A stretch of 64,000 nt of DNA, from positions 1,980,540 through 2,044,539 of the forward strand of contig NZ_FPCJ01000001.1 of the NCBI RefSeq assembly GCF_900116565.1, read 5' to 3'. The notes below the pieces were generated by a model that made no database searches, was not told where the DNA came from, and saw only the letters and a list, made by a program, of their open reading frames with translations. Made by a program: the position numbers and the translations under genes. The stretch comes from Thermoflavifilum thermophilum. Lineage in GTDB: Bacteria > Bacteroidota > Bacteroidia > Chitinophagales > Chitinophagaceae. This document shows positions 1-64,000 of this stretch, one piece after another; the stretch's first letter is position 1; each line of letters begins with the position of its first letter.

Positions 1-37
1 ATCCTGTGAACATAAGGAAAAATGTATTGTGTTGTGA

Positions 38-66
38 TTGAATTTTCAGAGAAAACTATAACTTTG
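38..66 (+). promoter_or_regulatory. Bacteroidota-type promoter for rpsU
   Basis: A perfect -7 box TAACTTTG (59-66) fits the Bacteroidota consensus TAnnTTTG. A TTG at 38-40 lies 18 bases upstream and can serve as the -33 element. Transcription would begin near 71-73, leaving a leader of about 20 bases that contains the rpsU Shine-Dalgarno. Promoter activity is inferred from the motif only. Confidence 0.6.
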
Positions 67-80
67 CAGCTCCAAAAAAT

Positions 81-87
81 AAAGGAG
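81..87 (+). promoter_or_regulatory. strong Shine-Dalgarno of rpsU
   Basis: AAAGGAG ends five bases before the ATG at 93, which is ideal spacing for pairing with the 16S anti-Shine-Dalgarno. Most other starts in this window have A-rich, SD-less upstream regions, as is usual for Bacteroidota. In this phylum ribosomal protein bS21 helps sequester the anti-SD, and a strong SD on rpsU itself has been linked to autoregulation, so this site probably decides and regulates the start. Confidence 0.75.
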
Positions 88-92
88 ACCTT

Positions 93-293
93 ATGCTGAT
101 TATCGATGCCAAAGAATGCGAAAATATTGATAAAGCCCTGAAAAAATACAAGAAAAAATTTGAAAAGGCCCGTATTCTTCAGCAACTTCGCGAGCGGCAG
201 GCATACGTAAAACCGTCGGTAAAGCGTAGAAATGAAATCCAACGTGCCATCTACCGCGCTAAAATCGCTGCCGGCAAGATAGAAAAAAAGTAG
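93..293 (+). CDS. rpsU: 30S ribosomal protein bS21
   Basis: A 66-residue, very basic protein with the bS21 pattern: an N-terminal beta strand (MLIIDAKECENIDKALKKYK), then KKFEKARIL, RERQAYVKPSVKRR and a basic C-terminal helix. It is a component of the small ribosomal subunit near the 3' end of 16S rRNA and contributes to mRNA start selection. The ATG at 93 is fixed by an AAGGAG placed five bases upstream. The gene has its own promoter box and is followed after 71 bases by the Xer recombinase gene. Known for the phylum: bS21, with bS18 and bS6, occludes the anti-SD. That the rpsU SD is autoregulatory here is inferred from that work. Confidence 0.97.
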   Translation: MLIIDAKECENIDKALKKYKKKFEKARILQQLRERQAYVKPSVKRRNEIQRAIYRAKIAAGKIEKK

Positions 294-352
294 CCATCAG
301 CTTGTCATCTTTTTTCTTCCTTCTTTTCGTGATATTTCCTTCCGGGAATTTG

Positions 353-360
353 TAATTTCG
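353..360 (+). promoter_or_regulatory. possible -7 box for the Xer gene
   Basis: TAATTTCG differs from TAnnTTTG at one base and ends four bases before the ATG at 365. TTTTCG at 325-330 is at a plausible -33 distance. If used, the mRNA would start at or next to the ATG and be nearly leaderless. Read-through from rpsU is the alternative. Confidence 0.3.
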
Positions 361-364
361 GGAA

Positions 365-1273
365 ATGCAACCCGAAACTTCTATTCAAGAACAGTTACAG
401 CGCTTTTTGCAGCATCTGGCTTTTGAAAAGCGTTACTCTCGCCATACCCTGACGGCTTACAGGCATGATATTGAAGATTTTCTCAGCTTCCTCACCATAT
501 ATGGAACATTTCATGAAGTCAGGGAGTTGAGTGCCATGCATGTTCGTTCCTGGGTAGCTGAGCTGGCCGAACGGTCGTCCAGTGCTGCTACCATCAGGCG
601 AAAGCTTTCGGCAGTGAGGTGTTGGCTCAGGTATGCACATCAGCAGGGGTGGACGGACCACGATCCTTTTGGGCGGGTGGTGCTTCCCAGAAAGCAGAAA
701 CGCCTGCCGGCATTTTTAAAGCGGGAAGAGGTTGACAGGCTTTTTCATACCGGTGCTTTTCCGGAAGGCATTGCAGGCATTACCCACAGGCTCATTTTAG
801 CCTTATTTTATCAGACAGGCATGCGACTTTCGGAACTGGCGGGGTTGAAACAGAGCGATTGGGACAGGCAGCAGCACTGGATGCGGGTTTTGGGGAAAGG
901 GAGCAAGTATCGGTTTATTCCGTTGGGACCGGGATTGGAACAACTGCTGCTCAACTATCAGCAACAACGCCAATCTGCATTTGGAGATCAATATGAAGAT
1001 TGGCTGGTGTTGACGGAAAAAGGTAAACCTCTTTATGTCAAATATCTTTATCGGATTGTCCATCGCTATCTTACTCAGGTGAGCACGCTCAGCAAGGCCA
1101 GCCCCCACGTCTTGCGGCACACCTTCGCCACGCATTTGCTCAATGCCGGGGCAGATTTGCAAGCTATCCGGGAACTGCTTGGGCATAGCAGCCTGGCCGC
1201 CACCCAGGTGTACGTGCACAACTCTATTGCACAATTAAAGGAAATCCACAAACAGGCTCATCCCCGTGGGTAA
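365..1273 (+). CDS. xerC: tyrosine recombinase XerC/XerD family
   Basis: A 302-residue site-specific tyrosine recombinase of the size used to resolve chromosome dimers at dif. Residues 1-95 form the SAM-like core-binding domain (the CB fold that clamps DNA). Residues 115-300 are the catalytic domain with the full active-site set visible: R154 in TGMRLSEL, K178 in LGKGSK, H248 and R251 in PHVLRHTFATH, H274 in LLGHSS and the nucleophile Y283 in TQVYVHNS. It would work with a partner Xer protein and FtsK at the septum. It sits between rpsU and hpf, both ribosome-related, an arrangement I recall from other Bacteroidota. Whether it is functionally XerC or XerD cannot be decided from sequence alone, so the symbol is tentative. 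No dif-like site was recognised nearby. Confidence 0.9.
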   Translation: MQPETSIQEQLQRFLQHLAFEKRYSRHTLTAYRHDIEDFLSFLTIYGTFHEVRELSAMHVRSWVAELAERSSSAATIRRKLSAVRCWLRYAHQQGWTDHDPFGRVVLPRKQKRLPAFLKREEVDRLFHTGAFPEGIAGITHRLILALFYQTGMRLSELAGLKQSDWDRQQHWMRVLGKGSKYRFIPLGPGLEQLLLNYQQQRQSAFGDQYEDWLVLTEKGKPLYVKYLYRIVHRYLTQVSTLSKASPHVLRHTFATHLLNAGADLQAIRELLGHSSLAATQVYVHNSIAQLKEIHKQAHPRG

Positions 1274-1300
1274 AGCGGTCAACAACAATCTAAAATCAAG

Positions 1301-1322
1301 TTGATCAAAATCATATTGATCA
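1301..1322. repeat. tandem TTGATCA half-sites upstream of hpf
   Basis: TTGATCA occurs at 1301-1307 and again at 1316-1322. The two are direct copies 15 bases apart, each with a palindromic TGATCA core, about 90 bases upstream of the hpf start. The spacing is compatible with a regulator binding on nearly one DNA face. No regulator can be named. Confidence 0.35.
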
Positions 1323-1407
1323 TTTAGGGAAATTGTTTTATCTTCCAGATTGATAACGGCACAGGTATCTGGTGCTCTATTTTCTCATCTTTTAAACCTT
1401 GTAAGCT

Positions 1408-1710
1408 ATGAACCTACACATTCAGGCCGTGCATTTCGAGCCCGACAGAAAATTGCTGGATCATGTACACAAAAAATTATCGAAGCTGGAAAATGTACAT
1501 GACCGCATTGTGGATGTAGAAGTCTTTTTGAAACTGGACAATGTGGTGCATCAGATCAAGGATAAGGTAGTGGAAATTAAGGTGTCCATTCCCCGGCATC
1601 AATTTTTCGTAAAACAAAGCTCCAAGTCATTTGAAGAATCTTTTGATCTTGCGTTGGATGCGGTTCTCACGCAGATAAAACGACAGAAAGAGAAGCTTTA
1701 TCAATCCTGA
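1408..1710 (+). CDS. hpf: ribosome hibernation promoting factor, short form
   Basis: A 100-residue protein of the HPF/YfiA (ribosomal subunit interface) family, matching the short single-domain form. It binds the decoding region of the 30S subunit in stationary phase and blocks tRNA and mRNA access, protecting idle ribosomes. The beta-alpha-beta-beta-beta-alpha pattern is visible: IQAVHFEPD at the start, the first helix LLDHVHKKLSKLE, strands around 33-70 and the C-terminal basic helix SFDLALDAVLTQIKRQKEK. There is no C-terminal dimerisation domain as in long HPF. It follows the Xer gene after 134 bases and ends at a strong intrinsic terminator, so its transcript stops before the tRNA cluster. 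Confidence 0.93.
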   Translation: MNLHIQAVHFEPDRKLLDHVHKKLSKLENVHDRIVDVEVFLKLDNVVHQIKDKVVEIKVSIPRHQFFVKQSSKSFEESFDLALDAVLTQIKRQKEKLYQS

Positions 1711-1719
1711 AATATACTT

Positions 1720-1746
1720 TCCCGCCCTTGTGGCGGGATTTTTTTT
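1720..1746 (+). terminator. intrinsic terminator after hpf
   Basis: TCCCGCC (1720-1726) pairs perfectly with GGCGGGA (1732-1738) across a five-base loop and is followed by eight T residues. It lies ten bases after the hpf stop codon. Confidence 0.9.
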
Positions 1747-1827
1747 ATTTTTTGCGGAATTCCGAAAGCTATAAAACTCCCGGATTCGTTTGCAGGGAAA
1801 GAAGAGGATAAAAGTTTGCTCAAGAAA

Positions 1828-1858
1828 TTTCAGAATTAAAACTTTTCAATTACTTTTG
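1828..1858 (+). promoter_or_regulatory. promoter for the tRNA-tuf transcript
   Basis: TACTTTTG (1851-1858) is a perfect TAnnTTTG box. TTTC at 1828-1831 lies 19 bases upstream, one mismatch from the TTTG -33 element. It stands between the hpf terminator and tRNA-Thr(TGT), about 110 bases before the first tRNA, so it probably drives the tRNA cluster and perhaps tuf. Confidence 0.55.
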
Positions 1859-1923
1859 CATTCCCAAATTTGAAGGGAGTTGGGGTATTGTTCTTTTTAT
1901 TGCTGATTGTGGCCAAGCGTCAC

Positions 1924-1941
1924 GCCTGCCTATTGGCAGGC
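1924..1941. repeat. perfect hairpin GCCTGCC-TATT-GGCAGGC
   Basis: Seven perfect base pairs close a four-base loop in the leader of the tRNA cluster. There is no T-tract, so it is not a terminator. It resembles the second GC-rich hairpin at 2277-2296 and may belong to a dispersed intergenic palindrome family or be an RNA-processing signal. Confidence 0.5.
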
Positions 1942-1973
1942 AGCCGGTCTGTTGAGAGGCAAAAAATAAATTT

Positions 1974-2047
1974 GCCAGCATAGCTCAGTTGGCCAGAGCA
2001 GCTGATTTGTAATCAGCTGGTCGGGGGTTCGAATCCCTCTGCTGGCT
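1974..2047 (+). tRNA. tRNA-Thr (anticodon TGT)
   Basis: A complete cloverleaf can be folded: acceptor GCCAGCA (1974-1980) with TGCTGGC (2040-2046), D arm GCTC/GAGC, anticodon stem GCTGA/TCAGC around loop TTTGTAA with anticodon TGT at 2008-2010, and T arm GGGGG-TTCGAAT-CCCTC with one G-U pair. The discriminator is T2047 and no CCA is encoded. It reads ACA codons. It is the first of four tRNAs before tuf. Confidence 0.95.
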
Positions 2048-2151
2048 CGCAGCCCTGGCTGAGTCGGCTCGTGGCAACAGGTTTGTTGATATGAGGGTTG
2101 GGATGAAAGCCGGCATTATGGCTATTTTTAGGGGCTGTCTTACAAAGAATA

Positions 2152-2234
2152 GGGCAGGTTCCAGAGCGGTCAAATGGGGCGGACTGTAAATCCGCTGTCT
2201 TACGACTTCAGAGGTTCGAATCCTCTCCTGCCCA
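2152..2234 (+). tRNA. tRNA-Tyr (anticodon GTA)
   Basis: Acceptor GGGCAGG (2152-2158) pairs with CCTGCCC (2227-2233), discriminator A2234. The anticodon stem is GCGGA/TCCGC with anticodon GTA at 2186-2188. The long variable arm expected of a class II tRNA lies at about 2196-2209. T loop TTCGAAT is at 2215-2221. No CCA is encoded. Confidence 0.95.
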
Positions 2235-2276
2235 CGACAGAGGGTGAGTAAGCCTTGTGATCAGCATAAGTTCTTT

Positions 2277-2296
2277 CCTGTCTGCGAGCAGACAGG
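2277..2296. repeat. perfect hairpin between tRNA-Tyr and tRNA-Gly
   Basis: CCTGTCTGC and GCAGACAGG form nine perfect base pairs across a GA dinucleotide. No T-tract follows. It ends six bases before the tRNA-Gly 5' end. It could be a processing signal in the polycistronic tRNA or a copy of a small palindromic repeat family related to the hairpin at 1924-1941. Confidence 0.55.
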
Positions 2297-2301
2297 GGTA
2301 T

Positions 2302-2374
2302 GCGGGAGTAGCTCAGTTGGTAGAGCGACAGCCTTCCAAGCTGTAGGTCGCGGGTTCGAGCCTCGTCTCCCGCT
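2302..2374 (+). tRNA. tRNA-Gly (anticodon TCC)
   Basis: Acceptor GCGGGAG (2302-2308) pairs with CTCCCGC (2367-2373), discriminator T2374. The anticodon stem ACAGC/GCTGT closes loop CTTCCAA with anticodon TCC at 2335-2337. No CCA is encoded. It lies only six bases before the next tRNA, so the two are cotranscribed. Confidence 0.95.
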
Positions 2375-2380
2375 CAGCAA

Positions 2381-2453
<73 letters not shown>

Positions 2454-2595
2454 CAGGAATGCAGCAATAGGCCGTGTGGATATGATGAAGCGGAAAAAGC
2501 CTGTTGCCAATAGGCAAGAACGTTGCAATTCCGAGGGAAATCAGGAAATTTATTTTTTTAATATTCAAACACCACAGTTTTAAAAACACATCACA

Positions 2596-3783
2596 ATGGC
2601 AAAAGAAGTCTTTAAAAGGGATAAGCCCCATGTGAACATTGGTACGATTGGTCATATTGACCACGGGAAGACCACATTAACGGCAGCCATCACCTATGTT
2701 TTATCACAAAAAGGGCTGGCCGAAAAGAAAAGCTATGATGAAATTGATGCGGCTCCTGAAGAAAAAGAAAGAGGTATTACCATTAACACAGCCCATGTGG
2801 AATACCAGACAGCCAATCGCCACTATGCACACGTGGATTGCCCCGGGCATGCCGACTATGTGAAGAACATGATCACCGGTGCTGCTCAGATGGATGGCGC
2901 TATTCTGGTTGTAGCTGCGACCGATGGCCCGATGCCGCAGACCAAAGAACACCTGCTGCTTGCTCGTCAGGTGGGTGTGCCCCGTATTGTGGTATTCCTG
3001 AACAAAGTGGATCTGGTGGATGATCCGGAATTGTTGGAACTGGTGGAGATCGAAGTCCGCGAATTGCTGAACTTCTATGGATTCGATGGTGATAACACTC
3101 CGATTATCAAAGGATCTGCTACCGGTGCCCTGGCTGGTGAAGAAAAATGGGTGAAAGCCATCGAAGAACTGATGGATGCTGTAGATAATTATATCCCACT
3201 TCCGCCCCGGCCTATCGATCAGCCTTTCCTGATGTCCATTGAAGACGTATTCTCCATTACCGGTCGAGGCACGGTAGCTACCGGTAGAATTGAACGCGGG
3301 AAGGTGAAGGTGGGCGACAACGTGGAAATTGTAGGATTTGTCCACGAACCCCTGAAAACCACCGTTACCGGCGTGGAAATGTTCAAGAAAATTCTGGAAG
3401 AAGGACAAGCTGGCGATAATGCCGGATTGCTGCTGCGTGGTATTGAAAAGAAAGATATCCGCCGCGGAATGGTAATCTGTCAGCCCGGATCCATCACGCC
3501 GCACACCGACTTCAAATGTGAAGTGTATGTGCTGAGCAAGGAAGAAGGAGGCCGGCATACCCCGTTCTTCAACCATTACCGTCCGCAGTTCTATTTCCGT
3601 ACAACTGACGTTACCGGTGAAGTGGAATTGCCACAGGGCGTAGAAATGGTGATGCCAGGCGATAATGTTTCCCTGACCGTTCACCTGATCGCTCCTATTG
3701 CTATGGAAAAAGGGCTTAAATTCGCTATCCGCGAAGGCGGACGTACGGTGGGTGCAGGACAGGTAACCGAAATCCTGAAGTAA
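2596..3783 (+). CDS. tuf: translation elongation factor Tu
   Basis: A 395-residue EF-Tu, full length. It delivers aminoacyl-tRNA to the ribosome as a GTP complex. The G domain shows the P-loop GHIDHGKT (19-26), RGIT at 59-62 in switch I, DCPGH (81-85, with the catalytic His85), NKVD (136-139) and SA(T) at 174-176. Domains 2 and 3 follow and the protein ends [10 protein letters not shown]. The start is preceded by an A-rich stretch and no SD, normal for the phylum. Placement directly after four tRNAs and before tRNA-Trp, secE and nusG mirrors the tufB locus of E. coli. The 140-base leader after tRNA-Thr contains a small hairpin (TTGCC-aata-GGCAA, 2504-2517) but no clear promoter box, so tuf is probably cotranscribed with the tRNAs. 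Confidence 0.98.
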
Positions 3784-3797
3784 CATGAATCTTTCTC

Positions 3798-3824
3798 ACC
3801 TGTTTTCTTTTTCAGCAAACAGGT
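3798..3824 (+). terminator. hairpin after tuf, possible weak terminator or processing site
   Basis: ACCTGTTT (3798-3805) pairs perfectly with AAACAGGT (3817-3824) across an 11-base loop, starting 15 bases after the tuf stop. No T-tract follows. A second small stem, GCCCC (3837-3841) with GGGGC (3853-3857), lies just before tRNA-Trp. Partial termination or RNA processing between tuf and tRNA-Trp are both possible. Confidence 0.4.
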
Positions 3825-3867
3825 AAACTCCTAAAAGCCCCGCCATTGGGTTGGGGCATTTGGCTTT

Positions 3868-3943
<76 letters not shown>

Positions 3944-3960
3944 TTTTCCAAATCTCAGCA

Positions 3961-4155
3961 ATGAATAAGATAGCCAATTATATTCAGGAAAGCTACCATG
4001 AGCTGGTTCATAAAGTCTCCTGGCCTTCGTGGGAGCAATTGCAATCCTCCACCATGGTGGTACTGGCTACAACCATTCTGGCTACCGTGATTGTCTGGCT
4101 CATGGATCTGCTATCCAGTACTGTATTGCAATACTATTATAAACTGTTCTCATAA
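3961..4155 (+). CDS. secE: preprotein translocase subunit SecE
   Basis: A 64-residue single-span SecE, the usual size for bacteria whose SecE has one transmembrane helix. It clamps SecY in the inner-membrane SecYEG channel. The amphipathic helix and the conserved hinge KVSWPSWEQL (18-27) precede the hydrophobic segment at about 31-51. The stop codon overlaps the nusG start by one base (TAATG at 4153-4157), giving translational coupling. It lies just after tRNA-Trp, the standard place for secE between tuf and nusG. Confidence 0.93.
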   Translation: MNKIANYIQESYHELVHKVSWPSWEQLQSSTMVVLATTILATVIVWLMDLLSSTVLQYYYKLFS

Positions 4156-4721
4156 TGGATGCTGTAACCAGCCCCACACAAGAAACACGCTGGTATGTGC
4201 TTAGGGTTATCAGCGGAAAAGAAAAAAAAGTCAAGGAATATCTTGACCTGGAAATCCGCCGCTCCGGATGGGGTGATATTATCAAACAAGTATTTGTACC
4301 CGTAGAAAAAGTATATAAAATTCAGTCGGGCAAGAAAGTGATGCGGGAAAGAAATTTTTATCCCGGATATGTGATGATTGAAGTGGTGGAAGGGAAACTT
4401 ACCGACGAGATCATCAGTGCCATCAACAACATGACGAATGTCATCCATTTTCTGGGGAAAGATAAACCTATTCCCCTGCGCAAGTCAGAAGTAAACAAAA
4501 TGCTGGGTAAGGCTGATGAACTCGCCGATCAGGGCGTGACCATGAGTGAGCCCTTTATTGTGGGAGAAACGGTGCGCATTATTGATGGACCATTCAATGA
4601 TTTCAACGGTGTCATTGAAGAAATCAATGAAGAAAAGAAAAAGCTGAAGGTCATCGTTAAAATTTTTGGCCGTGCAACCCCGGTGGAACTGAATTTTATG
4701 CAGGTAGAAAAAATCAGCTGA
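4155..4721 (+). CDS. nusG: transcription termination/antitermination factor NusG
   Basis: A 188-residue NusG. It binds the RNA polymerase clamp, suppresses backtracking and links transcription to translation or Rho. The N-terminal NGN domain spans about 11-105 and contains the signature FYPGYVMIEV (68-77). The C-terminal KOW domain spans about 134-165 and has VGETVRIIDGPFNDFNGVIE. The first ten residues are a non-conserved extension. The start overlaps the secE stop by one base. Stop is followed by a T-rich stretch and by the rplK promoter box. Confidence 0.96.
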   Translation: MDAVTSPTQETRWYVLRVISGKEKKVKEYLDLEIRRSGWGDIIKQVFVPVEKVYKIQSGKKVMRERNFYPGYVMIEVVEGKLTDEIISAINNMTNVIHFLGKDKPIPLRKSEVNKMLGKADELADQGVTMSEPFIVGETVRIIDGPFNDFNGVIEEINEEKKKLKVIVKIFGRATPVELNFMQVEKIS

Positions 4722-4748
4722 TTTTTTTTAGATTTCCGGGAATTATCA

Positions 4749-4756
4749 TATCTTTG
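4749..4756 (+). promoter_or_regulatory. promoter box before rplK
   Basis: TATCTTTG is a perfect TAnnTTTG -7 box 62 bases before the rplK start. A T-rich run (4722-4729) sits at the -33 distance. It probably gives the ribosomal-protein/RNA-polymerase genes their own promoter inside the larger cluster. The leader of about 55 bases could host L1 autoregulation, but I could not identify an L1 site. Confidence 0.5.
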
Positions 4757-4818
4757 CGCTCCCTTGAAAATTTGGAAGAACGGCTTAGCTGTTCGCAACA
4801 CCAAGCAAACCTTCCGGT

Positions 4819-5262
4819 ATGGCAAAAGAAATCATTGGTTACGTAAAGCTTCAGGTAAAAGGTGGTCAGGCAAATCCGGCCCCTCCCATCGGACCGGCCC
4901 TGGGCTCCAAAGGGGTCAACATCATGGAGTTCTGCAAGCAGTTCAATGCGCGTACGCAGGACAAAATGGGCAAACTGCTTCCGGTAGTCCTCACGGTTTA
5001 TGCAGACAAATCTTTTGATTTTGTCATCAAAACTGCGCCGGCAGCAGTACAGCTTATGGAAGCAGCCAAGGTACAGTCAGGTTCAAAAGAACCCAATCGG
5101 GTAAAAGTGGGCAAGGTTACCTGGGATCAGGTAAAAGCCATTGCTCAGGATAAGATGCCCGACCTGAACTGCTTTACCCTGGAAAGTGCCATGAAAATGA
5201 TTGCTGGCACTGCGCGGAGCATGGGCATCACGATTGAAGGAACCGCCCCCTGGGAACGTTAA
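4819..5262 (+). CDS. rplK: 50S ribosomal protein uL11
   Basis: A 147-residue L11, normal length. It binds the GTPase-associated region of 23S rRNA with the L10-L12 stalk. The N-terminal domain begins [20 protein letters not shown] with the proline-rich PPIGPALG hinge. The C-terminal RNA-binding domain contains KMPDLNC and ends with [12 protein letters not shown]. It is first in the rplK-rplA-rplJ-rplL-rpoB-rpoC series, with 21 bases to rplA. An upstream in-frame extension is unlikely because the leader region does not look coding and the ATG gives the canonical MAKE(I) start. Confidence 0.97.
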
Positions 5263-5283
5263 CAGCTTAAATCTTTCTTACGC

Positions 5284-5973
5284 ATGCTGACCAAGAAACG
5301 TAAAGCTGCTGAAGCTAAAATTGATCGTGCGAAATTATACTCACTCGCAGAAGCTGCATCTTTGTTGAAAGATATCAATACCACGCGCTTTGATAGTTCC
5401 GTAGATATGCATGTCCGGCTGGGTGTAGATCCTAAGAAGGCCGACCAGGCTATCAGGGGATCGGTAACCCTGCCACATGGCACAGGCAAAACCCGCAAAG
5501 TGTTGGTTTTGTGTACGCCCGATAAGGAAGAAGAAGCCAAACAAGCCGGTGCGGATTATGTGGGTCTGGATGAATATATCCAAAAGATTGAAAACGGCTG
5601 GACGGATGTGGATGTGATCATTGCCACACCCTCAGTAATGCCCAAAATCGGGAAGCTGGGTAAAATCCTTGGCCCCCGGAACCTGATGCCCAATCCCAAA
5701 ACGGGTACGGTAACTCAGGATGTAGCTGCAGCCGTGAAAGAAGTGAAAAGCGGCAAAATTACCTTTAAGGTAGATAAAGCCGGCATTATTCATGCATCCA
5801 TCGGCAGGGTTTCCTTTCCACCGGAAAAAATAGTGGAGAATGCACATGAATTTATCCAGACCATTCTTCGGTTAAAGCCACCTACTGCGAAAGGAACCTA
5901 TCTCAAAAGCATCTCGATGGCTACCACCATGAGTCCGGGAATCAAGATTGATCCGCGTTCAGTATTAAACTGA
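5284..5973 (+). CDS. rplA: 50S ribosomal protein uL1
   Basis: A 229-residue L1, full length. It forms the mobile L1 stalk at the E site and in other bacteria represses its own operon by binding mRNA. Signature stretches are [11 protein letters not shown] (about 60-70) and [14 protein letters not shown] (about 129-142). The protein ends in the usual [17 protein letters not shown] region. It follows rplK after 21 bases and precedes rplJ by 16 bases. Autogenous control is known for the family and not shown here. Confidence 0.97.
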
Positions 5974-5989
5974 TTAATGCATAGAGTGT

Positions 5990-6523
5990 ATGAATAAAGC
6001 ACAGAAAACCGAAATTATTAATAAGCTCAGGGAACGATTCAGCCGCTATCCGCATTTTTATCTCGCCGATTCCTCGGCCCTGACGGTTGAACAGGTTAAC
6101 AAACTGCGCAGGGCCTGCTTTGAAGGCAAGGTAGAAATGAAGGTAGCCAAAAATACGCTCATCCGCAAGGCATTGGAATCTATTGAAGCATCCCGGTATG
6201 AAGGCGTTTATCCTGCACTGAAAGGACAGACAGCCATCTTTTTTACCGAAAACCCCAAGGAACCGGCCCTGATTATTTCCCGATTCCGCAAGGAACAGGG
6301 GAGTGAAAAGCCCATTCTGAAACTGGCTTTTGTGGATTCGGAAATTTATGAGGGGGATAGTCAGCTGGAAACCCTAACCCGGTTGAAATCCAAGGCTGAT
6401 TTGATTGGTGAACTCATCAGCCTGTTGCAGTCCCCTGCACATCGGGTCATTGGCGCCTTGCAATCGGGTGGACAAACCATTGCTGGTGTGCTGAAGACTC
6501 TTGAATCCAGAAGTGCTGACTGA
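5990..6523 (+). CDS. rplJ: 50S ribosomal protein uL10
   Basis: A 177-residue L10, the base of the ribosomal stalk that carries L7/L12 dimers. The N-terminal RNA-binding domain has LTVEQVNKLRRACFEG and the conserved KVAKNTLIRKALE. The C-terminal helix that binds L7/L12 is LIGELISLLQSPAHRVIGAL followed by a short tail. It lies between rplA (16-base gap) and rplL (78-base gap), as expected. Confidence 0.96.
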   Translation: MNKAQKTEIINKLRERFSRYPHFYLADSSALTVEQVNKLRRACFEGKVEMKVAKNTLIRKALESIEASRYEGVYPALKGQTAIFFTENPKEPALIISRFRKEQGSEKPILKLAFVDSEIYEGDSQLETLTRLKSKADLIGELISLLQSPAHRVIGALQSGGQTIAGVLKTLESRSAD

Positions 6524-6601
6524 TGGGTTTATCATTGCATTTGGCTTCCAAGTCCAACATATATTTTTTATTGATTTATTGATTTCAAAAACACACACAA
6601 C

Positions 6602-6991
6602 ATGGCTGACTTAAAAGCATTTGCCGAACAGCTCGTAAATCTCACCGTTAAGGAAGTGAACGAATTGGCTAAAATTCTGAAAGAAGAATACGGGATTGAA
6701 CCAGCAGCAGCTGCTCCGGTAATGGTTGCCGGAGGTGGTGCTGCAGCCGGTGCTGCCGCTGCTCCTGCAGCTGAAGAAAAAACCTCTTTCAACGTGATTC
6801 TGAAAGCCGCCGGCGCCAATAAACTGAACGTGGTGAAGGTGGTGAAGGAATTAACCGGTCTTGGCCTCAAGGAAGCCAAAGAATTGGTTGACGGAGCTCC
6901 CAAGCCCGTGAAAGAGGGAATTGCCAAGGCTGAAGCCGATCAACTGGCTGCCAAGCTGAAAGAAGCTGGTGCTGAAGTAGAAATCCAGTAA
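6602..6991 (+). CDS. rplL: 50S ribosomal protein bL12 (L7/L12)
   Basis: A 129-residue L7/L12. It recruits translation factors to the ribosome. The N-terminal dimerisation domain (1-34) is followed by a flexible Ala/Gly/Pro-rich hinge (about 35-58) and the factor-binding C-terminal domain (60-129) with [20 protein letters not shown]. The gene is followed by a strong 12-base-pair hairpin and then rpoB, a layout in which the ratio of L12 to RNA polymerase can be adjusted. Confidence 0.97.
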
Positions 6992-7036
6992 ACCATTTTT
7001 CATTGCCCTGCAACAAAAGGGTACTGATTAAACTAC

Positions 7037-7068
7037 CAGGTCAAAAGTCCTGTACTTTTGACCTGTTT
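7037..7068 (+). terminator. hairpin between rplL and rpoB, probable attenuator or RNase site
   Basis: CAGGTCAAAAGT (7037-7048) pairs perfectly over 12 base pairs with ACTTTTGACCTG (7054-7065) around loop CCTGT, followed by TTT only. The short T-tract suggests partial termination or an RNA-processing site rather than full termination. E. coli has an attenuator and an RNase III site at the same place. Confidence 0.65.
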
Positions 7069-7161
7069 CCCTTTGAAGATGATGCACCGTGCTGAATTAC
7101 ATGAAGCCTTCAAAGCTTCCTTGAAATTTTTACTAATTATTTGATTTTATCTTCTGCAACG

Positions 7162-10100
7162 ATGTCAACAGCAAAACTTCCAGCCAATCATTCTTCCCGG
7201 CAACCTGCCCATCAGGCAAACGGGCGAGTAAACTTCGGAAAAGTCCAGCAGCCTGCCGAAATTCCTGATCTGCTGGCTATCCAGCTGCAGTCGTTTAAAG
7301 ATTTTCTGCAACTCGAAACTACGCCCGATAAGCGCAACAACGAAGGGTTGTTCAAGGTATTCAAGGAAAATTTTCCCATCACCGACACCCGGAATATTTT
7401 CAATCTGGAATTCCTCGACTACTACGTGGATCCTCCCAGATATACCATCGAAGAATGTATTGAGCGGGGGCTGACCTATTCCGTACCACTGAAGGCCAAG
7501 CTGCGCCTCAGCTGTAACGATGAAGAACATGTGGATTTCCAGACCATCGTACAGGATGTGTTTCTGGGTAATATTCCTTATATGACTCCCCGTGGCACCT
7601 TCATCATCAACGGTGCCGAACGGGTGGTGGTATCCCAGCTGCATCGTTCACCAGGCGTGTTCTTTGGTCAGTCTATCCATCCGAATGGTACCAAGATTTA
7701 TTCCGCAAGGGTCATTCCTTTCAAAGGTGCCTGGATGGAATTTGCTACTGACATCAACAATGTCATGTATGCCTACATTGACCGGAAGAAAAAGTTCCCC
7801 GTTACCATGCTGCTGCGGGCCATCGGCTATGAAACTGATAAAGACATCCTGCAGTTGTTTGACATGGCCGATGAAGTGAAAGCCGATAAGAAAACGCTGA
7901 GCAAATATATCGGCCGCAAGCTGGCTGCCCGCGTGCTGCGTACCTGGGTGGAAGATTTTGTGGATGAAGATACCGGTGAGGTGGTTTCCATCGAGCGCAA
8001 TGAAATCATTCTGGATCGCGATAGTGTGCTGAATGAAGAGAATATCCAGCAAATCATTGATCTCGGTGTGAAGACTATTTTCCTGCAGAAGGAAGAACTT
8101 TCGGAAGATTATTCCATCATTTACAATACCCTGAATAAGGATACTTCCAATTCCGAGCTGGAAGCCGTTCAACATATTTACCGGCAACTCAGGGGTGCCG
8201 ATGCACCGGATGACGAAACCGCCCGTGGCATTATTGACAAACTCTTTTTCTCTGACAAGCGTTACGACCTCGGGGATGTGGGGCGGTACAAAATCAATCG
8301 TAAACTTGGCCTGGATACTCCGCTGGAAGTACGGGTGCTGACCAAGGAAGATATCATTGCCATCATCAAATATCTGGTAAAACTTACCAATGGCAAGGCC
8401 GAAATTGATGATATTGATCACCTGAGCAACCGCCGGGTTCGCACGGTAGGTGAGCAATTATATGCCCAATTTGGTGTAGGGCTGGCGCGTATGGCACGTA
8501 CCATCCGTGAAAGGATGAACGTACGCGACAACGAGGTGTTTACACCTATTGACCTGATCAATGCCCGTACACTAAGTTCGGTTATCAATTCCTTCTTTGG
8601 CACTTCCCAGCTCTCGCAGTTCCTCGATCAGACCAACCCGCTCAGTGAAATCACCCACAAGCGCCGCATTTCAGCTTTGGGTCCAGGTGGATTGAGCCGC
8701 GAACGCGCTGGATTTGAAGTGCGCGACGTACATTATTCCCATTATGGCCGGCTGTGTACCATTGAGACACCGGAAGGTCCAAATATCGGTTTGATTTCCA
8801 CCCTCTGCGTACACGCCAAGGTGAATGAAATGGGCTTTATTGAAACACCTTATCGCGAAGTGAAAAACGGTAAGGTGGACTTGCATAAGGTGAAATACTT
8901 GAGCGCAGAGGAAGAAGATCAGGTAAAGATTGCACAGGCCAATGCCCCGCTTGATAAAGAGGGTAACTTACTCAATGATCGGGTAAAAGCCCGTGAAATG
9001 GGTGATTTCCCAGTGCTGGACAAACATGAAGTGCAATACATGGATATCGCTCCCAATCAGATTGTGGGGTTGAGTGCATCATTGATTCCCTTCCTCGAAC
9101 ACGATGATGCCAACCGTGCATTGATGGGCTCAAACATGCAACGCCAGGCCGTACCCTTGCTGCGTCCGGAAGTACCCATTGTGGGTACCGGGCTGGAAGC
9201 CGTGGCTGCCCGCGACTCCAGAACCCAGATCACTGCCGAAGGCGATGGAGTGGTGGAATATGTGGATGCCAACGAAATCCACGTACGGTACAAACGAAGC
9301 GATATCCAGCGGCTGGTGAGCTTCGAGGACGATTTGAAAGTGTACAAGCTCACTAAGTTCACCAAAACCAATCAATCTACCTGCATCAACCTGAAACCCT
9401 GTGTGAAAAAAGGTCAGGCCGTAAAAGCAGGCGATTTCCTCACGGAAGGTTATGCTACACAGGGCGGTGAACTGGCTCTGGGCCGGAACCTGATGGTGGC
9501 TTTCATGCCCTGGAAAGGCTACAACTTTGAAGACGCCATCGTAATATCCGAACGTGTGGTGCGGGAAGATCTGTTTACTTCCATTCACATCGAAGAGTTC
9601 GAGCTGGAAGTGCGTGATACCAAGCTGGGACCTGAAGAGCTCACGGCCGATATCCCCAATGTGAGCGAAGAAGCTACCAAAGACCTGGATGAAAACGGCA
9701 TTATCCGCGTGGGAGCCTGGGTGAAGGAAGGCGATATCCTGATTGGTAAAATCACTCCCAAAGGGGAGTCCGATCCTACACCGGAAGAGCGACTGCTGCG
9801 CGCCATTTTCGGCGATAAGGCCGGCGATGCCAAAGATGCATCCCTGAAAGTACCTCCTTCCATAGAAGGTGTGGTGATCAATAAAAAACTGTTCTCCAGA
9901 GCCAAAAAAGATAAAAATTCCAAGCTGCGTGAAAAAGCAGCCCTGGAGAAGCTGGAGAAAATGCACCAGAAAAATGTAGAAGAGCTCAACGAAGTACTGC
10001 TGGACAAATTGCAACAACTGCTGAAAGATCAAATTTCAGCCGGTGTTACCAACAACTTCGGGGAAGTGCTGATTCCCAAAGGCGCCAAATTCACCCAGAA

Positions 10101-11004
10101 AAATCTGGCAGCTATTGATTATCAGAATGTGAATCCGCTGGGCTGGACACAAAATGAAGAAGTGAATGAGCTGGTAAACACCCTTTTGCACAACTACAAT
10201 ATCAAGTACAATGAAGAGCTTGGCCGGTACAAGAGAGAAAAATTCAATATCTCGATCGGTGATGAACTTCCACCCGGTGTGCTCAGGCTGGCCAAGGTAT
10301 ACCTGGCTTCCAAACGCAAGCTGAAAGTGGGCGATAAAATGGCTGGCCGTCATGGTAACAAGGGTATTGTGGCCAAGATTGTGCGGGTGGAAGATATGCC
10401 CTTCCTCGAAGATGGTACCCCTGTGGATATTGTATTGAATCCGCTGGGTGTGCCCTCCCGAATGAATATCGGACAGATTTACGAAACCGTCCTGGGATGG
10501 GCAGGATGGAAACTTGGAAAGAAATACGCCACGCCGATCTTTGACGGTGCTACACCGGAAGAAATTGCCCGGGAAATTGAAGAAGCCGGATTGCCTACCT
10601 TCGGGCATACTTACCTTTACGACGGGGAAACCGGCGAACGCTTCCACCAGAAAGCTACGGTGGGGGTGATCTATATGATGAAACTCCACCATCTGGTCGA
10701 CGATAAAATGCACGCCCGTTCCATTGGTCCGTACAGCCTCATTACCCAGCAACCTCTGGGTGGTAAGGCGCAGTTTGGTGGCCAGCGTTTCGGTGAAATG
10801 GAAGTATGGGCTCTGGAAGCCTATGGTGCTGCCCATACCCTCCAGGAAATGCTCACCATCAAATCTGATGATATCGTCGGAAGGGCAAAGGCTTATGAAG
10901 CCATTGTGAAGGGCGATAACATTCCCAAACCCGGTGTGCCCGAATCGTTTAATGTGCTGGTGCATGAATTGAGAGGGTTGGGTCTGGAACTTACATTTGA
11001 ATAA
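7162..11004 (+). CDS. rpoB: DNA-directed RNA polymerase subunit beta
   Basis: A 1280-residue beta subunit. With beta-prime it forms the catalytic core and binds rifampicin in many bacteria. Near the N-terminus are the lobe regions with [20 protein letters not shown]. The rifampicin-pocket region has [19 protein letters not shown] and [20 protein letters not shown]. Downstream are the catalytic-domain stretches [17 protein letters not shown] and [20 protein letters not shown] chose the ATG at 7162 ([12 protein letters not shown]). The reading frame stays open seven codons further to a TTG at 7141, but that extension is non-conserved and TTG starts are rare. rpoC follows after 32 bases. Confidence 0.97.
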
Positions 11005-11036
11005 TTCGCATTGATTTCATTTAAACCATCCATATC

Positions 11037-14000
11037 ATGGCTTTGAAAAAAGAAAATCGTCCCAAGCCAAATTTTAGCAAGGTAACCATCAGCCTTGCCT
11101 CTCCGGATTCTATCCTGGAGCGCTCCTACGGCGAAGTGCTGAAACCGGAAACCATCAATTACCGCACGTACAAACCGGAGCGTGACGGGCTTTTTTGTGA
11201 GCGTATTTTTGGTCCGGTCAAGGATTATGAATGTTATTGCGGCAAATACAAGCGCATCCGTTACAAGGGTATCGTGTGCGATCGCTGCGGTGTGGAAGTA
11301 ACCGAGAAAAAGGTGCGCCGCGAACGGATGGGACATATCAAGCTGGTTGTCCCGGTGGTTCATATCTGGTATTTCAAGTCCCTGCCGAATAAAATTGGTT
11401 ATTTATTGGGACTATCTTCCAAAAAGCTGGAATCCATCATCTATTACGAACGATATGTGGTGATTCAGCCCGGCATCCGGGAGGATAAGGGTTTGAATGT
11501 GATGGATCTGTTGACGGAAGAAGAATATCTGGAAATTATTGACTCCCTGCCGAAAGACAACCAGCTGCTGCCTGACGATGATCCCAAAAAGTTCATCGCC
11601 AAAATGGGCGCCGAAGCCATTCAGATGTTGCTGGCTCGCATCAACCTGGATGAGCTTTCCTATTCCCTGCGCAATCAGGCAGCCAATGAAACTTCCCAAC
11701 AACGCAAGGCCGAAGCCCTGAAACGGCTGAGTGTGGTGGAAGCCTTCCGGGAAGCCAATCAGCATATTGAAAACCGTCCCGAATGGATGGTGATGCAATA
11801 CATCCCGGTGATACCTCCCGAATTGAGGCCGCTGGTGCCGCTCGATGGGGGGCGCTTTGCATCATCCGACCTCAACGACCTGTACCGGCGGGTGATCATC
11901 CGGAACAACAGGCTGAAAAGATTGATTGAAATCAAGGCTCCTGAAGTGATTCTGCGCAATGAAAAACGCATGCTTCAGGAAGCTGTTGACTCGCTGTTCG
12001 ACAACAGCCGCAAGTCCAACGCTGTTAAGGCCGAAGGTGGCCGTGCCCTGAAATCCTTGAGTGATGTGCTGAAAGGTAAGCAGGGGCGCTTCCGCCAGAA
12101 CCTGCTGGGTAAGCGGGTGGACTATTCCGGTCGTTCCGTAATTGTGGTAGGCCCTGAGCTGAAACTGCATGAATGCGGCCTGCCCAAAGACATGGCAGCC
12201 GAATTGTTCAAACCCTTCATTATCCGAAAACTTATCGAACGGGGCATTGTGAAAACGGTGAAATCGGCCAAAAAGCTGGTGGAACGTAAGGATGCCGTCA
12301 TTTGGGATATCCTGGAAAATATCCTCAAAGGCCATCCGGTGCTGCTGAACCGCGCCCCGACCCTGCACCGCCTTTCCATTCAGGCCTTCCAGCCGAAACT
12401 CATCGAAGGAAAAGCCATTCAGCTGCATCCGTTGACCTGTACGGCTTTCAATGCCGACTTCGACGGTGACCAGATGGCTGTGCATGTGCCCCTGAGCAAT
12501 GCCGCCATCCTCGAAGCTCAGCTGCTCATGCTTTCTTCCCACAACATCCTTAACCCCCAAAACGGAACGCCCATCACCCTGCCCTCGCAGGATATGGTGC
12601 TTGGGCTGTACTATATCACCAAGGGCAAGCGCTCCACGCCCGATGACCCGGTACGGGGCGAAGGGAAAATCTTTTACTCACCCGAAGAAGTAATCATCGC
12701 CTATAACGAAGGCAAAATTGACCTGCACGCCTGGATCAAAGTCAGGGCCATGGTGCGGAATGCAGAAGGCAAGCTTGAAAAACAGCTGATTGAAACTACA
12801 GTTGGTCGGGTGATTTTCAATCAAACCGTGCCCAAAGAAGTGGGTTTCATCAACGCATTGCTGACCAAAAAATCACTTCGCGAAATCATTGGCGATATTA
12901 TCAAGCTCACCGATGTGCCCACAACGGCCAAATTCCTCGATGATATCAAGGAACTGGGCTATCGGATGGCCTATAAAGGCGGGCTTTCATTCAGCATCAA
13001 CGACCTGATTGTGCCCCAGATCAAGGAAACCCTGATTGAAAATGCGATGGCCGAAGTAGAAGAAGTTTGGGAAAATTACAACATGGGGTTGATTACCAAC
13101 AATGAACGGTACAATCAGATTGTGGATATCTGGTCGCGTGTAGATACAAAGATTACCGAATCCCTGATTCAGGAACTGGCAGCTGATCAGAAAGGATTTA
13201 ATTCGGTATTTATGATGCTTGATTCCGGTGCGCGGGGTTCCAAGCAGCAGATCAAGCAGCTGGCCGGTATCCGTGGCTTGATGGCCAAGCCCAGAAAAAG
13301 TGGTTCCACCGGATCAGAAATCGTGGAAAACCCCATCCTCTCCAACTTCAAGGATGGATTAAGCGTGTTGGAATACTTCATTTCTACCCACGGTGCCCGT
13401 AAAGGTCTGGCCGACACGGCTCTGAAAACAGCCGATGCCGGCTATCTGACCCGCCGTCTGGTGGATGTGGCACACGATGTGGTGATCACAGAGGAAGATT
13501 GTGGTACCCTGCGGGGCATTTCTATCTCGGCCATTAAAGAAAATGAAGAAATCGTTGAATCACTCTTCGATAGAATCCTGGGTAGGGTTTCTTTGCACGA
13601 TATCTACCATCCGCAGACCGATGAGCTGATTGTGCCTGCAGGTGAAATGATTACCGAAGATATCGCACGCAAAATTGAAGAAAGCGGTATCGAATCGGTT
13701 GAAATCCGTTCGGTGCTTACCTGTGAAAGTCGGCGGGGTGTTTGTGTAAAATGTTATGGCCAGAACCTCGCTACCGGGCAGCTCGCGCAAAAAGGTGATG
13801 TGGTGGGCATCATTGCGGCTCAATCCATCGGTGAACCCGGTACCCAGCTTACCTTGCGTACATTCCACGTTGGGGGTGTAGCCGGTTCGGCAACTGTGGA
13901 ATCCAAGCTCACTTCCCATTTCGATGGAGTCGTACACTTCGATGGTTTGCGTACGGTAAGCTATGAAAACAATGAAGGCGAAAAAGTGCAGGTAGTCATC

Positions 14001-15332
14001 GGCCGGATGGGTGAAGTTAGGATCGTGGATCCCAAGGCCGATCGTCTGCTGACAACCCACAATATTCCTTACGGATCTACCCTGCTGGTAAAAGAAGGGC
14101 AAACCATCAAAAAAGGTGATGTCATCTGCACCTGGGATCCGTTCAACGCCGTGATTATTTCTGAAATCGGCGGGAAAGTACGGTTTGAAAACATTATCGA
14201 AGGTGTTACCTATCGCGAAGAAGCCGATGAACAAACCGGCCACCGCGAAAAGGTTGTCATTGAAAGCCGGGATAAAAACAAAATCCCCAGCCTTATCATT
14301 GAAAAGGGTAAGGAAAGCAAGACCTATAACCTGCCGGTGGGCTCGCATATCAATGTGAACGAGGGCGATCAGGTGAAAGCCGGTCAGGTGTTGGTTAAAA
14401 TCCCACGCGTCATTGGCAAGCTCCGCGACATTACCGGTGGTTTGCCGCGTGTTACCGAATTGTTTGAAGCCCGTAACCCATCCAACCCGGCCATTGTAGC
14501 TGAAATTGATGGTGTGGTAAGCTTTGGCAGTGTAAAACGCGGTAACAGGGAAATCATCATTGAATCCAAAGAAGGCCAGGTGAAGAAATACCTGGTGCCG
14601 TTAACCCGGCATATCCTGGTACAGGATGGTGATTTTGTAAAAGCCGGTACACCTCTTTCCGATGGTGCCATTAGCCCCAGCGATATCCTGGCCATCAAAG
14701 GCCCGTATGCCGTACAGGAATACTTGGTTAACGAAATTCAGGAAGTATATCGCTTGCAGGGTGTGAAGCTAAATGATAAGCATATTGAAGTGATCGTCCG
14801 GCAAATGATGCGCAAAGTAACAATCGAGGATCCCGGAGATACCCATTTCCTTGAGGGCGATCTGGTTGACAAGTTTGAATTCCTGGAAGCCAATGATGCA
14901 CTCTTCGATAAGAAGGTAATTACGGATCCGGGAGATTCTACCAACCTGAAAGCAGGTCAGATCGTAACCCTGCGGCAGATCCGGGATGAAAACTCCATGT
15001 TGCGCCGGGCCGATAAAAAGCTGGTGGAATATCGTGATGCACGGCCGGCTACTTCCAGTCCGTCGCTATTGGGTATTACCCGGGCATCCCTGGGCACCAA
15101 CAGCTGGATCTCGGCTGCATCGTTCCAGGAAACGACTAAGGTGCTCTCGCAAGCAGCCATTAACGGCAAGACCGATGAAATGCTGGGATTGAAAGAAAAT
15201 GTGATTACCGGTCATCTTATCCCCGCTGGTACAGGCTTGCGGGAATTTGAAAACCTGATTGTCGGCTCCAAGGAAGAATACGACATCCTGCAATCCAGCC
15301 GGCAGGCTTATCAGTATGACGACGAAGAATAG
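11037..15332 (+). CDS. rpoC: DNA-directed RNA polymerase subunit beta-prime
   Basis: A 1431-residue beta-prime subunit. The N-terminal zinc ribbon uses C66, C68, C81 and C84. The catalytic Mg-binding motif NADFDGDQM gives D474, D476 and D478. The second zinc site is built from C822 and the cluster C896, C903, C906. The trigger-loop region includes [15 protein letters not shown]. The C-terminal domain carries the long barrel-sandwich insert repeats typical of Bacteroidota, and the protein ends in an acidic tail. It is the last gene of the operon and is followed by a very strong intrinsic terminator. Confidence 0.97.
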
Positions 15333-15357
15333 CAACCGGATTCCCGTCAATCATACA

Positions 15358-15389
15358 AACCTCCTGTTGCGCGCAACGGGAGGTTTTTT
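15358..15389 (+). terminator. strong intrinsic terminator after rpoC
   Basis: AACCTCC (15358-15364) pairs with GGAGGTT (15379-15385) and the stem continues inward through GTTG/CAAC, giving about 12 pairs with a CGCG loop, followed by a run of six T residues. It closes the rpoBC transcript 25 bases after the stop codon. Confidence 0.92.
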
Positions 15390-15475
15390 GTTTTCAGTCA
15401 GAAGAAAAATATGGACGCAGCGAGGCAAAGTGATATAGCATCGAATATTGAAACCGAGCCCCAAGCTCCATCACC

Positions 15476-16030
15476 CTACCAGGTATCGTACACAGGCAGG
15501 TTGTGCAGCAGCGGAAGCCGTTGATCCTTCAGGCTTACAATTTGTTTGTCAGCCGGTATTTGCCAATCAATTCCCAGCTCCGGATCATTGTACCGCAATC
15601 CCTCTTCGCTTGCGGGATGGTAAAATGCATCGCATTTATACAGCACTTCAGCCGTTTCAGAAAGTACGGCATACCCATGAGCAAAGCCCCTGGGAATAAA
15701 CAACTGTTTTTTGTTTTCTTCACTTAGCTCAATGGCAAATACCTGGCGATAGGTAGCAGAAGCAGGGCGAAGATCAACGACCACATCCAGAATTTTACCC
15801 TTTAAGACGCGGATTAATTTGGATTGGGCATGCGGGGGCCGTTGATAATGCAATCCACGGATCACGCCATATCGGGAAAAAGCTTGATTATCCTGTACAA
15901 ATTGCACCGGATATCCGGCTTCTGCAAACACCTGCTGGTTGTAGCTTTCAAAAAAATATCCCCTTTCGTCGAAAAATATATTAGGTGTAAAAATGAATAA
16001 GCCTTCAAATGCAGTGCTTTCAAAAGGCAT
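15476..16030 (-). CDS. rfbC: dTDP-4-dehydrorhamnose 3,5-epimerase
   Basis: A 184-residue cupin enzyme of the RmlC family. It epimerises dTDP-4-keto-6-deoxyglucose at C3 and C5 during dTDP-L-rhamnose synthesis. The catalytic His is H61 in VIRGLHYQ and the catalytic Tyr region is LYKCDAFYHP with Y131. The DERG(Y)F(F)E motif near residue 21 and the IPRGFAHG motif near 112 are also typical. It is the last gene of the minus-strand nucleotide-sugar cluster, 17 bases after rmlB. The rmlA and rmlD partners are not in this window. Confidence 0.95.
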   Translation of the reverse strand: MPFESTAFEGLFIFTPNIFFDERGYFFESYNQQVFAEAGYPVQFVQDNQAFSRYGVIRGLHYQRPPHAQSKLIRVLKGKILDVVVDLRPASATYRQVFAIELSEENKKQLFIPRGFAHGYAVLSETAEVLYKCDAFYHPASEEGLRYNDPELGIDWQIPADKQIVSLKDQRLPLLHNLPVYDTW

Positions 16031-16047
16031 GGTTGGGAAGATTGTGT

Positions 16048-17118
16048 TCAGGATCGGGTGTGTTCACGAATCACATATTGCTGCTCATAGTATTGTTGAT
16101 ATGTGCCGCTGGTCACGTGTTCCAGCCATTGCTGATGCGAAAGATACCAGTCGATTGTTCGGCTGATACCTTCTTCAAAACTCACGGAAGGCTCCCAGCC
16201 CAGCTCCCGCCGGATGCGCGATGCATCAATGGCATAACGCTGGTCATGTCCGGCGCGGTCTTTCACAAAGGTTATCAACCGTTCGCTACTACCCGGAGCT
16301 CGACCTAATTTTTCATCCATTAGCCTGCAGATGAATTTTACCAGATCAATATTTTTCCATTCATTGTTTCCACCGATGGTGTAGGTTTCGCCTCGTTTGC
16401 CATGATGAAAAATCAGATCAATAGCGCGCACATGATCTTCCACCCACAGCCAGTCGCGCACATTCTCTCCTTTGCCATATACGGGTATAGGCTTGTTTTG
16501 CTGAATATTGCGGATGACCAGAGGAATCAGCTTTTCGGGAAACTGATAAGGTCCGTAATTGTTTGAGCAATTGGAGATTACTACAGGCAGCTGATAGGTA
16601 TGAAAATAAGCTCTTACCAGATGATCGGCACCTGCTTTGGAAGCAGCGTAGGGCGAGCGGGGATCATATTTGGAGTGTTCTGAGAAGTATCCCGTAGGCC
16701 CCAGTGAGCCATACACTTCATCGGTTGATACCTGATAAAACAAATGTTTTTCCGGGTCCGCGTTCCAGTGCTGGCGACAGGCGTTAAGCAATACAGCTGT
16801 ACCCAGCACATTGGTGCGCACAAAAGCCAATGGATCCATAATGGAACGATCCACATGGCTTTCGGCTGCCAGGTGAATCACGGCATCAATCGAATATTCT
16901 GCAAACAATGATTCAATCAGATGTTCATCGGTAATATCGCCTTTGATAAAGCGGTAATTGGGCAGATGTTCAACATCTGTAAGATTTTCCAGATTGCCGG
17001 CATAGGTCAGCAGATCCAGGTTGAGAATCTGGTATTGCGGATAATGGTTAACAAACCAGCGCACCACATGCGAGCCGATAAATCCGGCACCTCCCGTAAT
17101 CAGAATGGTTTTTCCCAT
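16048..17118 (-). CDS. rfbB: dTDP-glucose 4,6-dehydratase
   Basis: A 356-residue extended SDR. It converts dTDP-glucose to dTDP-4-keto-6-deoxyglucose with bound NAD. The Rossmann motif GGAGFIGSH is at 9-17. The catalytic TDE triplet lies in STDEVYG (131-137) and the YxxxK pair is Y157/K161 in SPYAASKAGAD. NNYGPYQFPEKLIPL and RDWLWVEDH are further RmlB signatures. It lies six bases after the decarboxylase-like SDR and 17 before rmlC, so all are cotranscribed. Confidence 0.96.
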   Translation of the reverse strand: MGKTILITGGAGFIGSHVVRWFVNHYPQYQILNLDLLTYAGNLENLTDVEHLPNYRFIKGDITDEHLIESLFAEYSIDAVIHLAAESHVDRSIMDPLAFVRTNVLGTAVLLNACRQHWNADPEKHLFYQVSTDEVYGSLGPTGYFSEHSKYDPRSPYAASKAGADHLVRAYFHTYQLPVVISNCSNNYGPYQFPEKLIPLVIRNIQQNKPIPVYGKGENVRDWLWVEDHVRAIDLIFHHGKRGETYTIGGNNEWKNIDLVKFICRLMDEKLGRAPGSSERLITFVKDRAGHDQRYAIDASRIRRELGWEPSVSFEEGISRTIDWYLSHQQWLEHVTSGTYQQYYEQQYVIREHTRS

Positions 17119-17124
17119 TGGTAT

Positions 17125-18090
17125 TCAGGTGTTTTGCGGTGAATGAAGCTCATCTATGTGCTTTTTGAAATATTCCAACGTCAGGCGCAAGCCTTCCCGC
17201 CGGCTCACTTTGGGTTCCCAGCCCAGGATGGTGCGAGCTTTGGTGATATCGGGCCGGCGTTGTTTGGGATCGTCGGTAGGCAAAGGTTTGAAAACAATTT
17301 TTTGTTTGCTGCCAGTAAGTTCCAGGATTTCTTTTGCGAAATCAAGCAAAGAAATTTCATCCGGATTGCCAATGTTCATGGGCAGATGATAGTCGCTGAA
17401 CAACAAACGATAAATGCCTTCTACCAGATCGGACACGTAGCAGAATGAACGTGTTTGGGAGCCATCACCAAATACGGTTAGGTCTTGCCCTGTAAGGGCC
17501 TGGGTCATGAAAGCCGGTAAGGCGCGCCCATCGTTGAGGCGCATGCGGGGGCCATAGGTGTTGAAAATACGCACAATGCGGGTCTCCACACCGTGAAAAT
17601 TGTGATAAGCCATGGTAATGGACTCCATAAAACGCTTGGCTTCATCGTACACGCCGCGTGGGCCCACCGGGTTTACATGCCCCCAGTATTCTTCGGGTTG
17701 CGGGTGTACTTCCGGATCTCCATACACTTCAGAAGTGGAAGCCACCAGGATACGAGCTTTTTTCTCTTTGGCCAGCCCCAGCAGATTATGCGTGCCTAGT
17801 GAACCTACTTTTAAGGTTTGAATGGGCTTCTGCAAATAATCTATCGGACTGGCAGGAGATGCAAAATGCAGAATGTAATCCAATTTGCCCGGCACGTGAA
17901 CAAACTTGGTGACATCGTGAAAATAAAATTCAAAATTTTCCAGCGGGAACAAATGTTCAATATTGCGCAGGCTACCGGTCAGCAGATTGTCCATGCCAAT
18001 GACATGAAAGCCTTCCTGCACAAAACGATCGCAGAGGTGTGAACCCAGAAAACCGGCCGCACCGGTAATCAGAATGCGTTTTCTTTCCAT
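17125..18090 (-). CDS. UDP-glucuronate decarboxylase-like SDR (UDP-xylose synthase)
   Basis: A 321-residue extended SDR closest to UDP-glucuronic acid decarboxylases. Visible are the NAD motif GAAGFLGSH (10-18), [11 protein letters not shown] (75-85), the STSEVYGDP motif (118-126), the catalytic pair Y148/K152 in GVYDEAKR and [10 protein letters not shown]. These last three are hallmarks of UXS enzymes that make UDP-xylose. Its position 20 bases after ugd, whose product is UDP-glucuronate, supports that substrate. A related SDR with another product such as a 4-keto sugar cannot be excluded. It is followed six bases later by rmlB. Confidence 0.85.
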
Positions 18091-18110
18091 GAGTGTGGGG
18101 TTAAAAAGCT

Positions 18111-19421
18111 TTATAAAATGGGTTTACGACCAATGCTGATATAATGAAATCCTTCTTCCTGCATTTTTTCCAATTCAAACAAATTCCGGCCGTCAAAAAT
18201 AACCTTTTGTCTGAGCAATGAACGCATGCGCTCAAAATCGGGCAGGCGGAATTCATTCCATTCCGTGGCAATGATCAGTGCATCGGCGTTTTCCAGGCAA
18301 TGATATTGATCATGGGCATATTCAATCTGATCGCCTAATTGTTTTTTCACGTTGTGCATGGCTTCGGGATCAAAGGCACGGATGGTGGCACCCTGAGCAA
18401 GCAATTCCCGGATCAGGTACAGGCTGGGTGCTTCGCGAATATCATCGGTATTGGGTTTGAAGGCCAGCCCCCAGAGGGCAAAACGTTTTCCCCGGATATC
18501 TCCGTTGAAGTATTTCAGGATGGATGGAATCAGGTAGGTTTTTTGTCTTTCATTGACGTCCATGACAGCCTGCAGAATTTTGAAATCATAGCCTACACCC
18601 CGTGCAGATTGTACCAGCGCCTGCACATCTTTTGGGAAGCAGCTGCCACCATAGCCAATGCCTGGGAACAGAAAACGTTTGCCAATCCGGGAGTCACTGC
18701 CGATGCCTCTTCGCACCATATCTACATTGGCGCCCAATTTTTCACAAAGAATAGCAATTTCATTCATGAATGAAATCTTCATGGCCAGAAAGGCATTGGC
18801 TGCATATTTGGTCAGCTCGGCCGAAGGAATATCCATAAATAAAATCGGATTGCCCTGCCGCACAAAAGGCGCATACAGTTCATGCATGATTTTACGGGCC
18901 CGTTCTGAATCGGTGCCAATGACCACGCGATCGGGCTTCATGAAATCTTCCACCGCTACACCTTCACGCAAAAATTCAGGATTGGATACCACATCAAATT
19001 CAACGTTTGTTTGGCGTGCTATTGTTTCCTTCACTTTCGCACAGGTGCCCACCGGTACGGTACTTTTGGCCACCACCACCGTGTATTTTTTTAAAAGCCT
19101 GCCCAGCTGTTCTGCTACCTGCAATACATACGACAAATCGGCTTCGCCATTGGCTCCCGGCGGGGTGGGCAGGGCCAGGAATACCACTTCTGAGTCGTCA
19201 ATACCATCGGCCAGGGAGGTGGTAAACTGCAGCCGTCCATCGCGCAGGTTGCGCTGGAAGAGCTTTTCCAGGCCAGGCTCATAAATAGTAATAATGCCGT
19301 TGCGGAGCTTGTTGACTTTTTCTTCATCCACATCCACACAGGTAACGTGATTACCGCTTTCGGCAAAACAGGTTCCGGTGACCAGGCCTACATAGCCTGT
19401 TCCAACAATTGTAATCTTCAT
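18111..19421 (-). CDS. ugd: UDP-glucose 6-dehydrogenase
   Basis: A 436-residue UDP-glucose/GDP-mannose dehydrogenase family enzyme. It oxidises UDP-glucose twice to UDP-glucuronate. The N-terminal NAD-binding motif is [10 protein letters not shown] (7-16). The catalytic cysteine is C261 in [10 protein letters not shown]. Lys and Asn of the central helix ([17 protein letters not shown]) and the C-terminal UDP-binding domain ([17 protein letters not shown]) are intact. It is first in the ugd, decarboxylase, rmlB, rmlC series and is preceded by an unusually long presumed leader of about 245 bases. Confidence 0.96.
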
Positions 19422-19721
19422 GGGGCTAACATTTTATGAGTGAAATAATCAAACGCGTACGATGCATCCAGAGAAAACCAATTTGTGATATTATACACAC
19501 TGTGTTGAAATGATAACGGCAGCATCCATGCTTTTTTTGTGTGTAACATGATTTGTTGAATCATATTTTTATGCGATAAATCGAAATATTTTGTTGTGGC
19601 ATATAAAATTGCGCATATTCAAAAACCCGTGTGGGTGCTGATTTTCTTCCAATCTTTTCTTTGATGGACGAGCAAATGTATTGCATCTATATGGTTGCAT
19701 CATGTTCAATATGATAAGTGA
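19422..19721. other. 300-base intergenic region, presumed ugd leader
   Basis: No protein or known RNA was recognised. On the minus strand a promoter box at 19672-19679 would give ugd a leader of about 245 bases. Small inverted repeats are present: AGCAT-cc-ATGCT followed by seven T residues (19521-19538, plus-strand sense) and ATGATT-tgttg-AATCAT (19548-19564). The region is more A+T-rich than its neighbours. Confidence 0.5.
19672..19679 (-). promoter_or_regulatory. promoter box for the ugd operon
   Basis: On the minus strand this reads TACATTTG, a perfect TAnnTTTG box, 43 bases downstream of the aminotransferase stop. A good -33 element is not evident. It would separate ugd-uxs-rmlBC from the aminotransferase gene transcriptionally. 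Confidence 0.4.
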
Positions 19722-20852
19722 TTAACTAAAAAAACGACGTATTTTTTCAATAATAAAATCTTGCTGTTCATCATCAAGTTCTGTATGCATGGGTAAAGAT
19801 AATACCCGCTCCGAAAGCCACTCGGTTGTTTTCAGGGAATGTGCAATATAGGGCAGTGAACTAAACATTTTTTGCTGGTGGCAGGGCACTGGATAATAAA
19901 TCATGGTAGGAATGCCTTGCTGGGCCAGATATTGTTGGAGGGCACTTCTTTGATCTGGGGGCACCAGAATGGTATATTGGTGAAACACATGAGTGCAGTA
20001 ATCGGCTCGATGAGGTATTGTGATTTGCGGAATATTGGCAAAGCCTGCATCATAGCGGTTTGCAGCTTGCTGACGAGCAGCAATGTATTGGTCCAGATAA
20101 CGCAGTTTCACATCCAGGATGGCAGCCTGAATACTGTCCAATCGCGAATTGCAGCCCACCAGATCGTGATAATATCGCTGGCTTTGGCCGTGATTGGCAA
20201 TCATGCGAATTTTTTCAGCCAATGCATCATCGTGGGTGCATATAGCTCCCGCATCGCCGTAAGCTCCCAGGTTTTTGGAGGGAAAAAAGGAAGTACAGCC
20301 GATATGCCCCATAGTACCTGTTTTTCGAGATGAACCGTCTTTGAAACGATAGCAGCAGCCAATGGCCTGTGCATTGTCTTCGATAACAGCCAGATGATGG
20401 GCCTTGGCCAGTTCCAGCAAAGGTTGCATATCCACGCTCTGGCCAAACAGGTGCACGGGAACAATGGCTTTTGTGCGTGGAGTAATAGCCTGGCGCACAG
20501 CTTCCACATCCATGCAAAAGGTATGGGGGTCCACATCCACAAACACTGGCTTAAGTTTCAGCAGGGCAATCACTTCTGCTGTGGCAATGTAAGTAAATGA
20601 AGGCGTGATAACTTCATCGCCGGGTTGCAAATCCAGCGCCATCATGGCTATTTGCAATGCATCTGTACCATTGGCACAGGGAATGACATGTTTTACATCC
20701 AAATATGCCTGGAGATGTGCTGCAAATGCATGTACCTGCGGTCCTTGAATGAATGCGCAACTTTCCAATACTTCGGATATGGCTTTATCAATTTCGGATT
20801 TGATTTTCTGATATTGCCTTTTCAGGTCAACCATCTGAATAGGTGAATGCAT
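19722..20852 (-). CDS. DegT/DnrJ/EryC1/StrS family aminotransferase
   Basis: A 376-residue PLP-dependent sugar aminotransferase-family protein. The PLP lysine is K193 in SFFPSKNLGAYGDAG, where this family has its SxxKxLxxxGxGG-type motif. GTDALQIAM (62-70), PSFTYIATAE (84-93) and EDNAQAIG (158-165) match cofactor-contact regions. Members aminate 4-keto or 3-keto nucleotide sugars. Context next to ugd, decarboxylase and rmlB suggests such a substrate, which is inference. The frame is open nine codons further to an ATG at 20879, but a TAnnTTTG box at 20877-20884 puts the RNA start inside that extension, so the start giving MHSPIQMVDL is preferred. Confidence 0.88.
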   Translation of the reverse strand: MHSPIQMVDLKRQYQKIKSEIDKAISEVLESCAFIQGPQVHAFAAHLQAYLDVKHVIPCANGTDALQIAMMALDLQPGDEVITPSFTYIATAEVIALLKLKPVFVDVDPHTFCMDVEAVRQAITPRTKAIVPVHLFGQSVDMQPLLELAKAHHLAVIEDNAQAIGCCYRFKDGSSRKTGTMGHIGCTSFFPSKNLGAYGDAGAICTHDDALAEKIRMIANHGQSQRYYHDLVGCNSRLDSIQAAILDVKLRYLDQYIAARQQAANRYDAGFANIPQITIPHRADYCTHVFHQYTILVPPDQRSALQQYLAQQGIPTMIYYPVPCHQQKMFSSLPYIAHSLKTTEWLSERVLSLPMHTELDDEQQDFIIEKIRRFFS

Positions 20853-20876
20853 GGTAAGTTGGTTATTGATTGGTGG

Positions 20877-20884
20877 CAAACTTA
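20877..20884 (-). promoter_or_regulatory. promoter box for the aminotransferase gene
   Basis: TAAGTTTG on the minus strand, a perfect TAnnTTTG. The expected RNA start near 20870 lies about 18 bases before the chosen ATG at 20852. No convincing -33 box is visible. Confidence 0.45.
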
Positions 20885-20954
20885 CTAAAATACATGGAGA
20901 GGGCTGTACCGGGAAGATGGCAGCGTCTCAAAAATCTATTCCGGTTGAAGGGAT

Positions 20955-20962
20955 TATTTTTG
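20955..20962 (+). promoter_or_regulatory. possible promoter box for waaA
   Basis: TATTTTTG matches TAnnTTTG and ends only seven bases before the ATG at 20970. If active it would yield a leaderless or near-leaderless mRNA. The -33 region is poor, so a chance match is possible. Confidence 0.3.
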
Positions 20963-20969
20963 CCGGACG

Positions 20970-22226
20970 ATGCGCTGGCTTTATTATCTGGGAATCAGGC
21001 TGTATGTGTGGGGTATCAGGCTTGCAGCCCTGTGGATGCCCAAAGCAAGGCTTTGGATCCGGGGCCGCAGGCTACAGCAGCGGTTGATGGATGACTGGCA
21101 GCTACCACAAAATCGTCGCCGTATCTGGATGCATTGTGCTTCAGCCGGAGAGTATGAACAGGGAAGACCTGTGCTGGAAGCTATCCGCAAGCTCTGCCCG
21201 GATGCTTTTTTGATCGTCAGTTTTTTTTCTCCCTCCGGATATGAAGCCCGTAAATCAGATACCCTGCCGGATCTGAAGGTATATTTGCCTGCTGATTTGC
21301 CGGGCAAGGCTGAGGTATTTTTAAACAAATTCCGTCCACACCTGGCTTTATTTGTGAAATATGAATTCTGGTATGGATATATTCATGCCCTGCAAGAGCA
21401 AAAAATTCCCTGCATCCTGATTTCAGCCCGGTTTGAACACAGATCATTTTTTTTCAGGTTATACCAGCCGTTTTTCATTCGGTTGTTAAAATCCTTTACC
21501 CATATTTTCGTTCAGGATACATCGTCGGCGCAATGGTTACTGAAGCAGGGCGTTAGCCAGGTTGAAGTGAGTGGAGATACCCGGTTTGACAGGGTTTTGC
21601 AGATCGCAGCCCAATGGCAGCCCGATCAGGTGGTTGAACGTTTTCTGCAGGGCAGGAAGGCCATTGTGGCCGGAAGCACCTGGCCGGAAGATGAACAATT
21701 ATGGATTGATTGCGTAAGGCAGATGGATTTGGAATGTCCGATGATTATGGTACCGCATGAAATCCGGGATAAACACATCGCACAACTTTTATCCAGGTGG
21801 CCAGGCAAGGGGATTCGATACAGCGAATTAACAACTATAGCGGAACAAAATATTGACTCATTTGATTTGCTGGTGGTAGATAAAATGGGTTTATTAGCCA
21901 GGATATATGCTTATGGGTGGCTGGCTTATGTGGGTGGTGGATTTGGTGCCGGTATTCACAATATTCTGGAAGCAGCTGTGTATGGCATTCCTGTGTTGTT
22001 TGGCCCGCGTTACCAGTCGTTTCGCGAGGCGCGGGAGCTGGTGCGGTTGGGAGCGGCATTTTCCGTACACGACACACGTTCGATGACACAATTGCTGGAT
22101 CAACTCAGTCGGGCCGATCTGGCGGACATGGGCGCCATAGCTGGCCACTATGTGAAAACGCAGGCCGGGGCTACCGAAAAGATTGTAAACTATCTGGCAG
22201 AAAATCGTTTTTTGACAATGGCATAA
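20970..22226 (+). CDS. waaA: 3-deoxy-D-manno-octulosonic acid transferase (lipid A Kdo transferase)
   Basis: A 418-residue GT30-family enzyme that transfers Kdo from CMP-Kdo to lipid IVA on the inner leaflet of the inner membrane. An N-terminal hydrophobic anchor spans about 4-22. The family motif HCASAGEYEQG (55-65) contains the catalytic Glu61. Further conserved points are KYEFWYGYIHAL, GSTWPEDEQLW in the second Rossmann domain and GGGFGAGIHNILEAAVYG near the C-terminus. The ATG at 20970 gives the usual anchor. Its 3' end overlaps the converging unknown gene by 37 bases. It shows that the organism makes Kdo-containing LPS. Confidence 0.94.
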   Translation: MRWLYYLGIRLYVWGIRLAALWMPKARLWIRGRRLQQRLMDDWQLPQNRRRIWMHCASAGEYEQGRPVLEAIRKLCPDAFLIVSFFSPSGYEARKSDTLPDLKVYLPADLPGKAEVFLNKFRPHLALFVKYEFWYGYIHALQEQKIPCILISARFEHRSFFFRLYQPFFIRLLKSFTHIFVQDTSSAQWLLKQGVSQVEVSGDTRFDRVLQIAAQWQPDQVVERFLQGRKAIVAGSTWPEDEQLWIDCVRQMDLECPMIMVPHEIRDKHIAQLLSRWPGKGIRYSELTTIAEQNIDSFDLLVVDKMGLLARIYAYGWLAYVGGGFGAGIHNILEAAVYGIPVLFGPRYQSFREARELVRLGAAFSVHDTRSMTQLLDQLSRADLADMGAIAGHYVKTQAGATEKIVNYLAENRFLTMA

Positions 22227-22819
22227 AATGCTTCTGCAGTGGGATCCTTTTCTTTCCACTGATAGCGCGTTTGCAGGTGATCAGCAATCCATTGCCGGGC
22301 TTCATCCCAGGATGTGCAGCTGTTAAGGGTTTCAATAGCCTGATCATAACTTTGGTAATCATTTGCAAACAGCTCAGAAATAAACAAAAAGCGATCGTTG
22401 ATGCCAATGGCTTTACGCAAATCAGGTACCGGTGCATGGCTTAATTTTTCGGCAAGCTCGGTGGCCGGCTGTTTCAAGCGGTCGTTGAGAGAAGGATTTT
22501 TCATGCCCATTCGTTCATTGATTTCCTGCACCAGCGGGGTAGAATTTGTTGCAACTTCGGGCTCCGGCGGGGGAGTGGGTTCGGGTGTTGATGCAGAAGC
22601 CGGAACATGTGTGCGCTCAGCCGGCTGGCGGCTGGGTGGAATCACGGCAATACGCTGGGAACGGGTGGCTGCAACCTGCAGATGTTGGCTGGTAATAGCC
22701 TGCAGCAGTTGCTGATACAAGACATGGGTGCAATGCAGCAAGCTTGTCAGCTCGGCTTGTTGCTGTTTTAGTTGCTGCAATTGGTCAATCAACGCTTCAA
22801 TTTCTGAAGGAACAGACAT
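22190..22819 (-). CDS. conserved hypothetical protein with N-terminal coiled coil
   Basis: A 209-residue protein of unknown function. Residues 5-50 form a Q/L-rich coiled coil. Residues 60-95 are a Pro/Thr/Ser-rich linker that looks disordered. The C-terminal half (about 100-209) is compact, with [19 protein letters not shown] (130-148) and a final [12 protein letters not shown] recognise this C-terminal block as common in otherwise unnamed Bacteroidota proteins, but I cannot assign a role. No signal peptide or membrane segment is present, so it is probably cytoplasmic. The gene runs toward waaA and shares its last 37 bases with it, and it is divergent from tdk with a 39-base gap. Confidence 0.8.
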
Positions 22820-22858
22820 AGCTTATTTTATTCAGGCATTATACAAAAATCGGATATT

Positions 22859-23431
22859 ATGTTTATTGAACCTATGATGCCGGGCGAAAATATTGGCTGG
22901 ATTGAAGTTATTTGTGGTTCTATGTTTTCCGGTAAAACGGAAGAACTGATCCGGCGTCTGCGACGGGTACAGATAGCCCAGCAGAAAGTTCAGATATTCA
23001 AACCGGCTGTGGATGTGCGATATCATGAGCAACACATTGTTTCGCATGATGAAAACAGCATACCGTCCATTCCTGTGCATCACTCGCATCAGTTGTTGCT
23101 GCTGTGTGGGGATGCCCAGGTGATTGGTATTGACGAAGCTCAGTTTTTTGACGAAGGTCTGCCGGAGGTATGTGACCAGCTTGCCTACCGAGGCATACGG
23201 GTGATTGTGGCCGGACTGGATATGGATTACCAGGGTCGCCCCTTTGGCCCGATGCCGGCTTTGCTTGCAAAAGCAGAATACATCACCAAGTTGCATGCCA
23301 TCTGTGTGCGATGCGGCAATATAGCCAGCTATTCCTACCGCAAAACCAGCCATGACCAAACCATACTGCTGGGCGAAAAAGATATTTACGAACCCCGCTG
23401 CCGCAAATGTTTTATGGAAGGCAACTCATGA
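22859..23431 (+). CDS. tdk: thymidine kinase
   Basis: A 190-residue type II thymidine kinase that phosphorylates thymidine to dTMP in the salvage pathway. The P-loop GSMFSGKT is at 20-27. The catalytic-base region is GIDEAQFFD and the lasso/substrate loop is [15 protein letters not shown]. Zinc-binding cysteines are visible as CVRCG and CRKCF near the C-terminus. The start at 22859 gives a short N-terminal extension; an in-frame ATG at 22874 or 22877 is possible. It converges with the GtrA-like gene after 30 bases. Confidence 0.95.
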
Positions 23432-23461
23432 CTCTTCATGGCCGGCTTTGGCCTGTTCCCA

Positions 23462-23947
23462 TCAGGCTGGCTGGGTTTTGATGCGAAACGTAAAATGTTT
23501 CTGTGTAAGAAAACTAAAAGTGGCTACCAGCACGGTAGTAGCTATCTTGCCCAGGGTGGGATACCAATGCCAGGTATTCACAAATAATTTCAGAAATACA
23601 TAATTCAGCACGATGCATGCGCCCACCAGCAGCAGATAACGAAACAACTGTACTCGTCCTCTTAACTCGGATTCCGGAAACACGATAAATTTTGACAAGG
23701 AAAATCCTGTTGGAAAACTTACACAAAAAGCCATCAGAAAGGCAGCAATAGGGGCACTGATCGTAAGACTTCCTACATGCAGCATCTGTTCATGCAGGAT
23801 AAAATGATAACTGATGAAATACATCAGAATATCCACACCATTGGAGAAGCTGCCACAAAACAGATATCGGAAGGTACGCAGCGGTAGCCAGGAACGAAAC
23901 ACTGGCCAGTAAAAGAAATCAATGATCCGAAGAATAAACTGCCTCAT
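23462..23947 (-). CDS. GtrA-like four-helix membrane protein
   Basis: About 161 residues with four predicted membrane helices and the GtrA-family pattern: FRYLFCGSFSNGVDILMYF in the first helix pair and a C-terminal TLGKIATTVLVATFSFLTQKHFTF. GtrA-like proteins are thought to help flip lipid-linked sugars such as undecaprenyl-phosphate-glucose across the inner membrane, though function varies. The frame is open to an ATG at 23971, but a perfect -7 box covers that codon, so I prefer the internal ATG at 23947 (MRQFILRII); 23953 is also possible. It converges on tdk. Confidence 0.85.
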   Translation of the reverse strand: MRQFILRIIDFFYWPVFRSWLPLRTFRYLFCGSFSNGVDILMYFISYHFILHEQMLHVGSLTISAPIAAFLMAFCVSFPTGFSLSKFIVFPESELRGRVQLFRYLLLVGACIVLNYVFLKLFVNTWHWYPTLGKIATTVLVATFSFLTQKHFTFRIKTQPA

Positions 23948-23968
23948 CTGCATAGGACGCAAATGCCG

Positions 23969-23976
23969 CAAAGGTA
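23969..23976 (-). promoter_or_regulatory. promoter box for the GtrA-like gene
   Basis: TACCTTTG on the minus strand is a perfect TAnnTTTG box. The predicted RNA start near 23963 lies downstream of the most upstream ATG and supports a start at 23953 or 23947. Confidence 0.45.
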
Positions 23977-24084
23977 TAAAGAAACCCGCCCATCCACAGC
24001 ATTTTTTACATCAAGCCCATGAAAAATTCTGTTTTCGATATGTTTTAATCTGTATAAAATCATTTCACAGGATGCAATAATGGC

Positions 24085-24099
24085 GATCTATCATAGATC
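24085..24099. promoter_or_regulatory. 15-base palindrome upstream of ccmB
   Basis: GATCTAT-C-ATAGATC is a perfect seven-plus-one-plus-seven palindrome. With a single central base it cannot form a stable RNA hairpin, so a DNA-binding site for a dimeric regulator is more likely. It lies about 77 bases upstream of the ccmB -7 box. Confidence 0.35.
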
Positions 24100-24175
24100 C
24101 GGATATCATCATGCACAGATACGGGCAGATGATAACCATTCTTCAGAAAAACCGATTTCCGTTTAGCAGGAAATG

Positions 24176-24183
24176 TAACTTTG
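24176..24183 (+). promoter_or_regulatory. promoter box for ccmB
   Basis: TAACTTTG, a perfect TAnnTTTG box, 34 bases before the ccmB start. TTTC at 24156-24159 is a weak candidate for the -33 element. Confidence 0.5.
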
Positions 24184-24217
24184 AAGATTATTATATCAGC
24201 AAGCAGAAGATTCCGTT

Positions 24218-24877
24218 ATGCAAACTATCAAGCAAATCCTGGCATTGGTACAGAAAGATCTGATGCAGGAATGGCGTCAGAAATATGCTTTTTATGGCTT
24301 ACTGCTTTATGTAGCATCCACCGTGTTCGTCATGTATATGCTACTGCACCAGCCTGCAGACAAGGTATGGAACGCGTTGTTCTGGGTAACTTTATTGTTT
24401 ATCAGCGTAAATGCTGTTGCACGGAGCTTTCTTCAGGAAACAACTGGAAGAATGTTGTTTTACTATCAGATGTGCACGCCCGAAGTATTCATGATTGGCA
24501 AGATGTTGTACCATGTATTGCTGATGGCTATCATGAGTTTGATGTGCTGGTTGTTGTATATCTGGTTTTTGGGTAATCCGTTGATTCGTTTGGGATATTT
24601 CGTGGGATTATGTGTGATGGGAGGAAGCAGCTTGGGTATTGCCTTTACATTGCTGGCCGCCATAGCTGCTCGAGCCGGTCAGAATGCAGCTCTGATGGCC
24701 ATTCTGGGTTTTCCAATCATGATTCCTTTGTTGATGTTGCTTACCCGTATTTCTGAAATTGCATTTCAGGAAGTGTATCAGCCAGGCCTTATAAAAATGT
24801 GGTGGATGCTGGGAAGTTTGGATGTGTTTATCATCGCCCTTTCATTGATATTGTTTCGTTATCTGTGGAAAAATTAA
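24218..24877 (+). CDS. ccmB: haem exporter subunit CcmB
   Basis: A 219-residue polytopic membrane protein with six hydrophobic spans, the size and profile of CcmB. CcmB is the permease of the CcmABCDE system that passes haem to CcmE for c-type cytochrome maturation. The N-terminal soluble part LVQKDLMQEWRQKYAFYG carries the conserved KDL-x-EWR pattern, followed by FWVTLLFISVNAVARSF and the FPIMIPLLMLLT segment. ccmC and ccmD follow downstream after a 172-base gap with its own promoter box. The ATPase CcmA is not encoded next to it. Confidence 0.9.
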   Translation: MQTIKQILALVQKDLMQEWRQKYAFYGLLLYVASTVFVMYMLLHQPADKVWNALFWVTLLFISVNAVARSFLQETTGRMLFYYQMCTPEVFMIGKMLYHVLLMAIMSLMCWLLYIWFLGNPLIRLGYFVGLCVMGGSSLGIAFTLLAAIAARAGQNAALMAILGFPIMIPLLMLLTRISEIAFQEVYQPGLIKMWWMLGSLDVFIIALSLILFRYLWKN

Positions 24878-25015
24878 ACAAAATGTAGGGTAACATTTTC
24901 TTTCTTTGATATTTGCCCAATGGCAGTTCCGTTTTGTTGATAAATCATCTGCAGAGATGGTTATGTATCGGATAAACAAAAGGTTAAAAAGCCATCAAAT
25001 CACAGAAACTTATAG

Positions 25016-25023
25016 TAGCTTTG
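25016..25023 (+). promoter_or_regulatory. promoter box for ccmC-ccmD
   Basis: TAGCTTTG, a perfect TAnnTTTG box, 26 bases before the ccmC start. It suggests ccmC is not only dependent on ccmB transcription. Confidence 0.5.
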
Positions 25024-25049
25024 GGCATTGAAACAATCAGCAGCAAATC

Positions 25050-25712
25050 ATGAAAACATACTGGTGGAAGGCATTGTGTATCGTTCTGTTGCTTTACACT
25101 TTGATTGCAGGATTGCTGATGCCTGTTCCAGCCAAGGATATTCTCAACGAAACCATTCGCAATCTGCATTTCCACGTGCCCATGTGGTTTACCATGATTG
25201 TGTTGTTTGGCATTTCCTGTGTCAGTTCCATTCAATATCTGCGAAAAGGCTCTTTGCAAAAAGATATTGTGGCTGTTGAAACCGCCAATGTGGGATTGTT
25301 GTTTGGTATCATGGGACTGATCACCGGTGCTATCTGGGCCAATTACACGTGGGGGGCGCCCTGGAGTGATGATATCAAGCAGTTGTGCACGGCCATTGCC
25401 TTGCTCATGTATTTTGCCTATTTTGTATTGCGTAGTTCGTTTACCGATATTGACAAGCGGGCAAGGGTGAGTGCGGTATACAATGTGTTTGCTTTCGCTA
25501 TGCTTTTCCCGCTGATTTTCATCATTCCCCGGCTGACTGATTCCCTGCATCCCGGTAACGGGGGCAATCCGGCTTTCAGCCAGTATGATCTGGATAATGA
25601 GCTCAGAAAAGTGTTTTATCCGGCAGTGGTAGGATGGATTTTGCTGGGTATCTGGATTGCACAGATCCGGATTCGCATGCGCCTGCTGAACCTGAAATCC
25701 TTTCTTTCATGA
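25050..25712 (+). CDS. ccmC: haem handling protein CcmC
   Basis: A 220-residue membrane protein of the CcmC/CcsA superfamily with six spans. It loads haem on CcmE at the periplasmic face. The tryptophan-rich haem loop appears as AIWANYTWGAPWSDD (about 91-105), and conserved histidines flank it (HFHVPMW near 41-47 and H173 in SLHPGN). The stop codon overlaps the ccmD start (ATGA at 25709-25712), so the two are translationally coupled. Confidence 0.92.
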   Translation: MKTYWWKALCIVLLLYTLIAGLLMPVPAKDILNETIRNLHFHVPMWFTMIVLFGISCVSSIQYLRKGSLQKDIVAVETANVGLLFGIMGLITGAIWANYTWGAPWSDDIKQLCTAIALLMYFAYFVLRSSFTDIDKRARVSAVYNVFAFAMLFPLIFIIPRLTDSLHPGNGGNPAFSQYDLDNELRKVFYPAVVGWILLGIWIAQIRIRMRLLNLKSFLS

Positions 25713-25942
25713 ATATGTTGTCATACGTTGCATCGGTCGTCCTCCAGGTACCGGACAAGGGTCCGGAAATGGCCACTCTGATGCGCAGCAATGGAAAAAT
25801 TTATGTGGTGGTGGCTGTGATTGTCGTGATATGGTTGGGAGTATTGTTGTATCTCATCAGTATTGACCGCAAGCTTTCACAGCTGGAAAAGGCCGAGAAG
25901 GAAAAAAATCGCACACGCCAAACTCCGACTTCCGTGGTTTGA
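25709..25942 (+). CDS. ccmD: CcmD-like small membrane protein
   Basis: A 77-residue protein with one hydrophobic span at about 31-51, followed by a charged helix ([15 protein letters not shown]). This is the topology of CcmD, the small subunit that stabilises the CcmABC-CcmE complex. The ATG overlaps the ccmC stop in an ATGA arrangement, which fixes the start and supports the role. Sequence similarity in such a short protein is weak, so the call rests on topology and position. The first 25 residues have no clear counterpart in proteobacterial CcmD. Confidence 0.75.
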
Positions 25943-25991
25943 CCCTGCAAAACGGATTATTTCTGATTCCCGAAAAATAAATTTCAAAGCC

Positions 25992-27452
25992 ATGCTAACT
26001 TCAGATCAAGTCACTACAAATCATCCCGCACAGGGGCCTGTAAAAAAGCCATATAGTTTTTTCCACAATGTGGAGATGTGGTTCGACAAGGCCGCCCGTT
26101 TTACCAAATGGGAAAAAGGCATCCTGGAGCAAATCAAGGCCTGCAATGCCGTTTACCGCATGCGTTTTCCGGTGAAAATCGGCGATCATATTGAAGTTAT
26201 TGAAGCTTATCGGGTGCAGCATTCGCATCACAAACTGCCCTGCAAGGGCGGCATTCGCTACAGCGAAGAAGTGAATCAGGATGAGGTGATGGCCCTGGCC
26301 GCACTGATGACCTATAAGTGTGCCATCGTGAACGTGCCTTTTGGCGGAGCTAAGGGTGGTATCCGCATCAACCCCAAAAAATATTCCGTGTATGAGCTGG
26401 AAAAAATTACCCGGCGGTACACGTCTGAACTGATCAAGAAAAACTTTATCGGTCCGGGCATTGATGTACCGGCGCCCGACTACGGTACCGGGGAAAGGGA
26501 AATGAGCTGGATCCTGGACACGTACCTGAGCCTGAAACCCGGCGAACTGGATGGCTTGGGTTGCGTAACCGGCAAGCCCGTTTCCCAGGGCGGTGTGCGG
26601 GGCCGGAAGGAAGCTACTGGCAGGGGCGTGTTCTATGGCTTGCGGGAAGTGCTGAGCCATAAGGAAGATATGAAACGCATCGGCCTGGAACCTGGTGTGG
26701 AAGGCAAAACCGTGATTGTGCAGGGACTGGGCAATGTGGGCTATCATACCGCGAAATTCTTCTACGAAGCCGGAGCCAAAATCATTTGCCTGATTGAATG
26801 GGATGCGGCCATTTACAATCCCAAGGGTCTGAATCCCGATGAAGTGGTGAAGTTCCGCGAAGAAACCGGCTCCATTAAGAATTTTCCGGGTGCACAAACC
26901 CTGCGCCGCAATACCGATGGGCTTGAGCTGGAATGCGATATCCTGATTCCAGCAGCACTGGAAAATGTGATTGATGCCGATAATGCTCCCCGCATCAAGG
27001 CCAAAATCATCGGCGAAGCCGCCAATGGCCCGCTGACCATAGAAGCCGATGAAATCCTGCTCAAAAAAAATGTGCTGGTAGTTCCGGATGTGTTTCTCAA
27101 TGCTGGTGGTGTAACGGTTTCCTATTTTGAATGGCTGAAAAATCTGCAGCATGTGCGCTACGGCCGCATTGAAAAAAGATTCACAGCCAACTTGAATCAC
27201 CTCATTTTGGAACAAATTGAAAAAAATACTGGCAAGCCTGTAGATGAATCCCATCGCCGCCTCATTGAGCATGGCCCGGATGAAATTGATCTGGTCAACT
27301 CCGGCCTGGAAGAAACCATGATTGAGGCCGTGCAGGAAATCCGCGAAATCTGGCATTCGCATCCCGATATTCCCGATATGCGCACGGCAGCTTTTGTGAA
27401 CGCCATCAACAAGATTGGCGAAGCCTATGCCCAATTGGGTATTTTCCCATAA
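25992..27452 (+). CDS. gdhA: Glu/Leu/Phe/Val family glutamate dehydrogenase
   Basis: A 486-residue amino acid dehydrogenase that interconverts glutamate and 2-oxoglutarate plus ammonia. The substrate-binding region has K85 in [11 protein letters not shown]109 in MTYKCAIV and K121 in FGGAKGGI. The conserved Asp is D163 in VPAPDYGTG. The dinucleotide motif is [12 protein letters not shown]. The length and the [12 protein letters not shown] variant resemble the large Bacteroidota form. The frame is open 43 codons upstream, but that segment overlaps ccmD and does not look conserved, so the ATG at 25992 (MLTSDQVTT) was chosen. Cofactor preference cannot be read with confidence. Confidence 0.93.
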
Positions 27453-27521
27453 GCTTAGGCCCTGCCATTGGCTTAGGAGAAGACAATGTCCAGAAACTGA
27501 TCCATGGGGAAAAGGTCCCAT

Positions 27522-28532
27522 TCATGCTACGAATTCCAAAATGGCTTTACTGATCAAGTTGCAAATGGGACGGTAATCATCTTTCTGCCTGTATATATCG
27601 ATTGCCTCTTCCCAGATTTCAAGGGAGGTATGGGAAGGGAAAATATTTGGGGAAGGCCAAAATTCATAAACATAACGAAGGTAAATTAAAAGACGATGTG
27701 GTGGATATAAATTTATTAGCCAAAAAGGAAATAAAATAGTAGCAGGCTCTTCTTTCCACGCCCGTAGAAACAAATAAGGAGAGGATCCAAACTCTTTTTC
27801 AATGAATTCATTTTCGGAGAACATCCAATAGTAACATCCCCGGTATTCTGGCGGTTGTTTTGCGATAAAGGCTTTTAGAGGGGGAGTTTCTTTTTCTCGA
27901 AAATGGCTCAGGGCCACCGCATTGGCCAGGCTTTCTTCAATCACCCGGCCGTAAAGTTTCTGGTAATCTGTCTGCCTGTCACCCGCCACAAATGCGTGAG
28001 CCAGCTCGTGAATCACCACTTTCTGAAACAGCAGTTCCGGGTTGTCATGCTCATAAATCCTTTCCGGACAAATAAAAATAACCTCCCCTTTTGGAAAATC
28101 AGGATGCTGGGAAAGCAATTCATGCTTATATTCAGCATTTTCAATTAGCTTGGTCAGTTCTGCAGCCAAATCAGGTTGTGGCTGAGAATCATGTAAGTAC
28201 ACGCCTAAGTGCACCATTTTTGAAGTTAAGCACTCACTTAATATCTCATCAATAGCTGTGACCCAACGGGGAGTTTCTGTTTCGCTTCTACGCATTTCCT
28301 GCAGTCTTTCACTTTTTTCTTCCAGGAGCTCATCAATGCGACGCAGCGAGCTTGCTAAGCATTCATCGTTTAAGCAGCGTTTAGGGGGGCTGATGCGGTC
28401 CATAGTCTGTTCATCCACCAGATAAATCGGCACCCGTTCATACGTTGGGGTTAAATAGGTGAGCCGGCCGTATATCTTATTCCAGATGTTGTCGGGAACG
28501 GTTACCCGGCTGTTGATGTTGATTCCTCTCAT
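27522..28532 (-). CDS. uncharacterised HELAH zinc-metallopeptidase-like protein
   Basis: A protein of about 336 residues whose family I do not recognise. The clearest signal is VVIHELAHAF, a HExxH zinc motif (H175, E176, H179), followed 20 residues later by VIEESLANAVAL, where Glu199 or Glu200 could be the third ligand as in gluzincins. The N-terminal half has an acidic/basic helical stretch (RRIDELLEEKSERLQEMRR) and two Cys in RCLNDECL. There is no signal peptide or membrane segment, so it is probably cytoplasmic. The ATG at 28532 (MRGININSRV) is preferred; the frame is open 31 codons further to 28625 but that part looks non-coding. It follows the HsdR_N gene on the same strand. Confidence 0.7.
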   Translation of the reverse strand: MRGININSRVTVPDNIWNKIYGRLTYLTPTYERVPIYLVDEQTMDRISPPKRCLNDECLASSLRRIDELLEEKSERLQEMRRSETETPRWVTAIDEILSECLTSKMVHLGVYLHDSQPQPDLAAELTKLIENAEYKHELLSQHPDFPKGEVIFICPERIYEHDNPELLFQKVVIHELAHAFVAGDRQTDYQKLYGRVIEESLANAVALSHFREKETPPLKAFIAKQPPEYRGCYYWMFSENEFIEKEFGSSPYLFLRAWKEEPATILFPFWLINLYPPHRLLIYLRYVYEFWPSPNIFPSHTSLEIWEEAIDIYRQKDDYRPICNLISKAILEFVA

Positions 28533-28634
28533 GGGAAAAAGATTTAGGAAAGGAAAATATATATTCTTGTTTTTGTGATATGATATTTCTCGGGATGTAT
28601 ATAAAATTTCCTGCCAACGTTGCAAAGGGGTTGG

Positions 28635-29090
28635 TCAGGTAGAGGCTTGGCTTCCGGGCCAGGGAGGCAGCTGGTTGAGCAATGCGGGAGGGTGGGCATG
28701 GCCATCGCAAAGCCAGCAGGTATGGCCATTGGTTATGAAAAGATAGCGGGCTTGGAGCGGAAAATTGTATCCGGCAATCTGCATCAGGGTATCTTCCTGG
28801 AGCGGTACATCCGGAGCTTTGCATTCCACCACCATCCAGGGTTGCAGATCCGGATCATACACTACAATATCCGCACGCCTGGACTGGGAATGGCCGGGAA
28901 TTCGCTTTTCCACAGCCATCAGTCCGGAAGGATATCCGGCTACATCAATCAGGTAGTGCAATACATGTTGCCTGACCCATTCTTCCGGCGTAAGCGCCAC
29001 GTAGCGCTTGCGAATACGATCAAAGATATATCGTTGTTGTCCGCGGTTCATAATCCGAAAATGAAACTCTGGGAACTGCAGGGAAAACAT
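28635..29090 (-). CDS. HsdR N-terminal-like domain protein (PD-(D/E)xK fold)
   Basis: A 151-residue protein matching the N-terminal nuclease domain of type I restriction HsdR subunits as a stand-alone unit. The likely active-site set is E61 in AVEKRIPG, D74 in RRADIVVYD and E89-x-K91 in VVECKAPD. It lacks the helicase and HsdM/HsdS partners, so it is not a restriction system by itself. Short proteins of this kind are widespread in Bacteroidota and their function is unknown to me. It is divergent from the AMP nucleosidase gene (57-base gap) and lies 102 bases upstream of the metallopeptidase-like gene on the same strand. Confidence 0.85.
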   Translation of the reverse strand: MFSLQFPEFHFRIMNRGQQRYIFDRIRKRYVALTPEEWVRQHVLHYLIDVAGYPSGLMAVEKRIPGHSQSRRADIVVYDPDLQPWMVVECKAPDVPLQEDTLMQIAGYNFPLQARYLFITNGHTCWLCDGHAHPPALLNQLPPWPGSQAST

Positions 29091-29147
29091 ACAGATGCAT
29101 AGGGCTGGTCAGGCATAAATATCTTAATTTTATCCGAAAACAAGTGT

Positions 29148-29924
29148 ATGGCTCTGAAAACCAAGGAGGATATCGTTAAAGACTGGCTACCGCGCTACAC
29201 AGGCGAACGATTGTCGAATTTTGGGAAGTACATTTTGCTCACCAATTTCAGTGATTACCTGCAGATGTTTGCCAATCTGCACGGAGTAAAGATTGTAGGA
29301 CAGGGCAAGCCCATGCCCTGCGCTACAGCTGAAGGCATCACGATGATCAACTTTGGTATGGGCAGTGCCAATGCGGCCACGGTGATGGATTTGCTCAGTG
29401 CTATCGCCCCCAAAGCCGTCTTGTTTCTGGGTAAGTGCGGAGGGTTGAAGCGAAAAAATAAAGTGGGCGACTTGATATTGCCTATCGCCGCTATCCGGGG
29501 CGAAGGTACTTCGTCCGACTATTTTCCGCCCGAAGTGCCCGCCCTGCCGGCATTTGCCCTTCAGAAAGCCGTATCCACCACCATCCGGGATTATGGAAAA
29601 GATTACTGGACGGGTACCTGCTATACCACCAACCGCCGGGTATGGGAACATGATACGGAGTTCAAAAAATATCTGCAACGCATCCGGGCCATGGCCATTG
29701 ACATGGAAACGGCCACCATCTTCAGCGTGGGCTTTTACAACCACATTCCCACCGGAGCCCTGCTGCTGGTAAGCGATCAGCCTATGGTGCCCGAAGGCGT
29801 GAAGACCGCAGAAAGCGATAAAAAGGTAACCGATAATTTTGCCGAATTGCACGTGCGCATCGGGATTGATTCCCTGAAACAGCTTATCAACAAGGGGCTC
29901 ACTGTCAAGCATTTGCGGTTTTAA
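29148..29924 (+). CDS. amn: AMP nucleosidase
   Basis: A 258-residue member of the purine nucleoside phosphorylase/MTAN superfamily, matching the short AMP nucleosidase of Bacteroidota, which hydrolyses AMP to adenine and ribose 5-phosphate. Visible are the phosphorylase-fold signature ITMINFGMGSANAATVMDL (65-83), FLGKCGGLK, GEGTSSDYFPPEVPALP and the substrate-binding AIDMETATIF with its Met-Glu pair. E. coli Amn is longer, with an extra N-terminal domain missing here. A related nucleoside phosphorylase activity is possible. It is divergent from the HsdR_N gene. Confidence 0.85.
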   Translation: MALKTKEDIVKDWLPRYTGERLSNFGKYILLTNFSDYLQMFANLHGVKIVGQGKPMPCATAEGITMINFGMGSANAATVMDLLSAIAPKAVLFLGKCGGLKRKNKVGDLILPIAAIRGEGTSSDYFPPEVPALPAFALQKAVSTTIRDYGKDYWTGTCYTTNRRVWEHDTEFKKYLQRIRAMAIDMETATIFSVGFYNHIPTGALLLVSDQPMVPEGVKTAESDKKVTDNFAELHVRIGIDSLKQLINKGLTVKHLRF

Positions 29925-29964
29925 TTTTCCCCTGGCGTGTTTTCACAAATTCTTTCCATTATCC

Positions 29965-29998
29965 TTGCAGCAAGCTTGCGGAAATCGTTTTACCTTTG
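29965..29998 (+). promoter_or_regulatory. promoter for queA-ispD
   Basis: TACCTTTG (29991-29998) is a perfect TAnnTTTG box 24 bases before the queA start. A TTG at 29965-29967 lies 23 bases upstream of it, at the long end of the accepted spacing. Confidence 0.5.
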
Positions 29999-30022
29999 CA
30001 CGTTTAAAATCTGGTTACTACG

Positions 30023-31072
30023 ATGAAGCTCTCTCAGTTTAAGTTCGATTTACCCCTGAATTTAATTGCACAAAATCCGGCTAAAAATCGTGATGAATCC
30101 AGGCTGATGGTGGTGCACCGGGATACCGGCAAAATCGAACATCGCATTTTCAAAGATATCATTGAATATTTCGACGATAAGGATGTGTTCATTGTGAACA
30201 ATACCAAGGTATTCCCGGCCAGGCTGTATGGCCGCAAGGAAAAAACGGGTGCCAAGATCGAAGTTTTTCTGCTTCGGGAGCTCAATAAAGCCAATCGGCT
30301 CTGGGACGTGGTTGTGGATCCGGCACGCAAGATCCGCGTGGGCAACAAGTTGTATTTCGGGGAAGATGATGAATTGGTAGCCGAAGTGATTGACAACACC
30401 ACCTCCCGCGGTCGTACCATTCGCTTTCTGTTTGATGGAACAGATGAAGAATTCAGGCAACTGCTGGAAAAGCTGGGTGAAACACCCCTTCCCAAATACA
30501 TCAAACGCAAACCTACAGAAGAAGATAAGGAGCGTTATCAGACCGTTTATGCCAAGTACGAAGGTGCTGTGGCGGCTCCAACTGCGGGTTTGCATTTTAC
30601 AAAAGAACTCATCAAGCGGATGGAAATCAAAGGCATCCGTTTTGCTGAAATTACCCTGCACACCGGCCTGGGCACCTTCAAGCCTATTGAAGTGGAAGAC
30701 CTGAGCAAGCATAAGATGGATGCGGAATATTACCGCATTGATGAATATGCGGCCAAGCTGGTCAATGAAGCCAAACTTAGCGGCCACAAGGTATGCGCTG
30801 TGGGTACTACTTCCGTACGGGCTGTGGAATCGTCGGTCACTTCACAGGGTTTGCTGCGACCGGGGGAGGGTTGGACCAACCTGTTCATCCATCCACCCTA
30901 TCATTTCTCCATTCCCGATGCCATGGTCACCAATTTTCATTTGCCCAAAACCAGCCTGATTATTATGGTTTGCGCTTTTGCGGGTTATGATCTGATTATG
31001 GAAGCCTATCAGGTGGCCATCAAGGAAAAATATCGTTTCTACAGCTACGGAGACGCGATGCTCATTCTTTGA
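30023..31072 (+). CDS. queA: tRNA preQ1(34) S-adenosylmethionine ribosyltransferase-isomerase
   Basis: A 349-residue QueA, full length. It transfers and isomerises the ribosyl part of SAM to preQ1 in tRNA, forming epoxyqueuosine. Conserved stretches include the N-terminal [48 protein letters not shown] and the C-terminal FIHPPYHF and [17 protein letters not shown]. It has its own promoter box and is followed 12 bases later by ispD, so the two are likely one transcript with unrelated functions. Confidence 0.96.
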
Positions 31073-31084
31073 TCTGGGCACGTC

Positions 31085-31804
31085 ATGGCATCTGATATGG
31101 TCAAATACGCCTTGATTGTGGCGGCCGGCCAGGGAACCCGGGCGCAGGTTTCGGATACCGAAGCTCAAACGCCCAAGCAGTTCAGGCTATTGGGGGGTAA
31201 GCCTGTGCTGCAATACAGCATAGAGGCCTTTGCAAGTGCATTTCCCGATATCCAGTTTATTTTGGTTTTACCTGCCGTGTATCCCGATTTTGTCGGGCGT
31301 TTTCCGGAAATTTTTACCAAACACCCATTTGCTTTTGCTATAGGGGGTGAAACCCGTTTTCATTCGGTAAAAAATGGTTTAAGCCACGTGCAAAAGCCTG
31401 ATGCTGTGGTGTTTGTACACGATGCAGCCAGGCCGGTGCTTTCTGCTGCCTTGATTCGGCGTTGCTATGAAGCCGCTCTTATGCATGGCACGGCCATTCC
31501 CTGTGTGCCTGCTGTGGAAAGCCTCAGGATGGTGGATGCACAGGGCCGCAATTATCCGCTCGATCGCCATGCAGTGAAATACATCCAGACACCGCAGACA
31601 TTCCGGGCATCCCTTTTGCTGGAAGCTTTTCATCAATCTTTTGATCCATCTTTTACAGATGAGGCTACGGTTGTGGAGAAAGCCGGTTATCCCGTGCAGC
31701 TCGTGGAAGGTGAGCCTGCCAATATCAAACTGACCTATCCGCAGGATTTTGCCATAGCAGAAATTTTACTCCGCAATCGTTCTGCATCTGCCGCGAGCAA
31801 ATAA
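31085..31804 (+). CDS. ispD: 2-C-methyl-D-erythritol 4-phosphate cytidylyltransferase
   Basis: A 239-residue IspD of the non-mevalonate isoprenoid pathway, joining CTP to MEP. The CTP-binding loop is AAGQGTR (13-19), followed by PKQF (30-33) and LLGGKPVLQYSI. FVHDAARPVLS and TPQTF are also diagnostic. The segment between the glycine-rich loop and PKQF is about five residues longer than usual (AQVSDTEAQT). Start at 31085 or at 31097 (MVKYALIVAA) are both possible; the second matches most homologues. It follows queA after 12 bases. Confidence 0.93.
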   Translation: MASDMVKYALIVAAGQGTRAQVSDTEAQTPKQFRLLGGKPVLQYSIEAFASAFPDIQFILVLPAVYPDFVGRFPEIFTKHPFAFAIGGETRFHSVKNGLSHVQKPDAVVFVHDAARPVLSAALIRRCYEAALMHGTAIPCVPAVESLRMVDAQGRNYPLDRHAVKYIQTPQTFRASLLLEAFHQSFDPSFTDEATVVEKAGYPVQLVEGEPANIKLTYPQDFAIAEILLRNRSASAASK

Positions 31805-31841
31805 AGTTTACCCGTCAGCGGGGATTATTTCATGGTGTGCT

Positions 31842-32759
31842 TCATTTTTTCATCCACCTGAACGGCAGGGGCAATCGGTTTGCATGTAGGGTAAAATAGG
31901 TTTCCGTTGAAGCGCCAAAACTGTGAATAAACCGGGCAACACCGGGAAGGGAAGACCCTTCAAAATCAAGTACACACGCACTGTTGCAATATTGCCGGAT
32001 GACTTCATCAAATAAAAAATGCATGGCATTCAGTTTTCTGCCCCCGTCATTGCACCCATTCAGGATAGCTATTCTCCGCCTGGATGTACAGAGCCACACG
32101 GCTATGGCCAGCGCTTTCCCGCTCTGATCCATTACCTGGTGAGCATGGATCTGGTAATACTCTGTATGTGAGCTGGCATGCAGGATGCGGTGGTAGTCTT
32201 TCTTTTTCAATCCGGGAATCCGCCCCCGATACCAGGTCTGGTACCACCCGATGGCTTGCTCCAGGCTGGCTTCCTGTAGCTGTAACCCGGCATGGCGGGC
32301 TTTTTTCAGTGAACGAATTAAAGAAGGATGGTATTGGCTGCAGATGGTTTCGTAAGGTTGGGATAAGTCCAGCACATAATTAGGCTGGGCGGTAGCCTGC
32401 AGCCTGGGAAGGCTGATCAGGCTTTCGGCATCAATGCTGTAATGCAGGTAGGGGAACAACTGCAGGGCTTTTTCATAACATTCTTTCCTGATGGATTCAT
32501 TGCAGAACTTGTTATCAGCAAAAATGCCCAGCTGCTGGGTAAAAGGTGGCCGATACACGTATTGAATGCCCCATTTTTGTTTGAAAGGTAAAGGCATCAC
32601 CAGCCGGTAATCGTCCATCACCAGGGCTTTCCAGCGATCGGTCATGGCATTCAGGTAATGAAAATAAGCATAGGGACGGCTGTTGGACGCCCGGGAAATG
32701 CAAGCATCCCATAACCGGGGATTGATCTCGGCAGCGTCGAGCAGCCGCAGGTTTGGCAT
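31842..32759 (-). CDS. putative GNAT-fold (FemAB-like) acyltransferase
   Basis: A 305-residue cytoplasmic protein of unknown function. The C-terminal half (about 130-290) resembles the double-GNAT fold of FemAB-type enzymes: SLIRSLKKARHAGLQLQEA, KALAIAVWLCTSRRRIAILNG and CVLDFEGSSLPGVARFIHSF, the last typical of a GNAT C-terminal segment that binds acyl donor near a helix start. The N-terminal half has aromatic-rich strands (RPPFTQQLGIF). Bacteroidota carry many such unnamed proteins. Substrate unknown. It converges on ispD and follows the oxidoreductase gene on the same strand after 47 bases. Confidence 0.6.
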   Translation of the reverse strand: MPNLRLLDAAEINPRLWDACISRASNSRPYAYFHYLNAMTDRWKALVMDDYRLVMPLPFKQKWGIQYVYRPPFTQQLGIFADNKFCNESIRKECYEKALQLFPYLHYSIDAESLISLPRLQATAQPNYVLDLSQPYETICSQYHPSLIRSLKKARHAGLQLQEASLEQAIGWYQTWYRGRIPGLKKKDYHRILHASSHTEYYQIHAHQVMDQSGKALAIAVWLCTSRRRIAILNGCNDGGRKLNAMHFLFDEVIRQYCNSACVLDFEGSSLPGVARFIHSFGASTETYFTLHANRLPLPFRWMKK

Positions 32760-32806
32760 GAAGGAAAATTACCGAAAAGCGGGAATTTACGCGTAAGCTT
32801 TTATCC

Positions 32807-33808
32807 TTACAGCATGATGGGTGTATTTTTCTGAATCTTGTCCAGAATCTGGTAGGCGATTTTCAACGCCTGAAAAGCTTCAAAAGCATTGACGGCCACG
32901 GGTTTTTGCTGCAGGATGCTATCGCAGAACAGTTGTAGTTCCATGCGGATGGCATTCACTTCCGGAATCGAGGGATAATGTACGGCTACCCGGCGTTTGC
33001 CCTGCGGGGTATCCAGATCAAAGCTCAGCATGGCTGCCTGGTTATCGATAGCTGGGGTGGTATCGTCTGCAGGTAGCAGGTGAATGATTTCCGTTTTTTT
33101 GTTCAGAAAGTCAATCCCGATGTAGGCATCCTTCTGGAACAGGCGCATTTTGCGCATTTTTTTCATGGAAATGCGGCTGGAGGTTAAATTAGCCACGCAT
33201 CCATTCTCAAATTCAATACGGGCGTTTGCAATATCGGTTGATTCGCTCAGCACAGCCACGCCGCTGGCGGATATGCGGTGCACTTCAGATTTCACGAGAT
33301 GCAGCAGGATATCGATATCGTGGATCATCAGGTCCAGGATCACACTGGTTTCCGTGTTGCGGGGCTGAAACTGCGCCAGGCGGTGCACTTCAATGAACAT
33401 GGGCTGCAGCACGTAATCCTGCAAGGCCAGAAAAGCCGGATTAAATCTTTCTACATGGCCCACCTGAAAACAGAGATGGGCCTCGCTGACCAGTTTTACC
33501 AAAGCTTCGGCTTCTGAAAGGTTGCTACACATGGGCTTTTCCACAAACACATGTTTGCCGCTGCGGATGGCCTGTTCGGCCAGCGGAAAATGCGAGGGTG
33601 TGGGCGTCACAATATCCACGGCATCGCAGGCCTGCAGAAGCGATTCAACATCGGGAAATCGTTTAACCTGGAATTGCTGGCTGACTTCTTCAGCGACTTT
33701 TTCATTCGGATCGTAAAAGCCAACCACTTCAGCCTGTGGAATAGCCAGGAGCTGGGTGAGATGTATTTTACCGAGTTTTCCGACACCCAGTAAACCAATT
33801 TTAACCAT
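32807..33808 (-). CDS. Gfo/Idh/MocA family oxidoreductase
   Basis: A protein of 333 residues with an N-terminal Rossmann domain (GLLGVGKLGKIHL, glycines at 8, 10 and 13 region), the family motif VEKPMCSN (E90-K91-P92) and a C-terminal alpha/beta domain with HDIDILLHL, where the His lies in the usual active-site strand. These NAD(P)-dependent enzymes act on sugars, inositols or biliverdin-type substrates; the substrate here is not predictable. The frame is open six codons to 33826, but homologues start with MVKIG. A near-consensus -7 box (TAACTTCG, 33831-33838) supports the later start. It follows radC on the same strand. Confidence 0.88.
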   Translation of the reverse strand: MVKIGLLGVGKLGKIHLTQLLAIPQAEVVGFYDPNEKVAEEVSQQFQVKRFPDVESLLQACDAVDIVTPTPSHFPLAEQAIRSGKHVFVEKPMCSNLSEAEALVKLVSEAHLCFQVGHVERFNPAFLALQDYVLQPMFIEVHRLAQFQPRNTETSVILDLMIHDIDILLHLVKSEVHRISASGVAVLSESTDIANARIEFENGCVANLTSSRISMKKMRKMRLFQKDAYIGIDFLNKKTEIIHLLPADDTTPAIDNQAAMLSFDLDTPQGKRRVAVHYPSIPEVNAIRMELQLFCDSILQQKPVAVNAFEAFQALKIAYQILDKIQKNTPIML

Positions 33809-33864
33809 CTTCGGAGATTCTAACAACCGACGAAGTTAGCCAAGTTTCGTGGATTTGAATGAAA

Positions 33865-34563
33865 TCATAGAAGTCCATGCTCGGCCATGCTGAAATATCC
33901 TTCAGCAGAAACAATGAGATGATCGAGCACGCGGATGTCGAACATCTGGGCAGCTGCTGTGATTTTCCGGGTAATGGCGCGGTCGGCCTCACTTGGTTGC
34001 AGTTGTCCGGAGGGATGGTTATGGCAAAGGATCAATGCGCTGCTTTCAGTTTCCAGGGCGCGCTTGATGATGAGCCTGACATCTACTACCGTGCCGCTGA
34101 TGCCTCCCCGGCTGATGATTTCGTGGGAAAGCACCCGATGTCCCTGGTTGAGCAACATGATACAGAACACTTCGGCACGTTCGTCGGCCAGCAACGGTTG
34201 CAGGATATTGGCGGCATCCTGTCCGCAGCGGATGATGGGGCGTGGCTGCGGTTGAGCTGCTTGTCGGCGCCGTCCTATTTCCAGGGCAGCCGCTATGGCA
34301 ATGGCTTTGGCCTGACCGATGCCTTTGATGCGGGTCAGCTCAGCTATGGTTAGCCGCCCCAGCTGGTTCCAGTCACGCCCCGACTGATCCAGCACTTCTT
34401 TGGCCAGATCAATGGCTGTTTTCTCCTTATGCCCATGTTGGATCAGAATAGCCAGCAGCTCGGCATCACTCAGCGCTGCCGGCCCTTTCAGCATCAGCTT
34501 TTCACGCGGGCGATCGTCTATTGCCCATGATTTAATGCCTGAGGGTTTTCTGGAGGCAGACAT
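33865..34563 (-). CDS. radC: RadC family JAB-domain protein
   Basis: A 232-residue RadC/YicR-type protein. The N-terminal helix-hairpin-helix region has TRIKGIGQAKAIAI (78-91). The C-terminal JAB/MPN metallopeptidase-like domain has the metal motif HNHPSG (H181, H183) with D194 downstream in PSEADRAITRK. Once linked to DNA repair, the family function remains unclear. The start MSASRKPSGIKSWAIDDRPREKL is typical. It lies upstream of the oxidoreductase gene with a 56-base gap to the preferred start, and is divergent from fabI. Confidence 0.94.
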   Translation of the reverse strand: MSASRKPSGIKSWAIDDRPREKLMLKGPAALSDAELLAILIQHGHKEKTAIDLAKEVLDQSGRDWNQLGRLTIAELTRIKGIGQAKAIAIAAALEIGRRRQAAQPQPRPIIRCGQDAANILQPLLADERAEVFCIMLLNQGHRVLSHEIISRGGISGTVVDVRLIIKRALETESSALILCHNHPSGQLQPSEADRAITRKITAAAQMFDIRVLDHLIVSAEGYFSMAEHGLL

Positions 34564-34683
34564 GGATCACGCAACATTTGATGGTTCGGGTAAAATACGG
34601 CTTTTTAAAAAAAATATGCATCATCCATGGGCATTATCATTTTCCATTGTCAGCATCCGGGATAGGGAAATGCGGGTTCTTTC

Positions 34684-34713
34684 TTGGCCAACGATGGGGA
34701 TTTGTTATTTTTA
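34684..34713 (+). promoter_or_regulatory. probable promoter for fabI
   Basis: TTG (34684-34686), 19 bases, then TATTTTTA (34706-34713), one mismatch from TAnnTTTG. The spacing is ideal and the box lies 36 bases before the chosen fabI ATG. Confidence 0.4.
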
Positions 34714-34749
34714 TGCCGCATTTCTTTCATCATCAAACTACATGTGTTT

Positions 34750-35583
34750 ATGGCTTATCAATTGCTTCAGGGAAAAAAAGGAATCATATTTGGCGCTTTG
34801 GACGAGCGATCCATTGCATGGCAGGTAGCACTTCGCTGTCATGAAGAGGGCGCACAGCTGGTATTGACCAATGCTCCGGTGGCCTTGCGGATGGGTGAAA
34901 TCAAACGGTTATCTGAAATCTGCCAGGCACCTGTTATTCCCGCGGATGTTACCAATATGGAGGATCTGGAAAACCTTTTCAAACAGGCAATGGATCATTT
35001 CCAGGGTGGAGTGGATTTTATCCTGCATTCTGTGGGCATGAGCCTGAATGTGCGGAAAAATATTCCCTACACGGAAGCCAACTATGATTACATGCACAAA
35101 GGGTTCGACATTTCGGCTATTTCTCTGCACCGGGTTTTGCAAACTGCTTACCGGCTGGATGCCATCAACGAATGGGGCTCGGTGGTGGCGCTTACCTATA
35201 TTGCTGCCCAGCGTGTATTCCCGGATTACAATGATATGGCCGATGCCAAGGCCCTGCTGGAATCCATCGCCCGGAGTTTTGGTTATCACTATGGAATTAA
35301 AAAGAAAGTACGCATCAATACCGTATCGCAATCGCCCACACGCACGACGGCCGGCAGCGGTGTGAAGGGTTTCGATGGTTTTATTGAATATGCTGAAAAG
35401 ATGAGCCCGCTTGGAAATGCAACGGCCAGGCAATGCGCCGATTATTGTGTAACCTTATTCTCCGATCTTACGCGGATGGTTACCATGCAAAACCTGTATC
35501 ACGACGGCGGATTTTCCTTTACAGGCGTATCGCATGCCATCATGGAAATGCTGATGAAACAGGCATTGCAGGAACAGAAATAA
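34750..35583 (+). CDS. fabI: enoyl-[acyl-carrier-protein] reductase (NADH) FabI
   Basis: A 277-residue SDR-fold FabI, which reduces trans-2-enoyl-ACP in the last step of each fatty acid elongation cycle. The N-terminal cofactor motif is the FabI variant GIIFGALDERSIAWQVA. The active-site set is Y150 in LTYIAAQR, Y160 and K167 in PDYNDMADAKA, equivalent to Y146, Y156 and K163 of E. coli. SQSPTRTTAGSG is the flexible substrate-binding loop. The frame is open 22 codons to 34684, but the ATG at 34750 (MAYQLLQGKKG) fits the family and the promoter box. A strong terminator follows. Confidence 0.95.
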   Translation: MAYQLLQGKKGIIFGALDERSIAWQVALRCHEEGAQLVLTNAPVALRMGEIKRLSEICQAPVIPADVTNMEDLENLFKQAMDHFQGGVDFILHSVGMSLNVRKNIPYTEANYDYMHKGFDISAISLHRVLQTAYRLDAINEWGSVVALTYIAAQRVFPDYNDMADAKALLESIARSFGYHYGIKKKVRINTVSQSPTRTTAGSGVKGFDGFIEYAEKMSPLGNATARQCADYCVTLFSDLTRMVTMQNLYHDGGFSFTGVSHAIMEMLMKQALQEQK

Positions 35584-35597
35584 TTTGCATAAAAAGC

Positions 35598-35632
35598 AAG
35601 AGGCTACCCCGACAGGTAGCCTCTTTGTTATT
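35598..35632. terminator. bidirectional intrinsic terminator, fabI and DUF2795 gene
   Basis: AAGAGGCTACC (35598-35608) pairs perfectly with GGTAGCCTCTT (35615-35625) over 11 base pairs. On the plus strand T-rich sequence follows; on the minus strand the stem is followed by GCTTTTTATG. It therefore serves fabI and probably the converging DUF2795 gene. Confidence 0.85.
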
Positions 35633-35649
35633 GTTCGCTTGTTTGTGCA

Positions 35650-35667
35650 ACTGAGCCGTGGCTCAGT
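35650..35667. repeat. perfect palindrome near the DUF2795 stop
   Basis: ACTGAGCC and GGCTCAGT are separated by only GT. It lies six bases from the end of the converging gene and may add to the terminator region. No T-tract follows on either strand. Confidence 0.4.
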
Positions 35668-35672
35668 GCTAC

Positions 35673-35894
35673 TCAATACTCATCCTCATTGAAAAAGAAA
35701 TCTTCCTGCGAGGGATAATCCGGCCAGATGTCCTCAATACCTTCATATACTTCGCCCTCGTCCTCCAATTCCTGGAGGTTTTCGATGACTTCAATAGGTG
35801 CCCCCGAACGGATCGCATAATCAATCAATTCATCTTTGGTTGCCGGCCATGGGGCATCTTCCAGATACGAAGCCAATTCAAGCGTCCAGAACAT
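35673..35894 (-). CDS. DUF2795 domain protein
   Basis: A 73-residue acidic protein with the DUF2795 pattern WTLELASYLEDAPWPATKDE, LIDYAIRSGAP and VIENLQELED, ending in an acidic aromatic tail (DIWPDYPSQEDFFFNEDEY). Function is unknown; it is strongly conserved in Bacteroidota and presumably cytoplasmic. The frame is open to an ATG at 35924, but a perfect promoter box at 35922-35929 puts the RNA start near 35915, so the ATG at 35894 (MFWTLELASYL) is chosen; this also matches the length I recall for homologues. It converges on fabI. Confidence 0.9.
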   Translation of the reverse strand: MFWTLELASYLEDAPWPATKDELIDYAIRSGAPIEVIENLQELEDEGEVYEGIEDIWPDYPSQEDFFFNEDEY

Positions 35895-35921
35895 GGTTAA
35901 AGGTATTTTTAAAAATTTTCG

Positions 35922-35929
35922 CAAAAGTA
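35922..35929 (-). promoter_or_regulatory. promoter box for the DUF2795 gene
   Basis: TACTTTTG on the minus strand is a perfect TAnnTTTG. It implies a leader of about 20 bases before the ATG at 35894. Confidence 0.55.
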
Positions 35930-35983
35930 TAATATAAATTCATATTCTGTTTGATGCGGCAATGGTGAAATTTGTTTTTCTTT

Positions 35984-36667
35984 ATGATGATGTTGAAAGC
36001 AGAAAATTTGCATAAATCCTATGGCTCCCTGCATGTGTTGAAGGGAATTAGCCTTACCGTGCAACGGGGGGAGATTGTATCCATCCTGGGTTCTTCTGGA
36101 GCCGGGAAAAGTACGCTGTTGCATATCCTGGGTACGCTCGATAGCCCATCGTCCGGCCGGGTATGGCTTCACGGGCAGGATGTATTTCAGTTGTCTTCCT
36201 CAGCGCTGGCAGCTTTTCGCAACAGGCATATCGGTTTTGTGTTTCAGTTTCATTACTTGCTTCCCGAGTTTACTGCGTTGGAAAATGTGTGTATGCCTGG
36301 TTGGATTGCCGGTGAAAAGAAATCCGTTGTTGAAGAAAGAGCCCGGATGTTGCTGGAAACAATGGGATTACGCGACAGGCTGCATCACAAGCCAGCTATG
36401 CTTTCAGGAGGCGAACAGCAGCGGGTAGCTGTTGCCCGGGCTTTGATCAACCATCCGGATATTGTGTTTGCTGATGAGCCAACGGGGAACCTGGATTCAG
36501 CCCATGCACTGGAATTGCATCAGCTTTTTCAGGAGCTGCAGAAACAGTTTAACCAAACTTTTGTCATAGTTACCCATAATGAAGCCCTTGCACGGCTTTC
36601 TGACCGGCAGTTGTTGATTAAGGATGGTCAGCTTCTGCAGCATCACGACCAGCACCTGATGACATAA
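35984..36667 (+). CDS. lolD: ABC transporter ATP-binding protein, LolD type
   Basis: A 227-residue ATPase. Walker A is GSSGAGKST (36-44), the Q-loop follows in [13 protein letters not shown], the signature is LSGGEQQR and Walker B is [13 protein letters not shown]. The [10 protein letters not shown] and EPTGNLDS patterns place it in the LolD/MacB/FtsE group, which powers lipoprotein release or outer-membrane export. The exact start is uncertain because three ATG codons stand in a row (35984, 35987, 35990). No permease gene is adjacent, so LolC/E-type partners must be elsewhere. Its stop is three bases from the converging adenosyltransferase gene. Confidence 0.85.
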
Positions 36668-36670
36668 AGC

Positions 36671-37222
36671 TCAGTGCGGTTGCCAGGTAATTTCAGCCAC
36701 TCCTTTTTGCTGGGCAGTATAACGTGCCAATACGAACAGATAGTCGCTCAGCCGGTTCAGGTAGGGAATAAAATGTTCGGGAAGCGGGGTCTCCTGGCTT
36801 AGGCGCACACAGGCTCTTTCAGCTCTACGGCACACACAGCGTGCCACATGGCAAAGAGAAACAGCAGGATGTCCGCCAGGCAAAATAAACTGTTTCAGTG
36901 GTGGCAGATCAGCTTCCATCCGGTCAATGGCTTTTTCCAGCGTGGTAATATCAGCTTCGCTTACTTCAGGTAAATCCAGGCGCAGAGAAGAAGAACCGTC
37001 ATAGGCCAGTACGGCACCAATTCGAAACAGCCGGTCCTGTACTTCCCGTAATTCATTTCGGATATTTTCAGGTTGTTCGTCGGCCAGCCAGCCGATGTAG
37101 GCATTCAGTTCATCGATGGTACCATAAGCTTCAATTCGAAGATCACTTTTCCAGACGCGGGTTCCACCCAGCAAAGAGGTTTTCCCCTGGTCTCCGGTAC
37201 GGGTATAGATGCGAAAGGCCAT
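36671..37222 (-). CDS. cob(I)yrinic acid a,c-diamide adenosyltransferase, PduO type
   Basis: A 183-residue PduO-family ATP:cob(I)alamin adenosyltransferase, which makes adenosylcobalamin. The ATP-binding N-terminus is YTRTGDQGKTSLLGGTRVWK (6-25). The conserved YGTIDELNAYIG follows, and the C-terminal helices carry CRRAERACVRL and YLNRLSDYLFVLARY. All match active PduO enzymes and the length is normal. It is on the same strand as the MacB-type ATPase and gatC but likely unrelated to them. Confidence 0.94.
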   Translation of the reverse strand: MAFRIYTRTGDQGKTSLLGGTRVWKSDLRIEAYGTIDELNAYIGWLADEQPENIRNELREVQDRLFRIGAVLAYDGSSSLRLDLPEVSEADITTLEKAIDRMEADLPPLKQFILPGGHPAVSLCHVARCVCRRAERACVRLSQETPLPEHFIPYLNRLSDYLFVLARYTAQQKGVAEITWQPH

Positions 37223-37255
37223 GGATTGGATTTTTGATTACCAACAACGTTTTCA

Positions 37256-37963
37256 TCAGGTTGCCAGCTGGCGGATTTTTTCATTTTGTCGGTCGCTTTC
37301 AATGATGCCATCGCGCAGGCGGATGATGCGGTGGGCATGTTCGGCAATATCTTCCTCATGTGTAACCAATATCACGGTATTGCCGCTGGCATGGATCTGC
37401 GCAAAGATATCCATGATTTCGATGGAGGTCTTGGAGTCGAGATTACCGGTAGGCTCATCGGCCAGGATAATGGCCGGATCATTCACCAGGGCACGGGCAA
37501 TAGCCACCCGTTGGCATTGGCCGCCTGAAAGCTCATTCGGCCGATGGTTCCATCGTTCACCCAGTCCTACTTTTTCCAGCATAGCCCTGGCTTTTTCTTC
37601 CCGCTCTTTTTTGGGAACACCACTATAAATCAAAGGCATAGCTACATTTTCCAGGGCATTTAGTCGGGGCAGCAGGTTAAACTGCTGAAATACGAAGCCA
37701 ATTTGCTTGTTTCGCACGGCTGCCAGTTCATCATCATCCATATGGCTCACATCCTGGCCATTCAGAAAATAACGCCCTTCCGTAGGTGTATCCAGGCAGC
37801 CCAGGATATTCATCAGGGTGCTTTTCCCGGAGCCCGAGGGGCCCATCAGCGCCACATATTCGTTGGGATATACGGAAAGATAAATGCCTTTCAGTACCTG
37901 CAGCACGTTTTTCCCGAGGTAATAATTCTTTTTGATGTTTTCCAGTTGAATCAGCGGTTCCAT
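37256..37963 (-). CDS. ABC transporter ATP-binding protein, MacB type
   Basis: A 235-residue ATPase with Walker A GPSGSGKS (41-48), [16 protein letters not shown], signature [15 protein letters not shown] and Walker [13 protein letters not shown]. The pattern is that of the MacB/LolD group (PF00005, mechanotransmission-type ABC systems for lipoproteins, peptides or antibiotics). The signature reads LSGGQCQR, with Cys in place of the more usual Gln or Arg. No permease or adaptor gene is adjacent. It lies ten bases after gatC and 33 bases before the adenosyltransferase gene on the minus strand, so the three may be cotranscribed. Confidence 0.88.
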
Positions 37964-37973
37964 GTGATGTATT

Positions 37974-38264
37974 TTAGGCTGTTTTCAGTGGAGGCACTTG
38001 AAAAAACGATCCATTGCGATCGGGAGCAAGCTCCAGTGCCTGTTCACGGGGTAAGTCTGAGGAAACGCTATCTTCCCTGAGCGGATGCAGATGATCGGTC
38101 AGAAAAATCAGGGGTTCCACACCGGTAGTGTCCACTTCATTCAGTTTTTCAATAAAAGCAATCATCCGTTGCAGGTCTTTTTTGAGCGAGGCTGCTTCTG
38201 CTTCATCATAATTCAACCTGGCCAGATCACAAAGCCTCCGGATCAGATCATCGGATATCTCCAT
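37974..38264 (-). CDS. gatC: aspartyl/glutamyl-tRNA amidotransferase subunit C
   Basis: A 96-residue GatC, the small subunit that wraps GatA and GatB in the GatCAB complex, which converts Glu-tRNA(Gln) or Asp-tRNA(Asn) to the amide form. The family pattern is present: an N-terminal helix ([21 protein letters not shown]), the linker region TGVEPLIFL and the C-terminal [16 protein letters not shown] with a final FFQVPPLK. GatA and GatB are not in the window. It is divergent from araB with 185 bases between, where the araB promoter lies. Confidence 0.93.
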
Positions 38265-38399
38265 AATTTGCTGATGTTGATGTAAAACTACGGGGCTGAA
38301 ACCAGAAGTTTATGTAAAAATAGGACAAATGGTTGATTTCCTATTTCTGTGGCTATGCAGGCATAACCCGGCAATCAAAATGAAAAATAAAATTAAGTG

Positions 38400-38427
38400 T
38401 TGACTTTACACCCATTTTATATCTTTG
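38400..38427 (+). promoter_or_regulatory. promoter of the arabinose operon
   Basis: TTG (38400-38402), 17 bases, TATCTTTG (38420-38427), a perfect TAnnTTTG box. RNA would start near 38433, 17 bases before the araB GTG. The 110 bases upstream are the likely place for an arabinose-responsive operator, but I could not identify one with confidence. Confidence 0.6.
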
Positions 38428-38449
38428 TTCTGTTTTAAATTCCTGAGAG

Positions 38450-40153
38450 GTGAAAAACGATCAATGGGTCATCGGCCTGGATTACGGCACTGATTCTGTG
38501 CGCGGCGTGCTGGTAGATGCCGCTACGGGCGAAGAGTTAGCCACGGCTGTATTTCATTATCCACGCTGGCGCGATCAGCTTTTCTGTGATCCGGCTTTGC
38601 ATCAGTACAGGCAACATCCGCTGGATTATGTGGAGGGACTCGAAGCTGTGGTGAAACAATGCCTGCAGCAGGTAGGGGCTGAGCAGGCTAAACATCGGGT
38701 GAGGGGCATAGCCATTGATACCACGGGTTCCACGCCGGTGGCGGTTGATGCACAGGGTAGGCCGTTAGCTTTGTTGCCGGGTTTGGAAAATAATCCGAAT
38801 GCGATGTTCGTATTGTGGAAAGACCATACGGCCGTGAAAGAAGCTGCTGAAATCAATGCCTATGCCCGTCGTCAGCCGGTGGATTATCTGCAGTATGTGG
38901 GGGGTGTGTATTCTTCTGAGTGGTTTTGGGCCAAGTTACTGCATACGTTGCGGACAGACGAACAGGTAAGGCAGCACATCTGCTCATGGGTTGAGCATTG
39001 CGACTGGATGCCGTTTTTGCTTACCGGAGGCCGGGATGTGCGGACTATGAAACGAAGTGTATGTGCGGCCGGACACAAGGCTTTGTGGGCAGAGGTTTTT
39101 GGCGGGTTGCCTCCCGAATCATTTTTTGCGGGCCTGGATCCGCTGCTTGCTGGTTTTCGCGATCGGATTACGGGGGATGTGCTCACTGCCGATCAACCAG
39201 CGGGGCGGCTCTGTAAAGAATGGGCGGAAAGATTGGGGCTGCAAGATGACGTTGTGGTAGCTGTTGGCGCATTTGATGCCCATATTGGTGCAGTTGGCGG
39301 GCAGATTGAGCCCTATTTTCTGAGCAAGGTTATGGGCACTTCCACCTGCGATATTCTCGTTGCACCGATGTCCGATATGCAGGGAAAGGTAATCCGCGGA
39401 ATATGTGGTCAGGTAAATGGTTCTGTGGTTCCGGGCATGGTGGGCATGGAAGCCGGCCAGTCGGCTTTCGGGGATACCTATGCCTGGTGGCGGGATGTGT
39501 TGCTGTGGCCTGTCAGGCATCTGCTTCCTGCTATGTGGGGGAGTGATCAACCGGCGCTTCAGTCGCTGATGGAAGGCATGCATGGGCGGTTGATTGCTAC
39601 TTTAAGTGAGGAAGCCCGTCGCCGGGAAGAAACCTATCCTGACCGGGCTGTTCCATTGGCTGTAGACTGGCTGAATGGCCGCCGGACGCCGTATGCAGAT
39701 CAGGAGTTGAAAGCGGCTATCCTGGGCCTGGATCTGGGTGTGGATGCGGTGGATGTCTTCAGGGCCTGGGCTGAGGCCACTTGCTTTGGTGCCAAAAGCA
39801 TCGTGGAATGCTTTACTTCTCAGGGCGTGCCCGTGAAAGGTGTGATCGGATTGGGCGGGGTGGCCAGAAAATCGCCTTACATCATGCAGTTGATGGCCGA
39901 CGTGTTGAACATGCCTTTACGCATCCATCGGGCTGAACATACCTGTGCCAGCGGAGCGGCCATGTTTGCCGCAACAGCAGCCGGTATTTATCCCACGGTA
40001 GAACATGCCATGCAAGCCATGGGACAGGGCTTTGACCAGGAATACAAACCTGTGCCTGCGCGGGTTCAGAAATTGCAAAAGCGTTATCAGCAGTTCAAAG
40101 AGCTTGGAAATTTTGTCGAATCATTCACCCATACACATGCATCAGATTTATGA
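38450..40153 (+). CDS. araB: ribulokinase
   Basis: A 567-residue FGGY-family kinase of the AraB type, which phosphorylates L-ribulose to L-ribulose 5-phosphate. The ATPase phosphate-1 motif is VIGLDYGTDSVRGVLVDA near the N-terminus. GTSTCDILVAP and GMEAGQSAFGDTYAWW, and the C-terminal GVIGLGGVARKSPYIMQLMA are typical AraB signatures. The start is a GTG at 38450; an in-frame stop lies two codons upstream, so no longer form exists. The stop overlaps the araD start (ATGA at 40150-40153). It is first in araB-araD-GH27-araA. Confidence 0.97.
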   Translation: MKNDQWVIGLDYGTDSVRGVLVDAATGEELATAVFHYPRWRDQLFCDPALHQYRQHPLDYVEGLEAVVKQCLQQVGAEQAKHRVRGIAIDTTGSTPVAVDAQGRPLALLPGLENNPNAMFVLWKDHTAVKEAAEINAYARRQPVDYLQYVGGVYSSEWFWAKLLHTLRTDEQVRQHICSWVEHCDWMPFLLTGGRDVRTMKRSVCAAGHKALWAEVFGGLPPESFFAGLDPLLAGFRDRITGDVLTADQPAGRLCKEWAERLGLQDDVVVAVGAFDAHIGAVGGQIEPYFLSKVMGTSTCDILVAPMSDMQGKVIRGICGQVNGSVVPGMVGMEAGQSAFGDTYAWWRDVLLWPVRHLLPAMWGSDQPALQSLMEGMHGRLIATLSEEARRREETYPDRAVPLAVDWLNGRRTPYADQELKAAILGLDLGVDAVDVFRAWAEATCFGAKSIVECFTSQGVPVKGVIGLGGVARKSPYIMQLMADVLNMPLRIHRAEHTCASGAAMFAATAAGIYPTVEHAMQAMGQGFDQEYKPVPARVQKLQKRYQQFKELGNFVESFTHTHASDL

Positions 40154-40881
40154 TGGATCCTTTTCAACGCATTCGAGAAGAAGCCTATGAGGCCAACCGG
40201 CAACTGCCGGGCCTGGGCCTGGTGAAATTTACCTTTGGCAATGCCAGCGCAGCTGACCATACCCAACGGGTGTTTGCCATCAAACCCAGCGGGGTTTCGT
40301 ACGAAAAACTTTCACCCGACAAGATGGTGGTGGTAAACTTTGAGGGTCAGGTGGTGAGCGGTCATCTCCGGCCATCATCCGATACCCTTACGCATGCTGT
40401 GCTTTACAGCCATTGGCCTGATATCGGCGGCATTGTGCATACCCATTCCACCTACGCCACGGCCTGGGCGCAGGCCTTGCGCGATATACCCATTTATGGA
40501 ACAACCCATGCGGATCATCTGCCGGTGGATGTGCCCTGTGCACCACCCATGGCCGATGACATGATTCAGGGAAATTATGAATACCAGACCGGCATGCAGA
40601 TTATTCAATATTTTCAGGAACATGGGCTGGATTATCATCAAATTCCCATGATTCTGGTAGGTGGCCATGCACCGTTTACCTGGGGCACAACAGTGGAAAA
40701 AGCAGTTTACCACAGCGCAATTCTGGAAGAAATGGCTTTCATGGCCTATCTTACCGAACAAATCCATTGCCGGGTAAATCCATCCGCTCTGCCACCCCGT
40801 CTGAAATCGGCCCTGATTGAGAAACATTACGAACGCAAACATGGCAGCCAGGCTTATTATGGACAGGATACAAATGATTAA
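40150..40881 (+). CDS. araD: L-ribulose-5-phosphate 4-epimerase
   Basis: A 243-residue class II aldolase-fold epimerase that converts L-ribulose 5-phosphate to D-xylulose 5-phosphate. Metal ligands are visible as H97 and H99 in IVHTHSTYA and H173 in VGGHAPFTWG, two positions later than in E. coli AraD, with D78 in the matching catalytic place. KFTFGNASA and KPSGVSYEKLSPDKMV are further family marks. The ATG at 40150 overlaps the araB stop and a second ATG follows at 40153. Its 3' end overlaps the glycosidase start by eight bases. Confidence 0.96.
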   Translation: MMDPFQRIREEAYEANRQLPGLGLVKFTFGNASAADHTQRVFAIKPSGVSYEKLSPDKMVVVNFEGQVVSGHLRPSSDTLTHAVLYSHWPDIGGIVHTHSTYATAWAQALRDIPIYGTTHADHLPVDVPCAPPMADDMIQGNYEYQTGMQIIQYFQEHGLDYHQIPMILVGGHAPFTWGTTVEKAVYHSAILEEMAFMAYLTEQIHCRVNPSALPPRLKSALIEKHYERKHGSQAYYGQDTND

Positions 40882-42295
40882 CAAACTTGGCATAGCCTGC
40901 CTGGGAACCCTGATCGTCTCCATGGTATTCCCGTATTTGCTTCGGGCCCAGTCCACTCCGCCGATGGGATGGAACAGTTATGATTGTTTCGGGGCTACGG
41001 TTACCGAAGAGGAGGTAAAGGAAAACGCCCGCCTGGTAGCTGATTCACTGAAACCTTATGGATGGCAGTATGTAGTAGTTGATTTTTGTTGGTTTTATCC
41101 GCACCCGCCGGGCAGCAATGCCAGTCCACCTCCGCAATTTCGGCTGCCCGACGGAAGTTATGTGCCCTGGTTGCCCATGGATGAATGGGGCAGGCTTTTG
41201 CCGGATGTGCGCAAATTTCCTTCAGCAGCTGGCGGGCAGGGATTCAAACCGTTGGCTGATTATGTGCATAGCCTGGGGTTGAAGTTTGGCATCCATGTGA
41301 TGCGGGGCATTCCGCGGCAGGCCGTCTGGGCCAAAACTCCGGTAAAGGGTATGCCCGATGTTACGGCTGACCAGATAGCCAACATACACGACACCTGCAG
41401 CTGGCTGAATACGATGTATGGGCTGGATATGTCAAAGCCCGGTGCGCAGGCGTATTTGAACAGTTTGCTGGATCTATATGCTTCATGGGGTGTTGATTTC
41501 ATTAAGGTAGATGATATCAGCCAGCCTTATCATGCAGCTGAGATTGCCGGCTATCGTAAGGCCATCGATCAATGTGGACGATCCATTGTGTTGAGTCTTT
41601 CTCCCGGCGAAACGCCTCTGAGCCGGGCTGCAGAGGTCAGCCAGCTGGCCAATATGTGGCGGCTGAGCGGCGATTTATGGGATAATTGGAATCAGCTGCG
41701 CCATGCTTTTGACCTGGCTGCAGCCTGGGTAGCTTATGCCCGGCCCGGTCATTGGCCCGATATTGATATGCTTCCCATAGGGCGGCTTTCCCTTAGAGGT
41801 CCCGTAGGCCCTCCGCGCTATGCAAAATTCAGCAAAGATGAATTGCAAACCATGATGACGCTTTGGTGCATCACCCGCATGCCCTTGATGGTGGGAGGTC
41901 ATTTACCCGATAACCGCCCTATGGATTGGCAGCTTGAAACCAATGCCGAAGCTATTGAAGCAGATCAGGGACCTTATCAGCCTGAGTTGCTGAAGCAATC
42001 CGATACGCTTGTCATTTGGCAATCCGCAGATACCCTTAGCCACGAACACTTGTTCCTGGCATTTTTCAATCTTAGCGATCATCCCATAAACACGGTATTC
42101 AGGTTAGACAGCCTGGCTGGGATGGCAGGATGGATTAAGGCCGGTCATCGCCCTGCGTGTTTCTTTCTCCGGGATGTGTGGAAAAAAGAATCCAGCCAGG
42201 TGAGCATCCATCAACCTTTGTCTGTTCAGCTATCACCGCATGGGTGCATGCTGTACAGGATAAGTCTTTGCAAAACCCATAAAAATCATTCGTAA
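40874..42295 (+). CDS. secreted GH27 glycosidase, possible beta-L-arabinopyranosidase
   Basis: A 473-residue protein with a signal peptide (about 1-26, cleavage after RAQ) and a GH27 catalytic domain that starts [12 protein letters not shown] (29-40). The nucleophile is D213 in DFIKVDD and the acid/base is D267 in [12 protein letters not shown]. The C-terminal beta domain is short. GH27 contains alpha-galactosidases and beta-L-arabinopyranosidases. In alpha-galactosidases the strand-2 motif is DDCW; here it reads V-V-D70-F71-C72-W73, so the second Asp that helps hold the galactose C6 hydroxyl is replaced by Phe. Such a change, plus location inside araBDA, points to release of L-arabinose. The start at 40874 overlaps araD by eight bases. 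It is likely periplasmic or surface exposed. Confidence 0.85.
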
Positions 42296-42329
42296 ACCCA
42301 ATTTATATGATTTTAAAATCTCTTCAGGC

Positions 42330-43844
42330 ATGAACGAATCAGGATCACTTAGCGTCTGGCTGATTGTGGGAAGTCAGCATCTTTACGGGCCACAGGTCAT
42401 ACAGGAAGTGGAACAACATGCCCGTGAAATGGCAGGCGGGCTTAACGCTTCAGGAAACATTTGTTTGCCCGTTTGCTTCAGGGGTGTAGCCACCACACCC
42501 GAAGACATCTTGCGGCTTTGCCTGGAAGCGAATGCCGCTCGGGATTGTGCGGGAGTTATTTGCTGGATGCATACTTTTTCTCCGGCTAAAATGTGGATAC
42601 AGGGATTAAAGGCACTGCAAAAGCCCCTGCTGCATTTTCACACACAATTCAACCGGGATATTCCCTGGAGCACGATCGACATGGATTTCATGAATCTCAA
42701 CCAAAGCGCGCATGGCGATCGGGAATTTGGTCATATCCTGGCGCGGATGGGGAAAACGCGCAAGGTAGTGGTGGGGCACTGGCAGCAGGCAGAAGCCCAG
42801 CAACAGATAGATAACTGGTGCCGGGCAGCAATGGCCTGGCATGACTGGCAGGGTGCCCGGTTTGTGCGTTTCGGGGATAACATGCGCCAGGTGGCCGTGA
42901 CCGAAGGCGATAAGGTCGAAGCAGAGTATCGGCTGGGTTTTTCGGTCAATACCCACGGAGTAGGGGATCTGATAGCTGAAATTGCTGCTGTAAAAGATAA
43001 GGAAGCGGAGGAGCTCTGTGCGCTTTATGAATCGTTGTATGAACTGCAACCAGATCTGAAAAAAGGCGGCCAGCGCAGGGCTTCGCTATTAGATGCTGCC
43101 CGCATTGAGATTGGATTGAGAAAATTTTTGCAACAGGGAGGCTACAAGGGATTTACAGATACTTTTGAAGACTTACATGGATTGAAACAGTTGCCTGGAA
43201 TAGCTGTGCAGCGGCTGATGCAGGAGGGATACGGCTTCGGTGCGGAAGGCGACTGGAAAACGGCAGCGCTGGTGCGTGCCATGAAGGTCATGGCAACCGG
43301 ACTGCCTGGTGGCAATAGTTTTATGGAAGATTATACCTATCACCTGGAACCGGGAAATGAAATGGTGCTGGGAGCTCACATGCTCGAGATTTGCCCATCC
43401 ATTACACACCGGAAACCATCTTGTGAGATTCATCCGCTGAGCATTGGGGGGAAGGACGATCCGGTCAGGCTGGTGTTTGATGCGGCTCCAGGCCCGGCAT
43501 TGAATGCATCTCTGGTAGATATGGGTAATCATTTCCGTTTGCTGGTTAATGAAGTAGAAGCCATTGAGCCGCCTCAGCCTTTGCCCAGGCTACCCGTGGC
43601 ACGGGCGGTATGGAAGCCTTATCCTGATTTCCGGACAGCTTGTGCCGCCTGGCTGATGGCTGGCGGAGCCCATCATACCTGTTTCAGCCAGAACCTGCAG
43701 ATTGACCATCTCAGGGATTTTGCGCGCATGGCAGGCATGGAATGCCTGGTCATTGACCGTCAGACCAACCTAACCCGATTTGAACAGGACCTCCGCATGA
43801 GCGAGCTTTATTATGCCTGGCAGGGAATATTCAGGAAACACTGA
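42330..43844 (+). CDS. araA: L-arabinose isomerase
   Basis: A 504-residue AraA, full length, converting L-arabinose to L-ribulose with a divalent metal. The N-terminus carries [35 protein letters not shown] and [12 protein letters not shown] (about 90-125) form the substrate region, and the metal ligands lie around E-containing stretches such as [26 protein letters not shown] with later histidines in GGAHHTCFS. It is the last gene of the ara operon, 34 bases after the glycosidase gene. No AraC, AraR or transporter gene is linked. Confidence 0.97.
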
Positions 43845-43857
43845 TCCATCTCCCCAA

Positions 43858-43890
43858 ACAAAAAGCCCCGCCTCCATGCGGAAGCGGGAC
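43858..43890 (-). terminator. strong intrinsic terminator, minus strand
   Basis: On the minus strand an 11-base-pair stem with two G-U pairs (plus coordinates 43865-43875 and 43880-43890) closes loop GCAT and is followed by TTTTTGTTT. On the plus strand the same stem lacks a good T-tract, so it is mainly a minus-strand terminator, though it may also hinder araA read-through. Confidence 0.85.
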
Positions 43891-43924
43891 TCCCTTTACC
43901 CATAAACCATTATCTGCTAATGGT
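43858..43924 (-). ncRNA. candidate small RNA with own promoter and terminator
   Basis: On the minus strand a perfect TATCTTTG box (43930-43937) is followed about six bases later by a short predicted RNA. It would contain a first hairpin ACCATTA-GCAGA-TAATGGT (43906-43924), an A/G-rich linker with GGGTAAAGGGA, then an 11-pair terminator stem (43865-43890, loop GCAT) and a T-rich tail. The transcript is about 67 bases and has no reading frame. It lies between araA and the M32 peptidase gene, both of which end here. A simple terminator for the peptidase gene is the main alternative. Confidence 0.5.
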
Positions 43925-43929
43925 ATGCA

Positions 43930-43937
43930 CAAAGATA
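43930..43937 (-). promoter_or_regulatory. promoter box of the candidate small RNA
   Basis: TATCTTTG on the minus strand, a perfect TAnnTTTG, 75 bases downstream of the M32 peptidase stop codon. A TTTT run lies 16 bases upstream. Confidence 0.45.
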
Positions 43938-44011
43938 GCCTGTATGCGTTGAGAAAATCATTAAATAAGTGTTAAAAAAACGATTTTTATTTCTGTGTGT
44001 TTTAAGGGGTT

Positions 44012-45517
44012 TCATGCATACAAACGGGTAAACTTATCCCGGGCATAGCTCGCAAAAGCTTCAACATGTAGTGGCTTCCCGGTAATCTGCTGGCAAAGCT
44101 CCTGGGCTGTGTACAGGCTTCCCTGGCTATGGATATTTTTTCTCAGCCAATCCAGCACAATAGCTGTCTGACCGCGGGAAAGAGCCTCTTCCAGATAAGG
44201 GATATCCTGTAGCAATTGTTGCCACCATTGGGCGGCAAGCAGGCTTCCCAATGTATAAGTTGGAAAATATCCCAGGCTTCCGTGGCTCCAGTGCACATCC
44301 TGAAGGATGCCATGCACATCGTCGGGCACATTTACACCCAGCATCTCGGCGTACAAGGCGTTCCAGAGTTCAGGAAGTTCTTTTACAGAAAGGTTTTCAT
44401 TAATCAGTTTCTTTTCAATTTCATAACGGATGAGGATATGCAGGTGGTAGGTGAGTTCGTCGGCCTCTGTGCGGATCAGGGAGGGTTTTACCAGGTTAAT
44501 GGCCTTGTAAAAATCTTCCAGGGTTATGTTTTGGAATGAAGCAGGAAAGCGTTTCTGTAATTCCGGGTAATGATAAGTCCAGAACGACAGGCCCCGCCCG
44601 ATACAATTTTCCCAGAGGCGGGACTGGGATTCGTGGATCACCAAAGAAGCTGCTTGTCCGGCTGGCAGTCCGTACTGGTCGGCCGGCAGTCCCTGTTCGT
44701 ACAAGGCATGTCCGCCCTCATGGATGCAACTCCAGATCATGGTTGCCGGCTCAGTTTCGTGTATCCGGGTGGTTACGCGTACATCGTGTGGACTAAAGCT
44801 GGTGGTAAACGGATGTTCGGAAAGATCCTGCCTGCCTTTCTGAAAATCAAAGCCGATGGATTGAAGCAGATAAATACCAAAATCCCACTGCTGCTGTCTA
44901 TCTGCAAACGTGTGCAGAAAAGCATCGGATGGCTGAGGTTTTTGGCGGATTTCCGACAGCAGCAATGTGAGATGCTTTTTGAGTTCGGGAAAAATTTGCT
45001 CTAAAGTTTCGGTAGTGAGTCCCCGTTCGTGTTGGTCGAGCAGGGCGTCATAAGGCTGGGCCACATAGCCCAGGATTTCGGCTTCCTGTTTTTTCAGGGC
45101 AATCATCTTTTCCAGTTCCGGTGCGAAGATGGCAAACCGGTTTTCCCTGCGGGCCTGTATCCATGCCATGAAGCAATGGTTGGCAGCCAGTGTAAGGGCT
45201 TTTACCAGGGATGGAGGGTATTTGCTGGCTTTCTGATAATTTTCGTATGTAAGCGCTACATTTTTTCTTTCCCGTTCGGGAAGGTCGGTGCGGTCGAGCA
45301 GTTTTTCCAGGAGTCGGCCAAGGGCTTTGCTGGTTTCCATGCCATGGGCCATTTCCGCCAGTGTAGCCAGTTGCTGACCGCGAAACCGGGCACCGCCAGC
45401 AGGCATGTAGGTTTCCTGATCCCACTGCAAAAGAGCCATGGTGTTTTTCACATCAGCCAGTGCCCGCATCCGGTCTGTAAAACGCTTATATAAGGCAAGG
45501 GTATCTGACTTTGGCAT
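44012..45517 (-). CDS. carboxypeptidase, M32 (Taq) family
   Basis: A 501-residue M32 metallocarboxypeptidase, the usual length. The zinc motif is HEGGH (H266, E267, H270) in IHEGGHALYEQG, with the third ligand expected in HESQSRLWENCIGRG about 25 residues later. The N-terminal MALLQWDQETYMPAGG and the GSLGYFPTYTLGS region are typical of the family, which removes C-terminal residues with broad specificity and acts in the cytoplasm. I chose the ATG at 45517 (MPKSDTLAL). The frame is open to 45577, but that would overlap the divergent NIF3 gene start. Confidence 0.94.
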   Translation of the reverse strand: MPKSDTLALYKRFTDRMRALADVKNTMALLQWDQETYMPAGGARFRGQQLATLAEMAHGMETSKALGRLLEKLLDRTDLPERERKNVALTYENYQKASKYPPSLVKALTLAANHCFMAWIQARRENRFAIFAPELEKMIALKKQEAEILGYVAQPYDALLDQHERGLTTETLEQIFPELKKHLTLLLSEIRQKPQPSDAFLHTFADRQQQWDFGIYLLQSIGFDFQKGRQDLSEHPFTTSFSPHDVRVTTRIHETEPATMIWSCIHEGGHALYEQGLPADQYGLPAGQAASLVIHESQSRLWENCIGRGLSFWTYHYPELQKRFPASFQNITLEDFYKAINLVKPSLIRTEADELTYHLHILIRYEIEKKLINENLSVKELPELWNALYAEMLGVNVPDDVHGILQDVHWSHGSLGYFPTYTLGSLLAAQWWQQLLQDIPYLEEALSRGQTAIVLDWLRKNIHSQGSLYTAQELCQQITGKPLHVEAFASYARDKFTRLYA

Positions 45518-45571
45518 GGGCGATTTAATTTTATTCACGGAAATTGCTTTCGTTTCAACAGCTTTACCGAT

Positions 45572-46666
45572 ATGCAAATAAATGAAATCATTCAGTATCT
45601 GGAAGAAATAGCCCCGCTTTCCTATCAGGAATCATACGATAATGCGGGCTTGCAGGTTGGCAATCCGGGCCAGCCATTGCAAGGCATCTTACTCACGCTC
45701 GATATTACCGAAACGGTGGTGAAAGAAGCCATTCAAAAGCATTGCAATTTGATTGTAGCCCATCACCCGATTATGTTTCGTCCTTTGAAGCGCATTACCG
45801 GTGCCACAGATGCGGAAAGGGCCATTATGCTGGCTATTCAATCAAATGTAGTATTGTATGCAATTCACACCAATCTGGATCAGGTAGCCCAGGGAGTAAA
45901 TGCCATGATTGCCGAAAGGCTGGGATTGCTTCACACGCAGGTCCTGGCACCTATGCGGGGCAAGCTGAAAAAACTGGTCACCTTCGTACCTCATGCCCAT
46001 GCAGCAGCTTTGCGGGCAGCTTTGTTTCACGCCGGAGCTGGAGTTATCGGTAAATACGATGAGTGCAGTTACAATGTGGAAGGCTTTGGCACATTCCGGG
46101 CCAGGGAAGGAGCCAATCCTTACGTAGGCACTATAGGGAAGCAGCATCAGGAGCCGGAAACAAGGGTTGAAACCATTTTCCCGGCTCATCTTGAAAAAGT
46201 AGTCACCGAAGCCTTGCTTCAACATCATCCCTACGAAGAAGTGGCTTATGATATTTATCCGCTCGACAATCTATATCCCGAAGTGGGGCCCGGCATGGTA
46301 GGGGAGTTGCCGGAGCCTGTGTCAGTGGAGGCTTTTCTTCATCTTGTGAAAGAAGCTTTGCATACTGGCTGCATCCGTTATACCCATTATACCGGTATGA
46401 TTCAACGGGTGGCTGTATGCGGAGGGGCGGGTATCTTTCTCTTGCCGGAAGCCATCAAAGCCGGAGCACAGGCTTTTGTGACAGCCGATATCAAGTATCA
46501 TGAATTTTTTCAGGCTGAAGGACGCCTCTTGCTGATGGATGTGGGCCATTACGAAAGCGAGCAGTTTACGGTTGACTTGCTCGAAAGATTAATCCGAAAA
46601 AAATTTCCTAACTTTGCGCCTCTTAAATCCGAGATCTGTACCAATCCCATAAATTATTTTTCATAA
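45572..46666 (+). CDS. NIF3-like dinuclear metal centre protein
   Basis: A 364-residue NIF3/DUF34 family protein. The N-terminal metal-binding segment has SYDNAGLQVG (21-30) and VAHHPIMF (62-69, H64 and H65), with D103 in HTNLDQ. A PII-like inserted domain occupies about 125-230. The C-terminal part has TADIKYHEFFQA and DVGHYESEQF, which supply the remaining ligands. Some members act as GTP cyclohydrolase-like or metal-storage proteins but the general role is unsettled. Translation runs straight into the next gene, whose ATG directly follows the stop codon, so the two form an operon. Confidence 0.93.
   Translation: MQINEIIQYLEEIAPLSYQESYDNAGLQVGNPGQPLQGILLTLDITETVVKEAIQKHCNLIVAHHPIMFRPLKRITGATDAERAIMLAIQSNVVLYAIHTNLDQVAQGVNAMIAERLGLLHTQVLAPMRGKLKKLVTFVPHAHAAALRAALFHAGAGVIGKYDECSYNVEGFGTFRAREGANPYVGTIGKQHQEPETRVETIFPAHLEKVVTEALLQHHPYEEVAYDIYPLDNLYPEVGPGMVGELPEPVSVEAFLHLVKEALHTGCIRYTHYTGMIQRVAVCGGAGIFLLPEAIKAGAQAFVTADIKYHEFFQAEGRLLLMDVGHYESEQFTVDLLERLIRKKFPNFAPLKSEICTNPINYFS
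46609..46616 (+). promoter_or_regulatory. internal promoter box before the zinc-ribbon gene
   Basis: TAACTTTG is a perfect TAnnTTTG within the last codons of the NIF3 gene, 50 bases before the next start. It encodes part of the NIF3 protein, so a chance match is possible, but the same string is used ahead of rpsU, ccmB and aguB. Confidence 0.35.
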
Positions 46667-47449
46667 ATGGCTACCGCAAAAGAATATTCCGTCGAAGAAA
46701 AGCTTGTTTCCCTGCTTACGTTACAGAAGATTGATTCCAAGTTAGATGAAATCAGAACCCTGCGGGGCGAGCTTCCTATGGAAGTAAACGACCTGGAAGA
46801 CGAGATTGCCGGGTTGCAAACACGTCTTACCCACATTGAAGATGAGATTGCCGGTATCCAGAAATTCATCGCTAACAAGAAAAATATCATCAAGGAAGCG
46901 GAAGCCCTGATCAAAAAATATGAGAAGCAGAAAGACAATGTGAAGAACGACCGGGAATTCAATGCCCTCCAGAAGGAAATCGAAATGCAAACCCTTGAAA
47001 TCAGTCTGGCTGAGAAGCACATTAAAGAAGCCAACGAGGAAATAAAGGAAAAGAATCGCATTCTGGAACTTGCCCGGCAGGCCATTCAGGACAAAGAAGC
47101 CAATCTGAAAATCAAAAAATCTGAACTGGAAAAAATCATTGTAGAAACGGAAAAAGAAGAAGCCCAGTTTCAGAAGCTTGCCGAAGATGCCCGCAGCAAG
47201 GTGGATCCCCGGTTACTGGCAGCCTATGAAAAAATCCGCAAAACATACCGCAATGGTTTGGCTGTAGTGCCTATTGAACGCGATGCCTGCGGTGGTTGCT
47301 ACAATGCTATTCCCCCGCAGCGCCAGGCTGAAATTCGGCAACGCAAAAAAATTATTGTCTGCGAAAACTGTGGCCGGATCCTCGTGGATGCCGAGTTGCA
47401 CGAATCCGTGCAATTGCCCGGACAAAAAGTGGCAAAAGTCAAATCCTGA
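46667..47449 (+). CDS. coiled-coil protein with C4 zinc ribbon
   Basis: A 260-residue protein. Residues about 10-180 are almost entirely a charged coiled-coil hairpin. The C-terminal part is a four-cysteine zinc ribbon with C208 and C211 in ACGGCYN and C232 and C235 in VCENCGR. This is the C4-type zinc-ribbon family linked with NIF3 in many bacteria; a role as nucleic-acid-binding or ribosome-associated factor has been proposed but is not settled. The ATG follows the NIF3 stop with no gap. It may also have its own promoter. Confidence 0.9.
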   Translation: MATAKEYSVEEKLVSLLTLQKIDSKLDEIRTLRGELPMEVNDLEDEIAGLQTRLTHIEDEIAGIQKFIANKKNIIKEAEALIKKYEKQKDNVKNDREFNALQKEIEMQTLEISLAEKHIKEANEEIKEKNRILELARQAIQDKEANLKIKKSELEKIIVETEKEEAQFQKLAEDARSKVDPRLLAAYEKIRKTYRNGLAVVPIERDACGGCYNAIPPQRQAEIRQRKKIIVCENCGRILVDAELHESVQLPGQKVAKVKS

Positions 47450-47545
47450 TTTTTAAGATTTTTTGTAAGAGCTTAGCCCCTCTCTCATGCCCGGTGGCAT
47501 GGGAATTTCCGTTATTTTCGCAGCCGCATGTGGTTGCGTATCTTC

Positions 47546-49039
47546 ATGAAATCGAATTTCTTATGTGTGCTTGTGTTGGCATGCAGCCTACCCGTGATTG
47601 CATCATCCGCCCCCACGTATGATTTTAATGCCCGCTGCCGGATGGCTTATCAGCTTATCATGGCCATGCGCGTACAGGAGGCGCAGCAGCAAATAAACCT
47701 GGAACAAAAAACCCATCCGGAGAATCTCATCCCCGTGTTGCTGCAGAACTATATTGATTTCATGCAATTGTTTTTCGATGGTGGATCAGCCGACTATCAA
47801 CAGAAGCTTGCAAATCGAAACAAGTATTTGTCTCTGCTGGCTCAGGGCAGCCGGGATTCGCCTTACTATCTGCTTTCGCAGGCTATTGTGCATTTTCAGT
47901 GGAGTTTGATTAAAGTAAAATTTGGCGATCGCATATCTGCCGCATGGGAGTTTCGGCGGGCCTATCTGATGTTGAGCGATAATCAAAAACGATATCCCAG
48001 GTTTTATCCGAATGATATTTTTCTGGGAGCCATGAAAACAGCCATTGGTACAGTGCCTGATGGGTATCGCTGGATTACGGATATCCTGGGCATGAAAGGC
48101 AGCATTCAACAGGGTATGCAGATGCTGAAGCAGGTGATAGCCATGGGTGACGATGATCAGCTGCTGTTCGGACAGGAAGCCTATGTGTATTATTGCTACC
48201 TGTTGTTTTATATCGAACGCAATCCCAATGCTGTGTTTCGTTTCATCCGGGAAAAAAATCTGGATACCCGGCACAACCAGCTGTATGCTTTTATGGTGGC
48301 TAATCTGGCACTCAATCATCATCGCAGTGCCTATGCCCTGGAAATATTGCAAAACCTCAACCGGGAGTTGGATTATCTGGATATGCCTTCCCTGGATTTT
48401 GAACTGGGGGCCATTTATCTAAACAGCCTGCAGGCCGACTCAGCTATCCGTTATCTGCAGGCTTTTTTGCAACGAACGCAGACAGATTATTTTAAAAAAG
48501 ATGCCTTGCTGAGGTTGAGCTGGGCCTATACCCTGAAAGGCAATACTGGTATGGCCAACCAGTGCAGGCAGCGAATCCTGAAGGAAGGAACTGCTGTTGT
48601 GGATGCCGATAAAACAGCTTTGCTGGAAGCCAAAAAAAACACCCCGGTAGATATTCATATTTTTCGGGCACGCCTGCTTAGCGATGGTGGCTATTTCCGG
48701 CAGGCACTGGATGAACTGAACAGCATCTCGGCTGCTGCATTGCCCGATTATTTGAATAAGCTCATGTATGCTTATTTTATGGCCAGGATTTACGATGAAA
48801 TGGGAGAAGATGACAAAGCCATTCCTTATTATCAAGCCACGATAGAAGCGGGCCGCAATCTGCCTGAATATTATGCTGCTCGGGCAGCCTGGCAAATGGG
48901 CATGATATACGAAAAACGCAACCAGCCTGAAAAAGCGTTGTATTATTACAACCTGTGTTTGCAGATGCCGGAAAAAGAATACAAAAATTCATTGGATCAA
49001 TGGGCCAAAACCGGCATTGAGCGCATCAAGGGGAAATGA
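47546..49039 (+). CDS. exported tetratricopeptide-type helical repeat protein
   Basis: A 497-residue protein with an N-terminal signal peptide (MKSNFLCVLVLACSLPVIASSA) and a helical-repeat body. TPR-like units are visible in RAAWQMGMIYEKRNQPEKAL, MARIYDEMGEDDKAIPYYQA and LDFELGAIYLNSLQADSAI near the C-terminus; the N-terminal half is a longer helical array not clearly TPR. Probably periplasmic, with a role in protein assembly or binding that cannot be named. The frame is open six codons to an ATG at 47528, but a near-consensus -7 box (TATTTTCG, 47513-47520) and the signal peptide favour 47546. Confidence 0.8.
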   Translation: MKSNFLCVLVLACSLPVIASSAPTYDFNARCRMAYQLIMAMRVQEAQQQINLEQKTHPENLIPVLLQNYIDFMQLFFDGGSADYQQKLANRNKYLSLLAQGSRDSPYYLLSQAIVHFQWSLIKVKFGDRISAAWEFRRAYLMLSDNQKRYPRFYPNDIFLGAMKTAIGTVPDGYRWITDILGMKGSIQQGMQMLKQVIAMGDDDQLLFGQEAYVYYCYLLFYIERNPNAVFRFIREKNLDTRHNQLYAFMVANLALNHHRSAYALEILQNLNRELDYLDMPSLDFELGAIYLNSLQADSAIRYLQAFLQRTQTDYFKKDALLRLSWAYTLKGNTGMANQCRQRILKEGTAVVDADKTALLEAKKNTPVDIHIFRARLLSDGGYFRQALDELNSISAAALPDYLNKLMYAYFMARIYDEMGEDDKAIPYYQATIEAGRNLPEYYAARAAWQMGMIYEKRNQPEKALYYYNLCLQMPEKEYKNSLDQWAKTGIERIKGK

Positions 49040-49095
49040 AAGCTTGTTCATACAGGGCTTCTTCGCTGATGGCCGATAGGATGGCGAGGAAGTCT

Positions 49096-49103
49096 TAACT
49101 TTG
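49096..49103 (+). promoter_or_regulatory. promoter box for aguB-aguA
   Basis: TAACTTTG, a perfect TAnnTTTG, 23 bases before the aguB start. No clear -33 element. Confidence 0.5.
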
Positions 49104-49126
49104 CAGCTTCACGAAAAACGCTACAG

Positions 49127-50002
49127 ATGCGCATCGTCAACCTGGGTCTGATTCAGATGAGCTGTACAGCCGATCCGGCGGCCAATCTGCAGAAAGCCTT
49201 GCAACGCATGGAGCAGGCAGCAGATCAGGGCGCTCAGATCATCTGTACACAGGAGCTTTTCACTTCCCTTTATTTCTGTGACGAGGAAGACTATCGAAAT
49301 TTTGAGCTGGCCGAGCCTGTGCCCGGGCCCACCACCGAAGCATTGATGGCTTTTGCCCGGAAACGGCAGGTGGTGGTGGTGGCTTCGCTGTTTGAAAAGA
49401 GAGCCTCCGGCGTCTTTCATAATACAGCTATGGTGATTGATGCCGATGGGCGCTATCTGGGAAAATATCGGAAAATGCATATTCCGGATGACCCGGGGTA
49501 TTATGAAAAGTTTTATTTCACGCCGGGAGACCTGGGTTATCGCGTATTTCACACAAAGTATGGCAATGTGGGGGTATTGATCTGCTGGGATCAGTGGTAT
49601 CCGGAAGCAGCGCGCATCGTGAGTTTGATGGGGGCTGATCTGATTGTATATCCCACAGCCATCGGCTGGGCGCTGACGCAGGATGAAGCTACCAACCGCG
49701 AACAATACGAAGCCTGGCAAATTATACAGCGAGCACATGCTGTGGCCAATGGCTTGCCTGTGGCTGCTATCAACCGCGTGGGCGTGGAAAATGGCATGCG
49801 CTTCTGGGGAGGTTCGTTTATTACCAATCCATTTGGCAGCCTGCTTTACCAGGCTTCCCACGATCAAGAAGAAACCATCGTGCAACCGGTGGACCTGGAT
49901 CAGGTTGGCTACTATCGCATACACTGGCCGTTCCTGCGCGATCGCCGCATCGATTCCTACCAGCCCATTATCAAACGATTCATTGATCAATCTGCCTCCT
50001 GA
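49127..50002 (+). CDS. aguB: N-carbamoylputrescine amidase
   Basis: A 291-residue nitrilase-superfamily enzyme with the full Glu-Lys-Cys triad: E43 in CTQELFTSLYF, K116 in KYRKMHIPDD and C153 in LICWDQWYPE. It hydrolyses N-carbamoylputrescine to putrescine. The MHIPDDPGYYEKFYF and ICWDQWYPEAAR stretches are typical of AguB rather than other nitrilases. The next gene, 28 bases on, is agmatine deiminase, which makes its substrate. Together they give agmatine to putrescine. Confidence 0.95.
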   Translation: MRIVNLGLIQMSCTADPAANLQKALQRMEQAADQGAQIICTQELFTSLYFCDEEDYRNFELAEPVPGPTTEALMAFARKRQVVVVASLFEKRASGVFHNTAMVIDADGRYLGKYRKMHIPDDPGYYEKFYFTPGDLGYRVFHTKYGNVGVLICWDQWYPEAARIVSLMGADLIVYPTAIGWALTQDEATNREQYEAWQIIQRAHAVANGLPVAAINRVGVENGMRFWGGSFITNPFGSLLYQASHDQEETIVQPVDLDQVGYYRIHWPFLRDRRIDSYQPIIKRFIDQSAS

Positions 50003-50030
50003 TCAAGCATAGAAAAACCTTATTTGCATC

Positions 50031-51116
50031 ATGGCATCCGATAAATTGCAATTTCCGGATCAACCTGTACCTGCTGAATTGGGCTATTATTTCCCGGCTG
50101 AATGGCATCCCCATCGGGCTACCTGGCTGAGCTGGCCGCACAATGAAGATTCCTGGCCGGGAAAAATCCAAAGCATTTATCCAGAGTTTATCCGTTTCAT
50201 CAAAGAGCTCACAAAAGGTGAAAAAGTATGCCTAAATGTGAATGATGAGGTGATGGAAATCATGGTGAGACGCAGCCTGGAGCGGGAGCAGACCGATATG
50301 GAACAGATTGAATTTTATCGTCACCCCACCAACGATGCCTGGTGCCGCGACTGCGGGCCCGCTTTTTTGATCAATCCGGCTGCTAAGCAACCCAAAGTGA
50401 TTGTGGACTGGCGTTTTAATGCATGGGGAGGAAAATATACACCTTATGAGCTCGATGATCAGTTGCCGGAAAAAATTGCACAGGCATTGGGATTGCCGGT
50501 TTATCATCCCAACATTGTCATGGAAGGTGGATCCGTGGATTTTAACGGGGAGGGTACAGTGCTCACTACTCGCGCGTGCCTGCTGAACCCTAATCGGAAT
50601 CCCCATCTATCGCAACAGGAAATTGAGGCCTATCTGCAGGCTTATTATGGAGTAAAACAGGTGTTGTGGCTGGAAGATGGAATTGCAGGTGATGATACGG
50701 ATGGGCACATTGACGATATCGTGCGATTCGTGAATCCCCATACTGTAGTGGCCGTTGTAGAGCCCAACCGTGAGGATGAAAATTATGAGCCCTTGCAGCA
50801 AAACCTGAAATTGCTAAAAAGTATGCGCCTGCTGGATGGCAAACAAATAGATATCGTGGAATTGCCCATGCCCCAACCCATATACTATGAAGGCAGGCGC
50901 CTGCCCGCATCTTATGCCAATTTTTACATTGGCAATAAAGTGGTGATCGTGCCCACGTTCCGGGATTCCGAACACGATGAACGGGCATTGCAAATTCTCT
51001 CGCAATGTTTTCCCGATCGGGAAGTAGTAGGCATTGATTCGGTGGATATTATCTGGGGATTGGGCAGCTTTCATTGCCTGAGTCAGCAGGAACCCGAAGT
51101 GCCATCAACATCTTGA
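50031..51116 (+). CDS. aguA: agmatine deiminase
   Basis: A 361-residue agmatine deiminase of the guanidino-modifying superfamily, which converts agmatine to N-carbamoylputrescine. Visible are the N-terminal PAEWHPHRATWLSWPHNEDSW, the substrate stretch NDAWCRDCGPAFLI, the catalytic ExxH-type region GIAGDDTDGHIDD and the nucleophile C349 in WGLGSFHCLSQQEP. It follows aguB after 28 bases. Arginine decarboxylase is not in the window. Confidence 0.95.
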   Translation: MASDKLQFPDQPVPAELGYYFPAEWHPHRATWLSWPHNEDSWPGKIQSIYPEFIRFIKELTKGEKVCLNVNDEVMEIMVRRSLEREQTDMEQIEFYRHPTNDAWCRDCGPAFLINPAAKQPKVIVDWRFNAWGGKYTPYELDDQLPEKIAQALGLPVYHPNIVMEGGSVDFNGEGTVLTTRACLLNPNRNPHLSQQEIEAYLQAYYGVKQVLWLEDGIAGDDTDGHIDDIVRFVNPHTVVAVVEPNREDENYEPLQQNLKLLKSMRLLDGKQIDIVELPMPQPIYYEGRRLPASYANFYIGNKVVIVPTFRDSEHDERALQILSQCFPDREVVGIDSVDIIWGLGSFHCLSQQEPEVPSTS

Positions 51117-51282
51117 GCCCTGATGGCGGGTGTTGGGGCAGCCTGTATTCATCTGCCTGATATCCCGATCCGGAAAAAACTCAGGTTTGGGGCTCAGTTC
51201 CTCCGGCATATTACCTTATTTTCCCAGGACTCTTGTATTTTAGCGTGCATCCATTTATGGGTATTTACCAATCAGCATCCCC

Positions 51283-52968
51283 ATGTTGCAGCGGCTATAT
51301 GTGAAAAATTACGCTATCATTGATGAGCTGGAAGTTCAGTTTTCACCGCATTTCACTTGCATAACCGGTGAAACCGGTGCCGGGAAATCCATTCTCATAG
51401 AGGCTTTGTCGTTGTTGCTGGGTGAGCGGGCCGACACGGGTGTGCTGGCCGATCCTTCACAAAAGGGCATAGTGGAGGGGGTGTTTTTTTTACCGGATGA
51501 TCCGGATATTCGGCAGCTTTTTGAGAGTTTCGACTGGGATTGGGATACGCAGGTCATCATCCGGCGCGAATTGTTGCCGGCTTCAAAAGCATCAGGTAAA
51601 TCCCGTGCCTTTGTGAATGATACGCCTGCCAACCTGCAGCAATTGCAACAACTAACCCGCTATCTGGTAGATTTACATCAGCAGTTTGATACCTTGCAGC
51701 TTTTGCAAAGCGGTTTTCAGCGCGAAGTGATAGATGCGCTTTGCCATCATGAAGAATTACTTCAGCATTACCGGCGGCATTATCGTACACTTGTAGAGCA
51801 GCAGCAGGAACTGGAGCGTTTGCAGACAAGCTATCAGCAGGCATTGCGGGAACTGGATTATGATCAGTTTTTATTGCAGGAGCTGCAGGAGGCTCGTTTT
51901 CAGGAGCTGGAAATTGAGCAACTGGAAGAAGAACAGCAGTTGCTGGAGCATATTGGCTCCGTCCGTCAATCTGTAGAGCAAGCTTATCAATTGTTGCAGG
52001 GGGGATATGATGCAGAACAGCCCTCCGCTATAACCCAGCTGCATCAGGCCAGGCATCAGCTGGAGTCGGCTGCTGCGCAGTATCGCCTTTTGCAGCCGGT
52101 TGCCGATAGGTTACAGTCGGCCTACATTGAGTTGCAGGATATTGCCGATGAGCTTGCCCGGCTGATGGATACGATTACCGATCAACCTGACCGGCTTATG
52201 CAGGTTCAGGAGCGCCTTTCGCTTGCCTATAAGCTTTTGAAAAAGCATCAGGTACAGGATACTGCTGGTCTGTTACAAAAACAACACGAGCTGGAGGAGA
52301 AAGTCCGCCGGATTTCCCTGAACGATGAACAAATCCGCCAGCTGCAGGATCAGATCGCTCAACTGCAGGTGGTCATACAACAGCAGGCCGATGAACTCTC
52401 CCGGCACCGGCAGGCAGCGGCAGGGCCTTTTGCAGAGCAGGTCAATCAGCTGCTCAGGCAGGTAGGTATGCCCAATGCGCGGCTTCAGGTGGTTGTGCAG
52501 CCCGCACCCCTCGGCGAATGGGGGCATGATGATATCCAGTTCCTCTGGGATGCTAATCAGACGGGGCAGTTTGTATCCATCCGGCAGGTGGCTTCGGGTG
52601 GGGAATTGAGCCGCTTGATGTTGTGCATCAAATCCCTGGTAGCATCCCATATGCAGCTGCCCACGCTGATTTTTGATGAAATTGATCAGGGTATTTCCGG
52701 AGAAGCCGCCCGGCAGGTAGGGCTGCTGCTGGCCGAGCTGGCCAGGCATCATCAGATCATTTGTATCACACATCAGCCTCAGATTGCCGGCCGCGCCGAT
52801 ACCCATCTGATGGTGTACAAGGAAAAAGTAAAACATAAAATCACCACGCGCGTCCAATCGCTGGAAGGAGAAGCCCGTGTGGAAGCCATTGCCCGCATGC
52901 TCAGCGGCGATCATCCCACCAGAGCAGCATTGGAAAATGCACGCGAACTCATTGCCCGGCCGGATTAA
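51283..52968 (+). CDS. recN: DNA repair protein RecN
   Basis: A 561-residue SMC-like ATPase for double-strand break repair. Walker A is GETGAGKS (29-36), and the N-terminal part starts MLQRLYVKNYAIIDELEVQF. Residues about 150-370 form the long antiparallel coiled coil, rich in Q/E/L. The C-terminal half has VASGGELSRLML (the ABC signature), LIFDEIDQGISGEAA (Walker B) and ICITHQPQIAGRAD (the H-loop), all as in RecN. It converges on the YitT-like gene, with six bases between. The 166 bases upstream hold only a weak promoter-like TATTTTAG (51236-51243). Confidence 0.96.
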   Translation: MLQRLYVKNYAIIDELEVQFSPHFTCITGETGAGKSILIEALSLLLGERADTGVLADPSQKGIVEGVFFLPDDPDIRQLFESFDWDWDTQVIIRRELLPASKASGKSRAFVNDTPANLQQLQQLTRYLVDLHQQFDTLQLLQSGFQREVIDALCHHEELLQHYRRHYRTLVEQQQELERLQTSYQQALRELDYDQFLLQELQEARFQELEIEQLEEEQQLLEHIGSVRQSVEQAYQLLQGGYDAEQPSAITQLHQARHQLESAAAQYRLLQPVADRLQSAYIELQDIADELARLMDTITDQPDRLMQVQERLSLAYKLLKKHQVQDTAGLLQKQHELEEKVRRISLNDEQIRQLQDQIAQLQVVIQQQADELSRHRQAAAGPFAEQVNQLLRQVGMPNARLQVVVQPAPLGEWGHDDIQFLWDANQTGQFVSIRQVASGGELSRLMLCIKSLVASHMQLPTLIFDEIDQGISGEAARQVGLLLAELARHHQIICITHQPQIAGRADTHLMVYKEKVKHKITTRVQSLEGEARVEAIARMLSGDHPTRAALENARELIARPD

Positions 52969-52974
52969 GAAAAA

Positions 52975-53877
52975 CTAATGCAATGGCCTGCGGCGAATCA
53001 TACCCCCTTTGGTATCAATCACAGGTGTCTGCACAATGAAGGCCTTGTCATCAATCTGCAGGATCTCATTGTTCAACCGCTGTACCTCCAACCGGGTAAC
53101 AACGGTGTAAATAATATCCAGTTCCTGCGTGCTTTGCCCGGAGCGGGTCATGCCCTTTCGGCCTTTGTAAATGGTGATACCTTTGCCCAATTTATGAATC
53201 AATACTCTTCGGATAATTTCACTATGATCTGAAATAATCATGACACCCACATATTCTTCGATGCCATTTACCAGATAATCTACAGTTTTGGATGCGCTCA
53301 GATAGGTGAGCATGGCATACAGCGCTGTTTCCACATTGATGACAAAAGCAGCAACTGAAAATATGCACACATTCAATACAGCAATGATATCACCCACAGT
53401 AAACACCGTATGCCGGCTGACAAATACCGACAGGATTTCTGTACCATCCAGCACACCTCCGCCCCGCATAGCCAATCCGGTACCAGCGCCGATGAAAAAA
53501 CCTCCGAAAACAGCAATCAGCAATTTATCAGATGTAACAACCGGAAAATGTACCAGCTCAATGCAAATGGCCAGTCCGATGATTCCAAGGATCGACTTTA
53601 TGGCAAAAGTTCGGGAAATCTGGCGGTAGCCCATCAGCACAAAAGGGATGTTGATGATGACCAGTAGCAGCGATAAGGGATAACCCGTTACAAACCGCAG
53701 CAGGAGGGAAATACCTGTAACACCACCATCCAGGAAATGCCCGGGCAGCAAAAAACCTTTCAATCCGAAGCCAGCAGAAAATATACCAGCTATCAAATAC
53801 AGAGCTTCTTTTGCAATCCGTTGCCAGAGAGTTTTGCGGACTTTGAAGCGGCGGATGCGGGTCGCTTGGTTATGCAT
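52975..53877 (-). CDS. YitT family membrane protein (DUF161 plus DUF2179)
   Basis: A 300-residue protein with five or six membrane helices in the first 200 residues (repeats such as GLKGFLLPGHFLDGGVTGIS and GLAMRGGGVLDGTEILSVF, each with a glycine-rich GG-TG/DG motif) and a cytoplasmic DUF2179 domain in the last 90 residues (DHSEIIRRVLIHKLGKGITI, QTPVID). Function is unknown; such proteins are often annotated YitT/YebE-like. The promoter box 53883-53890 ends five bases before the ATG, so the mRNA may be leaderless. Confidence 0.9.
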   Translation of the reverse strand: MHNQATRIRRFKVRKTLWQRIAKEALYLIAGIFSAGFGLKGFLLPGHFLDGGVTGISLLLRFVTGYPLSLLLVIINIPFVLMGYRQISRTFAIKSILGIIGLAICIELVHFPVVTSDKLLIAVFGGFFIGAGTGLAMRGGGVLDGTEILSVFVSRHTVFTVGDIIAVLNVCIFSVAAFVINVETALYAMLTYLSASKTVDYLVNGIEEYVGVMIISDHSEIIRRVLIHKLGKGITIYKGRKGMTRSGQSTQELDIIYTVVTRLEVQRLNNEILQIDDKAFIVQTPVIDTKGGMIRRRPLH

Positions 53878-53882
53878 GATTA

Positions 53883-53890
53883 CAAAGATA
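53883..53890 (-). promoter_or_regulatory. promoter box for the YitT-like gene
   Basis: TATCTTTG on the minus strand, a perfect TAnnTTTG. It stands only five bases upstream of the ATG, which would make the transcript leaderless or nearly so. Confidence 0.4.
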
Positions 53891-54036
53891 CTCTAGTAAA
53901 AAATGTGGATGGTTGTAAAACAGGCAGGAAAAAAGAAAGACAGAAATCAGTTTTCCAGGAATGAAAGAGAGATTGAGATCGTTTTTACTTAAAAGTCAAA
54001 CGACACGTTATGTTGCATCACCCGGGAATATCGAAT

Positions 54037-55041
54037 CTACTCATCATACCGGATGCCCATCATAGAACGGGCCAGTTGAAGGGTTTGCTGAGCACTTGCA
54101 CATGCTTTTTCTGCACCCGTTTTGCGGATTTTTTTCAAGGTTTCAATATCTTTTTGCAATTCTGCAGCCCGCTCGCGGATAGGCCTGACAAGGTTTATCA
54201 TATCATCTGCCAGTTGTTGTTTCAGCTCACCGTAGCGGATGGTGCAGTTGTCGTAAGCCTGTTCAAAATAAGCTACTGTTTCCGGTGCCGATACCAGTTT
54301 CAGCAACAAAAACAAATTTTCGATTTCCGGAGATTTCGGGCTATTTGGTGCTTGCGGACCAGCATCGGTTTTGGCGCGGGCAATTTTTTTCCGGATCAAA
54401 TCATCACTATCAGCCAGATAAATGGTGGCCATTTCATTTTCACTCTTGCTCATTTTACCCTTCCCGTCGAGGCTGGGCACTTTCAGCAGTTCACCTGATT
54501 CACTGAAAGCTACAGGCTCCGGAAACAGGAATCCGAATTTCTGGTTGAACCGAGAAGCCAGGTTACGCGCCATTTCCAGGTGCGGCTCCTGATCCTTACC
54601 CACAGGCACTTTGGTGGCACGATGGATGAGAATATCGGCTGCCATCAACACGGGGTAAGTGAGCAATCCGGCATTGATGCCCTCATGTTTGCCTCTAATT
54701 TTTTCCTTGAACGTAGGCACCTTTTCCAGCTCACCTTTGTAGGCAAGCATGTTTAGCAGCAGATATAACTCGGCTGTTTCCGGCAAATCGCTCTGCACAT
54801 AAAGAGCAGCCTTATCTGGATTCAGGCCGCACGCCAGGTATTCGGCCAACACCCGATACACATTTGCACGCAACTGGGTTGGATCCTGATGGGTGGTAAG
54901 GGAATGATAATCGGCCACAAAAAAATAGCAAACATGGGTATGCTGCATATGCAGGTATTGCCGGATCGCACCAAAGTAATTGCCCAGATGCAGAAAACCG
55001 GTGGACCGGATACCGCTCACTACAATCTCGCGCTGTTGCAT
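54037..55041 (-). CDS. trpS: tryptophanyl-tRNA synthetase
   Basis: A 334-residue class I synthetase for tryptophan. The HIGH motif is HLGN (18-21) in TGFLHLGNYFGA and the KMSKS motif is K196-S200 in GKGKMSKSENEM. YPVLMAADIL and VPVGKDQEPHLEMAR are characteristic of TrpRS. The frame is open 24 codons to 55113, but that extension (Cys-rich, without similarity) is unlikely; the ATG at 55041 gives MQQREIVVSGIRSTG, typical of the family. It is divergent from the deoxynucleoside kinase gene. Confidence 0.96.
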   Translation of the reverse strand: MQQREIVVSGIRSTGFLHLGNYFGAIRQYLHMQHTHVCYFFVADYHSLTTHQDPTQLRANVYRVLAEYLACGLNPDKAALYVQSDLPETAELYLLLNMLAYKGELEKVPTFKEKIRGKHEGINAGLLTYPVLMAADILIHRATKVPVGKDQEPHLEMARNLASRFNQKFGFLFPEPVAFSESGELLKVPSLDGKGKMSKSENEMATIYLADSDDLIRKKIARAKTDAGPQAPNSPKSPEIENLFLLLKLVSAPETVAYFEQAYDNCTIRYGELKQQLADDMINLVRPIRERAAELQKDIETLKKIRKTGAEKACASAQQTLQLARSMMGIRYDE

Positions 55042-55187
55042 GCGGCGCAAGATAATACATCCGCCGCAAACTCCTGCACAGGTTGGCTGCGAAAGCGCAT
55101 CAGCCAGTAACAAACTAAAAAAGATGCAGGGAATGCAGTTGAATTTGTATTTTCAACTTTTGATCATGGAAAAACAGCAACGGATTT

Positions 55188-55823
55188 ATGTCGAAAAAAA
55201 CAAAGCCCAGACACATTGCTATTGCCGGAAACATAGGTGCCGGAAAGACTACACTTACCGAACTGCTGGCCAGGCATTACCAGTGGGTACCGCAATATGA
55301 AGAGGTTGAGAATAATCCCTATCTGAACGATTTTTATGAAGATATGCCGCGCTGGGCTTTTAACCTGCAGATTTATTTCCTGCATCATCGCATCCGGCAG
55401 CTGCTTGAGATTCAGCGTGGCCGCGAAACGGTAGTGCAGGACAGAACCATTTATGAAGACGCCGAAATTTTTGCGCCCAATCTGCATGATATGGGATTGA
55501 TGTCGAAAAGGGATTTTGAAAATTATTATCAGTTGTTTCAAACGCTTCGTGAACTCATCAAACCTCCCGACCTGCTGATTTATATCAAGGCTTCGGTTCC
55601 TACACTGGTAGATAATATCCAGAAAAGAGGACGTGAATACGAGGAAAACATCAGGCTCGATTATCTCAAGCGGCTGAATGAGCGCTATAATCAATGGATT
55701 GAGCAATACCACGAAGGGCCCGTGCTGATTATAGATGCAGATGAAAACCGTTTTGCAGAGCGTGAGGAAGATCTCGGAGAAATTATTGCCCGCATTGATT
55801 CGCAGTTGTACGGATTATTCTGA
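55188..55823 (+). CDS. deoxynucleoside kinase
   Basis: A 211-residue deoxynucleoside kinase-family protein for salvage of deoxyadenosine, deoxyguanosine or deoxycytidine. The P-loop is GNIGAGKT (14-21). The DRS-type motif is D85-R86-T87 in VVQDRTIYED. The lid region has IQKRGREYEENIRLDYLKRL with the expected arginines. Specificity among dA, dG and dC cannot be told from sequence by eye. A strong terminator follows. Confidence 0.93.
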   Translation: MSKKTKPRHIAIAGNIGAGKTTLTELLARHYQWVPQYEEVENNPYLNDFYEDMPRWAFNLQIYFLHHRIRQLLEIQRGRETVVQDRTIYEDAEIFAPNLHDMGLMSKRDFENYYQLFQTLRELIKPPDLLIYIKASVPTLVDNIQKRGREYEENIRLDYLKRLNERYNQWIEQYHEGPVLIIDADENRFAEREEDLGEIIARIDSQLYGLF

Positions 55824-55856
55824 TGCGCTGAAATCTTTGCAATAAAAACACATACA

Positions 55857-55901
55857 CCTGTGCAGCCTACCTGCATCCCCTGCACAGGCTTGCATTTTTT
55901 T
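55857..55901 (+). terminator. intrinsic terminator after the deoxynucleoside kinase gene
   Basis: CCTGTGCAG (55857-55865) pairs perfectly with CTGCACAGG (55880-55888) across a 14-base loop and is followed, after six bases, by seven T residues. Confidence 0.8.
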
Positions 55902-56004
55902 ATCTCACTTCTTATTTTTCGAAAATAAATGGCAGGGATGAGGTGGATAGGTGTTGCCTTTGATCTTATGAAAGAAATAATGAACCCTTTGAAACATAAA
56001 CCCT

Positions 56005-58044
56005 ATGCGTTTTCTATGCTCTGCTATGGTGCTATGCATGATTTTTATGCATGCCTATCCCTTATTTGCCCAGCAATCAGCCGATCAAACCCTACAGTCA
56101 GTACTTGAGCAGGTATATGATCAACAGGCTTCTGCCGGAGAAAACGATGAAGCCGCTGAAGAATGGGAGGATCAACTGGAATCCTATCTGCAGCATCCGC
56201 TCGATTTAAATCAAGCAACAGCCGAGCAGCTGGCTGTATTTCCCTTCCTGAATACCTTGCAGATTCAGGCCCTGCTGAGCTATCGCAGGCTACTGGGAGC
56301 TTTCACCAGTGTATACGAATTGCAGGCTATTCCAGGATGGGATATATCCACCATCCGGCAAATTTTGCCTTTTGTACGGGTGAATGAAAACACGGGTTCA
56401 TCTTTTTCCAATGCAACCTCGCCTTCTTTTCAATGGTTAAGTCGCTATCAGCGGGTTATTCCTCGATCGTGGGGCTATATAAAAACCACGGGAAGCCGCT
56501 ACATAGGCAGCCCAGATGCATGGCTGAACAAATGGCAACTGCGCAGCACACATTTTCGTGCAGGATTGATTGCTGAAAAAGATGCAGGGGAGCCATTTTT
56601 CAGATCATTTAATTCCCAGGGCTTTGATCATATTGGTTTTTACCTGGCATATATAGGCAATACCATCCTGCGGCAAGCGGTTGTGGGAGATTATGAAATC
56701 AATATGGGGCAAGGACTTATCAACTGGCAGAGCTTCAGCCTCAATCACAGTGCCTATGCCCTTCAGATCGAAAAAAACAACATGCCGCTCAGGGTGCATA
56801 CTGGAACAGCCGAAAACGGATATTACAGAGGTATAGCCTTACAGTTGCAGGAGCATAATTGGCAGCAAACCTGTTTTGTATCCCTTATTTCTCCGGATGT
56901 ATATTGGGATAGTGCAGATGGGCATCGCATCATCACTTCATGGGATGAAACAGGGTATCACCGCACATCTACGGAAAACAGCCATCGTCACGTATTGCAG
57001 CTTTTATCAGCCGGCGCACAGATGCGCTACCGTTTTTCTTCCGGACATGTAGCTGTAAATAGTGTGTATCATCATTTGAGCATACCCATGCAAAGGCGCA
57101 ATCAAACGTATAACCAGTATGCTTTTGCCGGGGATCAACTGTATAACATCAGCCTGGATTATGCCTGGAGTGTTGCCATGCATCATTTCTTTGGTGAGGC
57201 GGCGTGGAGCTCCAATCGTCGCATAGCCTTCCTGCAGGGGTGGATGATGTCCATCAGCAAGCCTATCAGCATAGGTTCTTTGTTGCGGTATTATCCCAAA
57301 GATTATCATACCCTTTATGCCAATGGTTTCAGTGAAAGCGGAGAAACAGCAAATGAAACCGGATGGTATGCAGCCACTGAAATGCGCTGGCCGCGCCTGC
57401 AGGTATATGCTTATGCGGATTTGTTTCATTTTCCCTGGTGGAGATACCAGATCAGCGGGCCTATGACGGGCACCGACGATCTGTGCAGGATAGATTGGAA
57501 GATGTTTACCTCTGCCAGCACAACCCAACAGCTTACAACGCAGATTCGCTATCGCCGAAGAGCTAAAGACCTAAAAACGACGGAGGGTAAAAAGCCTATT
57601 CCTACAGACCTGTGGCAATATACATTGGGCTGGGCATACGAAACATCGCACTGGTGGCTTACCTTGCGAGGCTATGCCAACTGGTTTCAGCAAGCAGACA
57701 CCATTCATTCCAGAGGCCTTGCGTGCTATGCAGAAGTACGTCATCAGCCATGGCGCCGTTTTTACTGGGACAGCCGGATTGCCTGGTTTCAGGTACCTGA
57801 TTATGAAGCCCGCATTTATACTTATGAACGTACGGTAAGGTATATGTTTTCATTGCCCTACTATTATCACAAAGGATGGCGGGGTTATCTGGTTTTACAC
57901 TATGCTGCCGGTAGGCATGTACAAATGGATTTGCGTTGGACGACGACCTGGTATTCCGATCAAAATCAAATCGGATCAGGTCTTGACCGTATCGATGGTT
58001 CCCTGAAACATCAGCTTATTATTCAAATGATATGGAAAATGTAG
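56005..58044 (+). CDS. helix-hairpin-helix protein with C-terminal barrel-like domain
   Basis: A 679-residue exported protein. After a signal peptide (about 1-22, ending FAQQ) and an acidic linker, residues 66-130 hold two ComEA-like helix-hairpin-helix units: LDLNQATAEQLAVFPFLNTL and GAFTSVYELQAIPGWDISTI. From about residue 145 to the end the sequence is made of alternating aromatic beta strands, like an outer-membrane beta barrel, with a final strand LIIQMIWKM. Similar two-part proteins occur in Bacteroidota without an agreed function. HhH units usually touch DNA, so a link to surface DNA or to secretion is speculation. It lies between a terminator and the SusC/SusD pair but is separated from susC by 132 bases. 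Confidence 0.8.
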   Translation: MRFLCSAMVLCMIFMHAYPLFAQQSADQTLQSVLEQVYDQQASAGENDEAAEEWEDQLESYLQHPLDLNQATAEQLAVFPFLNTLQIQALLSYRRLLGAFTSVYELQAIPGWDISTIRQILPFVRVNENTGSSFSNATSPSFQWLSRYQRVIPRSWGYIKTTGSRYIGSPDAWLNKWQLRSTHFRAGLIAEKDAGEPFFRSFNSQGFDHIGFYLAYIGNTILRQAVVGDYEINMGQGLINWQSFSLNHSAYALQIEKNNMPLRVHTGTAENGYYRGIALQLQEHNWQQTCFVSLISPDVYWDSADGHRIITSWDETGYHRTSTENSHRHVLQLLSAGAQMRYRFSSGHVAVNSVYHHLSIPMQRRNQTYNQYAFAGDQLYNISLDYAWSVAMHHFFGEAAWSSNRRIAFLQGWMMSISKPISIGSLLRYYPKDYHTLYANGFSESGETANETGWYAATEMRWPRLQVYAYADLFHFPWWRYQISGPMTGTDDLCRIDWKMFTSASTTQQLTTQIRYRRRAKDLKTTEGKKPIPTDLWQYTLGWAYETSHWWLTLRGYANWFQQADTIHSRGLACYAEVRHQPWRRFYWDSRIAWFQVPDYEARIYTYERTVRYMFSLPYYYHKGWRGYLVLHYAAGRHVQMDLRWTTTWYSDQNQIGSGLDRIDGSLKHQLIIQMIWKM

Positions 58045-58117
58045 GCTTGAATAATTAAGATTTGTTAATAAGGTGTCAATATTAAACGAATTCAAAAATT
58101 TAACAAGGGCTTGTATA

Positions 58118-58146
58118 TTGTTACTTTATTGTTAAAATTGCCTTTG
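58118..58146 (+). promoter_or_regulatory. possible promoter for the first SusC gene
   Basis: TTG (58118-58120), 18 bases, TGCCTTTG (58139-58146), one mismatch from TAnnTTTG. It lies 30 bases before the susC start in an A+T-rich gap. Confidence 0.35.
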
Positions 58147-58176
58147 CATTTGTTGAGCCTTTAAAAAACTCTGCTT

Positions 58177-61100
58177 ATGAAAAGGAAACTGTTTTACTCA
58201 CTACTTTTTGTTCTTTGTTTGCCTGTATGGCTTTTTGCCCAGCAGCGACTGCTCACGGGTCGTGTAATTGACCAGGATAAGGGAACGCCTTTACCTGGCG
58301 TAACTGTGAGGGTTGAAGGCACCAATATTGGTACACAAACCGGCCTGGATGGTACGTTCCGGCTTGAGGTGCCCGAAAATGCACAGACGCTGGTTTTCAG
58401 CTTTGTAGGCTACAATACCCAACAGGTCAACATTGCCGGTCGTTCGTCTGTTAACATCAACCTTTCAGCAAGCAATAAGCAGCTCAATGAGGTGGTGGTT
58501 GTGGGTTATGGCCAGCAGAACCAGAAAGAGCTGACCGGATCGCTTACGCAGGTTAGCGGTAAACAGGTAGAAAACGTTCCCCTAGCATCTATTGATCAGA
58601 ACCTCCAGGGAAAAGTACCCGGCATGCAGGTAGTCGCTACCAGCGGGCAACCGGGGGCGGCCGTCAATGTGCGCATACGAGGTATTGGCTCCTTTAATGC
58701 CGGTGCAGGTCCGCTTTGGGTTATCGATGGAGTGCCGGTAAATGCGGGCGACCTTTCTCGCAATACACCAACCTCCAACGCATTGGCCGGTTTAAATCCT
58801 AATGACATTGAAAGTGTAACCGTATTAAAGGATGCAGCTTCCGCATCTATTTATGGTTCCCGCGCAGCTAATGGTGTGATTCTAATTACTACCAAAAGAG
58901 GCAAAGCCGGAAAAACCAATATCCGGTTTGACGGGCAGTATGGCTGGAATACCATCGCTCTGTCCAACACGGCCAAACCACTCAATACGCATGAATTTTT
59001 TACGCTTACGAAGGAAGGCTTGATTAATGCCGGGATCGCACCAGATGATGCTACTGCTACTTCTATATTTTTAAGCAACTGGGGAGATACCACAACCAAT
59101 ACCAACTGGCTGGATGTAGTTACTCGCACCGGGCACCAGCAACAGTATAATATTTCAGCCAGTGGCGGAACAGAAAGAACTACCTTTTACCTTTCAGGTG
59201 GTTTGTTCAAACAACAGGCTGCTACCATTGGCTCGGATCTTACCCGGTACTCGACAGATTTTAGTTTAAACAACCGAGTCAGCGAAAAAATCAGTTTTGG
59301 AATCAATGCCAACATATCGGATGTGGATCAACACACGCCCTATGCCGGAGGTGCATTTCGCAATCCCTTGCTGGCAGCTTATTTCCTTCTCCCCAATGCA
59401 AAGGCAACAGATAGCAATGGTATACCGGATACATCTGCAAGCAATTTGATTACCGGTTTATTCAACCCCCTGGCTATTAACGAATTTGACCGGAATAACT
59501 TCAATGCTTTGCGTATCCTGAGCAATTTCAGCGGAGATTACAACATCCTGAAAAACCTTAGGTATTCCATGCGGTTTGGGATTGAATATGACAATATTCG
59601 GGAAATGCTATACTGGAACCCATTTTACGGAGATGGGAAAAACTATCAGGGATTAGGATCCCAGAACATTACCAATATATTCAACTGGGTATGGACCAAC
59701 ACGCTAAACTATCGTTATTATTTTCAGCCAAACACCTATTTCAATATTCTGGTTGGTTATGAATCCCAGTTAAACCAGTTTAAGGTTACCGACTTGGAAA
59801 ACCGGATCTTTCCATACAATCTGAATTTATATGTGCTTGCCGTAGGTGCCAAGCCTACAACAGCCAGCAACAATGGTGCTGATTTTGCGATAGCTTCTGC
59901 TTTTTCCAGGGCTGAATTCAACTATCAAAACCGGTATGTGCTATCAGGTTCCTTCCGGCGCGATGGTTCTTCCCGGTTTGGTGCCAATAAACGATTTGGG
60001 GATTTTTATTCTGTAGGCTTTTCCTGGAATGCAGATCAGGAGAAATTTTTCCAGCAAGGCAGTTTGTCTTCCCTGATCAGCACATTAAAATTCAGAATCT
60101 CCTACGGGGAAAACGGAAATGCAGACTTCGGGAACTATGTATGGCGTGAATTATATGCCTTTAATTCAAATTTTTCCTACAATCAGGTGGGAGGTGGTGC
60201 ACCCAACACCCCCGGCAATCCCAATTTAACCTGGGAAAAAAACAAACCTTTTGATGTGGGTTTGAATCTGGGTTTATGGTCAAACCGTTTAAATATTGAT
60301 TTTGACTGGTACAACCGGAAAACTACAGGTCTCTTGTTTAATGTACCCGTTTCCTATACAAGTGGATTTGGTTCCTATCCGGATAATATCGGTTCACTGC
60401 AGAACAGAGGTATAGAATTGTCTGTAGACGCCCAGCCTGTACGCTCAGCATTCACATGGGATATCGGATTCAATCTGTCGCTCAACAAGAATAAAATTCT
60501 GACATTGCCCAATCATCAGGGATTTGTGAACGGAAGTTTTTATGAAAAAGAAGGATATGATATCCAAACCTGGTATGTAAGAAAATATGCAGGCGTAGAT
60601 CCGCAAACCGGCAATGCCCGCTGGTATTATGATCCCAATCAATATAAAGATTCTTTGACTACCACTTATTCAAAGGCACAACGTATTTTGTTTGGAAGTG
60701 CTTCACCCAAAGGATTTGGAAGTGTGTTCACTACTTTATCTTACAAGGGAATTAAATTGTATGCACAATTCTATTACCAGTGGGGAAATTATGTACGGGA
60801 TGTGTGGGCACGCTATACCCAGGGCGATGGCTTTGGCGCATTTTACAACAAAACCAAAAAAGAACTTCAACGTTGGCAGAAACCCGGTGATATTACCGAT
60901 GTGCCGAAATATGTGTACAACAATCCTACTAGTTCCTATGAATTTTCTACGCGGTTTTTGTATAAGGGAGATTATGTGCGCTTAAGAGAAATACAGCTCA
61001 GTTATGATTTTTCACCCAATCTTTTGCAAAAACTTTATGTGCACGCACTGACCATTTATTTGAGGGGTGAAAATTTACTGACCTGGGTGAAAGATAAAAA

Positions 61101-61200
61101 CCTGGTCTACGATCCCGATGCTGCTGGCATCACCGGCCAGCTTAACCTGACAGTGCCCACCATTAAAACGGTTTCTGCCGGTATCAATCTAGGTTTTTAA
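58177..61200 (+). CDS. SusC/RagA family TonB-linked outer membrane protein
   Basis: A 1007-residue SusC-type transporter. Order: signal peptide (about 1-21, ending LFAQQ), CarboxypepD-regulatory-like domain (about 22-105, with VIDQDKGTPLPGVTV), TonB box region VVVVGYGQQN, plug domain (ASIDQNLQGKVPGMQV, RIRGIGSF, LWVIDGVPVN, ASIYGSRAANGVILITTKRG) and a 22-stranded barrel ending in Phe (VSAGINLGF). It imports oligomers such as glycans or peptides through a SusD lid. The next gene, 41 bases on, is SusD. No linked hydrolase shows the substrate. Confidence 0.96.
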   Translation: MKRKLFYSLLFVLCLPVWLFAQQRLLTGRVIDQDKGTPLPGVTVRVEGTNIGTQTGLDGTFRLEVPENAQTLVFSFVGYNTQQVNIAGRSSVNINLSASNKQLNEVVVVGYGQQNQKELTGSLTQVSGKQVENVPLASIDQNLQGKVPGMQVVATSGQPGAAVNVRIRGIGSFNAGAGPLWVIDGVPVNAGDLSRNTPTSNALAGLNPNDIESVTVLKDAASASIYGSRAANGVILITTKRGKAGKTNIRFDGQYGWNTIALSNTAKPLNTHEFFTLTKEGLINAGIAPDDATATSIFLSNWGDTTTNTNWLDVVTRTGHQQQYNISASGGTERTTFYLSGGLFKQQAATIGSDLTRYSTDFSLNNRVSEKISFGINANISDVDQHTPYAGGAFRNPLLAAYFLLPNAKATDSNGIPDTSASNLITGLFNPLAINEFDRNNFNALRILSNFSGDYNILKNLRYSMRFGIEYDNIREMLYWNPFYGDGKNYQGLGSQNITNIFNWVWTNTLNYRYYFQPNTYFNILVGYESQLNQFKVTDLENRIFPYNLNLYVLAVGAKPTTASNNGADFAIASAFSRAEFNYQNRYVLSGSFRRDGSSRFGANKRFGDFYSVGFSWNADQEKFFQQGSLSSLISTLKFRISYGENGNADFGNYVWRELYAFNSNFSYNQVGGGAPNTPGNPNLTWEKNKPFDVGLNLGLWSNRLNIDFDWYNRKTTGLLFNVPVSYTSGFGSYPDNIGSLQNRGIELSVDAQPVRSAFTWDIGFNLSLNKNKILTLPNHQGFVNGSFYEKEGYDIQTWYVRKYAGVDPQTGNARWYYDPNQYKDSLTTTYSKAQRILFGSASPKGFGSVFTTLSYKGIKLYAQFYYQWGNYVRDVWARYTQGDGFGAFYNKTKKELQRWQKPGDITDVPKYVYNNPTSSYEFSTRFLYKGDYVRLREIQLSYDFSPNLLQKLYVHALTIYLRGENLLTWVKDKNLVYDPDAAGITGQLNLTVPTIKTVSAGINLGF

Positions 61201-61241
61201 ATTTTTCATGAATTGTTGTATGATTTAAAAATATTCAGGTT

Positions 61242-62651
61242 ATGAAAAAACTTCTTATTCACATAAGCTTGCTCACGGCTGCATTATTGTTTAGCTTGTC
61301 CTGCTCAAAGGAGTTTTTGAACAGGGTACCGTATGATTCCTATCCTACAAGTGCTTCGCTCAATACTGCCAATGATCTGCGAACAGCGTTAAACGGAATG
61401 TATTCCGGTTTAAAAAGTGTGAACCTGTTTGGCCGTACCTTGCCCATACTAGGCGATTTGCTAGGAGGGAATATTTACATAAGCACCAAAAACTCCGGCC
61501 GCTACATTCCATATCAGAATTTGACCTACACCGTAGCAGATGGTGATGCATCAGGTATTTGGATTGATGCTTACAATGTAATTCTGCGTGCCAATAATAT
61601 CATCAATGCCAATGTACCCTCTTCGCCGGTAGTGGATGATATAAAGGGGCAAGCAAAGGCTGTCAGAGCATTATTGTATTTTGAACTCATCACCCATTTT
61701 GCCTCTCCCTACATGGTAAATGCTTCAGGAGCCGGTGTGCCACTGATTACCAAATACGATTTGTTTTTGAAACCAGCCCGTGATAAAATCAGCGATGTAT
61801 ATAATCAGATCATCAGTGATCTTACTGATGGTTATAATACGATGAACAGCCTCAATAGCAATTCATCGTATATGAACAAATGGGCAGCACGTGCACTTCA
61901 GGCCAAAGTGTATTTGTATATGGGTGATTATGCCAATGCATTGGCAGCCGCACTGGATGTGGTTACCAACAGTGGATTCAAAATGGTTACCAATTCTGCT
62001 TATCTTGGCTACTGGGCCAATCCCAACCCCAGGAGTGATAAGCTGGAAACACTTTTTGAGGTTAGTTTTGATCAGGTATACAACCTGGCTACCAATTCAC
62101 TGGCCTTCTTTTATGATCAGACAGGTTATGGAGACGCCTTATGTTCGCCTGAATTGTATGCTTTATATACTTCTACTGATATAAGAAAGCAACTCATTAT
62201 CAAAGGTAGTCCCGTAAGAGGCGCTAATGCATTGGTGGTAAATAAATACCCAAACAAGACAAATAATAATGATGATGACACAAAAGTTATTCGTTTTACA
62301 GATGTGATGTTAATACTTGCTGAAGCTTATGCCCGTACAGGAAATGATGTGAATGCACTTTTCTGGCTGAATAAAGTAGCAACAGACCGGGATCCTTCTT
62401 TTACTGGATATACGGATACGGGCGCAGCCCTGATTAATGATATTCTTACGGAGCGGCAAAAGGAAATGGCTTTTGAGGGGGATTATTACTATACCAATTA
62501 TTATCGTTTAAACCTGGATATTACAAACCGAGGAGCTGGGTTCCCAGCATCCGCAAGAGTATTTTTGGCCAGCAACCCACGCCGCATTTTACCTATCCCT
62601 CAGGGTGAAATAGATAATAATCCCAATATAACACAAAATCCGGGATACTAA
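61242..62651 (+). CDS. SusD/RagB family surface lipoprotein
   Basis: A 469-residue SusD-like lipoprotein. A type II signal ends at C21 (LFSLSC-SKEFL), so it is lipid-anchored and, with Lys and Glu at +2/+3, probably exported to the outer surface. The mature part begins VPYDSYPTSASLNTANDLRT, has the helical-repeat region (ALQAKVYLYMGDYANALAAA) and the C-terminal LTERQKEMAFEGDYYYTNYY and ILPIPQGEIDNNPNITQNPGY that are typical of the family. It is rather short for the family. It caps the SusC barrel encoded upstream and is followed by a strong terminator. Confidence 0.94.
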   Translation: MKKLLIHISLLTAALLFSLSCSKEFLNRVPYDSYPTSASLNTANDLRTALNGMYSGLKSVNLFGRTLPILGDLLGGNIYISTKNSGRYIPYQNLTYTVADGDASGIWIDAYNVILRANNIINANVPSSPVVDDIKGQAKAVRALLYFELITHFASPYMVNASGAGVPLITKYDLFLKPARDKISDVYNQIISDLTDGYNTMNSLNSNSSYMNKWAARALQAKVYLYMGDYANALAAALDVVTNSGFKMVTNSAYLGYWANPNPRSDKLETLFEVSFDQVYNLATNSLAFFYDQTGYGDALCSPELYALYTSTDIRKQLIIKGSPVRGANALVVNKYPNKTNNNDDDTKVIRFTDVMLILAEAYARTGNDVNALFWLNKVATDRDPSFTGYTDTGAALINDILTERQKEMAFEGDYYYTNYYRLNLDITNRGAGFPASARVFLASNPRRILPIPQGEIDNNPNITQNPGY

Positions 62652-62702
62652 TAGTTTTTTATCCAGGCTTATTTCATATTCATTTGGATTATTTTTCATA
62701 TG

Positions 62703-62725
62703 AGAGGGGCGTAAGCCCCTCTTTT
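62703..62725 (+). terminator. intrinsic terminator after SusD gene
   Basis: AGAGGGGC (62703-62710) pairs with GCCCCTCT (62715-62722) across loop GTAA and is followed by T residues. It ends the SusC-SusD transcript, so the second SusC gene is separate. Confidence 0.9.
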
Positions 62726-62839
62726 ATTATTTACTGGTTATCAATAACTTAATTTAGATATGTTATCATTGGTAAAATTTTTTTTGATTTTTCCGTTAAA
62801 TGTTTTTTAAATTGCAGCGTCAACCAAAATCCAACTGCT

Positions 62840-64000
62840 ATGAAGAAAGTCTTACTCTTTCTCACGGCGCTGCTTTTCAGCACTGTGTGGGCCTTCGGGC
62901 AACAACGTACCATCACCGGAAAGGTGATCAGTCAGGATGGAAATCCCATTCCATTTGCAACTGTACAGATTAAAGGCACTACTTCAGGAACTACAACCAA
63001 TCAAAACGGAAGTTTTACTATTGAAGCGCCTGCGGATGCTGTACTTCATATTTCATCCATCGGATACGAGGCTCAGGATGTACAGGTAGGAGCGCAAAAC
63101 CAGCTTGTAATCAGATTGCTTCCTACAGCTCAGAATCTGAAGGAAATTGTGGTCACAGCATTGGGAATTGAAAGAAATAAAAATGAACTACCTTATGCAG
63201 CCCAGCAGGTAAGCGGTGACCAGGTAACCAACACCCGTAGTGATAATTTCCTGAGCGCGCTATCCGGAAAAGTAGCGGGGCTCCAGATCAAAACCAACAA
63301 TAATCTGGGCGGATCTACAGATATTGTATTAAGAGGATATAAGTCCATTACCGGCAACAACCAGGCCCTGATTGTGATTGATGGTGTACCTGTAGATAAT
63401 TCAAATTTTAATTCCAATAGACAACGAAACGGATTTGCTGGATATGATTATGGAAATACAGGTACGGATATCAATCCGGATGATATCGCTTCCATTAACG
63501 TGTTGAAAGGTGCTGCAGCTACTGCATTATATGGATCGCGCGCTGCTAACGGCGTGATTCTGATTACCACTAAGAAAGGTAAAAAAGGGTTGGGCGTCAC
63601 TTTTAATATAGGTGGAGCTACCGGTAGTATGGATAAAAGCACCTGGCCTAAATATCAGCATCAATATGGTGCCGGATATTTCGATCCGGATTATTATACT
63701 TATTCTGATGCACCACCTTCTCCTGATCCGCATTTTCTGTATGAAAAGGTGAACGGACAATATGCGCTGGTAGTTCCCACTACAGAAGATGCCTCCTTTG
63801 GTGCCAAATTTGATCCCAGTCTTCTGGTTTATCAGTGGGATGCATTTGATCCATCTTCACCTAATTATGGCAAGCCTACGCCGTGGGTGGCTGCCAAAAA
63901 TGATCCGACCACCTTTTTCGAAACTCCATACAGCTACAACACCAGTGTTTTTGTGCAGGGAGGTGATGACCGCCAAACATTCAAATTGGGTTATACCCGT
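62840..64000 (+). CDS. second SusC/RagA family outer membrane protein, 5' part
   Basis: 387 codons are present and the frame is open at the window end, so the gene is cut by the window edge and not broken. Order: signal peptide (about 1-21, ending FGQQ), CarboxypepD-regulatory-like domain (about 23-100, with GKVISQDGNPIPFATVQIKG), VVTALGIERNKNELPYAAQQ with the TonB-box area, then the plug domain (ALSGKVAGLQI, VIDGVPVDN, GSRAANGVILITTKKG near 232) and the start of the barrel. The VTALGI variant separates it from the first SusC, which reads VVGYGQQ, so it belongs to another subfamily and is not a recent duplicate. A SusD partner probably lies beyond the edge. No clear promoter box was seen upstream. 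Confidence 0.93.
   Translation, partial: MKKVLLFLTALLFSTVWAFGQQRTITGKVISQDGNPIPFATVQIKGTTSGTTTNQNGSFTIEAPADAVLHISSIGYEAQDVQVGAQNQLVIRLLPTAQNLKEIVVTALGIERNKNELPYAAQQVSGDQVTNTRSDNFLSALSGKVAGLQIKTNNNLGGSTDIVLRGYKSITGNNQALIVIDGVPVDNSNFNSNRQRNGFAGYDYGNTGTDINPDDIASINVLKGAAATALYGSRAANGVILITTKKGKKGLGVTFNIGGATGSMDKSTWPKYQHQYGAGYFDPDYYTYSDAPPSPDPHFLYEKVNGQYALVVPTTEDASFGAKFDPSLLVYQWDAFDPSSPNYGKPTPWVAAKNDPTTFFETPYSYNTSVFVQGGDDRQTFKLGYTR

Follow-up and report, generated by a model that had tools for sequence, protein, structure and literature searches.

The 167-base gap between araA and an M32 carboxypeptidase gene of Thermoflavifilum thermophilum very likely encodes a trans-acting small RNA (sRNA1) that has its own promoter and terminator and represses translation of mRNAs for glycan uptake and cleavage. 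The DNA itself displays conservation, synteny, complementarity to mRNA leaders, and the position and orientation of the complementary sites; from these we infer transcription, a duplex in the cell, and repression as its outcome.

The gap lies in a stretch of 64,000 nucleotides (the window) from a genome of 2.86 Mb in two contigs with a completeness of 100 (G000), and spans 43845-44011 between the convergent stop codons of araA, encoding L-arabinose isomerase (42330..43844, plus strand; PF02610, PF24856, PF11762), and of the M32 carboxypeptidase gene (44012..45577, minus strand; PF02074), which is the upstream neighbor on the strand of sRNA1. A sequence-only reading had placed a perfect -7 box, a hairpin, a linker, and a terminator in line on the minus strand at 43858-43937, within a gene-free gap of 167 bases, and both the arrangement and the gap are borne out. 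The -7 box, TATCTTTG (43930..43937, minus strand), which we assign to the Bacteroidota TAnnTTTG type, is followed by five bases and then by hairpin 1, ACCATTAGCAGATAATGGT (43906..43924, minus strand), in which arms ACCATTA and TAATGGT form seven pairs around a GCAGA loop. The linker GGTTTATGGGTAAAGG connects this hairpin to a GC-rich intrinsic terminator (43858..43892, minus strand) that a terminator scan and folding resolve into a 13-pair stem, a 4-nt loop, and a U-tract. The core seed, TGGTTTATGGGTAAAGG (43893..43909, minus strand), is antisense to TTTACCCATAAAC(C) in the target leaders described below. Judged from the -7 box, transcription is predicted to start near 43924, and the locus would encode an RNA of ~67 nt (43924-43858, minus strand). 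This putative combination of an own promoter with an intrinsic terminator in an intergenic gap matches the class of trans-acting sRNAs, as would the apparent complementarity of the seed to several unlinked mRNAs.

At -33, where the consensus carries TTTG, inspection finds only a weak AATG, and a consensus promoter scan of the sigma-70 type, whose range does not extend to TAnnTTTG promoters, returned nothing at the locus. Farther upstream, a block that is near-invariant in all five genomes of the genus, TAAAAATCGTTTTTTTAACACTTATTTAATG (43959..43989, minus strand), is a probable activator site or upstream promoter element; its conservation, together with the missing good -33 TTTG, suggests an activator. 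With up to three mismatches, the 20-base core of the block occurs a single time in G000, at the sRNA1 locus, and for want of a second copy in that genome we rejected the block as an operator common to several loci.

The 67-nt RNA folds at -32.3 kcal/mol, compared with -17.6 (sd 2.9) for 200 dinucleotide shuffles, none of which folds as well (z -5.2). Folded alone, the terminator reaches z -5.3 against shuffles; for hairpin 1 taken together with some of the linker, z is -2.9, and one of 200 shuffles folds as well. The plus strand over 43860-43930 folds more weakly (-20.6, z -3.1), and at the locus it has no U-tract after the stem. An 11-pair terminator with a U-tail had been proposed earlier: the U-tail stands, and the stem proves larger, with 13 pairs when folded alone and 16, G-U pairs included, in the 67-nt fold.

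Within Thermoflavifilum, the locus is present once per genome, with the M32 gene upstream and araA downstream, in all five genomes examined (G000-G004); the M32 and araA sequences of the other four are 70-93% and 79-95% identical to those of G000. Alignment resolves the locus into three islands, namely the upstream block (core TTTTTAACACTTATTTAAT), the -7 box, and a 32-base stretch, which are followed by a terminator with a variable loop. The -7 box reads TATCTTTG in four of the genomes and TAACTTTG in one, and the spacing is near-constant, with 21-23 nt from the block core to the box and 4-5 nt from the box to the stretch. The stretch (43893..43924, minus strand), which comprises hairpin 1 and the linker and forms an extended antisense seed, holds 32 consecutive bases that are invariant in all five genomes (32/32 columns), and the adjoining bases vary. 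The doubt raised by the sequence-only reading, that the first hairpin might not be conserved, is thereby answered. Hairpin 1 shows no covariation among the five genomes, because its seven pairs never change (7/7 constant); the invariance of the seed likewise means that covariation between seed and site cannot be seen. The terminator, in turn, keeps its stem across the genomes while its loop varies, with 98.4% of cells paired.

Outside the genus we found no convincing homolog; the similar sequences in related genomes mentioned by the sequence-only reading were found within Thermoflavifilum only. No Rfam family matches the locus at gathering cut-offs, and cmscan with Rfam 15 gave no match at the locus or at the homologous loci tried, the presence of a FopS model in that release not being visible. 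Under permissive settings over 43700-44100, PyrR (21.5 bits against a 54-bit cut-off, E 0.98) and, on the other strand, the plant miRNA MIR841 (19.9 bits against 200, E 0.094) were taken as chance. A blastn search of 54 genomes from the family and order, all outside the genus, reached a best E of 0.002, and the stretches inspected by eye looked coding or chance. A covariance model of the locus (R1), run on 244 family genomes, scored E <1e-16 in the five genus genomes and 6e-5 at best elsewhere; its strict filters lose weak matches, and 141 genomes had something at E up to 0.5. Among 13 of the best 15 non-genus matches, which consist of a hairpin and a terminator, none carries the 12-mer seed. 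The best of the non-genus matches, in G006 (E 6e-5), stands directly after a stop codon and has TGGGTAAA, the longest piece that any of these matches has in common with sRNA1; it could conceivably be a remote relation and is not counted as a homolog. An 18-base pattern searched in GTDB contigs gave 11 records (two Thermoflavifilum, one Flavobacteriales MAG, one Sphingobacteriales MAG, and seven from other phyla), of which the nine outside Thermoflavifilum were attributed to chance, as no terminator follows them by eye and six of the nine fall within open frames of 300 bases or more. No report on small RNAs from Thermoflavifilum or Chitinophagaceae turned up in the open-licence literature, an absence that carries little weight.

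When blastn matches to the linker were read in context, its reverse complement, (CC)TTTACCCATAAAC, was found to recur a few bases before ATG codons. The linker had been suggested earlier to pair with mRNA or with the ribosomal anti-SD sequence; the first suggestion gains from the position of the reverse complement, which in genes of glycan uptake and cleavage stands shortly before the start codon, and the second looks weak by inspection, with ~5 consecutive pairs to the 16S tail. The site precedes the gene for a SusC-like TonB-dependent receptor, TBDR1 (PF13715, PF07715, PF00593), in all five genomes, genes for a GH3 and a CMD-family protein (both by Pfam) in four of five each, and a 3-keto-disaccharide hydrolase gene (Pfam) in two of five; it also stands before a GH20 gene in G002 (Pfam) and before an MFS gene in G004 (a Pfam match below its cut-off). 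These counts, which refer to sites of TTTACCCATAA and more, include G004, a genome that is 89% complete. Over 12 leaders, two of which (L044 and the upstream site of L097) have no long ORF, 5-13 nt separate the end of the 13-base site from the ATG. TBDR1 adjoins the gene for an AraR-type regulator (NUDIX, NrtR_WHD, AraR_C) in a cluster with SusD, FG-GAP/UnbV proteins, GH65, and the CMD target, whose link to carbohydrate is not obvious, yet whose gene lies in this same cluster.

The sites are conserved where their surroundings are not. The TBDR1 leader retains ATTCCTTTACCCATAAA identically in five species while most of its surroundings have diverged, CTTTACCCATAAAA is kept in the CMD leader of four species where little else aligns, and ATTTACCCATAAA is kept in the GH3 leader of four species; the hydrolase leader is uninformative because G000 and G001 are nearly identical throughout. 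The leader of a second SusC-like gene, TBDR2 (G003 and G002; in G000 and G001 searched for with exact or one-mismatch motifs), reads ACCCATAAACC-N-GATCTGCACAATG. There, the predicted pairing comprises the seed with one mismatch, GCAGAU of hairpin 1 with AUCUGC, and CAUU with AAUG at the start codon, and would cover the greater part of the invariant stretch, with the hairpin loop, across the start codon. Pairing of the loop region is also predicted with TBDR1 of G003 and G004, and hardly with TBDR1 of G000. Such pairing of hairpin 1 with target leaders offers a reason for its invariant sequence. In the leader of an FG-GAP protein (G001, G003), which reads TTTTACCC-ATG-AACC, pairing with one G-U is likewise predicted over the start codon; a candidate site of this kind lies at C2:1452193 in G000.

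Duplex energies computed with a 19-nt seed place the hydrolase, TBDR1, and GH3 leaders at ranks 1-3 of 118 leaders of mechanically called ORFs in G000 (mean -11.4, sd 3.7), with the CMD leader 7th; because the loci were chosen for holding sites, this ranking serves as a consistency check only. In the same set, the leader of the gene at window positions 56005-58044 (plus strand), which ends in CATAAACCCTATG, ranks 5th with a predicted seed pairing of -19.0 kcal/mol, and the gene is a possible weaker target of sRNA1. The predicted unpaired probability is 0.37 for the GH3 site, which is largely paired, and 0.86 for the SusC-like leader site; for the seed it is only moderate, with a mean of 0.58 in sRNA1 and of 0.42 in sRNA2, the RNA to which we now turn.

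A 14-mer of the core seed, TGGTTTATGGGTAA, is common, in the sense orientation, to sRNA1, to a second candidate RNA (sRNA2), and to two susD 3'UTRs. sRNA2 lies upstream of rhaT, where ATCTGG(T)TTTATGGGTAAATGAGTTCATC and a terminator precede the gene in all five genomes, with one additional T in the seed of G003; it may be either an independent sRNA or a rhaT leader subject to attenuation. The susD 3'UTRs hold GATTGGTTTATGGGTAA, with the 12-mer beginning 14-23 nt past the stop codon and, by eye, terminator-like hairpins after it; the seed is found in the SusD-a 3'UTR of G000, G003, and G002, and in the SusD-b 3'UTR of G000, G002, and, with one mismatch, G001. Weak second matches of the R1 model fall at the SusD-b 3'UTR in G000 and G002, and sRNA2 shares the seed only. 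Orientation thus follows context, antisense before start codons and sense before terminators. Among the leaders inspected, the susC genes upstream of SusD-a and SusD-b have no exact site; the SusC gene upstream of SusD-a carries a degenerate TTTAACCAATAAAC ~15 nt before its ATG in G000 (L207), and with nothing closer than this we rejected self-targeting of the susC genes paired with SusD-a and SusD-b.

The exact 12-mer GTTTATGGGTAA occurs eight times in G000, where base composition predicts 0.40 and the reversed pattern occurs twice, and 29 times across the five genomes. Five of these copies lie in sRNA1, four in sRNA2, and five in susD 3'UTRs; ten are antisense before a start codon (four TBDR1, three GH3, two hydrolase, and one before a short frame upstream of TBDR2), one falls outside these classes, and the four in long open coding frames (L053, L095, L096, L098) were set aside as chance. 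The exact 14-mer TGGTTTATGGGTAA can be placed in 16 of 16 cases: sRNA1 (five), sRNA2 (four), susD 3'UTRs (five), and the GH3 leader (two). Allowing one mismatch in the 12-mer removes the excess over the five genomes (194 against 194 for the reversed control), and our claims therefore rest on exact or conserved sites. The target pattern TTTACCCATAA-N4-16-ATG is found 12 times in G000, 11 in G001, and five in each of G002, G003, and G004, with controls of 1, 0, 0, 0, and 0, respectively; G000 and G001 are the top two of 147 genomes, and the mean over the 144 non-genus genomes is 1.42 (maximum 6; control 2.01). With the sRNA's own complement and double ATGs taken out, distinct matches number 10, 8, 4, 4, and 3 in G000-G004, an excess that is clear in G000 and G001, while G002, G003, and G004 taken singly show no significant excess by count (Poisson 0.06-0.17). 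Named leaders account for 18 of these 29 matches (4, 4, 4, 3, and 3 in G000-G004), one of which is the short frame ahead of TBDR2. The remaining 11 (6 of 10 in G000, 4 of 8 in G001, 1 of 4 in G003, and none in G002 and G004) look coding or are not assigned; of the six in G000, three were read in context there and two through a like site in G001 only.

Taken together, these features suggest the following mechanism. sRNA1 would be transcribed from its own -7-box promoter, perhaps with an activator at the upstream block, and transcription would stop at the terminator of the locus itself. The internal seed, UGGUUUAUGGGUAAAGG, sometimes joined by the loop and 5' arm of hairpin 1, would pair with leaders ~5-14 nt ahead of the start codon, or across it in two target genes, the targets being TBDR1 beside AraR, the second SusC-like receptor, GH3, the 3-keto-disaccharide hydrolase, and other mostly carbohydrate-related proteins. 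A paired leader would block translation initiation, and glycan uptake and cleavage would be lowered; sRNA2 and the two susD 3'UTRs, with the same seed, would probably act on the targets of sRNA1. Repression of translation through pairing at the start region is the most likely mode of action by analogy: FopS RNAs of B. thetaiotaomicron are described as pairing near the start codon of SusC mRNA and stopping translation (passages of PMC11697453), and GibS as pairing with the start regions of two mRNAs and lowering them (passages of PMC7366714). The latter source also states that adenines at -3, -6, and -11 to -15 accompany better translation in this phylum, and the A-rich TAAAC end of the target sites stands at about those positions. 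Searches of G000 for Hfq (PF17209; positive in 5 of 14 control genomes) and for an RRM protein (PF00076; positive in 2 of 14, one a Bacteroides) gave no match, from which it would follow that long pairing may work without those chaperones.

Pairing does not by itself fix the sign of regulation, and GibS itself seems to activate two transcripts in the account of PMC7366714, so that sRNA1 might be real and pair with leaders and nevertheless activate or stabilize the mRNAs. We consider this unlikely, as the sites lie no more than ~25 nt upstream of the start codon or over it, where FopS and GibS repress, and as the site in the SusC-like leader is already mostly unpaired (0.86), leaving no clear inhibitory structure to open. 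That the motif is instead a DNA operator, a TTTA-N4-TAAA quasi-palindrome bound by a transcription factor near start codons, would account for its inverted TTTA/TAAA ends and for the sites near gene starts, yet its asymmetric center (CCCA/TGGG) is fixed and its orientation is set by context, copies inside an sRNA and 14-23 nt past susD stop codons before terminators would make little sense, and complementarity in the TBDR2 leader runs past the palindrome; we regard an operator as highly improbable. Slightly less credible still is that the locus is just the terminator of the M32 gene, or one common to M32 and araA, next to a -7 box that occurs by chance: a convergent gap and a strong terminator on the M32 strand are what one would expect of it, but the terminator loop varies while the preceding 32 nt, the -7 box, and the upstream block are conserved at near-constant spacing, and a terminator requires neither such islands nor complementarity to distant leaders.

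A translational repressor acting in trans thus remains our preferred account of sRNA1, and the wider role of the seed calls for more caution. We propose tentatively, and at somewhat less than even odds, that two sRNAs, beside araA and rhaT, and two susD 3'UTRs supply the seed UGGUUUAUGGGUAA to an RNA circuit for sugar choice in which expression of one uptake system silences the AraR-linked and second SusC systems post-transcriptionally. sRNA1 might also act as proposed while the motif in sRNA2 and the susD 3'UTRs serves otherwise, for example as a site for an RNase or RNA-binding protein; a sense 3'UTR element could well be a protein site, and no experiment links these RNAs. We think this rather doubtful, since four different RNAs carry one 14-mer and the simplest explanation is a partner common to them all, for which the reverse complement at start codons is the obvious candidate.

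In enterobacteria, several RNAs such as OmrA/B and RybB use a short seed to reach a common set of mRNAs, those of outer-membrane proteins; the seed in this type is located at the 5' end and acts with Hfq. The sharing of a seed among sRNA1, sRNA2, and the 3'UTRs resembles that type, whereas Hfq was not found in G000. Among Bacteroidota systems, sRNA1 would work like FopS and GibS with a different layout. As far as the passages drawn from PMC11697453 describe, FopS RNAs are like sRNA1 in their terminator hairpin, in their promoters, which are of the canonical Bacteroides kind, and in an antisense relation to the start regions of SusC-like mRNAs, the pairing of sRNA1 being a prediction; one of 14 FopS members derives from a 3'UTR, and here the seed also occurs in susD 3'UTRs. 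By the same description, however, FopS RNAs carry the seed in a single-stranded 5' end followed by the terminator, number 12-15 copies per genome in the species listed, belong to Bacteroidaceae, and have the RRM protein RbpB as partner, whereas the seed of sRNA1 is internal, behind a 7-pair 5' hairpin, a single strong full-length match is found in each of the five genomes, the genus belongs to Chitinophagaceae, and neither an RRM protein nor Hfq was detected in G000. GibS, in the passages drawn from PMC7366714, is likewise a single intergenic sRNA conserved in one genus, with an extended seed that pairs over the start regions of metabolic mRNAs, and adjoins a sugar-metabolism operon; it is nevertheless ~145 nt long with a mainly single-stranded 5' end, against ~67 nt predicted and a 5' hairpin for sRNA1, and its promoter, PM2 with -10/-30 boxes, differs by description from the -7 box and upstream block found here. 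DonS, a cis-encoded sRNA (Cao et al. 2016, as reported in PMC11697453), exemplifies RNA control of polysaccharide utilization in Bacteroides, a role like that proposed for sRNA1, but is encoded divergently beside its PUL, whereas sRNA1 lies far from its several predicted targets. Because the FopS features of seed position, copy number, and RRM partner are absent and Rfam gives no match, we do not file sRNA1 under FopS or GibS.

In the parts of the literature covered, trans-acting sRNA control of SusC-type uptake is described for Bacteroides only. If an sRNA of Chitinophagaceae reaches this target class with another layout, control of glycan uptake by RNA may be more widespread among Bacteroidota or may have originated more than once, and here it would do without detectable Hfq or RRM protein. 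Through the seed in susD 3'UTRs, one polysaccharide locus could silence a second by a concrete route, and the circuit, if true, would rank the use of sugars at the level of RNA, free of an Hfq or RRM chaperone.

Several observations were made beside these loci. Upstream of the sRNA site, the TBDR1 leader (L085 / L209) has a second island with an inverted repeat, TTGCGT-N7-ACGCAA in G000, which, beside the AraR gene, may be an AraR operator. Upstream of sRNA2 (L219/L222 and orthologs), a repeat like AGCAGGACACCACAGGATAG is present in all five genomes, as a variant in G002; similar repeats occur at C2:2404574-2404681 and 2427712 in G000, one of them ~7 kb from sRNA2, and at C1:1974105 in G001, and they are perhaps operators of a rhamnose regulon. 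TBDR2 is preceded by tandem target sites: a second site, ACTCCTTTACCCA-TAAAC, stands ~290 nt upstream before a short open frame (L097 in G002, L245 in G003), with one inserted base in the upstream copy of G003. Read from the conserved ATG, TBDR2 of G002 (L097) is interrupted early, by a stop codon within the signal-peptide region; translation may begin at the following ATG, or the gene or the MAG may be defective. At C1:2257391 of G003 (L044, L092), an exact site, CCCTTTACCCATAAAC, lies 5 nt before an ATG that opens no long frame. Finally, at C2:1269730 of G000 (L203) and C1:252704 of G001 (L177), an TTTACCCATAA site follows an apparent tRNA 3' end and precedes, in both genomes, a 60-aa frame resembling a membrane protein.
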